From assembly GCA_022843445.1 (NCBI GenBank), contig JALHNS010000016.1, forward strand, positions 1 to 38,904: a stretch of DNA of 38,904 bases, written 5' to 3'. This stretch comes from Gemmata sp. (GTDB lineage Bacteria; Planctomycetota; Planctomycetia; Gemmatales; Gemmataceae). Positions 1-38,904 of this stretch are shown here, in pieces (the stretch's first letter is position 1; the number at the start of each line of letters is the position of its first letter). Below the pieces are notes generated by a model. The model ran no database searches and was not told the origin of the DNA. It worked only from the letters and a program-made list of their open reading frames with translations. The translations under genes were made by a program, and so were the position numbers.

Positions 1-786
1 GCCGATCCGCGGCGCGCCGGTGGTGGCGGAGTAGTGGAACGCGAGCGCTTCGCGGTCGGCCGCGCCGCCGGACTCGGCGTCGGAGAGCGCCTTGCGGTCG
101 AAGCACGCCGCCGCCCGCGAGAACAGGTCGAGCAGTTGCGCGGCGTCGGCCGGGAGCGGCGGCAGGCTGGGCCGTTTGTCCAGTTCCGCGAAGAGCAGCG
201 CTTGTTCGGCGAAATCTTCCCACGAACCGGGCGGCCCCGGCACGCGGTCCGGCCCGAACCGCTTCGCGGTGGCGGCCTTCACGGCGGGTTCGGCGTAGCG
301 GTCGCGGCGGTACACCAGCACCGCCGCGTCGCCGGTGAGCGGCAGCGCCACGGCGTCGGTTCCCCAGTTCACGAGCCGCTCGCCGTAAGCGGGCAGCAGG
401 TCGCGCCACTGGAACGCGGGGTCCGAGCGCAGCGCCGGCGGCACCGGGGCGAGGCGACCGGGGTCGGCCCACGCCCCGAGTTCGGTGGCGGGGACGAGGC
501 CGATGTCGGTGGCGTCGTCGTCGGTCATGGGCGCGGGGGAAAGCGTCACCTTCGCGCCGGTGCGGACCTCCCACGAGCGCACCATCGGCGCGAGGGCGCG
601 CGCCAGCGCGGGGTCCGGGCAACTCGCGGTGAGGGGGACGCCCTCGTGAGCCCGTTTGGGCGCGCTAAACCCGGTGGGGCCGTACGGGCCGCAGCCGGTC
701 TGTGTCGCGCACCAGACGAGCCAGACGGTTAAGACTCGGCGAAAAGTGTGAGGGTTGCGCGGAATCGGTGGAACTGCCCGTTGCAT
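1..786 (-). CDS. Extracellular solute-binding lipoprotein (C-terminus outside window)
   Basis: The frame stays open from an ATG at 786 to the left edge, giving 262 codons, so the C-terminus is missing. The N-terminus has a short basic stretch (RR near residue 17), a hydrophobic core (VLTVWLVW) and a Cys in TQTGC, which looks like a lipoprotein signal, although the -3 residue is Gln and the lipobox is therefore imperfect. The later stretch has the feel of an ABC-transporter sugar or polyamine binding protein: DIGLVPATELG, then LPLTGDAAVLVYRRD, then PGSWEDFAEQA. This is the usual order in family 1 solute-binding proteins, where a hinge strand is followed by the PxTWxE-like motif. Its expected role is capture of a small solute outside the membrane. 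No permease is visible. The family assignment rests on pattern recall and the substrate is unknown. Confidence 0.6.
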   Translation of the reverse strand, partial: MQRAVPPIPRNPHTFRRVLTVWLVWCATQTGCGPYGPTGFSAPKRAHEGVPLTASCPDPALARALAPMVRSWEVRTGAKVTLSPAPMTDDDATDIGLVPATELGAWADPGRLAPVPPALRSDPAFQWRDLLPAYGERLVNWGTDAVALPLTGDAAVLVYRRDRYAEPAVKAATAKRFGPDRVPGPPGSWEDFAEQALLFAELDKRPSLPPLPADAAQLLDLFSRAAACFDRKALSDAESGGAADREALAFHYSATTGAPRIG

Positions 787-810
787 CGTGTCGCCCCGCT
801 CGCATACAAT
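781..810 (+). promoter_or_regulatory. Candidate promoter for the FHA gene
   Basis: TTGCAT at 781-786 and TACAAT at 805-810 are separated by 18 bases. The -10 matches the sigma-70 consensus at five of six positions and the -35 at four. It would give a leader of about 170 bases before the ATG at 989. The -35 box overlaps the start codon of the divergent lipoprotein gene, so the two genes would share this control region. Sequence match only. Confidence 0.3.
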
Positions 811-988
811 CTGAACACACTCGCCGGGTTGACCGAGTTAACCCGTACTCGCACCCTGTCTGAGCGTACCCCGGTTCGGGAGCGCGGCAAGAAGGGCGGC
901 TCCTCGCATACGCCCGCGAGGGTTCACCGGTTCGCGTCCCCGTTCGCCGCGCCTGTCGTGCGCGGTCACTGTCTGAAGGCGTACACCC

Positions 989-1693
989 ATGAAGGTTAGT
1001 CTCGTCGTTTCGTCGGGCGCGCACCAAGGACGCGTGATCCCGATCACCATCGCGGAGTTCCTCATCGGCCGCGACCCGCAGTGCCACCTGCGCCCGGCCA
1101 GTCAAGCCATCAGCAAGCAGCACTGCGGCGTTGTCGTTCGCAACGGGCGCGTGTTCGTGAAAGATTACGGCAGCACGAACGGCACGCAAGTGAACGGCGA
1201 ACTGGTGCAGAGCGCCGAAGTGGAAGTGGAGAACGGCGCGGCCATCGCCGTGGGGCCGCTGGAGTTCACCCTGATGGTGGAAGCGACCGTAGCGAAGGCC
1301 GACGGCACCCCACTGCCCGGCTCCAAGGAAATGGCCGCGCTCGCCGCGGTGAAAGCCGCTTCCGCCGGCTCGAAGCCCGGCACTGCGCCGGCCCGTGACA
1401 CCACGCCGAACCCCGCGTCCAAACCCCCGGTGAAGCCGGTCGCCGGTCAGTCCGAAGAGGACCGCATCGCCGCGATGATCCTCAACATGGAGAACGACGA
1501 CGACAGTTCTCCTTCCGGCAGCGCCGTCCCGGACGGCAGCACGGTGATGGACATGCCCCTGCCCGCGGGCGCGACCGCCGAAGGCGCGAAGGACGGCAAG
1601 GCCGACGACAAGCCGAAGAAGGCCCAAACGCGCGAAGAGATGAGCAGCGCCGCGAACGACTTGCTCCGCAAGTACATCCGCCGCCCCAAGTAG
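989..1693 (+). CDS. FHA domain protein
   Basis: A 234-residue cytoplasmic protein. Residues 1-95 form a forkhead-associated phosphothreonine-binding domain: GRD at 27-29, S-K-Q-H at 42-45 (the Ser and His of the SxxH motif), and STNGT-x-VNG at 62-70. These are the residues that in known FHA domains contact phosphothreonine and the peptide. Residues 105-155 are Ala/Pro/Lys-rich and probably disordered. Residues 159-180 (DRIAAMILNMENDDDSS) and the basic tail ending LLRKYIRRPK look like short conserved segments of unknown role. It probably reads Ser/Thr phosphorylation by kinases such as the one at 10853. The gene ends only 7 bases from the end of the convergent gene at 1701. The start is the first ATG that keeps the whole domain; the Shine-Dalgarno is weak. 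Confidence 0.88.
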   Translation: MKVSLVVSSGAHQGRVIPITIAEFLIGRDPQCHLRPASQAISKQHCGVVVRNGRVFVKDYGSTNGTQVNGELVQSAEVEVENGAAIAVGPLEFTLMVEATVAKADGTPLPGSKEMAALAAVKAASAGSKPGTAPARDTTPNPASKPPVKPVAGQSEEDRIAAMILNMENDDDSSPSGSAVPDGSTVMDMPLPAGATAEGAKDGKADDKPKKAQTREEMSSAANDLLRKYIRRPK

Positions 1694-1700
1694 GCCGCAC

Positions 1701-2189
1701 TCACCCGCGCACCGGCTTGCCGAAGCGCTCCGCGACGCCGTCCGTGTCGCGGTAGTTGCCGAGGTGCAGCGCGTCGAATTCGTCCGACCCGGTGTTCGCC
1801 ACCGCGCCCATCCACGCGAGCACCCTGTTGATGGGCGACACATCCGGCCCCGAAAACAGCACCCCACACGCGACCTCACCGTTCTCCCACCCGATTGCGC
1901 CCTGCGTGCCCATCCCGCCGAAATAGTCCGTTTCGATGTACGCGAGTCGCGCGCCATGCGAGGCGGCGCGGATCGCGTGTTCCAACGCCGTCGAGAGGCG
2001 AATCAGTTCCGCGTGCGACGACGCCAAATCTTCCGCGAACACTTCGATCAACTCTTCGTGCAGCGCGCGCGTAACCGGGACCAGCGCGAAGCCCTGCGGC
2101 AACACCACGAGCCGCGCGTGCGCCCAGCCGAGCGCGAGCTGCGCGACCGGTTGCACGCTCCCGATGACGGCCTGAATGTGGTGGCCCAT
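1701..2189 (-). CDS. Hypothetical protein coupled to ribF
   Basis: A 162-residue protein beginning MGHHIQAVIG. Its ATG at 2189 overlaps the ribF stop codon in a TAATG junction, so translation is probably coupled and this start is preferred over longer in-frame alternatives, which read as Arg-rich shadow sequence inside ribF. No signal peptide or membrane helix is seen. The C-terminal half has a Gly-rich stretch (ETDYFGGMGTQGAIGWENG) and a region with an NxGxDEFDALxLGxYRDT pattern. I recognise no named family, although the protein reads like a conserved planctomycete hypothetical. Coupling to ribF does not by itself imply a role in flavin metabolism. Confidence 0.75.
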   Translation of the reverse strand: MGHHIQAVIGSVQPVAQLALGWAHARLVVLPQGFALVPVTRALHEELIEVFAEDLASSHAELIRLSTALEHAIRAASHGARLAYIETDYFGGMGTQGAIGWENGEVACGVLFSGPDVSPINRVLAWMGAVANTGSDEFDALHLGNYRDTDGVAERFGKPVRG

Positions 2190-3103
2190 TACTGAAGCGC
2201 GTTCTGCGCGTCGGCGATGTCCTTCTGAAGTTGCGCGGTCAGTTCCGCGACGCCCGCGAACGGGCGCGTGTCGCGCAGCCGCGCCACGAACTCCACACGC
2301 ATCGGCTTCCCGTACACGTCGCCGCTGAAGCCGAGCAGGTGAACTTCGATCTTGCGCGCGTCTTCGCCGAAGGTCGGGTTCGGGCCGACGTTCGCCGCCG
2401 CCGGCCACACCGCGCCGCCCACGAGCGCGCGCACCGCGTACACGCCGTTCGCGGGAAGGAGCGTCGGCACGTCGCCGAGGTTCGCCGTGGGGAACCCGAT
2501 GGTGCGCCCGCGGCGCGCCCCGGCAATCACGGTGCCCGCGATGCGGTACGAGCGGCCGAGCAACTGCGCGGCGCGCGCCACGTCGCCCGCGTCGAGCGCC
2601 GAGCGCACGCGACTGCTGCTCACCGCTGCGCCGCCGTCCGCGTATTCCGGCACTTCGGTGAAGGCGAGGCCCGCGTCGCGGCAGAGCGCGCGGAGCGTGT
2701 CGTTCGAACCGGCGCGCCCGCGGCCGAACCGGAAGTTGAACCCTTCCACCACCGCTTTCGCGCCGAGTTGCCGCGCGATCACGTCTTCAAAGAACGCTTC
2801 GGGGCTGAGCGCCAGCAGCGCCGCGCTGGCCTTCAGCACCACCACGCGATCGGCCCCGGCCGCGAGCAGCAACTCGGCGCGATCCGCGATCGTGGTGAGC
2901 GGCGGGCGGTGCGCGTGCGCGTGCAGCACCTCGTGCGGCGGCGGGTCGAACGTGACCAGCACCGCCGGGCGCGCCGTTTCGCGCGCCGCGCGCACGAGGG
3001 CCGCGTGCCCGCGGTGAACGCCGTCGAAGTTGCCCACACTCACGGCCCCGCCCGCGAACCCCGGCGGCGGGTACTCGTGCCATTCCAAATGCGCGATCGA
3101 CAT
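2189..3103 (-). CDS. ribF: Bifunctional riboflavin kinase / FAD synthetase
   Basis: A 304-residue protein of normal length for RibF. It converts riboflavin to FMN (kinase) and FMN to FAD (adenylyltransferase) in the cytoplasm. The N-terminal FAD synthetase domain shows GNFDGVHRGH at 24-33, the nucleotidyltransferase HxGH-type motif, and VVEGFNFRFGRGRAGS at about 118-133. VSSSRVR at 161-167 corresponds to the usual SSTxIR motif. The C-terminal riboflavin kinase domain has GFPTANL at 203-209, followed by NGVYAVR and the ANVGPNPTF and VEVHLL-type strands. The ATG at 3103 sits 65 bases from the divergent ABC ATPase gene. The downstream hypothetical gene overlaps its stop codon. Confidence 0.95.
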   Translation of the reverse strand: MSIAHLEWHEYPPPGFAGGAVSVGNFDGVHRGHAALVRAARETARPAVLVTFDPPPHEVLHAHAHRPPLTTIADRAELLLAAGADRVVVLKASAALLALSPEAFFEDVIARQLGAKAVVEGFNFRFGRGRAGSNDTLRALCRDAGLAFTEVPEYADGGAAVSSSRVRSALDAGDVARAAQLLGRSYRIAGTVIAGARRGRTIGFPTANLGDVPTLLPANGVYAVRALVGGAVWPAAANVGPNPTFGEDARKIEVHLLGFSGDVYGKPMRVEFVARLRDTRPFAGVAELTAQLQKDIADAQNALQ

Positions 3104-3116
3104 ACCGAAATGATAT

Positions 3117-3141
3117 GCGCGCCGCCGCGCGGCGTGCGCGC
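3117..3141. promoter_or_regulatory. GC palindrome between divergent ribF and ABC ATPase genes
   Basis: The centre is a perfect 12-base palindrome, CGCCGCGCGGCG, flanked by GCGCGC on the left and TGCGCGC on the right. It fills much of the 65-base gap between the two divergent start codons. It could be an operator or simply a GC-biased sequence. No clear promoter boxes were found in this gap. Confidence 0.2.
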
Positions 3142-3152
3142 TCGTATTGCAG

Positions 3153-3163
3153 AAGGGAGGGAG
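3153..3163 (+). promoter_or_regulatory. Strong ribosome binding site fixing the ABC ATPase start
   Basis: The purine run AGGGAGGGAGG lies 5 bases before the ATG at 3169. It rules out a longer in-frame start at 3115, whose extra residues are Arg-rich and lack a Shine-Dalgarno. Confidence 0.7.
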
Positions 3164-3168
3164 GCGCG

Positions 3169-4125
3169 ATGGCCGACGTTCCGCTGCTGCTGTTCGAGCA
3201 CGTTTCCAAGTGGTACGGGAGCGTGCTCGCGCTGAACCAAGTCACGCTCGAACTCACCGGCGGCATCACCGGCTTGGTGGGCGCGAACGGCGCGGGCAAG
3301 TCCACGCTGTTGCGCCTCGCCACCGGCCAACTGAAGCCCACGCTCGGCCGCGTGAGCGTGTGCGGCACCGACGCGTGGGACTGGCGCGCGCGCCGCTTGG
3401 TCGGCTACTGCCCGGACGCGGACGCCTTTTACGAAGACATGTCCGGCCGCCGGTTCGTGTGGACGATGGCGCGGTTGTGCGGCTACGACCGCGCCGAAGC
3501 CGGCCGGCGCACCGAAGCCGAACTCGAACGCGTGGGCATGAGCGCCCGCGCCGACCGGCCCCTGCGCGGCTACTCGAAGGGCATGCGCCAGCGCATCAAG
3601 CTCGCGCAAGCGCTGCTGCACGAACCGCGGTTGCTGATTCTGGACGAACCGCTTTCGGGCATCGACCCGGTGGGCCGGCAGGAAATGCTCGACCTGTTTC
3701 AGGCGCTCGCGGGGCAGGGGAAGTGCCTGCTCATTTCGAGTCACGAACTCGAAGCGCTGGAGAGGCTCACGAACCACGTCGCGATCATGGCCCGCGGGCG
3801 CGTCGCGGCGGTCGGCACACTTCAGCAGATTCGCGATTTGTTGGACGATCACCCGGTTTCCGTGCGCGTCGATGTGGACGACGCGCGCGCCGTGGCGCGG
3901 CTGCTGTTGGACGTGCCCGAAGTGCTGTCTGTGGACGTGTCGCCGAAGTTGCCGGACGCGCCGGCGGGCGCGCTGGTGGTGCGCGCCCGGCACCCGCGGC
4001 GGTTCTTCGAGGCGCTCGGGAAACTGGTGGCCGAACGCGGGATCGAAGTGCGCAGGCTCGAACCGCTGGACGAATCCGCGCACGCGATCCTCGGCTACCT
4101 CCTCGGCGGCTCCGGCAAGACGTGA
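3169..4125 (+). CDS. ABC transporter ATP-binding protein (ABC-2 type, orphan)
   Basis: A 318-residue ATPase of the ABC-2 / CcmA-like type. Walker A is GANGAGKST at 38-46, the signature is YSKGMRQR at 135-142 (the usual variant of LSGGQ in this subfamily), Walker B is LLILDEP at 155-161 followed by the GIDP D-loop, and the switch His is H192 in SSHELE. The last 90 or so residues form the accessory domain typical of drug, lipid or NatA-like exporters. No permease gene lies beside it: the left neighbour diverges and the right neighbour converges, with an 11-base gap. Its membrane partner must be elsewhere, so the substrate cannot be inferred. Confidence 0.93.
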   Translation: MADVPLLLFEHVSKWYGSVLALNQVTLELTGGITGLVGANGAGKSTLLRLATGQLKPTLGRVSVCGTDAWDWRARRLVGYCPDADAFYEDMSGRRFVWTMARLCGYDRAEAGRRTEAELERVGMSARADRPLRGYSKGMRQRIKLAQALLHEPRLLILDEPLSGIDPVGRQEMLDLFQALAGQGKCLLISSHELEALERLTNHVAIMARGRVAAVGTLQQIRDLLDDHPVSVRVDVDDARAVARLLLDVPEVLSVDVSPKLPDAPAGALVVRARHPRRFFEALGKLVAERGIEVRRLEPLDESAHAILGYLLGGSGKT

Positions 4126-4136
4126 CGCGCCGAGCT

Positions 4137-5183
4137 TCACCCGCCGGCTGTCCACGTTTGCGGCGTCCACTTGCCGGTTTCCCACGCGTCGGCGGTCTGG
4201 TACTCGCGCACCGTCACGCGCTTCCCGGCGATCTCCACATAGAAGAGCGCTTGCGCTTGGCTGTTGAAGTGCGAACTGTTATCGACGTTGAACGCGGGCA
4301 GCCCACTCGCGGCCGGCTTCGCGGTGCCGTCCCACTTGTACACGTTGCGCGCGTGCGTGTGACCGTAGAAGATGGCCGCGACGGTGTAGCCCTTTAGTGC
4401 CTCGTAGTAGCCCTTCACATCGGCCGGGTCCCATTCCTTGCTCGCGGCGGCTTTGTCGTCGGCCGCGGGCGCGGCGTACCGCAGCATGTCCACGTGGTGC
4501 AGAATCACCACCGGCTTCCCGCTGGTGCCGACCTTCTCCTTCAGATCGGACACGAGGAACGCCAAGCTGTCGAGCGGGGCGTAGCGGCGCTTGCGCGCCA
4601 CCTCTTTCACCTCTCCCACCACGATGCCGAGGGCGACGAAGTGGACGCCGCCGCGGTCCCACGAGTAGTGGACGCCGTTCGTCGACACGTTGACGACGCC
4701 GGGCCGGTTCTTGTTGCGCTCGGCGATCTTCTTCACCGCGAGGCCGTCGCCGCGGGGGCTGTCGTGGTTGCCGTGAACCTCGTACACGGGCACCTTCAGC
4801 TTGCCGTCTTTCCCGGTGAGACCGAACCCGTCGGCGAACGCGGCCCATTCGGTCTGTTGCATCTTCACGTTGGCCTTGTCGCCGGTGTCGATGCAATCGC
4901 CGGCGTGCAAGAGCGCGAACGGCGCGCGCACGGTGCCGCCCCCGGCGTCGTTCGGAATTGCGGTACCGGGCAGCTTGTTCAGTGCGTCGAGGAGGCGCGC
5001 GTTCGTGCCCGCGGAGCGCGTGTCCAACTTCGCCGTGTCGTCCTTGTCCGCGAGGTAGTGGGTGTCGCCGACAACGAAGAACGCGACCGGGTCGTCGGCC
5101 TTCGGCTGGTCGGCGCGGGCGCGCGCGACGGCGGGAAGAGTGGCAGCGGACGCGAGGAACGCGCGACGGGATGGGCGCGGCAT
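4137..5183 (-). CDS. Tat-exported metallophosphoesterase (calcineurin-like)
   Basis: A 348-residue secreted phosphoesterase. The N-terminus has SRRAFLASAA, a twin-arginine signal, with cleavage probable after the ARA near residue 24. The dinuclear metal-site motifs are in order: GDTH at 39-42, GDCIDTG at about 95-101, GNHDS at 138-142, HH at 229-230 and GHTHA at 274-278. This is a complete set for an active enzyme acting on phosphomonoesters or phosphodiesters outside the cytoplasm; the substrate is unknown. The ATG at 5183 is chosen because it places the Tat motif at the N-terminus and has GGAG 6 bases upstream; a longer in-frame start at 5264 would bury the signal. A candidate promoter lies at 5350-5378. 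Confidence 0.92.
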   Translation of the reverse strand: MPRPSRRAFLASAATLPAVARARADQPKADDPVAFFVVGDTHYLADKDDTAKLDTRSAGTNARLLDALNKLPGTAIPNDAGGGTVRAPFALLHAGDCIDTGDKANVKMQQTEWAAFADGFGLTGKDGKLKVPVYEVHGNHDSPRGDGLAVKKIAERNKNRPGVVNVSTNGVHYSWDRGGVHFVALGIVVGEVKEVARKRRYAPLDSLAFLVSDLKEKVGTSGKPVVILHHVDMLRYAAPAADDKAAASKEWDPADVKGYYEALKGYTVAAIFYGHTHARNVYKWDGTAKPAASGLPAFNVDNSSHFNSQAQALFYVEIAGKRVTVREYQTADAWETGKWTPQTWTAGG

Positions 5184-5349
5184 GTGCGACTCCGGTTGGA
5201 AAAGGTGACTCGCATTGTACGCCCCGCGCCGCCGTCGAGCCTCGGCGCGGAATGCGAATTTCATGCTGATTTGACCACATTTGGCCGCGCTTCGAGTTCG
5301 CGCCGGTCAACGAAGTGCCCGACACCGGCGCGCGGTGCGATTCAATCAA

Positions 5350-5378
5350 ATAGTATACGTGTGTTCAATTCGTGTCAA
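5350..5378 (-). promoter_or_regulatory. Candidate sigma-70 promoter for the metallophosphoesterase
   Basis: On the minus strand a perfect TTGACA lies at 5378-5373. TACTAT follows at 5355-5350 after 17 bases; TATACT at 5357-5352 would give a 15-base spacer. The site sits in an AT-rich pocket, overlaps the stop codon of the membrane protein gene at 5365, and would give a leader of about 160 bases before the ATG at 5183. Confidence 0.45.
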
Positions 5379-6009
5379 CGGGCGGTGTGCGAAACTCCGT
5401 CTCGCTCGTGCCCGGTAGCAACTCGACCCCAGCGGCGCGCAGGAACGCGACCACCGACGCGAACAGTTCCGCCGTGCGCGCGCGCTCGCGCGCCGGGCCG
5501 ACGACGTACACCTCGTCGAGCGCGTGCCCTTCGTTCGGCACCGCGCGAGCGGCACGGTACCGCAGCACGACCGACCAGTCCCGCATGTCGCGCCCCGCGA
5601 GCGCGGTCGCTTGCCCAGTGTTCATCGTCACCGACACCAGCAGTTCCGGGCGCAGGCGGAGGAAGTACCAGCGGCGGCCGAACAGCTCGTAGCCGAAACC
5701 GAGTAGGGGCGCGTCGCCCGCGCGGCGCGCGTCGGCGAAGTGCCGCTTCGAGAACGGCCCCAAGCACGCGACCGCGGTGCCGCGCAAGCCCGCGCTCCAG
5801 AGAGCGAGGCCGACGCACAGCGCGACCAGCGCGAGCCACAGCACCGAGGCGACGTGCCCGACCAGCGGAACGCCGGTACCGGAAGTGAGGTTGACGATTG
5901 CGAGTGCGACGAACGCACCCACGAACACCAGCGCGCAGCCCGCGCCGCAGGCGCTGTTGTCCGGCGGTAGGGCGAGTTCGGCGAGCGGCAGGTCCGGTTC
6001 GCGGGCCAT
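5365..6009 (-). CDS. Hypothetical membrane protein with two helices
   Basis: A 214-residue protein. After an acidic N-terminus there are two hydrophobic segments, about residues 22-41 and 50-74, each long enough to cross the membrane. The remaining 140 residues form a soluble domain with GFGYELFGRRWYFLRLRPE near 103-121 and a C-terminal part rich in Glu/Arg (YVVGPARERARTAELF). No enzyme motif is seen and I do not recognise the family. It lies 45 bases downstream of the frameshifted gene on the same strand. The ribosome binding site is weak (GAACGG just before the ATG). Confidence 0.75.
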   Translation of the reverse strand: MAREPDLPLAELALPPDNSACGAGCALVFVGAFVALAIVNLTSGTGVPLVGHVASVLWLALVALCVGLALWSAGLRGTAVACLGPFSKRHFADARRAGDAPLLGFGYELFGRRWYFLRLRPELLVSVTMNTGQATALAGRDMRDWSVVLRYRAARAVPNEGHALDEVYVVGPARERARTAELFASVVAFLRAAGVELLPGTSETEFRTPPVDTN

Positions 6010-6053
6010 CCGTTCACACTAACCCGCCGGGCCGCGCGCGCCAACGCGCCGCT

Positions 6054-7164
6054 CTACACCAGCAGCGCCCCGGTGTCTGGGTCGAAGTCGCACGTCTCCG
6101 GTTCATCGTCGTTTGCCATCCCGCGGAACCAGAAGCCCAGTGCCACGCGCGGGTCGCCGTGGAGCCAGTACAACTCGTAGCGCCCGCGGCGCGGCTTGCC
6201 GCGCTTCCAACCCGCCACGACCGCTTTTGCTTGTTCGATGTACGCCTTCGAGTTCGAGACGAACGCGCGCAGCAACTCGAAGGTGCGCTCCGGCGGGTCG
6301 AACAGGCCGACGCCGCACCCGACGTGCTCCTCGGTCCCGGCTTCCACGCTCGCGCACAGCTCGAATGGCACCCACGACCGGTCGACGCCCACGGGGTGCG
6401 CCCACGCGAGCGTGAGCACCGTGTTCTCGTTCCGCTCCTCCCACGCGCCGAAGGCGTCGAGCGCCGCGCGGTGCCGCTCCAAGAACGCCGGCGACAGGCG
6501 CACCGTGTTGTCGTCGCGGGCCGCGAAGATTTGCTCCCACTCGCCGCGCGCCCCGGTCTCGCCGGTCCACAGTTCGTACTGGAACTGCAGTGCTTCGGTG
6601 CGGTCGGCCGGTACGCGATCGGCGCGCACGAACAGGCGGTCGCGCACCCCTTCGCCGAGCAACTTCGCCGCGCGGTCCCACTCGCGGGCGCTCAGCACGC
6701 GCGTGACGGTGTCATCGCCGTCGAGCCATCGCAGGTCGAGGTACACGCCCAACCCGAAGGCCCGCAGCGCCGCGTCGAGGTCGCGCGCGGGCGAACTGCG
6801 CGTCCCCGTCCGGGTCGCGGGTGAACAGGTGCCGCACCGGCGGGAGTTTCTTGTACGCGAACTCCGCGAAGTGCGCCTCGTGCCCCGGCGGCACGCCCTT
6901 CTTGGGCTTCGGCAACTTGCGAACCGTGACGCCGGCGCGGGTCAGTTCCGGCGCGAGCGTCTTGAAGAACTGGGCGAGCGTCTGGTACGGGTAACTCGGG
7001 TGCGCGAGCGCGTCGTGCTGGTAGTACAGCACTTCGGAGACGTCCTCGGCCCAGTCGATGTGCGGTGCGCTTACGAAGTGCCGCACCACCGCCGGCGGCA
7101 CCTTCCACGACAGGAGGAACTTGCGCACGTTGATCGGGTTCGGGGCCGGGGGCAGTTGGAGCAT
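6054..7164 (-). pseudogene. Hypothetical gene broken by a one-base frameshift
   Basis: Two minus-strand frames abut to make one protein of about 369 residues. The first (MLQLPPAPNPINV..., from the ATG at 7164) has coding character down to RDPDGDAQFARA, then turns Arg-rich. The second is coding from DLDAALRAFGLGVYLDL to the stop at 6054. The total length, 1111 bases, is one more than a multiple of three, and the switch falls in a CG-repeat run around 6782-6796, so removing one base there restores a continuous frame. The second half starts at an internal Met (6752) only by chance. No family is recognised; motifs such as WSVxFELCASVEAG-like and GWKRGKPRRGRYELYWLHGD are seen. It starts 7 bases after the stop of the upstream secreted-protein gene. 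It could be a true pseudogene, a sequencing slip, or programmed frameshifting. Confidence 0.75.
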
Positions 7165-7171
7165 GGGCGGT

Positions 7172-7894
7172 TCACTTTTTCGGTGCGAGGAGTTCGTCTG
7201 CCTTTTTCGGGTTCCGCTGCACGTAGTCGGCGATGCCGTTGAAGAACTCCAAGAACTGCTCCGCGCCCTGTTCGGCCACCTTCGGCGCGGTCGGGCCGAC
7301 CAACTTCAGCGCGAGGGTCGCGGCGCGGCTGTCGCTCTGCAAGTAGATCTGCACGCTGGTGCTGAACGCCGCGACGCCGTCCTTCTGCGCCTTCTGCGCG
7401 CGCGTCAGCACCGCGACCGCCTTCACCGGCAGGCTCGGGCCGACCGCGGCGGCCTTCACCTTCCCGGTCGCGTACCACACCAACCCGTCGGCGAACGAAC
7501 CCACCTTCTGCCACGTCACCTCGCTGCCGTTCTCGTCGGTCCACACGAACTTGCCGTTGCCCGCGTCCGCGATGGGCACCGCGGCCACCTTCATCCGCTG
7601 CCACGCGAGCGAGACGCGGTCCGGGTGGTCGAAGAGCCACTCGTACATGGCGACCGTGCACACCACGTCCGGCGCGGTCGCGCGCGTGGAAACGGTGGGC
7701 TTCTGTACCACCTTCATCACCGCGTCGCGGTAGTCGGCGGTCACGACCTCGCCGAGCGGCACTTTCACCGCGCCCGCGGAGTTCGGGAGCATCGGGGCCG
7801 GCATCGCGGCCGGCTCCGCGCTCGCGGCGAGCGGCACGTGGGCGGCGAACCCGCCGAGCGCGAACAGGAGCGTCCGCAGGCGCGCGTTCAGCAT
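7172..7894 (-). CDS. Hypothetical secreted protein
   Basis: A 240-residue protein. Residues 1-26 form a classical signal peptide (two Arg, the hydrophobic run TLLFALGGFAAHVPLA, cleavage after ASA), so it is probably periplasmic or exported. The mature part contains VVCTVAMYEWLFDHPDRV and a pattern of hydrophobic strands, then a C-terminal QFLEFFNGIADYVQRNPKKADELL helix ending in a Lys-rich tail. I recognise no family. The ATG at 7894 is preferred over an upstream in-frame start because it begins the signal peptide and has GAGG 6 bases before it. It is the first gene of a minus-strand series continuing to 5365. Confidence 0.8.
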   Translation of the reverse strand: MLNARLRTLLFALGGFAAHVPLAASAEPAAMPAPMLPNSAGAVKVPLGEVVTADYRDAVMKVVQKPTVSTRATAPDVVCTVAMYEWLFDHPDRVSLAWQRMKVAAVPIADAGNGKFVWTDENGSEVTWQKVGSFADGLVWYATGKVKAAAVGPSLPVKAVAVLTRAQKAQKDGVAAFSTSVQIYLQSDSRAATLALKLVGPTAPKVAEQGAEQFLEFFNGIADYVQRNPKKADELLAPKK

Positions 7895-8074
7895 GGGAAC
7901 CTCGTCCGTGAGGTCGCGCCGCCGCGTGCGGCGCAAGGGGCGCAACCTGCATCGGCGCGCGCGCCCCGGCAACGTGAGCAAAACCGGTACGCGCGGCGCG
8001 AAGGTGCGCAAGCAACAAAGTCGCCGCTCGTTCGATTATGAAGGGTGTGCCGGTCGTTGCGCCGCTCGCGCCCG

Positions 8075-8101
8075 CGCCGCGCGGGAAAAATCCGCGCGGC
8101 G
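8075..8101. repeat. Perfect GC hairpin upstream of a promoter-like site
   Basis: CGCCGCGCGG at 8075-8084 pairs perfectly with CCGCGCGGCG at 8092-8101 around the loop GAAAAAT. It ends five bases before a TTGACT box. It may insulate or regulate the downstream promoter. There is no T-run after it on the plus strand, so it is not a classical terminator. Confidence 0.55.
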
Positions 8102-8105
8102 GGTA

Positions 8106-8134
8106 TTGACTTCCGGTGCTACTGTTAATATTTG
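8106..8134 (+). promoter_or_regulatory. Candidate promoter with long leader
   Basis: TTGACT at 8106-8111 is followed after 17 bases by TATTTG at 8129-8134, inside an AT-rich pocket (TGTTAATATTTG) that stands out from the GC-rich surroundings; TAATAT at 8126 is an alternative with a short spacer. Transcription would run toward the gene at 8373 with a leader of about 230 bases. Confidence 0.33.
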
Positions 8135-8372
8135 GGCGGCCTTCCCGATACGCACGGTCTTGAATTCCGTCCGCGCCACGGCGCGGCGGCGGATCGCGCG
8201 CCGGGAACCGGATCGCCGAGAGCGGGCCGACCGCCGCGCCGTTCACCACGCAGCGGACCCTTTCCACGTCGGCCGCCCGCACCTCCCCGACCCGAACGGG
8301 TTGCGAGTGTTGTTCGTTTTCCCGCGCCAACACGGGCCGCACGCCCGCGCGCGCATTACGAACGGGTGAACC

Positions 8373-8912
8373 ATGTCCGGTCCCGAACTGATGTTGGCCG
8401 CGGCGCTCTTGTGCGCGCCGGTGGACGCTCCCGAACCGGTGCCCGCCGAGGCCGCGTGGCCCGCCGTGCGCGCCGCCGTGCACGCGCTCGCGCTCGAGTG
8501 GCAGGTGATGGACCCGCGCGAGACGCGGTACGTGTTCGCCAACCGCGCCGACTTCGCCGCCGATTTGAACCTGCTGCGCAAGCGCGTGGCGGAACTGGCC
8601 GACGCGCCCAAACTCGAGGCGTGCAAGTGGCTGCCCGAGCGCCGCGCGGTGAACGAACTGGTGCGCCAGAACCGCGCGTTCCGGTGCGAACTCGAGGCGC
8701 GCCGCCCGTGGGAGCCGGACCGCGCCGACCTGCTGCACGACGCGCTGCGCGAGGTGGACCGCCTGTACCGCCCGTGGGACGCGCTCCGCGACGCGCAGTG
8801 CGACTTCTACTACGTGACCGTGCGCCGCGCCGCGCTGAAGAAGGTGCGCGACGCGATCGGCGAAGAGGCGTTCGCGGCCGGCCGCATGCCCTACGCGATC
8901 CCGCCGCGGTAA
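8373..8912 (+). CDS. Hypothetical protein, possibly secreted
   Basis: A 179-residue protein. The N-terminus (MSGPELMLAAALLCAPVDA) has a short hydrophobic run that could be a weak signal peptide. The rest is rich in Arg/Glu/Ala with long amphipathic helices, for example DLNLLRKRVAELADAPKLE at 64-82 and a DLLHDALREVDRLYRPW region. No catalytic motif is visible. Codon third-position bias matches the neighbours, which supports real coding. An inverted repeat follows 20 bases after the stop, and the WD40-type gene comes after it. The product is not recognised. Confidence 0.7.
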   Translation: MSGPELMLAAALLCAPVDAPEPVPAEAAWPAVRAAVHALALEWQVMDPRETRYVFANRADFAADLNLLRKRVAELADAPKLEACKWLPERRAVNELVRQNRAFRCELEARRPWEPDRADLLHDALREVDRLYRPWDALRDAQCDFYYVTVRRAALKKVRDAIGEEAFAAGRMPYAIPPR

Positions 8913-8932
8913 CTGCTCCGACGAACGTCTCT

Positions 8933-9005
8933 CGGCGAACGGCCGGTGTGAACCGGCCGGTGCGCGGCGCGACAGAACCGGCCGGCTCACGCCGGCCGTT
9001 CGCCG
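8933..9005. repeat. 29-bp imperfect inverted repeat (REP-like)
   Basis: Left arm 8933-8961 and right arm 8977-9005 are complementary at 27 of 29 positions around a 15-base loop. Each arm carries the sub-palindrome CCGGCCGG. It lies between two same-strand genes, with no T-run. It may act as a transcript-end structure or be a dispersed repeat. Confidence 0.75.
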
Positions 9006-9092
9006 CGCGGGCGCGCTCGGTGCTTGCACGGCACTTCCCGTTGCTGTCTCATCAAGTGCGTCGCTCCTCCCGCGTTCGTTCGGAGTGCCGCC

Positions 9093-10793
9093 ATGCGCCG
9101 GTTCGCAATCGCGTTCCTGTTGGTCGCGGGTGCCGACGACAAACCGCCCCTCGCGCACTTCGACTGCGGCGCGCACTACTATGGCGCGACCGTGTGGCGC
9201 GCCACCGCGGACGGCAAAACGCTCGTCACCATCGGCCACGAAAGCAGCCTCCGCGTGTGGGACACCGCGACCGGCAAACTCGCGCGCACGCTGTGGCTCC
9301 CTCGCGCCGCGGGCGGGAAGAACGCCGGTGCGAAACTGTGGCTCGCGCCGGACGGCAAGCGCGCCGCGGTGCCGTACTACACGCCCGAAGAGCCGCGCGG
9401 CAAACTCGCCCTGATCCCGCTCGACGACAGCGGCACCTATCGCGTGATCGGCGGCGACACGTTCGAAGTGAGCGAAGCCGCGTTCAGCCCGAACGGGAAA
9501 CTCGTGGCGACCACCGCCGGCCCCCTGCCGGTGAACGTGTGGGACACCGCGACCGGCAAGCGCGTCTCGGTGCTGAACTTCGACCCGGACCTGCGCGCCA
9601 CCGGCATCGCGTTCACACCGGACGGCACCAAGATCGCCGTCGGGTTGCCGATGGTGAACTTCAACGAGCTGAAGCGCTCCGTGATCGCGCTTTACGACAC
9701 CGCGACCGGCAAGTGGTAGAGCCAGTTCGCGTACCCGCGCGACGGCTTCCCGCGGCCGGAGTGGTCGCCGGACGGCAAACTGCTACTGGTGGCGAACAAC
9801 GGTTACGCCTTCGACGTGTTCACGCTGAAGGGCGAGCGCAAAGTGCAATTCGATTGGAAGCCCGGGGCGCACCTCACCTCGGTCGGGTTCGACGGCACCG
9901 GCCGCTGCGTGTCCGTAACGCACACGAAAACCGGGCTGAACGTGCGCGACGAATTGGCCGGGCGCGCGCGCTGCGAGGTGCGCGCCGACGACCCCGAATT
10001 CTGGCGCGCGACCGTGCTCGCCGACAAACTGCTCGTGCGCGCGGACCCGTATCGCGTGGGCTTCCGCCTGCACGACCTCGGCACCGGGAAGGAGTTGTCG
10101 CGCGTGACCGCCGACCGCTTCACCGCGTTCCGCGTGTTGGCGTGGGCGAAGACCGGGAGCGTGCTGGCGTGGGCCGACAGCGACCGCCCGTGGAACGGCC
10201 GCGACGTGCCCCCGACGGCCGCCCTCGATCTCGCCGCGCTCGCAAGCCCCACGAAGCTGCCCGACGCGCGCGTTCGCGCGCTGGAGTGGGGCAACGTCAC
10301 GCTGACGCAGGGCGACTACACCGCGAGCACGACCGTGATGGGGAAACCGGTGAAGCTGGCGTACGACGCGGAGTACGACTTCGAGACGATCGTTCACGGC
10401 ACGCTGGTGGGTCAGAAGCACGCGGTGCTGGCCTGCACCACCGGTCTGTTCGGTTACGACGCGCAAACCTGCGCGCGCACCACGAACTACAAGCCGTTCG
10501 ACGCGGCGTACCAAGTGTCGCCGTCGCCGGACGGCCGGCACTTCGCGGCGGCGGCGCACCTGCACCCGGTGGTGTCGATCTTCCGCGCGGGCGTGCCGGA
10601 CCCGGTGCTATTCGTGGTGCCGCGCGGCTCGGAGTGGGTAGCGTGGACGCCGGGCGGCGCGTGGTTCTCGTCCGAAGGCGGCACGAAGTTGGCGGGCAAG
10701 TTGGAGGACCGCGGCGCGGGCAAACTGCCGACGTTCGTGCCCTTCGACCCGAAACTGCGCGACGCGGACAAGGTGAAAGCCGCGCTGAAGTGA
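9093..10793 (+). pseudogene. Secreted WD40-like beta-propeller gene with in-frame amber codon
   Basis: The frame runs 566 codons from MRRFAIAFLLVAG, a probable signal peptide, but TAG at 9717-9719 (codon 209) interrupts it. The same frame continues with full coding character to 10793. WD40-type blades are visible before the stop (SLRVWDTATGKLARTL, VNVWDTATGKR, IALYDTATGKW) and after it (WSPDGKLLLVANNGYAFDVFTLKG, then later SPSPDGRHFAAAAHL), so the stop splits one propeller. The start has GGAG 6 bases upstream. A fragment from the ATG at 9789 could be re-initiated but would lack the signal peptide. It is either a recent nonsense mutation, a sequencing error, or true truncation to 208 residues. 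Confidence 0.8.
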
Positions 10794-10799
10794 ATTCGG

Positions 10800-10852
10800 T
10801 TGCAATCGACGAATACCTTTGCTTGTATGGTGGGACGCTCAGAGACCCACCA
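10800..10852 (+). promoter_or_regulatory. Promoter-like boxes and hairpin abutting the kinase start codon
   Basis: TTGCAA at 10800-10805 and TTGTAT at 10823-10828 are 17 bases apart. TGGTGGG at 10828-10834 pairs with CCCACCA at 10846-10852, and the ATG follows at 10853. The hairpin replaces a Shine-Dalgarno, so it could be an operator or a structure controlling translation. The boxes are weak matches. Confidence 0.3.
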
Positions 10853-12664
10853 ATGCCAACCGCGCACGAAGCCACTCCCGAACCTGACGCACAAGGGACA
10901 GTCGATAGCAACCGCACGAGAAATGCGCGGGTAGGTGATCTGGCGTTCCCGCAAGGTTTTGAACGGTTGTGGTACTGCGGCAGCGGCGGAATGGGGATCG
11001 TGTACGCCGCGCACGACAAGCGCCTGAACCGTCTTGTCGCGGTGAAGTTGCTCAAGAACGACGTGCCGACGGACCCCTTCGCGCGGCGGTTCCAGCAAGA
11101 GACCCGGATCGCGGCCGGCCTCCAGCACCCCGGGATCGTTCCGGTTTACGAAGCCGGGGAATTGCCCGACGGTCGCCCGTACATGGTCATGAAACTCGTT
11201 CGAGGGCGCACGCCCGACGAAAAGGGGCGCACGCTCCGGGACGAACTGCACGAGCGCGGGCCCGATCTGAGTTCGTCACAGGAGCGGTTTCTCCCCATCT
11301 TTGAGTCCATCGTTCGGACCGTGGCCTATGCGCACACGAAAGACACGATTCACCGCGATTTAAAGCCGTCGAACGTTATGGTCGGTGAGCACGGCGAAGT
11401 GTATGTGACCGATTGGGGGCTGGGAAAAGATCAAAGCGCACCGGCAGCGGGCGAGCGCGAATTGACAATCCCCGGCCAAGCCATTGGCACGCCGGCGTAC
11501 ATGGCCCCGGAACAGGCGAAGGGGCAGCGCGCCGCAGCAACCGCCGACGTATTCGGACTCGGCGCGATCTTGTGTCACATCCTGACCGGCGAGCCGCCGT
11601 TTCGGGCGTACGAACCGCTCATGCAAGCGGCCGCGGGTGACGTGCAAGACGCGCACGCGCGCCTCGACCAGTCCGGGGGCGATCCCGAACTCGTCGCCAT
11701 CGCCAAGCGCTGCCTCGACCCGAACCCGGAGGTGCGGTTCGAGAACGCGGGGGCCCTCGCGCGGGAACTCGATAAGTGGCGCGAGGCACTCGCCCGCCGG
11801 ATGACCAGTTGCTTCATCGACGACGCGAAGCGAACCGCACGGGCGGAAACGGAATCCGAATTGCAGCGGGAGCGAGCGGAGCGCGAGGCGACGGAGCGCA
11901 AGTTGCGCGAACTGAATTTGAAGGTCGCGCACCGCCAGTACGAGCGCGCCGCCGCGGGCGAAGGGCTGGTGTTTGAAACCCATGCCGTTCCGCCGAACAC
12001 GCCCGGCGTCCCCGAGTTGCGCGTCCTGCGGCGCGGGCTCCAGATTTTCGTTCCGCCCGACGCGCTCCGCGGTGAGGGTCCGTTGGCGGCCGTCTGGCGC
12101 TGCGTGTACGACGGCGACATCGAAGCCGCGCTGGGCAATTACGACGCCGCGCGGCGCGCCTACGAAGCGGCTCAAGAGCGCGCGAACTTGGAGTTCGAAC
12201 GGGTTCAAGAGCGCCAGAGCGGTCTGGTGTTCGGGGACGATGACGGCGAACACGATCCGGTGTTCGACGCCGAGTGTTTTGCCGCGCACCGGGTGCGCTG
12301 GATCAGCGCGCTGAAGTTGAGCGATCTCGCGATGTGGGAGGGTAAGACGGCCGAGATGCGTGCCGAATACTCCAGAGCGAAACTGTGGCTCGAGACGGGA
12401 AAAACGCTCTACCCGCAACGGAGCGATTGCATTCGAGATTACGTCGTGTGCTGCACCATTCCTGCCCAACTCGCGGCAGATCGCGCGAAACCCGCTCAAG
12501 CAACGAAAGCGTATCAGGAGCTGCGCGAACTACTGAAAGAGTTTCCCGACCTCGCGCGCGAGGCGGCATTCGTTCGGGAACAATTGGACGCCCTCCAAGA
12601 AAAAGTTCCGATCACGACGACACCGCGCCGCGAGCAACACGGCTACAACGTGTCGGCCGACTGA
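10853..12664 (+). CDS. Soluble Ser/Thr protein kinase with C-terminal helical region
   Basis: A 603-residue protein. Residues 38-325 form a Hanks-type kinase: glycine loop CGSGGMGIV at 42-50, VAVK with Lys65, catalytic IHRDLKPSN at 166-174, DWG at 187-189 in place of DFG (common in planctomycete kinases), and GTPAYMAPE at 212-220. All key catalytic residues are present. Residues about 330-365 are highly charged (RTARAETESELQRERAERE), probably coiled coil. The last 200 residues are helical, with patterns resembling tetratricopeptide repeats (AALGNYDAARRAYEAAQERA). There is no transmembrane helix, so it is cytoplasmic, unlike many bacterial PknB-type kinases. Codon choice is somewhat less GC-biased than in its neighbours. 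The upstream open frame is Arg-rich shadow and was excluded; the start is the ATG directly after the hairpin. Confidence 0.93.
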   Translation: MPTAHEATPEPDAQGTVDSNRTRNARVGDLAFPQGFERLWYCGSGGMGIVYAAHDKRLNRLVAVKLLKNDVPTDPFARRFQQETRIAAGLQHPGIVPVYEAGELPDGRPYMVMKLVRGRTPDEKGRTLRDELHERGPDLSSSQERFLPIFESIVRTVAYAHTKDTIHRDLKPSNVMVGEHGEVYVTDWGLGKDQSAPAAGERELTIPGQAIGTPAYMAPEQAKGQRAAATADVFGLGAILCHILTGEPPFRAYEPLMQAAAGDVQDAHARLDQSGGDPELVAIAKRCLDPNPEVRFENAGALARELDKWREALARRMTSCFIDDAKRTARAETESELQRERAEREATERKLRELNLKVAHRQYERAAAGEGLVFETHAVPPNTPGVPELRVLRRGLQIFVPPDALRGEGPLAAVWRCVYDGDIEAALGNYDAARRAYEAAQERANLEFERVQERQSGLVFGDDDGEHDPVFDAECFAAHRVRWISALKLSDLAMWEGKTAEMRAEYSRAKLWLETGKTLYPQRSDCIRDYVVCCTIPAQLAADRAKPAQATKAYQELRELLKEFPDLAREAAFVREQLDALQEKVPITTTPRREQHGYNVSAD

Positions 12665-12703
12665 CCTTTCGCTCCCCGCGCGCACCCGGCACAATACGCG
12701 GGT

Positions 12704-13933
12704 ATGCGCATCCTCCACACCGCCGACTGGCACCTCGGCGACCGGCTCGGCCGGATCGACCGCACCGACGACCTGCGCCGCGCCGTCGAGCGCGTCGCCA
12801 AGCACTGCCACGAACAGAAGGCCGACGTGCTCCTCGTCGCCGGCGACCTGTTCAGCGAACTCGCGCGCCCCGACGGCCTCCGCGACACCATCCGCCACTG
12901 GCAAGACGTGTTCCACCCCTTCCTCGAAGGCGGCGGAACGATCCTCACGCTCACCGGCAACCACGACAACGAGAGCTTCTGCCAAACGCTCGTGAGCGCC
13001 ATGAACCTCGCGTCGCCCACCGTGGGCCGGCCCGGCGAAGTGGTGCCGCCGGGCCGCTTGTACCTCGCGGCCGAACCCACGTTCCTGCGCCTCGAAGACC
13101 GCGAGCGCGGCTTCCCGGTGCAGTTCGTGCTCATGCCGTACCCCACGCCGGCCCGGTTCCTGCGCGGCGAAGGCGGCCTCAAGTACGGCAGCCCGGACGA
13201 GAAGAACAAGTTGCTCGTGCGGGCGTGGGCCGACGAATTGCAGCGCATCCGCAATCACGAGAAGTACGACCAGAGCGCGCCCGCGGTGCTCGGCGCGCAC
13301 GTCCACCTGCACGGCTCGAACGTGGGGCCGAGCCTGTTCCGCATCACCGAAGAGGAAGACGTGGTGGTGCAGGGCGCGGACCTCCCGCGGCAGTTCGATT
13401 ACATCGCGCTGGGCCACATCCACAAGCCGCAGTACCTCGGCGAACCGCACTGCCGCTATTCCGGCAGCATCGAGCGCATGGACCTCGGCGAACAGGCCGA
13501 CCAAAAGGGCGTCGTTTTGGTCGAACTCGGCCCAGACGGCCGGAACAGCGAACCGGAAGTGCTGCCGCTACCCGCGACGCCCATTTACGAAGTGACGGTC
13601 CGCGAACCGAGCGAAGACCTACCGCGGCTGCGCACCGAGTACGCGAACGCGAAGAACGATCTGGTTTCGCTCCAAATTCGCTACACCGCGGGCACGGACA
13701 ACCTCGAAGACGTGTTGCGCGAACTGGACCGCATCTTCCCGCGGTGGTACGCGCGCGACTGGAAGGAAACCGGCGCGCTCGGCCCAGCGCTCAGCACCGA
13801 ACCCGGCGCGCCGGGCAAAGGGTTCGCGGAAACCGTGCGCGACTACTTGGGCCAAGAGTTGATCCAACACGACGAAACCGAACGCGACGCCATCCTGCGC
13901 ATCGCGGACGATTTGTTGAAGGACATGGAATAG
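12704..13933 (+). CDS. sbcD: DNA repair exonuclease subunit SbcD (Mre11-like)
   Basis: A 409-residue nuclease subunit. Phosphoesterase motifs are in order: HTADWHLG at 5-12 (Asp8, His10), GDLF at 47-50, GNHDN at 85-89, GAHVHLHG at about 197-204 and GHIHKP at 237-242. In the SbcCD complex this subunit cuts hairpins and processes double-strand break ends, using Mn2+. The C-terminal 130 residues would hold the capping domain and the helix that binds SbcC. The next gene, sbcC, begins 3 bases after its stop, so the two are clearly one operon. The ATG starts the first beta strand directly, as usual in the family. Confidence 0.95.
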   Translation: MRILHTADWHLGDRLGRIDRTDDLRRAVERVAKHCHEQKADVLLVAGDLFSELARPDGLRDTIRHWQDVFHPFLEGGGTILTLTGNHDNESFCQTLVSAMNLASPTVGRPGEVVPPGRLYLAAEPTFLRLEDRERGFPVQFVLMPYPTPARFLRGEGGLKYGSPDEKNKLLVRAWADELQRIRNHEKYDQSAPAVLGAHVHLHGSNVGPSLFRITEEEDVVVQGADLPRQFDYIALGHIHKPQYLGEPHCRYSGSIERMDLGEQADQKGVVLVELGPDGRNSEPEVLPLPATPIYEVTVREPSEDLPRLRTEYANAKNDLVSLQIRYTAGTDNLEDVLRELDRIFPRWYARDWKETGALGPALSTEPGAPGKGFAETVRDYLGQELIQHDETERDAILRIADDLLKDME

Positions 13934-13936
13934 GCG

Positions 13937-16900
13937 ATGATCCCGCAACGCATCAAGATGTCCGGGTTCCTGTCGTACAAAGACGAGCAGGAAATCCGGT
14001 TCGACGAGGCCCCGCTGTGGATGCTCTCCGGCACCAACGGCAGCGGGAAATCCAGCGTATTCGACGCGGTCACGTTCGCGCTCTTCGGCCACCACCGCGG
14101 CGGCAGTCAGAGCGCCATTGAGTTAATCAATAAAGAATCCGCGACGCTCACTGTGGAATTCGATTTCACCAGTGAGAAACAGTTGTATCGCATTCGGCGC
14201 ACGGTGAAGCGCCAGAAGAACGACAAGATCGCCAGTACACAGCAAGTGTTGAAACGCACTCATAGTGAGATTGTGAGTGAGGCGTGGGAAGCGATTTCCG
14301 GCACCGAGTATAAAGCGAAATTCGACGCATGGATTAAAGACAAGATCGGCCTCGATTACGAGACATTTACATCCTCAGTTCTGTTGCTTCAGGGCAAATC
14401 GGAAAAGCTCCTCGACAGCACCCCGGCCGGGCGCGCGGGCGTGCTCGCGCGCATCGTGGACCTCGAGCGCTACCAAAAGCTGCACGGCAAGGCCGACGAG
14501 AAGCGCCGCGCGCTCAAGGGCGAACTGGAAGGCATCGCCAACCAACTCGAAGGCATCCGCGACGTGAGCGAAGAGGAGTACGCGGAGGCGCAGGCGCAGA
14601 TCGTTTCGGCCGAAGCCGCCCGCGACACGGCGCAAGAGCGCATTGATACACTCGTCGCGCTCGAACAGCGCGCGCGGAACTGGTCCGGGATTCAGACGAA
14701 GCTCGCCGGGTTCCGCGCGAAGCTGACCGAAGCGGAGAAGTTGCTCGGCTCCGCGCTCACCATTCAGCAGCAGTACGAACGGTACAGCGAACTAAAAGCG
14801 GTGATGCCGGCGGTGAGCACGATCGTCACCGAACGCGGGCGCGTGAACGAGAGCGAGCGCAAGACCGAAACACTCACCAAGGCGCGCGCCGCCGCGTCCG
14901 AAAAGCGCGACAAGATCGAGCACGCGCTCGATCAACTGCGCACCAAACTCGGCAAGCTCAAGAAGGCGCTCGCGGAAGACGAGGCCAAGAAATCCAAGCT
15001 CGAAACGCGGCTCCGCGAACTCGCGGGCGTTCTGGAAAAGGTGCGCGTCGTTGACGACGCCGAGGCCGAACTGAAACGCCTCGACGACGAGGTGAAGCGC
15101 CTCCCCGCGGACCCGGACGGCGCGGTGCGCGCGCTTCAGAGCGAGCAAGAGCGGCTCGCGCTGCTCGCGCAGCACGTCGCGCTTCTGGAGCGCCTGCACC
15201 AAGACCGGTCCGAACTGACGAAGGTGGTCGCGGCGGAGAAGACCGCCCGCGCGGACGAGGCGCGCCTCAAGGCCGAAGGCGTGAAGGCGAAGGGCGAGTT
15301 CGCGCAACTGGAAACGAAAGCGAAGGCCGCACGCGAGGACCGCGCCGCGAAGGACAGCGCCGCGGCCGAGGCCCGCGCGCTCGCGCGGCAGGCGCGCGAA
15401 CTGGCGAACGAGTTCACCACCCTCACCGGCGAAACGAAATGCCGGGCGTGCGGCCAGCCGCTCACGCCGGCTCACTTCGCCAAGGAAAAGAAGGACCGCG
15501 AGACCGCCGCCGTTGCCGCCGAGAAGAAGGAAAAGGAACTCGCGGCGGCCGCGAGTTCGGCCCGGAAGCTCGAAGACGAACTGACCACGAAAGAGGCGAG
15601 CGAGCGCGAGCGACTGAACAAGTTGCGCGACGACTGGAAGGACGCGGACGCGACCGTGAAGCGCACCGCGCTGGACGCGAAGCGGCTCACGGAATCGTGC
15701 CGGCAAACGTATTTCGCGCTGCCGCAAGAGTACAAGGACAAACTCGGTGCGGGCGAACCGGCGGATTGGTCCGCGGTGACGTACCCGGACCGGCACGACA
15801 TCACGGAACTGAACAAGCAAGCCGGCGGGATCGACGGCGTGAAGCGCAAGTTAAAGGTCGCGCAAGAAGAAGCCGCGAAGGCTCAGGCGCTGCGCGCGAA
15901 GGTGGAATCGGCGCGCGAGCGCCTCGCGCGCGCGAAGCAGGCGCTGCCCGCGGGCGACCCGGTCGCGCTGCGCCAAGAGTACGCGTCGAAGCAGGCCGAC
16001 GAGAAATCCCTCGCGGACACCATCGCCGCGGGAAAGAAGGAGATCACTTCGACCGAAACGGACAGCGATCGCGGGCAGCGCGCGCTGAGCGAAACCGATC
16101 GCGAACTCACTGAAATCGCGGGCAAGTTGCACACCGAAGAGGTGAGCCGCAACCAGAGCCGCGAGAGCATCGAGCGCGCGAAGAAGGCGCTGCCGGCCGC
16201 GTGGCAGCAACCGCTCGAAGTGGCCGGGTTCGCGGACCGCTCGAAGTGGCAAGACGAACTCGACCTGCTCACGCGCAACAACATCGAAGCGCAGTTCACG
16301 CGCCTGCAAGCGGCTCGCGGCGGTCTGGATTCGGTGCGCGCGGACATCGCGCTGCTCGAAGGCGAGGCCGAAGCGTTCCCGGCCACCGACCGCCGTAACC
16401 CGGACGAAGTGCGGGCCGAGATCGCGGACGCGCGCAAGGCACTCGACGCCCGCAACAGCGAACTCCTCGACGCACAGGGCAAAAAGCGCCTGCTGGACGG
16501 CTACCTGCAGCAGCGCGGCGAACTCGGCGTGCGGTACAAGGCGGTGGACGCGGAGCACAACCGGCACAAGTTGCTCGCGGAGCTGCTCGGCCGCGACCGG
16601 TTGCAGCGGCACCTCGTGCGCCGCGCGGAGCGGCAGATCGTGGACTACGCGAACGCGGTGCTGGACCGGCTGAGCGGCGGGCAACTGTTCCTGAAACTGG
16701 TGGAGGCCGAAGCCGGCACCGACAAGGCGCTGGACTTGGAGTGCGCGAACCGCGTGACCGGCGGGAGCGCGATCAACGTGGCGTTCCTGAGCGGGAGCCA
16801 GCGGTTCCGCGTCGCGGTGGCGCTCGCGTTGGGCATCGGGCAGTACGCGAGCAAGCAGCACCGGCCGATCGAGAGCGTGATTATCGACGAGGGCTTCGGC

Positions 16901-17074
16901 TGCTTGGACCGCGCGGGCCGTCAGGTGATGATTCAGGAACTGCAAAACCTCCGCGGCCACCTGCACTGCATCCTGCTGGTGAGCCACCAAGAGGAGTTCG
17001 CCGACGCCTTCCCCGACGGCTACCGCTTCGAACTGCACGAAGGGGCAACGCGCGTGAGCCGCTTCGTGCGGTGA
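13937..17074 (+). CDS. sbcC: DNA repair ATPase SbcC (Rad50-like)
   Basis: A 1045-residue SMC-like ATPase. Walker A is GTNGSGKSS at 32-40. Two long coiled-coil arms flank a zinc hook with CRAC (Cys502 and Cys505). The C-terminal ATPase half has the signature FLSGSQRFRVAVALALG at about 949, in which LSGSQ replaces the LSGGE type, and Walker B IESVIIDEGFGCLD at about 977. The protein dimerises by the zinc hook and gates the SbcD nuclease. Bases 14110-14400 (codons about 58-155) use clearly more AT-ending codons than the rest of the gene, although the frame is intact. Confidence 0.95.
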   Translation: MIPQRIKMSGFLSYKDEQEIRFDEAPLWMLSGTNGSGKSSVFDAVTFALFGHHRGGSQSAIELINKESATLTVEFDFTSEKQLYRIRRTVKRQKNDKIASTQQVLKRTHSEIVSEAWEAISGTEYKAKFDAWIKDKIGLDYETFTSSVLLLQGKSEKLLDSTPAGRAGVLARIVDLERYQKLHGKADEKRRALKGELEGIANQLEGIRDVSEEEYAEAQAQIVSAEAARDTAQERIDTLVALEQRARNWSGIQTKLAGFRAKLTEAEKLLGSALTIQQQYERYSELKAVMPAVSTIVTERGRVNESERKTETLTKARAAASEKRDKIEHALDQLRTKLGKLKKALAEDEAKKSKLETRLRELAGVLEKVRVVDDAEAELKRLDDEVKRLPADPDGAVRALQSEQERLALLAQHVALLERLHQDRSELTKVVAAEKTARADEARLKAEGVKAKGEFAQLETKAKAAREDRAAKDSAAAEARALARQARELANEFTTLTGETKCRACGQPLTPAHFAKEKKDRETAAVAAEKKEKELAAAASSARKLEDELTTKEASERERLNKLRDDWKDADATVKRTALDAKRLTESCRQTYFALPQEYKDKLGAGEPADWSAVTYPDRHDITELNKQAGGIDGVKRKLKVAQEEAAKAQALRAKVESARERLARAKQALPAGDPVALRQEYASKQADEKSLADTIAAGKKEITSTETDSDRGQRALSETDRELTEIAGKLHTEEVSRNQSRESIERAKKALPAAWQQPLEVAGFADRSKWQDELDLLTRNNIEAQFTRLQAARGGLDSVRADIALLEGEAEAFPATDRRNPDEVRAEIADARKALDARNSELLDAQGKKRLLDGYLQQRGELGVRYKAVDAEHNRHKLLAELLGRDRLQRHLVRRAERQIVDYANAVLDRLSGGQLFLKLVEAEAGTDKALDLECANRVTGGSAINVAFLSGSQRFRVAVALALGIGQYASKQHRPIESVIIDEGFGCLDRAGRQVMIQELQNLRGHLHCILLVSHQEEFADAFPDGYRFELHEGATRVSRFVR

Positions 17075-17105
17075 GGCGACCACAAACCACCACGGAGGGT
17101 GAATC

Positions 17106-18116
17106 ATGCGCAAGCGCATCCGGTATTCGGTCGTCGTACTGATCGTGATCGGTGGCACGGTGTTCGCAACCGCACCGCGAGCCGCGCACTACCGCCACCA
17201 CTCGGCGCGCGTGAACGGAGCGGTCTTCAGTCCCGACGGGAGCCGGTTCGCGACGTGGGACCAGAACACACTTCGCATCTACGACACCGGTTCGACTCGG
17301 GATCGCGCCGCGCTGCCGCCAACCGCTTACCACTTCGACTTCAGTTGGGACGCCAAGTTGATCGTCTCAGGCTCGGAAGGGAAAGAGCTCGCGGTCCGTA
17401 GCGCAGACAACGGGAGCGAACTGTTTCGCTTGCCTCACTTCCCGGAGCGCGTCGCCGAAATCGCGTGTAACCGAAGCGGTACACTCGCTGTCGGGTGCTC
17501 TGATGGTATCGTTCACCTTTACGAATTCTCAACGGGCAAAAGTGCCGGTTCGATTCGCGCGGATGGCTCGGGGCTTAGGAGACTCGCGCTCAGCCCGGAC
17601 GGGCGGCAGTTGGTCAGCTGTGGGCAAGATGGGTTGTGCTTCTGGGACGTGGTGACGCGAACGCGCCGGCACGCACTCCCGGTGAATTTGTTTACATGGC
17701 GGCTAGCGTTCAGCCCTGATGGCTCGGTGCTGTGCGCGTTCGGTCCCGGCGGGTGTCGCCTGTACGACGTGGCGACCGCGGTCGAACTGCCGTGCGAGCG
17801 CCCGGACTGGTTCGAGGGTGGCGACTGGGCGAGCGCGCTCGCGTTCAACCCGGACGGGCGCACGCTGCTCGCCGCGAACGAGTCCGTTGCCGGTTTGTGG
17901 GACGTGCGCACCGGGGCGAACACGCACCGCTTCCCGAAGCGATCTGGCGAGATGTTCCTGCGGTTCAGTGACCGGTTTCTCTTGAGTTCAGACCTTCTAG
18001 ATACGAACCCGTGCCTCGAAGCGGGCACGATCACGGCGAAGGGCGATGTGATGATGTTGGCGACGCGCCGCAATGCGGTTGTGGTGTGGCGGCTCGCGTC
18101 CGTGGGCGTTCGGTAG
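17106..18116 (+). CDS. WD40-repeat protein with N-terminal membrane anchor
   Basis: A 336-residue protein. Residues 6-24 (RYSVVVLIVIGGTVFA) form a signal anchor or signal peptide after basic residues. Blade-like units follow: VNGAVFSPDGSRFATWD, SGLRRLALSPDGRQLVSCG...LCFWDV, AFSPDGSVLCAFG, LAFNPDGRTLLAANESVAGLWDV. These fit a seven-bladed propeller of normal size that would sit outside the cytoplasm as a binding scaffold. GGAGGG precedes the ATG by 6 bases. It follows sbcC by 31 bases and could be co-transcribed, but no functional link is evident. A 19-bp direct repeat follows shortly after the stop. Confidence 0.85.
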   Translation: MRKRIRYSVVVLIVIGGTVFATAPRAAHYRHHSARVNGAVFSPDGSRFATWDQNTLRIYDTGSTRDRAALPPTAYHFDFSWDAKLIVSGSEGKELAVRSADNGSELFRLPHFPERVAEIACNRSGTLAVGCSDGIVHLYEFSTGKSAGSIRADGSGLRRLALSPDGRQLVSCGQDGLCFWDVVTRTRRHALPVNLFTWRLAFSPDGSVLCAFGPGGCRLYDVATAVELPCERPDWFEGGDWASALAFNPDGRTLLAANESVAGLWDVRTGANTHRFPKRSGEMFLRFSDRFLLSSDLLDTNPCLEAGTITAKGDVMMLATRRNAVVVWRLASVGVR

Positions 18117-18121
18117 CGTGA

Positions 18122-18169
18122 CCCTCGCTCACGCGTCGGGCTACGAGAACCCCTCGCTCACGCGTCGGG
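18122..18169. repeat. Two 19-bp direct repeats between convergent genes
   Basis: CCCTCGCTCACGCGTCGGG occurs at 18122-18140 and again at 18151-18169, identical, with 10 bases between. It fills the 54-base gap between the stop codons of the WD40 gene and the convergent DUF6915-type gene. I recall this motif as dispersed in Gemmata genomes, but that should be checked. Confidence 0.8.
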
Positions 18170-18170
18170 T

Positions 18171-18518
18171 TCAGTCCACGATCTTCACGTTCAGCTTGCG
18201 CTGGCCGGCCATCCACGGTTGGCTCGGCATTTCTTTTAGCCAGTCGCTCAGGCTCGGGATGAAGCCCAAGTCTTCCAGAACGTGCTGCTCCGCGATGTCG
18301 CGCACGAACACCTGCTTGCCGTCCGAGTTCGTCAGGAACCGGCCGAACAGCTCTTCGATGATGTAGATGCCGAACGCACTGTGGAACACGCACCGGTGCG
18401 TGACCTCCGCGTGCGCGCTCTTCGTGCTGTCCATGCGCTCGTGAATCGCAATGTAATCCTCCGGCGTGCCGCCCCAGCGCTTCGCCGAAGATTGCGCGTG
18501 AACCCATGCCTTCGACAC
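18171..18518 (-). CDS. DUF6915-type protein
   Basis: A 115-residue protein. The pattern from AWVHAQSSAKRWGGTPEDYIAIH through HSAFGIYIIEELFG, TNSDGKQVFVRDIAEQHVLED and PSLSDWL to PWM matches what I recall of the DUF6915 family, whose function is unknown. Two His residues in the first motifs and the HRC/FH pair could bind metal, but this is a guess. It is the last gene of a three-gene minus operon, starting 3 bases after the stop of the preceding gene. The ATG at 18518 is the only good start. Confidence 0.78.
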   Translation of the reverse strand: MSKAWVHAQSSAKRWGGTPEDYIAIHERMDSTKSAHAEVTHRCVFHSAFGIYIIEELFGRFLTNSDGKQVFVRDIAEQHVLEDLGFIPSLSDWLKEMPSQPWMAGQRKLNVKIVD

Positions 18519-18521
18519 GGC

Positions 18522-18956
18522 TCAGCCCTCCAGAGTCGTTTCGCGCACCGTGTACCAGTTAAACTTCGTCAGCGCGTCCCAGATCGCGTCGCGCTGCGCG
18601 TCGGTCATGTCGAAGTAGTGCGCGTCCCACCACGCGGCCCAGTCGGTGTAGGCGGAGCCGTACATCTTGGTCGGCTTCGGGAGCGGCAGTTTCAGTTTCG
18701 TCAACAGTTTCTTCAGTGCCGTCTCTCCACCGTACGCGACGTAGCCGGCGTCCGCTTCGGCGAACGGGTTCAGCAGCTTGCGCAGCTCGGCGTTGCGCGC
18801 GTCGGCGTCGGCGCGGGCCGCGGCCTCGGTCGCGTACACGCGGTCGGGCGCGGTATGGGTCGTCGTCTCGCCGCGCACCTCGCGCACCACCACGTACACC
18901 TTCGCCTTGCCCGCCTTCTGCTTCGGCGCGGCATTTTTCTTCGCGGGGGAACTCAT
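18522..18956 (-). CDS. Uncharacterised protein, single copy of a repeat unit
   Basis: A 144-residue protein with a Lys/Ala-rich N-terminal tail (1-19). Residues 20-66 have a strand plus helix module with the pattern VYVVVREV...VYATEAAARADADARNAELR and LLNPF. Residues 101-140 have TDWAAWWDAHYFDMTDAQR, then IWDAL, and end FNWYTVRETTLEG. The same order is found in the gene just upstream (LNPF, WADWWKKHH, SDTQRAAVWEA, RFFAVREE), so the two are tandem paralogues. The start overlaps the upstream stop in an ATGA junction, implying coupled translation. No family is recognised. Confidence 0.82.
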   Translation of the reverse strand: MSSPAKKNAAPKQKAGKAKVYVVVREVRGETTTHTAPDRVYATEAAARADADARNAELRKLLNPFAEADAGYVAYGGETALKKLLTKLKLPLPKPTKMYGSAYTDWAAWWDAHYFDMTDAQRDAIWDALTKFNWYTVRETTLEG

Positions 18957-19702
18957 TCCACGCCCTCCAGTTCCACCTCGATCACCTCGAAGAACGGCAC
19001 CTGAGCCACGCTGTTGTACAGCCCTTCGTTCTTGCCGAGCTTTTCGTCCCGGGCGAGGCCGCGCTTGCGCCGCACGCGGTCTTGCATGTCGAACATCGCC
19101 ATGTCGTATTCTTCGTCTTCGTCCGGTTCGATCTCGTCACCGACGAAATCGCCCCACCGCCCGCGTTCCGCCGCGTTCAGTTCGGCGCACCGCTGTTCGG
19201 CGCGCTCGCGGGTGCGATACACGCTCAGCAGTTGTCCGCCGTCCGGGTCCGCGTCGTAGGTCTCGTCGTTGTACTCCCAGTTGATGCCCACCACCGCGTA
19301 GCCCACCGGGCGCACCGGTTCCTCGCGCACCGCGAAGAACCGCACCTTGTCGCACGCTTCCCACACCGCGGCGCGCTGCGTGTCGCTCAGTTTCTTGTGG
19401 TGCTTCTTCCACCAGTCGGCCCACGCCTGATTCGGGGGCGGCGGGTCTATGCCGCGATCGTTCAGCCAGTCGCGCAGCCGCGGTTCGTCCAAGTGGCTCC
19501 AGTACTGAACCGCGGGGCCGCACTCGAACGGGTTCAGCCCGTTGCGCCGCGCGGCCTCGCGCTTGGCACGTTCGGCGTCGGCCGCCTCGAACGTGTCGAA
19601 CGACGCGAGTGCCACTTCGCCCGGCGCGCGGCTCGGGCCGCGCTGCCAGTGTTCGGACCAGTTCAGGCGCTTCAGCACGAAGCGCGTTTTCGCGTCCGCC
19701 AT
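18953..19702 (-). CDS. Uncharacterised protein with two related units
   Basis: A 249-residue protein. Unit 1 (about 1-130) has a strand/helix module, NGLNPF at 54-59, DWL at 78-80, AWADWWKKHHKKL at 93-105, DTQRAAVWEACDKV at 107-120 and RFFAVREE at 121-128. Unit 2 (about 134-249) repeats the opening module (YAVVGINWEY, then VYRTRERAEQRCAELNAAER) and the closing strand (PFFEVIEVELEG) but has an acidic stretch (EPDEDEEYD) where the DWW part should be. This suggests an internal duplication with degeneration. It heads the operon with two small genes downstream. GGAG lies 8 bases before the ATG, and a candidate promoter is at 19742-19771. Cytoplasmic, function unknown. Confidence 0.82.
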   Translation of the reverse strand: MADAKTRFVLKRLNWSEHWQRGPSRAPGEVALASFDTFEAADAERAKREAARRNGLNPFECGPAVQYWSHLDEPRLRDWLNDRGIDPPPPNQAWADWWKKHHKKLSDTQRAAVWEACDKVRFFAVREEPVRPVGYAVVGINWEYNDETYDADPDGGQLLSVYRTRERAEQRCAELNAAERGRWGDFVGDEIEPDEDEEYDMAMFDMQDRVRRKRGLARDEKLGKNEGLYNSVAQVPFFEVIEVELEGVE

Positions 19703-19741
19703 GCGTCAGTCTCCACTTGCGGAGTTGGTTCGTTTGGGGGA

Positions 19742-19771
19742 ATTGTAAAGGCGCGAGTGCCCCGCGGTCGA
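19742..19771 (-). promoter_or_regulatory. Candidate promoter of the three-gene minus operon
   Basis: On the minus strand, TCGACC at 19771-19766 and TACAAT at 19747-19742 are 18 bases apart. The -10 matches at five of six positions. The start site would be near 19735, about 33 bases before the ATG at 19702. Confidence 0.35.
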
Positions 19772-19826
19772 TGTCGGAAAGACGGAACCGCGCCGCGCTC
19801 GCGCAGCGCTTCACACTGGTGAAGAC

Positions 19827-20768
19827 ATGCCCGATGCCGTGAAATGGGAGCCCACCGCGTGCCCGGTGTGTCGCTGCGCCGACGCCGGCGAGTTCCTGCG
19901 CGCGCCGGGCGACGACGGCAAAGAGTATCGGCTCGCCAAGTGCCGCGCCTGCGAACTCGTGTTCCTCGACCCGCGACCGACCGAAGACACCGTCGGCCTG
20001 CTGTACACCGAAGACTACCCGCAGTATCGCGGATCGAAGCTGAAGAACGGCCCGCTGCGCCGGCTGCGCGCGAAGCTGTTCGGGCACCGCGAGCGCAGCT
20101 TGGCCGACCGCATCCCGGTCGTGCCCGGCGGCGCGCTGCTCGATTACGGCTGCGGCGCGGGGCACTTCGTCGCGCAGATGCGCGACCGCGGCTGGAACGC
20201 GTTCGGCATGGACTTCAGCCCGCACGCGGTGCAGAGCGCGAAAGAGAGCTACGGCGTGCGCGCCGTGTGCGGCACGCTCCCGCACCCGGACGTGCCGCCG
20301 AACTCGCTCGACGCGCTCACGCTGCGAATGGTGCTCGAACACGTCCACGACCCCGCGGCGCTGCTGCGTCACGCGCTGGTGGCGCTGAAACCCGGCGGCG
20401 CGCTGTGCGTGGCGGTGCCGAACCTCGCGGCGTGGGGCTTCGGCGCGTTCGGGAAGGCGTGGTTCCCCTTGCGCTTGCCGTGGCACTTGTCCCACTTCAC
20501 GCCCGATACACTGGCCCGCACGGTGCGCGCGTCCGGGTTCGAGGTGGAGACGGTGGCGACGAAAGGTCACACGAACTGGACCGGCTACTCGGTGCGCCGG
20601 GCGCGCGAACTGAACCCGAAGTGGTGGACGCCGTTCGCCCGCGTGCGCCTCGTGCGCAGCGCGCTCTCGAAGTGGACCGAGCGCCGCGGGGCCGGTGACG
20701 AACTGTGCCTGCTGGCGCGAAAGCCGCTTCGCGCGGCACTGGAAGTGCCCATGCGCCGCGCGGCCTAA
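19827..20768 (+). CDS. SAM-dependent methyltransferase with N-terminal zinc ribbon
   Basis: A 313-residue class I methyltransferase. CPVC (Cys12, Cys15) and CRAC (Cys39, Cys42) make a zinc ribbon, followed by FLDPRPTEDTVGLLYTEDYPQY, a module often seen in methyltransferases of cell-surface sugar or lipid pathways. Motif I is LDYGCGAGHF at 105-114, the acidic ribose-binding position is in GMDFSPHAV at about 127-135, and LRMVLEHVHDPAALL then LKPGGALCVAVPN complete the Rossmann fold. WHLSHFTPDTL is a typical C-terminal motif of this type. The substrate is unknown. No partner genes are nearby. It ends 5 bases before a large palindrome. Confidence 0.9.
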   Translation: MPDAVKWEPTACPVCRCADAGEFLRAPGDDGKEYRLAKCRACELVFLDPRPTEDTVGLLYTEDYPQYRGSKLKNGPLRRLRAKLFGHRERSLADRIPVVPGGALLDYGCGAGHFVAQMRDRGWNAFGMDFSPHAVQSAKESYGVRAVCGTLPHPDVPPNSLDALTLRMVLEHVHDPAALLRHALVALKPGGALCVAVPNLAAWGFGAFGKAWFPLRLPWHLSHFTPDTLARTVRASGFEVETVATKGHTNWTGYSVRRARELNPKWWTPFARVRLVRSALSKWTERRGAGDELCLLARKPLRAALEVPMRRAA

Positions 20769-20773
20769 GCGTT

Positions 20774-20859
20774 CAACGAACGAGCCGGAAGCGTGAGCGA
20801 CGGTCTTCATTCTTCAGGTGAAGAGAAGACAGTCGCTCACGCTTCCGGCTCGTTCGTTG
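20774..20859. terminator. Perfect 28-bp inverted repeat between convergent genes
   Basis: Arms 20774-20801 and 20832-20859 are exactly complementary. The interior is also largely palindromic (GTCTTC at 20803 with GAAGAC at 20825; TCTTCA with TGAAGA at the tip), so nearly the whole 86 bases can form one hairpin. It separates the methyltransferase and the small basic gene, whose transcripts converge. A bidirectional terminator is the likely effect. The arm sequence may be a dispersed Gemmata repeat. Confidence 0.75.
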
Positions 20860-20869
20860 GGCGCGCCGT

Positions 20870-20980
20870 TTAGCGCACGCCGCCGCGATACTTCTTGCTG
20901 CTGCGCAGCTTGTGCTTGCGGGCCTTGCGGCGCTTCTTGGACGCGTTGCGGACGCTCTTCGGCTTGTGCTGAATGCCCAT
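20870..20980 (-). CDS. 36-residue highly basic protein, ribosomal-type
   Basis: Reading from the ATG at 20980 gives a 36-residue protein starting MGIQHKPKSVRN, with SKKRRKARKHKLR in the middle and ending KKYRGGVR. More than half of the residues are Lys, Arg or His. GAGG lies 6 bases before the ATG. Very small basic proteins of this kind are typical of ribosomes (compare bTHX, bS22/AURKAIP1-like and bL36), but the sequence does not fit any of these clearly. It lies 65 bases downstream of rimO on the same strand, which modifies ribosomal protein S12. The hairpin at 20774-20859 follows as terminator. Confidence 0.75.
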   Translation of the reverse strand: MGIQHKPKSVRNASKKRRKARKHKLRSSKKYRGGVR

Positions 20981-21045
20981 TCGAACCTCGGCGGGGTGTT
21001 TCGGAAAGCCAGTATTCTAGGTGCGGCACTCGCGCGCGGCACTAC

Positions 21046-22449
21046 TCACCACGGTTGCCCGATCGCTTTCGCGACGAGGTCGTAGCCGTCGGCGGCGGTG
21101 ACCTTCGCGCGCACGAAGTCGCCCGGTTGCAGGTTCTTCGCTTTCACGCGCACTTCGCAGTCGATCTCGGGTGCGTCGGCGGTGGTGCGCCCGCGGAAGT
21201 GGTTCGCGAACTCCGGGTCCGGGCCGTCGATTACCACCGCGTGCTCTTTGCCCACCTGCGCGTTCGCCCACCCGAACGCCACCTGCTGTTGCACTTCCAT
21301 GATCGCGGCCACGCGGGCCGCTTTCACGTCTTCGGGCAGGTGGCCGTCGAGCTTCTCCGCCGGCGTGCCGGGTTCGAGCGAGTACGGGAACACCCCCACG
21401 CGCTCGAACTTGAAGTCCCGCACGAACGCGCGCAGCTCCTCGAACTCGGCGTCCGTTTCGCCGGGGAAGCCGGTGATGAACGTGGTGCGGATCGCGAGGT
21501 CCGTCCACTTCGCCCGTAGCCGGTGCAGCAGGCTTTCCGTCGCGGCGCGGTCCACGCGGCGAATCATGCGCTTCAGCACGCGGTCGTTGATGTGCTGAAG
21601 CGGCATGTCCAGATACGGGATGATCTTCTTCGCGCCCGCGAACGTCTCGATGATCTCGTCCGAGATGTGTTCGGGGTAGGCGTACAACGTGCGAATCCAC
21701 TCGATGCCCGGCACCTTGTCGAGTTCGCGCAGCAGTTCCGCGAGCCGCGAGCGGCCGTACAGGTCGAAGCCGTAATACGTCGTGTCTTGGGCGACGATGA
21801 TGAGCTCGCGCACGCCGTCGGCCGCGAGTTCGTGCGCCTCGCGGATCACTTCCTCGATCGGCTTCGTGACGTGCTTGCCGCGCATCTTCGGGATCGCGCA
21901 GTAGGTGCAAAGCCGGTCGCAGCCCTCGCTGATTTTTAGGTACGCGAAGTGCCGCGGGGTGATGCGCAGCCGCGCGGTGTCTTCGAGCGCCCGCACCGGC
22001 GCGGGGCGGAACAAACTGCGCTGTTCGCTCTGCTGCGAAACGGCGCGATCGACCACTGCGGCGATGTCTTCGCGGCCGAAGACGCCCACGATCTGATCGA
22101 CTTCGGGCACCTGTTCGAGCAGTACCTCGCGCTGGCGCTCGGCCATGCACCCGGCGACGACGACCGCGCCGACCTTCCCGGCCTTCTTGAGCGCGAGCAT
22201 TTCGCGGATGACCGCGAGCGACTCTTGGCGCGCCGGTTCGATGAACCCGCAGGTGTTCACGACTACAACGTCCGCGCCGTCGGCGTCCGGTTGGAACGCG
22301 TAGCCGTCTTGCGCGAGTTTGCCGAGCATGCGCTCGCTATCGACGGTGTTCTTCGGGCAGCCGAGCGAAATGAACGCGTAGCTGCCTTTGCCCTCGGCGC
22401 TCGTCGCCGGTGCCGAAGGAGTGGTGAGCGGAAGCGACTTCACGGACAT
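21046..22449 (-). CDS. rimO: Ribosomal protein S12 methylthiotransferase RimO
   Basis: A 467-residue radical SAM enzyme that adds a methylthio group to the conserved Asp of ribosomal protein S12, using two [4Fe-4S] clusters. The N-terminal domain has Cys31 (LGCPKNTVDSE), Cys67 (NTCGFI) and Cys101 (GCMAER), which bind the auxiliary cluster. The radical SAM motif is CDRLCTYC (Cys177, Cys181, Cys184), followed by RGKH. DMPLQHIND and TTFITGFPGETD are also typical. The C-terminal 65 residues form a TRAM domain. The SLGCPKNTVDSE pattern fits RimO better than MiaB. The ATG at 22449 starts the protein; upstream in-frame sequence is non-coding and crosses a palindrome. Confidence 0.95.
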   Translation of the reverse strand: MSVKSLPLTTPSAPATSAEGKGSYAFISLGCPKNTVDSERMLGKLAQDGYAFQPDADGADVVVVNTCGFIEPARQESLAVIREMLALKKAGKVGAVVVAGCMAERQREVLLEQVPEVDQIVGVFGREDIAAVVDRAVSQQSEQRSLFRPAPVRALEDTARLRITPRHFAYLKISEGCDRLCTYCAIPKMRGKHVTKPIEEVIREAHELAADGVRELIIVAQDTTYYGFDLYGRSRLAELLRELDKVPGIEWIRTLYAYPEHISDEIIETFAGAKKIIPYLDMPLQHINDRVLKRMIRRVDRAATESLLHRLRAKWTDLAIRTTFITGFPGETDAEFEELRAFVRDFKFERVGVFPYSLEPGTPAEKLDGHLPEDVKAARVAAIMEVQQQVAFGWANAQVGKEHAVVIDGPDPEFANHFRGRTTADAPEIDCEVRVKAKNLQPGDFVRAKVTAADGYDLVAKAIGQPW

Positions 22450-22500
22450 GCGGGTGCGGCTCGTGGTGCGGCGAAGTTCAAATGGGCATTGTAGGTGAGG

Positions 22501-22585
22501 CGCGGTCGTAGGACAGGCTTCCAGCCTGTCCCGGTACGCGCGTTGGCAGCGCCGGGACAGGCTGGAAGCCTGTCCTACGACCGCG
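22501..22585. repeat. Perfect 34-bp inverted repeat with hairpin arms
   Basis: Arm 22501-22534 is exactly the reverse complement of 22552-22585; the loop is 17 bases. Each arm is itself a hairpin (GGACAGGCT with AGCCTGTCC around three bases), so a cruciform is possible. It shares GTAGGACRGGCTTC and GCCTGTCCCG with the element at 30464. Its right arm supplies the stop codon of the gene ending at 22575. No T-run follows. Confidence 0.85.
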
Positions 22586-23264
22586 CCAACAACGCGTCGC
22601 ACACCCAGCAACCGCGGGCGTGGTCGCGGGCGTCGCGGCAGTGCGCGAGTACCTGTTCGTTCTCGCACCCGGCTTCTTGGAGCGCGTCCGCGAGGATCGG
22701 CATCGCAGAAAAGTCGCGCGATTCGTACATGCTCTGCGCGAGGGCGACCGCGTCCGAGGTGCGCCACCCGGGGTCGAAGGAAACCGGCGCGAACGGGTTC
22801 CCGATGATGCAGCGGAGGAGTTCGCATTGCGCCGCGAACTCCGCGAGCAGTTCCGCCGGTTCTCTGCTGCCTGACGCGAACAGTGGTAGGTCAGCCGCAG
22901 CGTACGCAGCGGATTGCGCTACATCTCGCGCCATATCGCCGGGATTGCTGGGAAAACACGCCACTCGGCAAGCATCCAGTAGGTGGAGCAGATAGCCGAT
23001 GGAGTTCGCGTCGCGGCCAGCGGCGCTCGCACTCGCGTCGAGCGTGTGGAGCACGTGTTCGAGTGTGCCCGTCTTCAGTGCGCTGTCGGCGAACAGTTCC
23101 GCTGCCACCAGCGCTCGCTCCGCGATACCCGGCGCGAACTCGTTCAACGCCGACCGGCAGCAGGCGCACGAGAACAACCGCAACTTTCGCGCGCTGGCGC
23201 GCTCGCGAGCGAAGTTGATCATCTGCCATGGCCGCTCGGCGGTCAGCCACTCGCGTTCGGTCAT
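22575..23264 (-). CDS. Gemmata-type MTEREWL hypothetical protein
   Basis: A 229-residue cytoplasmic protein. The N-terminus MTEREWLTAERPWQMI followed by RKLRLFSCACCR (Cys33, Cys35, Cys36), the internal ELLRCIIGNPFAPVSFDPGW, and the ending ADALQEAGC...LAHCRD...HARGCWVCDALL are in the order I recall for a large planctomycete paralogue family of unknown function. The conserved Cys/His residues could bind a metal. GGTGGAG lies just before the ATG. The last codons and the stop lie in a perfect inverted repeat, so the extreme C-terminus (ARS) may not be ancestral. It diverges from the amidohydrolase gene. Confidence 0.83.
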   Translation of the reverse strand: MTEREWLTAERPWQMINFARERASARKLRLFSCACCRSALNEFAPGIAERALVAAELFADSALKTGTLEHVLHTLDASASAAGRDANSIGYLLHLLDACRVACFPSNPGDMARDVAQSAAYAAADLPLFASGSREPAELLAEFAAQCELLRCIIGNPFAPVSFDPGWRTSDAVALAQSMYESRDFSAMPILADALQEAGCENEQVLAHCRDARDHARGCWVCDALLARS

Positions 23265-23338
23265 GGCTCCACCATATCGCGCGGCGCTTCCCCTTCGCTA
23301 CGGTCGCGGGTATCGTTGGGGCAACTTCCCCTTCCCCC

Positions 23339-23342
23339 GAGG
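23339..23342 (+). promoter_or_regulatory. Ribosome binding site supporting a GTG start
   Basis: GAGG lies 5 bases before the GTG at 23348. The upstream ATG at 23228 would add 40 basic residues that overlap the divergent gene and hide the signal peptide. Confidence 0.5.
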
Positions 23343-23347
23343 CCGAC

Positions 23348-25012
23348 GTGAAACCGCTCCTCTCCTTCGCACTCGTGTACGCGCTCGCAGCAGTGCCCGT
23401 GCGCGGCGCGGAACCGGAATACGATCTGCTCGTCACCGGCGGGCGAATCCTCGACGGCACCGGGAACCCGTGGTTCTACGGCGATGTCGCCACCAAAGGC
23501 GAAAAGCTTGTCGCCGTGGGCCGCGTGCCGGCAGGGAAGGCCAAGCGCACCATCGACGCGAAGGGGTTGGTCGTCGCGCCCGGGTTCATCGACATTCACT
23601 CGCACTCGGACGATCTCATCCTCGAAGACGGCAAAGCGCAGAGCAAAATCCGGCAGGGCGTGACGACGGAAGTGCTCGGCGAAGGGCGCTCCGCCGCGCC
23701 GCTGAAGGGGCAACTCGGGGCGCGCAAGTTTCCCGCGCGCGGGAAGGTGTTCGAGTGGAGTACGCTCGAAGGCTACTTCGATGTGCTCGACAAAGAAGGC
23801 GCGAGCGTGAACGTCGCGAGCTACGTCGGCCTCGACAACGTGTGGGAGTGCGTGATGGGCAAGTCGCACGAGCGGCCCACACCGAAGCAAATTGCCGCGA
23901 TGAAGGAGTTGATCGAAGAGGCGATGAAGGACGGCGCGTTCGGGCTGTCGTCGCTGCTGATGATGCCGCCCGGGTCGCTCGCTACTACCGACGACCTCGT
24001 AGAACTGTGCGGCGCGGTGAAGAAGCACGGCGGCATCTTCTCGACGCACATTCGCAGCGAAGGGTTGGACGTGTTCGCGTCGGTGAAGCAGGCGATTGAA
24101 GTGGGCGAGCGCGCCGGCGTCCCGGTGGACATCATTCACCTGAAGATCGCTGACGAGAAACTGTGGGGCAAGATGAACGAAGTCGTGGCGCTGATCGAAG
24201 CCGCCCGCAAGCGCGGCGTGAACGTGCAGGCCAACGTGTACCCGTACACGCGCGGGAACAACAACCTCGCCAGCATCATTCCGCCGTGGGCGCACGAAGG
24301 CGGCACGGCCAAGATGCTCGAGCGCCTCAAAGACGCGAAGCAGCGCGAGCGCCTCAAGTTCGACATCTTGAAGGGCATTGAGGGCTGGTACAACCACTAC
24401 ACCGCGGTCGGCGGGGACTGGTCGCGGATGCTGGTGAGCGGGCGCGGCACTTACGAAGGGCTGACGATGGACCGCGTGATGGCCGCGAAACAGAAGGGGA
24501 AGGAGCCGAAGCCGGACCCGCTCGACATCCTCTTCGACATCTTGATTGAGCAAGGCGGGTCGGTGCCGACGGTGTTCGCGCACCACGACGAAAAGGACAT
24601 GCTCTTCGCGCTGAAGCAACCGTGGTGCTCGGTCGGCTCCGACGGTTCGGCCTACGCGACCGAAGGCCCGCTGAAGCGCGGCAACCCGCACCCGCGGAAC
24701 TTCGGCACCTTCCCCCGCGTACTCGGCCTGTACGCGCGCGACCGCGGCGCTCTCACCCTCGAAGACGCGGTGCGCAAAATGACCTCGCTGAACGCGGCCA
24801 AGATCGGCATCACCGATCGCGGCACGCTGCGCGCCGGCGCGTTCGCGGACGTAACCGTCTTCGACGCGGCGACGGTGATCGACAAGTCGACCTACGAAGC
24901 GCCGTTCGCGTACAACGCGGGCATCGAATACGTGATCGTGAACGGCAGCGTGGTGCTGGACCGCGGCACCCACACCGGGGCGCTGCCTGGGCGCGCGCTG
25001 CGCGCGAAGTAG
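23348..25012 (+). CDS. Secreted N-acyl-D-amino-acid deacylase-like amidohydrolase
   Basis: A 554-residue enzyme starting at GTG with a signal peptide (residues 1-21, cleavage after VRGA). It follows the D-aminoacylase order: LVTGGRILDGTGNPW, then APGFIDIHSHSD (metal-binding HxH at 84-86), VTTEV, FSTHIRSEG, DIIHLKI, FAHHDEKD and VGSDGSA (the active-site Asp), then the C-terminal small beta domain (AGAFADVTVFD). It should hydrolyse N-acyl D-amino acids or dipeptides outside the cytoplasm. The zinc-ligand Cys of classical D-aminoacylases in VTTEVxGNCG is absent: the sequence here is VTTEVLGEGRSAAP. Metal binding must therefore differ. A hairpin at 25025-25060 follows. Confidence 0.92.
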   Translation: MKPLLSFALVYALAAVPVRGAEPEYDLLVTGGRILDGTGNPWFYGDVATKGEKLVAVGRVPAGKAKRTIDAKGLVVAPGFIDIHSHSDDLILEDGKAQSKIRQGVTTEVLGEGRSAAPLKGQLGARKFPARGKVFEWSTLEGYFDVLDKEGASVNVASYVGLDNVWECVMGKSHERPTPKQIAAMKELIEEAMKDGAFGLSSLLMMPPGSLATTDDLVELCGAVKKHGGIFSTHIRSEGLDVFASVKQAIEVGERAGVPVDIIHLKIADEKLWGKMNEVVALIEAARKRGVNVQANVYPYTRGNNNLASIIPPWAHEGGTAKMLERLKDAKQRERLKFDILKGIEGWYNHYTAVGGDWSRMLVSGRGTYEGLTMDRVMAAKQKGKEPKPDPLDILFDILIEQGGSVPTVFAHHDEKDMLFALKQPWCSVGSDGSAYATEGPLKRGNPHPRNFGTFPRVLGLYARDRGALTLEDAVRKMTSLNAAKIGITDRGTLRAGAFADVTVFDAATVIDKSTYEAPFAYNAGIEYVIVNGSVVLDRGTHTGALPGRALRAK

Positions 25013-25024
25013 CCCGACGCTGTC

Positions 25025-25060
25025 GTGTTCACAGGGTGGGGGGTGCCAAACAGTGAACAC
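25025..25060. terminator. Inverted repeats after the amidohydrolase gene
   Basis: GTGTTCAC at 25025-25032 is perfectly complementary to GTGAACAC at 25053-25060. A competing stem, GGGGGTG with CACCCCC, uses bases just inside and beyond. It lies 12 bases after the stop. No T-run follows, so termination is possible but uncertain; a paired operator site is an alternative. Confidence 0.45.
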
Positions 25061-25123
25061 CACCCCCGGCGGGCGCCGCGCGAAAAAAGTGACGAAATAC
25101 CGCGGAAGTCGCGCTCTTTTCAC

Positions 25124-25153
25124 TTGAAGTCACCCCGGCCGGTCGATTGTAAT
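25124..25153 (+). promoter_or_regulatory. Candidate promoter of the pilus/secretion locus
   Basis: TTGAAG at 25124-25129 and TGTAAT at 25148-25153 are 18 bases apart; the -10 matches at five of six positions. It lies in an AT-richer stretch about 150 bases before the first ATPase gene. Confidence 0.4.
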
Positions 25154-25308
25154 CAACTCATCCATTTGTAACGTCCGTCGATTCGTTGCGGTTCCCGATG
25201 TCGGTTCGATCATCACCCGCGCTCACGTTCGTCGCTCGCTGCCGCTCGGCAACACTCTACCGAAGCCCCAAGTCCGCTTAACACGGTCCCGTGGAAGGAG
25301 CGCCTGTC

Positions 25309-27033
25309 ATGGCCAAAGGTCGCGGTGATTTCACCGACCTGCTTCTGAAGAAAAAGCTCATCAGCCCGGACCAGCTCAGCGAGGCCGAGAGCATCGCGAG
25401 CGCGACCGGCATCAAGCTGCAAGACGCGCTGGTGAAGCAGCAGTACCTCTCGGCGAACGAGGTCATGTCCGCGGTGGCCGAGTTCAACGGCCTCCAGTTC
25501 GTGGACATGACCGATCTAACGATTCCGAAATCGGTCATCGAACTCGTGCCGGAGTCGGTGGCGCGCGAAAACGTCGTGCTGCCGCTCGAACTGGAAGGCA
25601 ACACGCTCAAGATTCTGACCGCGGACCCCACGAACTACGACACCGTTCAGAAGTTGCAGTTCATTCTGAACAAGGACATCGTGCCGGTGCTCGCGGTGCA
25701 GGAGCAGATTCAGGAAGCGATCAACAAGAACTACGGGCAGACCGAAACCGAGTCGGTGGACTCACTTCTGGTCGAATTCACCGACACCGCGATCGAGTTC
25801 ACGCAGACCGAATCGGCCGGGTCGATGGCGAACGCCGACGATTCGGACGCCCCGGTCGTGCGGCTGGTGAACCTCATTATCTCGGAAGCCATCAGCCTCC
25901 GGGCGTCCGACATCCACATCGAGCCGTTCGCCGACCGCGTCCGGGTGCGATACCGCATCGACGGAGTGCTAGTTGAGCGCGACGCCGCGCCCCGGCGCCT
26001 CCTGCTGCCCCTGCTCTCCCGTTTGAAGATCATGGGGAGCATCGACATCAGCGAGAAGCGACGCCCGCAGGACGGCCGGATCAAGATGACGGTCCACGGT
26101 AAGCACTTCGACCTTCGTGTGAGCATGCTGCCGTCGGTCCACGGGCAGTCCGCGGTGATGCGGATTCTGGACCGGGGCAACATTCAGGTGAGCATTAAAG
26201 ATCTCGGCTTTGCGGAAGACGATTACATCCGGTTCCAACAGATCATCAAGCGGCCGAACGGCATCTTCCTCGTAACCGGGCCGACCGGGTCCGGGAAGAC
26301 GACGACGCTCTATTCGGCGCTCAACGAACTCAACCGGCCCGACCGGAAGATCATCACGGCCGAAGACCCGGTGGAATACTACCTGCCGGGTATCAACCAA
26401 GTCGAAGTGAAGCACGGGATCGGGTTGGACTTCGCCCGCATCATCCGGGCCATGCTGCGGCAAGCGCCGAACATCATTCTCGTGGGCGAAATCCGCGACA
26501 AAGAAACCGCAGAAATCGCCGTGCAGGCGTCTCTGACCGGACACTTAGTTTTCAGTACACTGCACACGAACGACGCGCCTAGCGCTGTGACTCGCCTCGC
26601 GGACATCGGCGTGCCCCCGTTCCTCATCGCCAGTTCGGTTATCGCGATCATGGGGCAGCGCCTCGTGCGCGTGAACTGCCCGAAGTGCAAGGAGCCGTAC
26701 CGACCGGAAGCGGCCGAGATCCGCGCCTCCGGCATCACGCAAGAACAGATCGAAAAGGCGACCTTTATGAAGGGCCGCGGGTGCAACCACTGCCGGCAAA
26801 CCGGCTACCGCGGGCGACAGGGCATCTTCGAGATGCTCCGCATGACTTCGATCATCCGCGAACTGACGTTCGCTCAGGCTCCGACGCAGGAAATCCGGCG
26901 CAAGGCCCGCGCCCAAGCCGGGATGCGCTCGCTCCTCGAAGACGGCGTGCTGAAAATCGTGAAGGGGACCACCACGTTCGACGAGGTGCTCAGCACCTGT
27001 CACGCCGAAGTGCTGGTGGCGAAAGAGGATTAG
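25309..27033 (+). CDS. GspE/PilB-type assembly ATPase, first copy
   Basis: A 574-residue hexameric ATPase that would power pseudopilin or pilin assembly at the inner membrane. Residues 1-150 form an MshEN-type N-terminal domain (DLLLKKKLISPDQLSEAE, PESVARENVVLPLELEGNTLKI). The catalytic part has ASDIHIEPF, RRPQDGRI, Walker A GPTGSGKT at 324-331, the Asp box TAEDPVEY, Walker B IILVGEIRDKETA and the His box HLVFSTLHTND. The tetracysteine zinc motif is CPKC (457, 460) and CNHC (492, 495). All key residues are present. GGAAGGAG lies 8 bases before the ATG; an upstream in-frame ATG at 25291 lacks a site. The stop abuts a heptad palindrome. Confidence 0.95.
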   Translation: MAKGRGDFTDLLLKKKLISPDQLSEAESIASATGIKLQDALVKQQYLSANEVMSAVAEFNGLQFVDMTDLTIPKSVIELVPESVARENVVLPLELEGNTLKILTADPTNYDTVQKLQFILNKDIVPVLAVQEQIQEAINKNYGQTETESVDSLLVEFTDTAIEFTQTESAGSMANADDSDAPVVRLVNLIISEAISLRASDIHIEPFADRVRVRYRIDGVLVERDAAPRRLLLPLLSRLKIMGSIDISEKRRPQDGRIKMTVHGKHFDLRVSMLPSVHGQSAVMRILDRGNIQVSIKDLGFAEDDYIRFQQIIKRPNGIFLVTGPTGSGKTTTLYSALNELNRPDRKIITAEDPVEYYLPGINQVEVKHGIGLDFARIIRAMLRQAPNIILVGEIRDKETAEIAVQASLTGHLVFSTLHTNDAPSAVTRLADIGVPPFLIASSVIAIMGQRLVRVNCPKCKEPYRPEAAEIRASGITQEQIEKATFMKGRGCNHCRQTGYRGRQGIFEMLRMTSIIRELTFAQAPTQEIRRKARAQAGMRSLLEDGVLKIVKGTTTFDEVLSTCHAEVLVAKED

Positions 27034-27107
27034 GTTCCGAGTTCCGAGTTCCAGAGTTCCAAGTCGAAGACAGTGCAAAACTTGGAACTTGGAACTTGGA
27101 ACTTGGG
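27034..27107. repeat. Seven-base-period palindrome, GTT left / AAC right
   Basis: Immediately after the stop at 27031-27033, GTT recurs at 27034, 27041, 27048 and 27056. After a spacer, AAC recurs at 27079, 27086, 27093 and 27100. The right arm is a tandem ACTTGGA repeat. The inner stem GTTCCAAGT at 27056 pairs with ACTTGGAAC at 27080. The same architecture with different filler bases is found at 36119-36189. Confidence 0.85.
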
Positions 27108-27193
27108 GATCCGCGGTGATAATGCGACACCGGTTCGCGGCGGGCGTGCTCCCGCTGCGCGCCGGGCTGGCTTCCCGACCGTTCACCCGCAAC

Positions 27194-27198
27194 AGGAG
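27194..27198 (+). promoter_or_regulatory. Ribosome binding site deciding the GTG start of pilT
   Basis: AGGAG lies 8 bases before the GTG at 27207. The next candidate, ATG at 27231, has no purine-rich site before it. Confidence 0.6.
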
Positions 27199-27206
27199 AC
27201 GCAACC

Positions 27207-28394
27207 GTGCCCGGTCCCGGTAGAGTCTCGATGGAAAAGCTGTTGGCTACGGTCATTCAGCTCAAAGCCAGCGACTTGCACATTAGCGTCGGGCAGCCGC
27301 CGGTGGTGCGCCACCAAGGGCGGATGAAAAAGCTCGACCTCGGCGGCATCGTGCTCGACAACGACGACACGACGGCGCTGATGAAGTCGATCACGCCCGA
27401 CCGCTGCCAGCAGGAGCTGCAAACCAAAGGCGGGGCCGACTTTGCCATCGAGTACGTCGATGGGTTCCGGTTCCGCGTCGCGGTGTTCAAGCAAAAGGGA
27501 ACTGTGGGCATGGTGATGCGGCGCATCCCCAGCCAGTTCCTCACGTTCGAGCAGTTGGGCACGCCGGAAGCGATTCGGTCGCTCATCATCCGGCCGCGGG
27601 GCTTGTTGCTCGTCACCGGGCCGACCGGGTCCGGCAAGACGACCTCGCTCGCGTCGATGATTAACTTCCTGAACGACAACTACGACCGGCACATCATCAC
27701 GTTGGAAGACCCAATCGAGTACTTCCACAAGCACAAGAAGAGCACGGTCAACCAGCGCGAGATCGGCATCGACGTGCCGGACTTCAAAGAGGGGCTGCGG
27801 CGGGCGCTGCGGATGGACCCGGACTGCATCCTCGTGGGCGAAATGCGGGACTTGGAAACGATCCGCGCCGCGCTCGAAGCCGCCGAAACCGGGCACTTGG
27901 TGTTCGGCACCCTGCACACCTCCGGTGCCGCGTCCACGGTCGACCGCGTGGTGACGGTGTTCCCCGAAAACGAGCAAGATCAGATCCGCACGCAACTTGC
28001 GGGTTCGCTGATCGGCGTGCTGTCGCAGGCGCTCTTGCCGCGGAAGCCGGAAGGGCTGATCGCGGCTTACGAGATGATGGTCGTCACGCCCGCGATCCGG
28101 AACCTGATTCGCGAGAACAAGACGTACCGCATTAACTCGTCGGTGCAAACCGGCCGCAAACACGGCATGTTCTTGCTCGATGATGCACTCTTCCGCTTGT
28201 GGCGCGAGGACTTGTGCGACAAGGAAGAGGTGCTGCTGAAGGCGAACCAGCCGAACGAACTGGCGGCAAAGATCGCGCAAGCCGAGCGCGGGCTTGAGGA
28301 CGACGATGAAGAAGGGGGCGACGAGGACGAGGACGAAGACGACGACGACGACGATGACGACGACGACGATCAGCCGCGGCGCCGCCGGACGTAG
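27207..28394 (+). CDS. pilT: PilT-type twitching ATPase with Asp-rich tail
   Basis: A 395-residue retraction ATPase that disassembles pilin filaments. The opening VSMEKLLATVIQLKASDLHISVGQPPVVR-type region is the PilT PAS-like N-terminus. Walker A is GPTGSGKT at 138-145, the Asp box is TLEDPIEYFH, Walker B is CILVGEMRDLET, and the His box is HLVFGTLHT at 230-238. AIRNLIRENK fits the PilT AIRNLIRE motif. There is no tetracysteine motif, as expected for PilT. From about residue 358 the protein ends in a low-complexity acidic tail (a run of 11 Asp within a Glu/Asp stretch) followed by QPRRRRT, which I do not know from other PilT proteins. It begins at GTG. Confidence 0.93.
   Translation: MPGPGRVSMEKLLATVIQLKASDLHISVGQPPVVRHQGRMKKLDLGGIVLDNDDTTALMKSITPDRCQQELQTKGGADFAIEYVDGFRFRVAVFKQKGTVGMVMRRIPSQFLTFEQLGTPEAIRSLIIRPRGLLLVTGPTGSGKTTSLASMINFLNDNYDRHIITLEDPIEYFHKHKKSTVNQREIGIDVPDFKEGLRRALRMDPDCILVGEMRDLETIRAALEAAETGHLVFGTLHTSGAASTVDRVVTVFPENEQDQIRTQLAGSLIGVLSQALLPRKPEGLIAAYEMMVVTPAIRNLIRENKTYRINSSVQTGRKHGMFLLDDALFRLWREDLCDKEEVLLKANQPNELAAKIAQAERGLEDDDEEGGDEDEDEDDDDDDDDDDDQPRRRRT
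28298..28373 (+). repeat. GAC/GAT/GAG triplet microsatellite at the end of pilT
   Basis: In-frame near-tandem GAC, GAT, GAG and GAA triplets encode the acidic tail of PilT. Triplet runs of this kind can vary in length by slippage without shifting the frame. Confidence 0.8.
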
Positions 28395-28428
28395 CCGCCC
28401 GCCGCGCCGAGCGCAACTGTCCTGCGGT

Positions 28429-28444
28429 CCGCCCTTTTGGGCGG
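28429..28444. repeat. Small hairpin between pilT and the second ATPase gene
   Basis: CCGCCC and GGGCGG pair around TTTT. The stem may extend through CGG and CCG outside with mismatches. It sits in a 95-base gap and has no following T-run, so its effect on read-through is uncertain. Confidence 0.5.
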
Positions 28445-28489
28445 GGCCGCGTTTCGAATCCGACGCGAACTCACGACCCCCGAAGACAC

Positions 28490-30460
28490 ATGGCTACCCC
28501 GAACCAGCCGAACCAGCCGAAAAAGACCGGTGACGGCTCGCAGAACAAGACCGAAGGCGCGAAGGGCGAGGGCGCGAAGGGGCAGCCGACCAACAAGCCC
28601 ACCGGCCCCGCGCCCGTGAACAAGCCCGGCGCGAAACCGGCGGCGCAAAGTGGCGCCGGCGGCGGCGCGGCCAAAGTGCCGCAACCCGCGCCGGCCGCGA
28701 AGAAGCCCGCGCCCGCGAAGAACCGCTTCGCGCACATCGACGCCAACACGCTCCAACTCGCCCGCAAACTCGAAGACCTCGGCTTCCTCGACGGCGCGCA
28801 AATCGAGTCGCTGTACGAGGAAATGCGCACCTCCGACGCCACCCTCGGCGAACTCGCGCAGCAGCGCAACCTGCTGAACGAGGAGCAGTTGCTTCAGGCG
28901 CTCGCCGAACTGCACGGCATGCGCGTCGCCAACCTCGAAGAGACCAAGCCGCACCCGGCCGCGGTCAAACTCGTGCAGAAGCAGATGGCCGAGTTGTACA
29001 AGCTGGTGCCGCTGACGTACGAGAACGAGACGCTCACCGTGGCGATGTCGGACCCGAACAACATGCAGGCGATGGACGACCTGCGCAACCTGCTGAATAT
29101 CAAGCAAGTGCAGCCGGTTCTCGCGCCGCCCAAACAGATCGAAACCCTTCTGGCGAAAGCGTATTCGACCGAGAAAGAGGAGTCGATCAGCTCGCTGATT
29201 ACCGCCCTTGAAGCCTCCGACATCGGCACCGTGGCTTACGGGCGCGAGAACTCCATCGACCTCGACGACATGATCGAGATGGCGAACGCCGCCCCCGTGC
29301 GGAAGCTCATCAACATGGTGATGTTGATGGCGATCCGCGACCACGCCTCGGACGTTCACTTCGAGCCGTTCGAAGACGAGTACAAGATGCGGTACCGGTG
29401 CGACGGCGTGCTGTACGAGATGGTCCCGCCCCCGCGGCACCTCGCGACGGCCATCGCGTCGCGCATCAAGGTTATGGCGAACCTCGACATCGCGGAGCGC
29501 CGCGTGCCGCAGGACGGGCGCATCGAACTGAACGTCGGCGGCAACCCAGTCGACATGCGCGTGAGCGTGCTGCCCACCCTGTTCGGCGAGAGCGTCGTCA
29601 TTCGGGTGCTGGACCGCACGAACGTGGGCCTGTCGCTCGACCGCATCGGGATGCAACCCGACATCCTCGCGCAGTTCCGGGCGGTCATTAAGAAGCCCAA
29701 CGGCATCGTGCTCGTGACCGGGCCGACCGGGGCCGGCAAGACCACCACGCTCTACTCCGCGCTCAGCGAACTGAACGACATCGAGACCAAGATCATCACC
29801 ACCGAAGACCCGGTGGAGTACGAAATCGACGGCATCGTGCAGTGCCCGATCAACCACGAGATCGACCTGACGTTCGCCGCGGCGCTGCGCAGCATCTTGC
29901 GCCAAGACCCGGACGTGATTCTGGTGGGCGAGATCCGCGACCTCGAGACGGCCGGCATTTCGATTCAGGCCTCGCTCACCGGGCACTTGGTGTTCAGCAC
30001 CCTGCACACCAACGACGCGCCCTCGTCCATCACGCGCCTCCGCGACATGGGCGTGGAACCGTTCCTCATCACCGCGACGGTCGAAGCCATCGAGGCGCAG
30101 CGGCTGGTGCGGAAGGTGTGCGTGCACTGCCGCACGCCCTACGAGCCGACCCGCGAGCAGATGATGGAACTGAACCTCACGCCGGAGATGGTCAAGGGCC
30201 GGCCCTTCTTCTACGGCGAGGGGTGCGACAAGTGCAACAACCTCGGCTTCAAGGGCCGCACCGGTCTGTACGAGCTGCTGATCATGAACGACGACCTGCG
30301 GGACATGGTGAGCCGCGGCGCGAGCACCGACGCGATCCGGGCCTACACCCGCAAGCAGGGCACGCACAGCCTGCGCGACGCCGGCCTGCGGGCGCTGTTC
30401 GGCGGCCTCACCACGCTCGACGAGGTGGTGCGCGAGACCGTGATGGAAGACGACAACTAG
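28490..30460 (+). CDS. GspE/PilB-type assembly ATPase, second copy
   Basis: A 656-residue ATPase of the same family as the one at 25309, clearly diverged. Residues 1-75 are a basic, Pro/Lys/Ala-rich disordered tail (MATPNQPNQPKKTG; later AAKKPAPAKN). Residues 76-230 form the MshEN domain (ARKLEDLGFLDGAQIESLYEE). The catalytic part has ASDVHFEPF, Walker A GPTGAGKT at 411-418, TTEDPVEYE, VILVGEIRDLETA and HLVFSTLHTND. The tetracysteine motif is CVHC (544, 547) and CDKC (579, 582). All catalytic residues are retained. Having two GspE/PilB copies around pilT suggests two machines or a mixed motor. The start codon has only GAAG before it. The stop is followed at once by a hairpin terminator. Confidence 0.95.
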   Translation: MATPNQPNQPKKTGDGSQNKTEGAKGEGAKGQPTNKPTGPAPVNKPGAKPAAQSGAGGGAAKVPQPAPAAKKPAPAKNRFAHIDANTLQLARKLEDLGFLDGAQIESLYEEMRTSDATLGELAQQRNLLNEEQLLQALAELHGMRVANLEETKPHPAAVKLVQKQMAELYKLVPLTYENETLTVAMSDPNNMQAMDDLRNLLNIKQVQPVLAPPKQIETLLAKAYSTEKEESISSLITALEASDIGTVAYGRENSIDLDDMIEMANAAPVRKLINMVMLMAIRDHASDVHFEPFEDEYKMRYRCDGVLYEMVPPPRHLATAIASRIKVMANLDIAERRVPQDGRIELNVGGNPVDMRVSVLPTLFGESVVIRVLDRTNVGLSLDRIGMQPDILAQFRAVIKKPNGIVLVTGPTGAGKTTTLYSALSELNDIETKIITTEDPVEYEIDGIVQCPINHEIDLTFAAALRSILRQDPDVILVGEIRDLETAGISIQASLTGHLVFSTLHTNDAPSSITRLRDMGVEPFLITATVEAIEAQRLVRKVCVHCRTPYEPTREQMMELNLTPEMVKGRPFFYGEGCDKCNNLGFKGRTGLYELLIMNDDLRDMVSRGASTDAIRAYTRKQGTHSLRDAGLRALFGGLTTLDEVVRETVMEDDN

Positions 30461-30463
30461 CGC

Positions 30464-30541
30464 CGTAGGACGGGCTTCGCCTGTCCCGTCTCGCGCCTTC
30501 GGATCGCCGGGACAGGCGAAGCCCGTCCGACGGGATTTTTT
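30464..30541 (+). terminator. 25-bp inverted repeat followed by T-run
   Basis: Arms 30464-30488 and 30508-30532 match at 24 of 25 positions. A run of six T at 30536-30541 follows, so it can act as a rho-independent terminator after the second ATPase gene. Each arm also folds on itself, and the sequence is a relative of the 22501-22585 element. Another hairpin (GGCCGCT/AGCGGCC) starts at 30542. Confidence 0.75.
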
Positions 30542-30624
30542 GGCCGCTTCGAGCGGCCCGCGTAGAGTGGGGTGCTCGCACGCCCCGCGCACCGAGTTGG
30601 AATGCGTTCCCGCGACAAACGTTA

Positions 30625-30646
30625 GCCCCTTTGAACGCGAAGGGGC
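30625..30646. repeat. Leader hairpin before the GspF/PilC gene
   Basis: GCCCCTT at 30625-30631 and AAGGGGC at 30640-30646 pair around eight bases. It lies 48 bases before the start codon at 30694. Its role is unknown. Confidence 0.4.
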
Positions 30647-30693
30647 GACCGGACCCGGCCCGCGCCGACGCACACCACGGCAGAGGTAGCAGA

Positions 30694-31935
30694 ATGCCAA
30701 CGTACAAGTACGAAGCGCTCGACACGTCGGGGGCCGAGGTCAAGGACTCGGTCGAGGCGACCAACGAGGAAGAGGCGCAGCAGAAGGTCAAGGCGATGGG
30801 CTACTTCGTCACCAAGCTCACCGCCACGGCCGGCGGGGGCAAGGCGGCGAAGAAGAAGAAGAAGGCCGGCAAGAGTAAGAAGACGTTCGTCATCGGCGGC
30901 GTGAAGGCCAAGCAGCTCGTCACCTTCACCCGCCAGTTCTCCACGCTCCAAGACGCCGGCCTGCCGGTGCTGCGCAGCCTGCGCATTCTGGAGCGCCAGA
31001 TGCCGCCCAGCGCGCTGAAGAACGCGCTCATCGACGTCGTGGAAGACGTGGAAAGCGGCTCGGCGCTCTCCGAGGCGCTCGGCAAGCACCCGAAGGCGTT
31101 CAGCAAGCTGTACGTGAACATGGTGCGGGCCGGTGAGGCCGGCGGCGCGCTGGAAATCATCCTGCAGCGCCTCGCCGACTTCTTGGAGAAGGCCCAGAGC
31201 CTGAAGTCCAAGATCATCGGCGCGATGGTGTACCCGGCGGTGGTCATCTTCGTCGCGGTGGCGATCCTCACCTTCATCATGGTGTCGATCATCCCGAAGT
31301 TTAAGAAGATCTTCGACGAGTTCGGCATGACCCTGCCGTGGGCCACGCAGAAGCTCATCGCCGTCAGCAACTGGATGAGCGACTACTGGTGGACGATCCC
31401 GCTGTTCCCGATCTCGATCTACTTCTTCTTAAAACTGGTGCGGCTCACGCGGGCCGGGAACTACGCACTCGACAGGGCCGTGCTCTGGATACCGGTCATC
31501 GGCGACCTCGTCGAGAAGACGATCGTCGCCCGGACCATGCGCACGCTGGGCACGCTCATCAGTTCCGGCGTGCCCATCTTGGAGGCCATCAACATCGTGA
31601 AGGAGACCGCGAACAACGCCGTCTTCGAGCGCATGTTCCAGCGGGTGTTCGAGTCCATCCGCGAGGGCGACACCATCGCCGACCCGCTCAAGGAGTCGCG
31701 TTTGGTGGACGACATGGTCGTGAATATGGTGGAGGTGGGCGAAGAAACCGGCGACCTCGACACCATGCTCTACAAGGTCTCGGACTTCTACGACGAACAG
31801 GTCGACATCACCGTCAAGTCGCTGCTGGCGCTGCTCGAACCGATCATGATCGTGTTCCTCGGCTTCACCATCGGTGCGATCGTGATCTCGCTGTTCTTGC
31901 CGCTCATCAAACTGCTAGAAGGCTTGAGCAAGTGA
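30694..31935 (+). CDS. GspF/PilC inner-membrane platform protein
   Basis: A 413-residue protein that would anchor the assembly ATPases at the membrane. It opens with MPTYKYEALDTSG, typical of the family, and has two GspF domains: FTRQFSTLQDAGLPVLRSL at 78-96 and, repeated in the second half, TMRTLGTLISSGVPILEAI. Membrane segments are KSKIIGAMVYPAVVIFVAVAIL near 168-195, TIPLFPISIYFFLKL near 230-245 and IMIVFLGFTIGAIVISLFLPLI near the C-terminus. Residues 50-64 hold an unusual Lys cluster (KAAKKKKKAGKSKKT), a charge opposite to that of the PilT tail. GAGGT lies 8 bases before the ATG, which rules out the longer start at 30631. Confidence 0.95.
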   Translation: MPTYKYEALDTSGAEVKDSVEATNEEEAQQKVKAMGYFVTKLTATAGGGKAAKKKKKAGKSKKTFVIGGVKAKQLVTFTRQFSTLQDAGLPVLRSLRILERQMPPSALKNALIDVVEDVESGSALSEALGKHPKAFSKLYVNMVRAGEAGGALEIILQRLADFLEKAQSLKSKIIGAMVYPAVVIFVAVAILTFIMVSIIPKFKKIFDEFGMTLPWATQKLIAVSNWMSDYWWTIPLFPISIYFFLKLVRLTRAGNYALDRAVLWIPVIGDLVEKTIVARTMRTLGTLISSGVPILEAINIVKETANNAVFERMFQRVFESIREGDTIADPLKESRLVDDMVVNMVEVGEETGDLDTMLYKVSDFYDEQVDITVKSLLALLEPIMIVFLGFTIGAIVISLFLPLIKLLEGLSK

Positions 31936-32009
31936 GCACCGGTGCGGGGCGCGGGGGGTAAGAAGCCCCGCGCCCCGCGCGCCCGACACAACGACAGGAG
32001 ACACCGAAC

Positions 32010-32924
32010 ATGTTGCGGCGGAGCGAGCCGGTTCCCACGCGCGGGCCTTCGCCGGTTCGCGGGCGGGCCGGGTTCACCCTCATCGAACTGCTCGTCGTCA
32101 TCGCGATCATCGCGGTGCTGGCGGGGCTGACCATTGCGGGCGTCATGCGCGTTATCGGCGTCGGCCCGCGGGCCCAAACGTCGTCCACGCTCGCGGCGCT
32201 CTCGAACGCCATCAACACGTTCGGCAGCGAGACCCAAACGCGGTACATCCCGGCGGGCAGCTACGACCTCGCGAACAACCGCTGGGCCGGGCCGTTCCGC
32301 TTGCGGAACTCGTACACGAGCGCCACGAACCCGAGCGACCAGTCGTTCGAAGCGCAGTACATCCAGCGGGTGTTCAGCCAGCAGCGGGTGAACCTCGCGG
32401 ACCTCGGCGGCGGGGCCAACTTCGGTGGCGACCTCGACGCCAACCAGACCCTCCTGTTCTTCCTGAACGGGATCCAAGACACCGACGGGCAGGGCAACGT
32501 CGCGTTCCGCGGGTTCCAGAAGGGCCAGCGGCCGTTCGCGCCGATCGCCACGGGCGAGAACCGGCTCGGGCCGTACTTCGGCGAGATCACCCGGCGGCAG
32601 TACTCGGCGAACGGGCGCGAGTTCGCCCGGATTATCGACGGCTGGAACACGCCGATCGCGTACTTCGCCGTCTACAACGCGAAACAAACGACCGTGGGCA
32701 GCGGGGCCTACGGCGGGTTCCACGCCTTCCCGACGCCGCCGGGCCAACCGGCCGGGCCGTACTTCAGCGGCAGCGGGTACGTCAGCCCGGCGGGGTTCCA
32801 ACTCATTTCGGCGGGCGAGAACCGGCGGTTCGGGGTCGGCGGCACTTGGGCCACCGTGACCGGCGACGGGGCCGACGACCGCGCGAACTTCTCCCCCCTC
32901 AACCTCGGCGCGGGGCCGCAGTAA
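32010..32924 (+). CDS. Type IV prepilin / pseudopilin 1
   Basis: A 304-residue protein with a 21-residue basic leader and the prepilin peptidase site G21|FTLIELLVV, with Glu26 (position +5) and a hydrophobic helix through about 46. The rest is a long soluble domain, which is larger than in classic major pilins, and no pilin disulfide pair is seen. AGGAG precedes the ATG. It follows the platform gene by 74 bases and probably is in the same transcript. It could be a major subunit or a GspG-type pseudopilin; it cannot be told apart here. Confidence 0.9.
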   Translation: MLRRSEPVPTRGPSPVRGRAGFTLIELLVVIAIIAVLAGLTIAGVMRVIGVGPRAQTSSTLAALSNAINTFGSETQTRYIPAGSYDLANNRWAGPFRLRNSYTSATNPSDQSFEAQYIQRVFSQQRVNLADLGGGANFGGDLDANQTLLFFLNGIQDTDGQGNVAFRGFQKGQRPFAPIATGENRLGPYFGEITRRQYSANGREFARIIDGWNTPIAYFAVYNAKQTTVGSGAYGGFHAFPTPPGQPAGPYFSGSGYVSPAGFQLISAGENRRFGVGGTWATVTGDGADDRANFSPLNLGAGPQ

Positions 32925-32938
32925 CCGGAGGCTTTCCC

Positions 32939-33817
32939 ATGACGGGCACGCACGCGACGCGCCGGGCCGGGTTCACGCTGATCGAACTGCTGGTGGTCAT
33001 CTCGATCATCGCGGTCATCGCCGCGCTCGCGGGCGTGGCGCTGCTCAGCACCAGCGAGAGCCAGCGCCGCAACAGCGTCGATCAGCAGGTGGACAAGCTG
33101 CAAAAGGCGCTCGACTCGGAATACGGCACGGTGCTCGCGAACGCGTCGAAGGAGGCGAACATTCCGCCGGCGGTCGTCACCTACGCCGACGGCGTTCCCC
33201 GCGCGCGGGCGCTCTGGGCCGCGGCCAACCTGCGGCGCAACTTCCCGGACACGTTCGCCGAGGCCGGCGCGCGGGTCACGGTGGTGCCCGGCTTTCAGCT
33301 CGAAGCGCTCGCCCCGTTCAACGGGCTGGCGGGTGCCGGCAACCCGCACGAGGAAAGCGCGGCGCTGCTGTACATCGTCCTCACGCAGAAGTCGGCGAGC
33401 GGGGGCGGCAGCACCGCGGGCAGCGGCGACGAACTGGGCCAGACCCGCGACGTGACGCTGAACGGCCGCCCGTTCAAGGTGTTCGTGGACGCGTGGGGCA
33501 ACTCGATCGGGTTCGTGCGCTGGGAAACCGGCACCGAGGCGGTGAACCGGCGCGTGCCGGGCGTCGGGGGCAACTTCGATCCGCTCGACACGTCGAACCT
33601 CGTGTCCGGGTGGACCGACACGACCAAGCGCGCGTGGGCGGCGAGTAGCGGTATGTTCAACACCGGCCGGCCGACGCCGAACTGGCCCAACAACGGGGCC
33701 CCGCCGATGAACCGCATGGTGTCGGTGTACTCGCCCGGCAAAGACAAGGCCGTTGGCACCGCCGACGACCAACTCGGCATCCGGCTCAAGCAACTCGGCG
33801 CGAAGGGGAAACAATGA
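32939..33817 (+). CDS. Type IV prepilin / pseudopilin 2
   Basis: A 292-residue protein with a short leader, cleavage site G11|FTLIELLVV, Glu16 (+5) and a hydrophobic helix to about residue 33. The soluble domain contains a possible helical stretch (SVDQQVDKLQKALDSEYG) directly after the membrane helix, as in GspG-type pilins, and a C-terminal SPGKDKAVGTADDQLG stretch that resembles the calcium-binding D-x-D-type end of GspG proteins. The gene starts 14 bases after the previous stop with CCGGAGG, and its stop overlaps the next start. Confidence 0.9.
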   Translation: MTGTHATRRAGFTLIELLVVISIIAVIAALAGVALLSTSESQRRNSVDQQVDKLQKALDSEYGTVLANASKEANIPPAVVTYADGVPRARALWAAANLRRNFPDTFAEAGARVTVVPGFQLEALAPFNGLAGAGNPHEESAALLYIVLTQKSASGGGSTAGSGDELGQTRDVTLNGRPFKVFVDAWGNSIGFVRWETGTEAVNRRVPGVGGNFDPLDTSNLVSGWTDTTKRAWAASSGMFNTGRPTPNWPNNGAPPMNRMVSVYSPGKDKAVGTADDQLGIRLKQLGAKGKQ

Positions 33818-34929
33818 TCACGCACACTAACGCGCGCCAGTTCGCGCCGACCCCGCGTTCGCTGTCTCGGCCGCGTGCGGGGTTCACGCTCATCGAACTG
33901 CTGGTGGTGATGGCGCTCACCGCGGCGCTGGGCGCGCTGACGCTCGGCCTGCTGCCGGGCATCGTGAACAAGGACAACACGCTGAAGGCCACCGCGGAGG
34001 TGCAGGGCGCGCTGCGCATCGCGCAGGGGCACGCGGCCTCCACGAAGCAGCCGCGCGGGGTGCGGTTCCTGCCGAACCCGACCAACCCCGCGGTTTCCAC
34101 CGAGATGCAGTACCTCGAAGCGCCCGAGGTGGTCGTTTCCGATCTGCAAGTGCTCGTGCAAGGCCGGCCGCAACCCTATGTGCAGTTCAATTACGACTAC
34201 GACGCGCAGGGGCGCATCGTGAACCGGCACTGCTACCTCATCAACCTGACCGCGGACCAAATCGCGGTGCTCGGCGGCGGTGCCACCGTCTCCAGTCCCG
34301 GCGCGACGTTGAGCATTCCCCCGCTCGGCACGTGGTCGCAAATCAGCGGGTTCACGCCGACGAGCGCGACGAGCGGCGAAGCCCTGTTGGACGTGTACCC
34401 GGACCCGTACTTGGGCGCGGCCGGGCCGCCGCCAAACGGCAGCCCGCAGAACAACGTCGCGATCTACCGCAGCTACCACTTCGGCATCTACGGCGCGCCG
34501 GTGCCGCAACTCGGCGAGCCGACCGTGCCGCTACCGAAGGACATCGCGGTCGATTTGCCGCTGTGCCTGCCGCAGGGCCTCGCGAACGCGAACTACGACG
34601 TCATGTTCGCGCCGAACGGGCAGACGATTACCTCGCGGTTCACCAACGGCACACAGACGACGCAGATCGCGGCCAACGCGGGCGTGTACCTGTGGGTGCG
34701 CGACGTGACGAAGGTGCCGGGGCTGACCCCGCTCTCGCGGCCGACCGTTGCCGCTCCCGGCGCGCCGTGGGTGTTCACGTACAACGACTTTTTGCGCGGC
34801 GGCGAGCAACAGATCGTGGGCGTTCGCAACGGATACGTCGGCACGGCCCCGGTCCTTTGGCCGGTCGCGGGCGGCGGATACGGTCCCGGACAAGACCCGT
34901 ACACTCTGGCCCGGCAGCAGTTGGATTGA
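33814..34929 (+). CDS. Type IV prepilin / GspH-like pseudopilin 3
   Basis: A 371-residue protein whose ATG overlaps the previous stop as ATGA, implying coupled translation. Leader of 23 residues, cleavage site G23|FTLIELLVV, Glu28 (+5), followed by MALTAALGALTLGLLPG. The pattern after the helix (LKATAEVQGALRIAQGHAASTKQPRGVRF) resembles GspH/FimT minor pseudopilins, which have an RxxAxxxGxxRGVxF-like motif. The large C-terminal domain with many Gly/Pro/Asn is not recognised. A large inverted repeat follows the stop by 6 bases. Confidence 0.88.
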   Translation: MITHTNARQFAPTPRSLSRPRAGFTLIELLVVMALTAALGALTLGLLPGIVNKDNTLKATAEVQGALRIAQGHAASTKQPRGVRFLPNPTNPAVSTEMQYLEAPEVVVSDLQVLVQGRPQPYVQFNYDYDAQGRIVNRHCYLINLTADQIAVLGGGATVSSPGATLSIPPLGTWSQISGFTPTSATSGEALLDVYPDPYLGAAGPPPNGSPQNNVAIYRSYHFGIYGAPVPQLGEPTVPLPKDIAVDLPLCLPQGLANANYDVMFAPNGQTITSRFTNGTQTTQIAANAGVYLWVRDVTKVPGLTPLSRPTVAAPGAPWVFTYNDFLRGGEQQIVGVRNGYVGTAPVLWPVAGGGYGPGQDPYTLARQQLD

Positions 34930-34935
34930 GTGAGG

Positions 34936-35012
34936 CTTCTGTAGCCGGGGTCTGTGAGGCCGGTGCTACCTTCACAAGCCAGCACCGGCCTCACAGAGGC
35001 CGGCTACAGAAG
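34936..35012. repeat. 32-bp imperfect inverted repeat (REP-like)
   Basis: Arms 34936-34967 and 34981-35012 match at 30 of 32 positions around a 13-base loop. It begins 6 bases after the stop of the preceding pseudopilin gene. It lacks a directly following T-run. Likely a dispersed palindromic element that also forms a hairpin in the transcript. Confidence 0.8.
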
Positions 35013-35104
35013 AGAGTTGGTCGGCTCCAGAAGCGGATTCGCCCACAACTGAAACGCCGGCGGTTCGCTGTCATTTCGCGCGATTCGGGGCGGCGAGCCG
35101 TTTT

Positions 35105-35132
35105 TTGGGATTCGCAGCCCGCGGCCTATGAT
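35105..35132 (+). promoter_or_regulatory. Candidate internal promoter before the fourth prepilin gene
   Basis: TTGGGA at 35105-35110 and TATGAT at 35127-35132 are 16 bases apart; the -10 matches at five of six positions. An 8-bp perfect hairpin (CCGACCGC with GCGGTCGG, 35137-35158) follows and would overlap the transcript start, so it may be an operator. Confidence 0.4.
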
Positions 35133-35174
35133 TCCGCCGACCGCACTGCCGCGGTCGGTTCGAGGGCGACACCG

Positions 35175-36113
35175 ATGATGCGTTCCGCGCACCGCCGCCG
35201 ACCGGGAACCTCGCTGATGGAGGTGCTCGTCGGGTTCGGCATTTTGGGCATCGGGGTGGCGAGCGTGATCTCGCTGTACCCGTTCGCGGCGCTGGCCGCG
35301 GGCAACGCGCTCATCCGGGACCGCACCACCACCAGCGCGCTGATCGCCGACGGCCAACTGCGCGAGATCCACAAGCGGATGGTGGTGGAAGTGGGCGAAG
35401 CGAGCAACGAGCCGTACTACCCGTCGCTGGACCGGGGGGCCGGCGGCGCGCCGGTGCCGCGCGACAGCGGCGAACCGAGCTACCCGGTGTTCATCGACCC
35501 GATGGGGTTCGCCGCGGGCCTGACCGGGCCGGTGGGCGGCACCACGGGTATTCCGCGGGTGAACCTGAGCGTCGTGACCAACTCCGGCGACCCGGTGCGG
35601 CACGCGCTGCGGTTCTGCAGCCAGCTCGACGGCCTCGGCTACAACGACGACGGCGCGGTGCAGGCCGGCCCGGAGATGCGCGAGCTGCGCTACAACTGGC
35701 TGTGGGTGGTGCAGCGCCCGGTGAACCGCGACCGGTTCAACCTGCGCGCGCAAGTTGTGGTGTTCAACCAGCGCATCCACCAGTACCGCCCGTCGATGAC
35801 CGAAACGGTGTACCCGGGGACGCTCACGGTCGGTCAGACGATCCTCACCGGCATCCCCCTCGCCGCGGAAGTGCGCAAGGGCTCGTGGCTCATGGACGCG
35901 GGCCGGACCGCCGGCGCAACCGCGCCGTTCCCGCTGCGGCACGCGGAGTTCTACCGCGTGGTGAGCATCGCCGACGACGGGCGCATCGAACTGCACCGCC
36001 CGGTGCAGTCGCCGCACGGCAACGTCGGCACCTACACGGCCAACATCGTGGTGATGCCCGGCATCATAGACGTGTACGAGCGGCCCCAACTGAGCGCCGG
36101 GTTCGGCCCCTGA
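35175..36113 (+). CDS. PilV/GspI-like minor pseudopilin 4
   Basis: A 312-residue protein starting MMRSAHRRRP (ATG at 35175; 35178 is equally possible) with GAGGG before it. The prepilin site is G11|TSLMEVLVGFGILGIGVASV with Glu16 (+5). The SLMEVLV pattern is usual for PilV/GspI proteins. The soluble part of about 275 residues is long, with an apparent IDPMGFAAGLTGPVGG stretch, and is not otherwise recognised. It sits between two palindromic elements and may have its own promoter. The stop is followed at once by a heptad palindrome. Confidence 0.88.
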   Translation: MMRSAHRRRPGTSLMEVLVGFGILGIGVASVISLYPFAALAAGNALIRDRTTTSALIADGQLREIHKRMVVEVGEASNEPYYPSLDRGAGGAPVPRDSGEPSYPVFIDPMGFAAGLTGPVGGTTGIPRVNLSVVTNSGDPVRHALRFCSQLDGLGYNDDGAVQAGPEMRELRYNWLWVVQRPVNRDRFNLRAQVVVFNQRIHQYRPSMTETVYPGTLTVGQTILTGIPLAAEVRKGSWLMDAGRTAGATAPFPLRHAEFYRVVSIADDGRIELHRPVQSPHGNVGTYTANIVVMPGIIDVYERPQLSAGFGP

Positions 36114-36118
36114 TTGGT

Positions 36119-36189
36119 GTTCCGGGTTATTGGTTCTTCGTTGTTAAGCGTCGCCAACAACCGGTAACAACCAACAAATAACAACTAAC
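36119..36189. repeat. Seven-base-period palindrome, second copy of the type
   Basis: GTT recurs exactly every seven bases at 36119, 36126, 36133 and 36140. AAC recurs exactly every seven bases at 36159, 36166, 36173, 36180 and 36187. The four bases between are variable, so the arms pair only in part. The element fills the gap between the stop at 36113 and the ATG at 36197 and is much richer in A and T than its surroundings. Confidence 0.85.
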
Positions 36190-36196
36190 GACTCCC

Positions 36197-37225
36197 ATGA
36201 TTCTCACCGCAAATGCACGAGCGCGGCGCGGGTTCACGCTGGTGGAACTCATGGTGGCCGCGTCCATGTGCGTTCTGGGCATGTGGCTGTTCACGTGGCT
36301 GTACAAGCAGGGCTTGGACAGCTTCCGCACGGCGAAGGCCCAAGCCGACCTGATGTCGCAAGAGCGCTCGGTGATCGAGCTGCTGCGCCGCGACCTGAGT
36401 GCCGACCACTTCTTGGACGAGGACCGCAAACCGAACCACGGGCGCAGGCTGAGCGACCAACTGCGCACCCTCGGCCCCGGCTACGCACTGCCGCGCGGCG
36501 GGTACTTCCAAGCCAACGGCACCGGGCCGACGAACACCGAGGCGACCGACGCCGACGGGTTCGTGTCGTGGCGCGCGAACCACGCGCTGCGGTTCACGGT
36601 GGTGCTGCCCGGCGGCACGCCGGACAAGCAGTTCAGCGTGCAAACGCCGGCGGCCGGCGGGCAGCAGTACGGCGGCGTGGGGGCCGAGGTCGCGTACTTC
36701 CTCGTCGTGGCCGGCCGCACCCCCGGCGGCGTGCAACTGTACGACCTGTACCGCCGGCAGCGGCTCGTGGCGCTCAACGACGACTACGCGCAAGCGTACA
36801 GCGGGTTCCTCAACCGGCCCGGCCCGGTGCTGAACATGCCCGACGTGGGTGAAGTGTTCGCGCTCCGCTCCACCGCGGGCCCGGCCCAAGTCGCCACGTT
36901 CGCCGACCTCCGCGCGAACCCGGCGCTGCGGGTGCCGTTTACACCCGTGACCGCCGCCGGGCGCGTGGGCGACGACAAGATCCTCTCGAACGTGGTGTCG
37001 TTCGAGACGAAGTACACCGGCACCCGCGGCCCGACGTACACCGGGCGCGCGTTCCCGGACTTGTTCACCACGACGAACTCCGATTACCCCTACGATTGGC
37101 TCCCCGCGAACTTTGACACCGGCAACAACCCGCAACTGCGGCTGACCGGCGTGCAGGTGCGGTTGCGCGTGTGGAACCCGAAGACGCTGCACGCCCGGCA
37201 AACGTCCGTCGTCGTCGACCTGTGA
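36197..37225 (+). CDS. PilW/GspJ-like minor pseudopilin 5
   Basis: A 342-residue protein with cleavage site G12|FTLVELMVA, Glu17 (+5) and a hydrophobic helix to about 36. The pattern after the helix, LMSQERSVIELLRRDLSADHF, is typical of GspJ/PilW proteins (QxRxALxxLxRDLR). A C-terminal stretch with NVVSFETKYT and RLTGVQVRLRVWNPKT-type strands also fits (V-x-V-x-v at the end of PilW/GspJ proteins). No Shine-Dalgarno is seen: the bases before the ATG belong to the heptad palindrome. Confidence 0.88.
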   Translation: MILTANARARRGFTLVELMVAASMCVLGMWLFTWLYKQGLDSFRTAKAQADLMSQERSVIELLRRDLSADHFLDEDRKPNHGRRLSDQLRTLGPGYALPRGGYFQANGTGPTNTEATDADGFVSWRANHALRFTVVLPGGTPDKQFSVQTPAAGGQQYGGVGAEVAYFLVVAGRTPGGVQLYDLYRRQRLVALNDDYAQAYSGFLNRPGPVLNMPDVGEVFALRSTAGPAQVATFADLRANPALRVPFTPVTAAGRVGDDKILSNVVSFETKYTGTRGPTYTGRAFPDLFTTTNSDYPYDWLPANFDTGNNPQLRLTGVQVRLRVWNPKTLHARQTSVVVDL

Positions 37226-37303
37226 GCCGCGCGGGCGCACTCCGCTGACGAGAAGCGCCCCGGCTGATCCCGAACCCCGGACCTCCGCCCGGAGACCGCT
37301 ACC

Positions 37304-38904
37304 ATGTTCCGGCCGCTCGCTCGCTCGCACCGCCGACCGCCGCGCAAGGGTACCAGCTTCACGCTCATCGCGGTCTCCATGCTCACGCTGTTCGCGGCGG
37401 TGGGCATGGGGTACGCGCTGTTCGGGCACACGGTGAACAAGCAGGCGACGCGCAACGCCGAAGCGCAAGGGCAGGGCGGCGCGCCGTCAATCGTCGTGCC
37501 GGACCCCACCGGCACGATGAACCGGTTCCTCGGCGCGCTCATCTACGACGACGCGAACGACGGCACGGCCCTCTGGAACACCCTCCGCGGCCACAGTGTC
37601 GCGCGCTCGATGTACGGCGCGGACTGGGCGCTGCTGAACGCCGGCACCCCCATCACGACGGCGTGGGCCGGCGTGGGCATCACGCACGAGCAGCTCACAC
37701 TGCCGAACGGCACGCCGATCGACCGGTCGCGGGTGGTCAACTTCACGCCCGCCATCATTAACGGCGGGCCGTTCTTGGTCGATCCCGAGTACACCGGCAC
37801 GCGGCCCGTCACGGGCACCGCGCTCGCGCCGTTCGACCCGAACGCGCGCAACTACGTGAACAAGGCCGCCGGCTACAGCTTCGCGGACCTCAAAGACTTC
37901 TTCCTCGGCGCGGTGGACCCGGTGACGGGCCAAGTGCTGGTACAATCGTTCCACCGGGAATCGCTGTTCGGCCCCCTCGCGCCGAACAACCCGAACTGGA
38001 ACAGCGCCGAAGGGAAGTTCCTCACGCTGCGCCCGCGCCCGCTGGAACACCCGCAGTTCCCGCGCGTCCCGCCGGACGCGGACGGTCAGTATCGGGGCGA
38101 CGTGCAGAACCTGCCCGGCGGCGTGGGCGTGCAGCGCAACGACAGCCTCTGGATGGACATTGGCGCGCCGGTGTTCACGTGGAACAACAAGCGCATCAAG
38201 CCGATGGTCGCGCCGCTCATCGTGCCGCTGAACGGCCTGCTGAACGCCAGCGCGCACGGGCGCGCCGGGGTGCCGTCGCAAGCCGGGTTCGGGCCGCACG
38301 AAGTGAACCTCGCTTCGGCGCTGCCGAACAACGGCGCGAACGTCGTGGCGGCCCGCGGCACGCCGCAGCAGCGCAGCGGCCTGAACCAGCGCGCGTTCGC
38401 CCCGTTCGCGGCCGGCGCGCTGCCCGCCTACAGCCCGGTCGCGTGGCGCACCGCGCACGGCGCGCCGACGTACCCCGCCGGCGCGGACCTGAGCGGCCAA
38501 CCGAACTTCAACGGCCTCGAGACCGACAACACCCCGGTGGCGAACCACGCGAGCCTGTTCAACCCGAACCAGTGGCCGAGCACCGGTACCCCGCGCGCGT
38601 TCGCCACGACCGACGTGAAGCGCCTGCACCTGCGCTACGCGTTCATGCGCAACTTCTACCTCGACGGCGACCTGCCGCCGCAAGCGACCAACGACCTGCT
38701 CGGCACGCAACCGTTCCTCGCCGCGCCGACGCAGACCCAAGCGCACGCGTGGCGCACCGACCCGGCGCACGCGAACCGCCTGCTCGTGACGCCGTTCGGC
38801 TTCGACCTGCAGCGCCCGAAGGTGGCCCCGCAGCACCTCGGCGGCGCGCTGGCGCTGGCCGCGGGCGGCTTCAAGCCCACGAACCCGGAGCACGGTCGCC
38901 CGTA
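37304..38904 (+). CDS. PilX/GspK-like pseudopilin-locus protein (truncated by window)
   Basis: The frame stays open from the ATG at 37304 to the edge, 533 codons, so the C-terminus is missing. GGAGA lies 8 bases upstream. A basic leader with KG at 15-16 is followed by a hydrophobic helix (TSFTLIAVSMLTLFAAVGMGY). There is no Glu at +5, as in GspK/PilX-type tip proteins. The large soluble region has Pro/Asn/Gly-rich composition and no recognised domain (for example NRFLGALIYDDANDG, GVQRNDSLWMDIG, KRLHLRYAFMRNFY). Position after the GspJ-like gene supports the tip-complex role, but the length exceeds typical GspK. Confidence 0.7.
   Translation, partial: MFRPLARSHRRPPRKGTSFTLIAVSMLTLFAAVGMGYALFGHTVNKQATRNAEAQGQGGAPSIVVPDPTGTMNRFLGALIYDDANDGTALWNTLRGHSVARSMYGADWALLNAGTPITTAWAGVGITHEQLTLPNGTPIDRSRVVNFTPAIINGGPFLVDPEYTGTRPVTGTALAPFDPNARNYVNKAAGYSFADLKDFFLGAVDPVTGQVLVQSFHRESLFGPLAPNNPNWNSAEGKFLTLRPRPLEHPQFPRVPPDADGQYRGDVQNLPGGVGVQRNDSLWMDIGAPVFTWNNKRIKPMVAPLIVPLNGLLNASAHGRAGVPSQAGFGPHEVNLASALPNNGANVVAARGTPQQRSGLNQRAFAPFAAGALPAYSPVAWRTAHGAPTYPAGADLSGQPNFNGLETDNTPVANHASLFNPNQWPSTGTPRAFATTDVKRLHLRYAFMRNFYLDGDLPPQATNDLLGTQPFLAAPTQTQAHAWRTDPAHANRLLVTPFGFDLQRPKVAPQHLGGALALAAGGFKPTNPEHGRP

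Follow-up and report, generated by a model that had tools for sequence, protein, structure and literature searches.

The heptad array at positions 36119-36189 is probably a copy of a dispersed family of inverted heptad repeats, which was gained in this lineage and now forms an A/C-rich leader without Shine-Dalgarno (SD) motif for the downstream pseudopilin gene. It lies in a window of 38,904 nt, i.e. the whole stretch of Gemmata sp. DNA that was analyzed (contig JALHNS010000016.1, forward strand). The array belongs to this family, is placed at the gene edges with the strand polarity of the other copies, lacks an SD motif and is absent from the congeners. From these features we infer its origin and its effect on translation.

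Structure of the array and its neighbouring genes

The features of the locus, together with the first heptad element of the window, are the following:

35175..36113, plus strand: upstream pseudopilin-like gene, N-terminus GTSLMEVLVGFGILGIG, preceded by the purine-rich GAGGGCGACACCG
36114..36196: entire gap between the two genes, occupied by the element, 83 nt, 46% GC (45.8%)
36119..36142, plus strand: G/T-type arm with four GTT-N4 units, immediately following the upstream stop
36143..36158, plus strand: centre between the arms, GTTAAGCGTCGCCAAC
36159..36189, plus strand: A/C-type arm, five AAC-N4 units, without SD-like motif
36197..37225, plus strand: downstream pseudopilin-like gene, N_methyl
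27034..27106: first heptad element in the window (GTTCCGA.../...TTGGAAC), located immediately downstream of a stop codon; its inverted arms are near-perfect

The GTT triplets (36119, 36126, 36133, 36140) and the AAC triplets (36159, 36166, 36173, 36180, 36187) were in exact 7-nt register. The last base of the upstream stop codon TGA is 36113, and the downstream gene starts with the ATG at 36197; the array begins 6 nt past the stop, and its A/C-type arm stops 7 nt short of the ATG. These coordinates confirm the preliminary description, which had reported nine triplets in register filling the whole gap from 6 bases after one stop to just before the next ATG. When the whole gap was shuffled with preserved dinucleotides, at least four GTT arose in 3/20,000 cases, at least five AAC in 0/20,000 and both runs in 0/20,000. 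With each half shuffled alone the numbers were 15/20,000 and 3/20,000, respectively, and a run of five of any triplet at periods 5 to 12 was seen in none of 3,000 gap shuffles.

The gap had also been described as far lower in GC content than its surroundings and as leaving the downstream gene without an SD motif of its own. Both statements hold: the GC content was 45.8% compared to 67% in the genome sample, and none of the motifs GGAG, GAGG and AGGA was found at -20 to -4 of the downstream ATG. The term palindrome fits the locus in part. The inverted triplets do match, but pairing between the arms is weak: they aligned at a score of 8.5 (6.9 for unrelated partners), mainly the triplets matched and the tetramers were mostly unpaired. 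No conserved loop sequence was recognised in the centre GTTAAGCGTCGCCAAC, and an Rfam scan of the whole window gave no match.

That both neighbours are pseudopilin genes, as proposed before, is supported to different degrees. The N_methyl match of the downstream protein was just over the curated cut-off. The assignment of the upstream protein (start 35175) is based on a weak GspI-like match (E=0.0037) and a visible prepilin-like N-terminus. Both proteins share a cluster with T2SSE and T2SSF proteins. A scan of genome contigs for close pseudopilin relatives resulted in a sole match of 31 residues on a Streptomyces contig, which was taken as spurious. The upstream pseudopilin gene is itself preceded by a gap that contains a REP-like inverted repeat (CTTCTGTAGCCGG...CCGGCTACAGAAG, window positions 34936-35012), so the pilus cluster carries a second, unrelated kind of intercistronic palindrome.

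The heptad family in the genome

The pattern GTT(N4GTT)3 had 64 matches in the 7.39 Mb genome to which the window belongs, compared to 11 for the reversed control, and heptad elements of similar kind sit between dozens of unrelated gene pairs. Many tetramer subtypes were found (CCAA, TGGT, ATCA, AGTG, AGCT, ATTG and others) and only the triplet was fixed. The centres differed between copies as well, which mainly had the arm sequence in common.

Further statistics were obtained from 837 kb of fetched contigs and from targeted loci. Within the 837 kb, 16 lag-7 self-similar regions were intergenic and one was coding, whereas those of lags 6, 9, 12 and 15 were mainly coding, making seven the clearest intergenic-specific period. 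The 712 kb that had been called as coding contained no in-register run of three GTT or AAC at period 7; one targeted locus outside this sample may hold an array within a reading frame.

Two arms were present in 31 of the 61 array-bearing gaps from the unbiased sample and the targeted loci combined. The median distance from an arm to the nearest gene end was 4 nt, and 70% of the arms were within 10 nt, compared to 35% if arms were placed at random within these gaps; start distances carry the error of gene calls made by a codon-usage script that had no trained model of starts. Read on the sense strand of the closest gene, 37 A/C-type and 3 G/T-type arms preceded starts, and 30 G/T-type and 8 A/C-type arms followed stops, many of these counts coming from loci that had been picked by the GTT pattern and hence for holding arrays. 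At least two of the 8 A/C-type arms after stops belonged to arrays spanning a whole short gap. The polarity at starts and stops held in single-arm copies, too. Arms of the same gap were complementary, with a mean score of 12.1 compared to 6.9 against arms from other gaps.

Palindromes of other kinds were observed as well. A long near-perfect one (CAACGAACGAGCCGGAAGCGTGAGCGAC..., window positions 20773-20860) fills a gap called as convergent, and others (GGCACGCGTGAGCGTGCC, CGCAGATTTCGCAGATGAACGCAGATT, GGCACAGGCTTTCGAGCCTGTG and more) fill many gaps of the same genome. Among 40 listed gaps (L051-L090) the strongest of them lay between co-directional or convergent genes and none was in a divergent gap.

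The gene pair in congeners

The downstream protein was found in 17 of 18 other genomes of the genus, the longer matches having 39-53% identity. The gap could be read in 15 congeners, in which a long same-strand frame ended 50-150 nt upstream. A heptad array of at least three units was present in the orthologous gap of none of these 15. The locus of a further congener (G003) had no array either, but it stands outside the 15 as its upstream gene was not confirmed; G006 was left out of the count because its match stops short of the N-terminus. Most congener gaps carried a purine-rich, GAGG-type motif before the ATG (GAGGGCGACCG, GAGGTGAGCG, GAGGACGACCG or similar), and a motif of this kind also precedes the upstream pseudopilin gene of the window (GAGGGCGACACCG). 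In one congener (G014, L043) the gap before the orthologous pseudopilin gene held a different, GC-rich palindrome (GCGAGCCGGGAGCGTGAGCGACCGGAG...).

Since the array is absent from the congeners, which mostly keep the motif, the most plausible reading is that this lineage gained it and lost an SD-like motif in exchange, in a comparison with relatives that are distant at this gene (39-53% identity). A control function within the pilus transcript had been suggested for the element. The comparison speaks in part against it, as the gene pair is intact in the 15 congeners without any trace of the array. With dozens of like repeats in unrelated gaps of the own genome in addition, the array is not a pilus-specific switch.

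Turnover between sister species

The sister species G009 and G007 are ~94% identical, and 12 array loci could be aligned as orthologues. The identity was 96.7% in the arms, 88.4% at third codon positions and 94.0% in other intergenic DNA. The elevated value of the arms was rejected as a sign of conservation, since the loci had been chosen by pattern. Array positions not fixed by the search pattern were 94.5% identical and thus no more conserved than other intergenic DNA (94.0%), which gives no sign of specific selection.

Five arrays of G009 without match in the G007 set were traced by DNA search; one was retained and four were replaced. The retained array adjoins tRNA-like sequences and its units were altered between the two species (L170 and L181). 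No start codon follows directly after the heptad element at this locus. In the four other cases the flanking coding sequence aligned up to or near the gene ends and the content of the gap was unrelated:

L151, L153, L164, L149 (G009) and L172, L175, L178, L184 (G007): gene pairs common to both species with unrelated gap fillers

The break points coincided with the stop and start codons or lay close to them, and two of the four gaps held another palindrome in G007. In a collinear stretch of 200 kb, 87 orthologous gaps were compared; 73 had an identity of 75% or more, and 8 had been replaced or contained insertions.

One could consider the gaps between genes as exchangeable cassettes, in which palindromes made of short tandem units (heptads, 9-mers, REP-like stems) take the place of earlier sequence and the exchange starts and ends at the stop and start codons or beside them. 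If this were true, a given gene pair would enclose unrelated gap fillers in sister species. We regard this view as rather doubtful.

The array as a proposed leader and its alternatives

An SD-like motif was present at 8 of 43 array-bearing starts compared to 192 of 463 other starts (p=0.003), a depletion which is partly due to the array itself occupying the SD position. The leaders of array-bearing starts consisted of 36% A, 35% C, 16% G and 13% T. In a 45-nt local fold, the 20 nt upstream of the start had a predicted unpairedness of 0.65 at array starts and 0.52 at the others.

Based on these data the following course of events is proposed. Full copies of the family are inverted pairs, in which a G/T-rich GTT-N4 arm extends from one gene end and an A/C-rich AAC-N4 arm reaches to the next. 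The copy at 36119-36189 would have arrived in this lineage and supplanted an older gap together with its SD-like motif, either through replacement of the gap or through insertion followed by repeat slippage and decay. In the polycistronic mRNA the A/C-rich arm would then be the 5' leader of the downstream pseudopilin gene, where it may serve as a weakly structured, SD-less site of ribosome entry or re-initiation. A G-poor leader at which ribosomes start without SD motif appears to be the most economical functional reading. The predicted effect on translation is possible and consistent with the array-bearing starts as a group. Such a leader would mean that translation is tolerated rather than specifically regulated. 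It is not a general explanation of the family, because some arrays adjoin divergent or convergent genes or tRNA-like sequences.

The main rival of the leader reading is a purely neutral or selfish repeat, which grows by slippage and template switching, persists outside of coding sequence and has no effect on expression. We consider this possible, though not the probable case. It agrees with array positions evolving like other intergenic DNA, with the turnover between the sister species, where 4 of 5 unmatched gaps had unrelated content, and with the abundance of other gap-filling palindromes in the genome. However, neither the consistent strand polarity at starts and stops, single-arm copies included, nor the SD depletion at array starts is obviously expected from such a repeat. 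Alternatively, the G/U arm after the stop and the A/C arm before the start may form an intercistronic hairpin with a role in the coupling or tuning of translation or in determining how the mRNA is cleaved or how stable it is. As a group, co-directional array gaps had a better predicted fold than the remaining ones (median z -3.9 vs -1.4, p=0.0005) and the arms within one gap are complementary. The predicted RNA fold of the present locus, in contrast, was no better than that of shuffles (z -0.99; -1.24 in the group comparison, among the weakest of the array gaps), its tetramers are mostly unpaired, arrays are found next to divergent gene starts as well, and at some genes there is a single arm. 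A hairpin is accordingly unlikely, and the control of mRNA cleavage, which had been considered for the element, is not favoured here as the stem is no better than chance.

An origin as a miniature inverted-repeat element of MITE or REP-like type, mobilized by a transposase, would be in line with another genome of the genus (G002), where many copies exist of a homogeneous ~120-bp element whose arms are heptads and whose centre is conserved. In the genome of the window the centres are not conserved between copies, a shared centre being restricted to the G002 family, and in the four sister-species gaps the content was replaced; we judge such an origin improbable. Least of all do we expect a transcription terminator, be it inside the operon or at its end. 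The inverted repeat does lie directly after a stop codon, but there is no T run, the stem is weak and a pseudopilin gene follows on the same strand. Neither a sigma-70 promoter nor a terminator was found, terminator-like sites having been sought in 35900-36400, and a Rho-independent terminator was rejected in the absence of a stable G+C-rich stem with T run.

Comparison with known repeats

Two groups of known repeats come closest, namely the heptameric ones described for Beggiatoaceae and cyanobacteria (PMC4679880) and those that form inverted heptameric pairs in Xanthomonas (PMC4692102). Tandem 7-nt units outside of coding sequence, many dispersed copies and start-facing orientation or inverted pairs were all found here as in heptameric repeats; instead of one conserved heptamer, only the triplet is fixed.

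Direct repeats of the heptamer TAACTGA occur in Beggiatoaceae, cyanobacteria and some Bacteroidetes (MacGregor 2015, PMC4679880). Common features are the heptad period, the intergenic location, an A/C-type strand facing the start codon within a few nt, the usual lack of a canonical ribosome binding site and the lack of a functional class of genes. The subtypes GTTATCA and GTTGTCA of our family correspond to this heptamer exactly or almost exactly when read in another phase and on the other strand. The TAACTGA system consists of one fixed heptamer with almost no inverted pairs (PMC4679880), whereas here a fixed triplet is combined with a variable tetramer in several subtypes per genome, often in gap-filling inverted pairs with the G/T arm after the stop. 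By analogy, a G-poor leader would agree with the start-facing repeats of the Beggiatoaceae, which lack a ribosome binding site (PMC4679880).

For Xanthomonas and Nostoc the heptameric repeats GGGAATC and GGGGA(T/C)T, respectively, have been described (Rehm et al. 2015, PMC4692102). They share with the present family intergenic heptads, many inverted pairs, degenerate unit positions and a location nearer to the 5' neighbouring ORF. Their units are G-rich and capable of forming G-quadruplexes (PMC4692102), in contrast to the unit found here, which has no G-tracts; 83% of the sites were common to both species studied (PMC4692102). Paired tandem heptamer and octamer 'global regulator' sites of Geobacter metallireducens (PMC2700814) resemble the family in short tandem units, opposite-strand pairs and variable spacing. 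The consensus differs (MTYCTGA heptamers, GTTGCTYN octamers), and stop/start polarity is not described in the passages considered (PMC2700814).

REP/BIME extragenic palindromes of the GTAG/CGTC families were reported in Planctomycetes, too (PMC3733652), and are dispersed extragenic palindromes as well. REPs are stem-loops of 20-40 bp with a tag tetranucleotide (PMC3733652). The element described here consists of heptad arms, and with 46% GC, a weak stem and no tag seen, its identity with REP/BIME was rejected.

New in the present family are the fixed triplet with variable tetramer, the placement at gap edges with strand polarity and the turnover of whole gaps. Heptad repeats are known from several phyla, and there is no agreement on how they arose or what they do. 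A genome of the type analyzed here, with its subtypes, register triplet, polarity at gene ends and recent turnover, offers a natural data set for this question, and such data could separate SD-less translation leaders, decay products of inserted elements and replacement tracts from each other.

Heptad arrays elsewhere in the phylum

Counts of the pattern were patchy among 294 genomes of the phylum. In many of them the reversed control equalled the pattern, so the counts there reflect heptad arrays generally and not this triplet. Two other planctomycete families had abundant arrays, but small samples from them (G183 and G076) showed neither the edge placement nor the polarity, and we rejected edge placement as a phylum-wide rule.

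The MITE-like family of G002 (L111-L130) is located in larger gaps. Its copies have the ends CAGTMGTTTCAAG in addition to the conserved centre and the heptad GTT arms. The existence of this element indicates that more than one kind of heptad-armed repeat is present in the genus.
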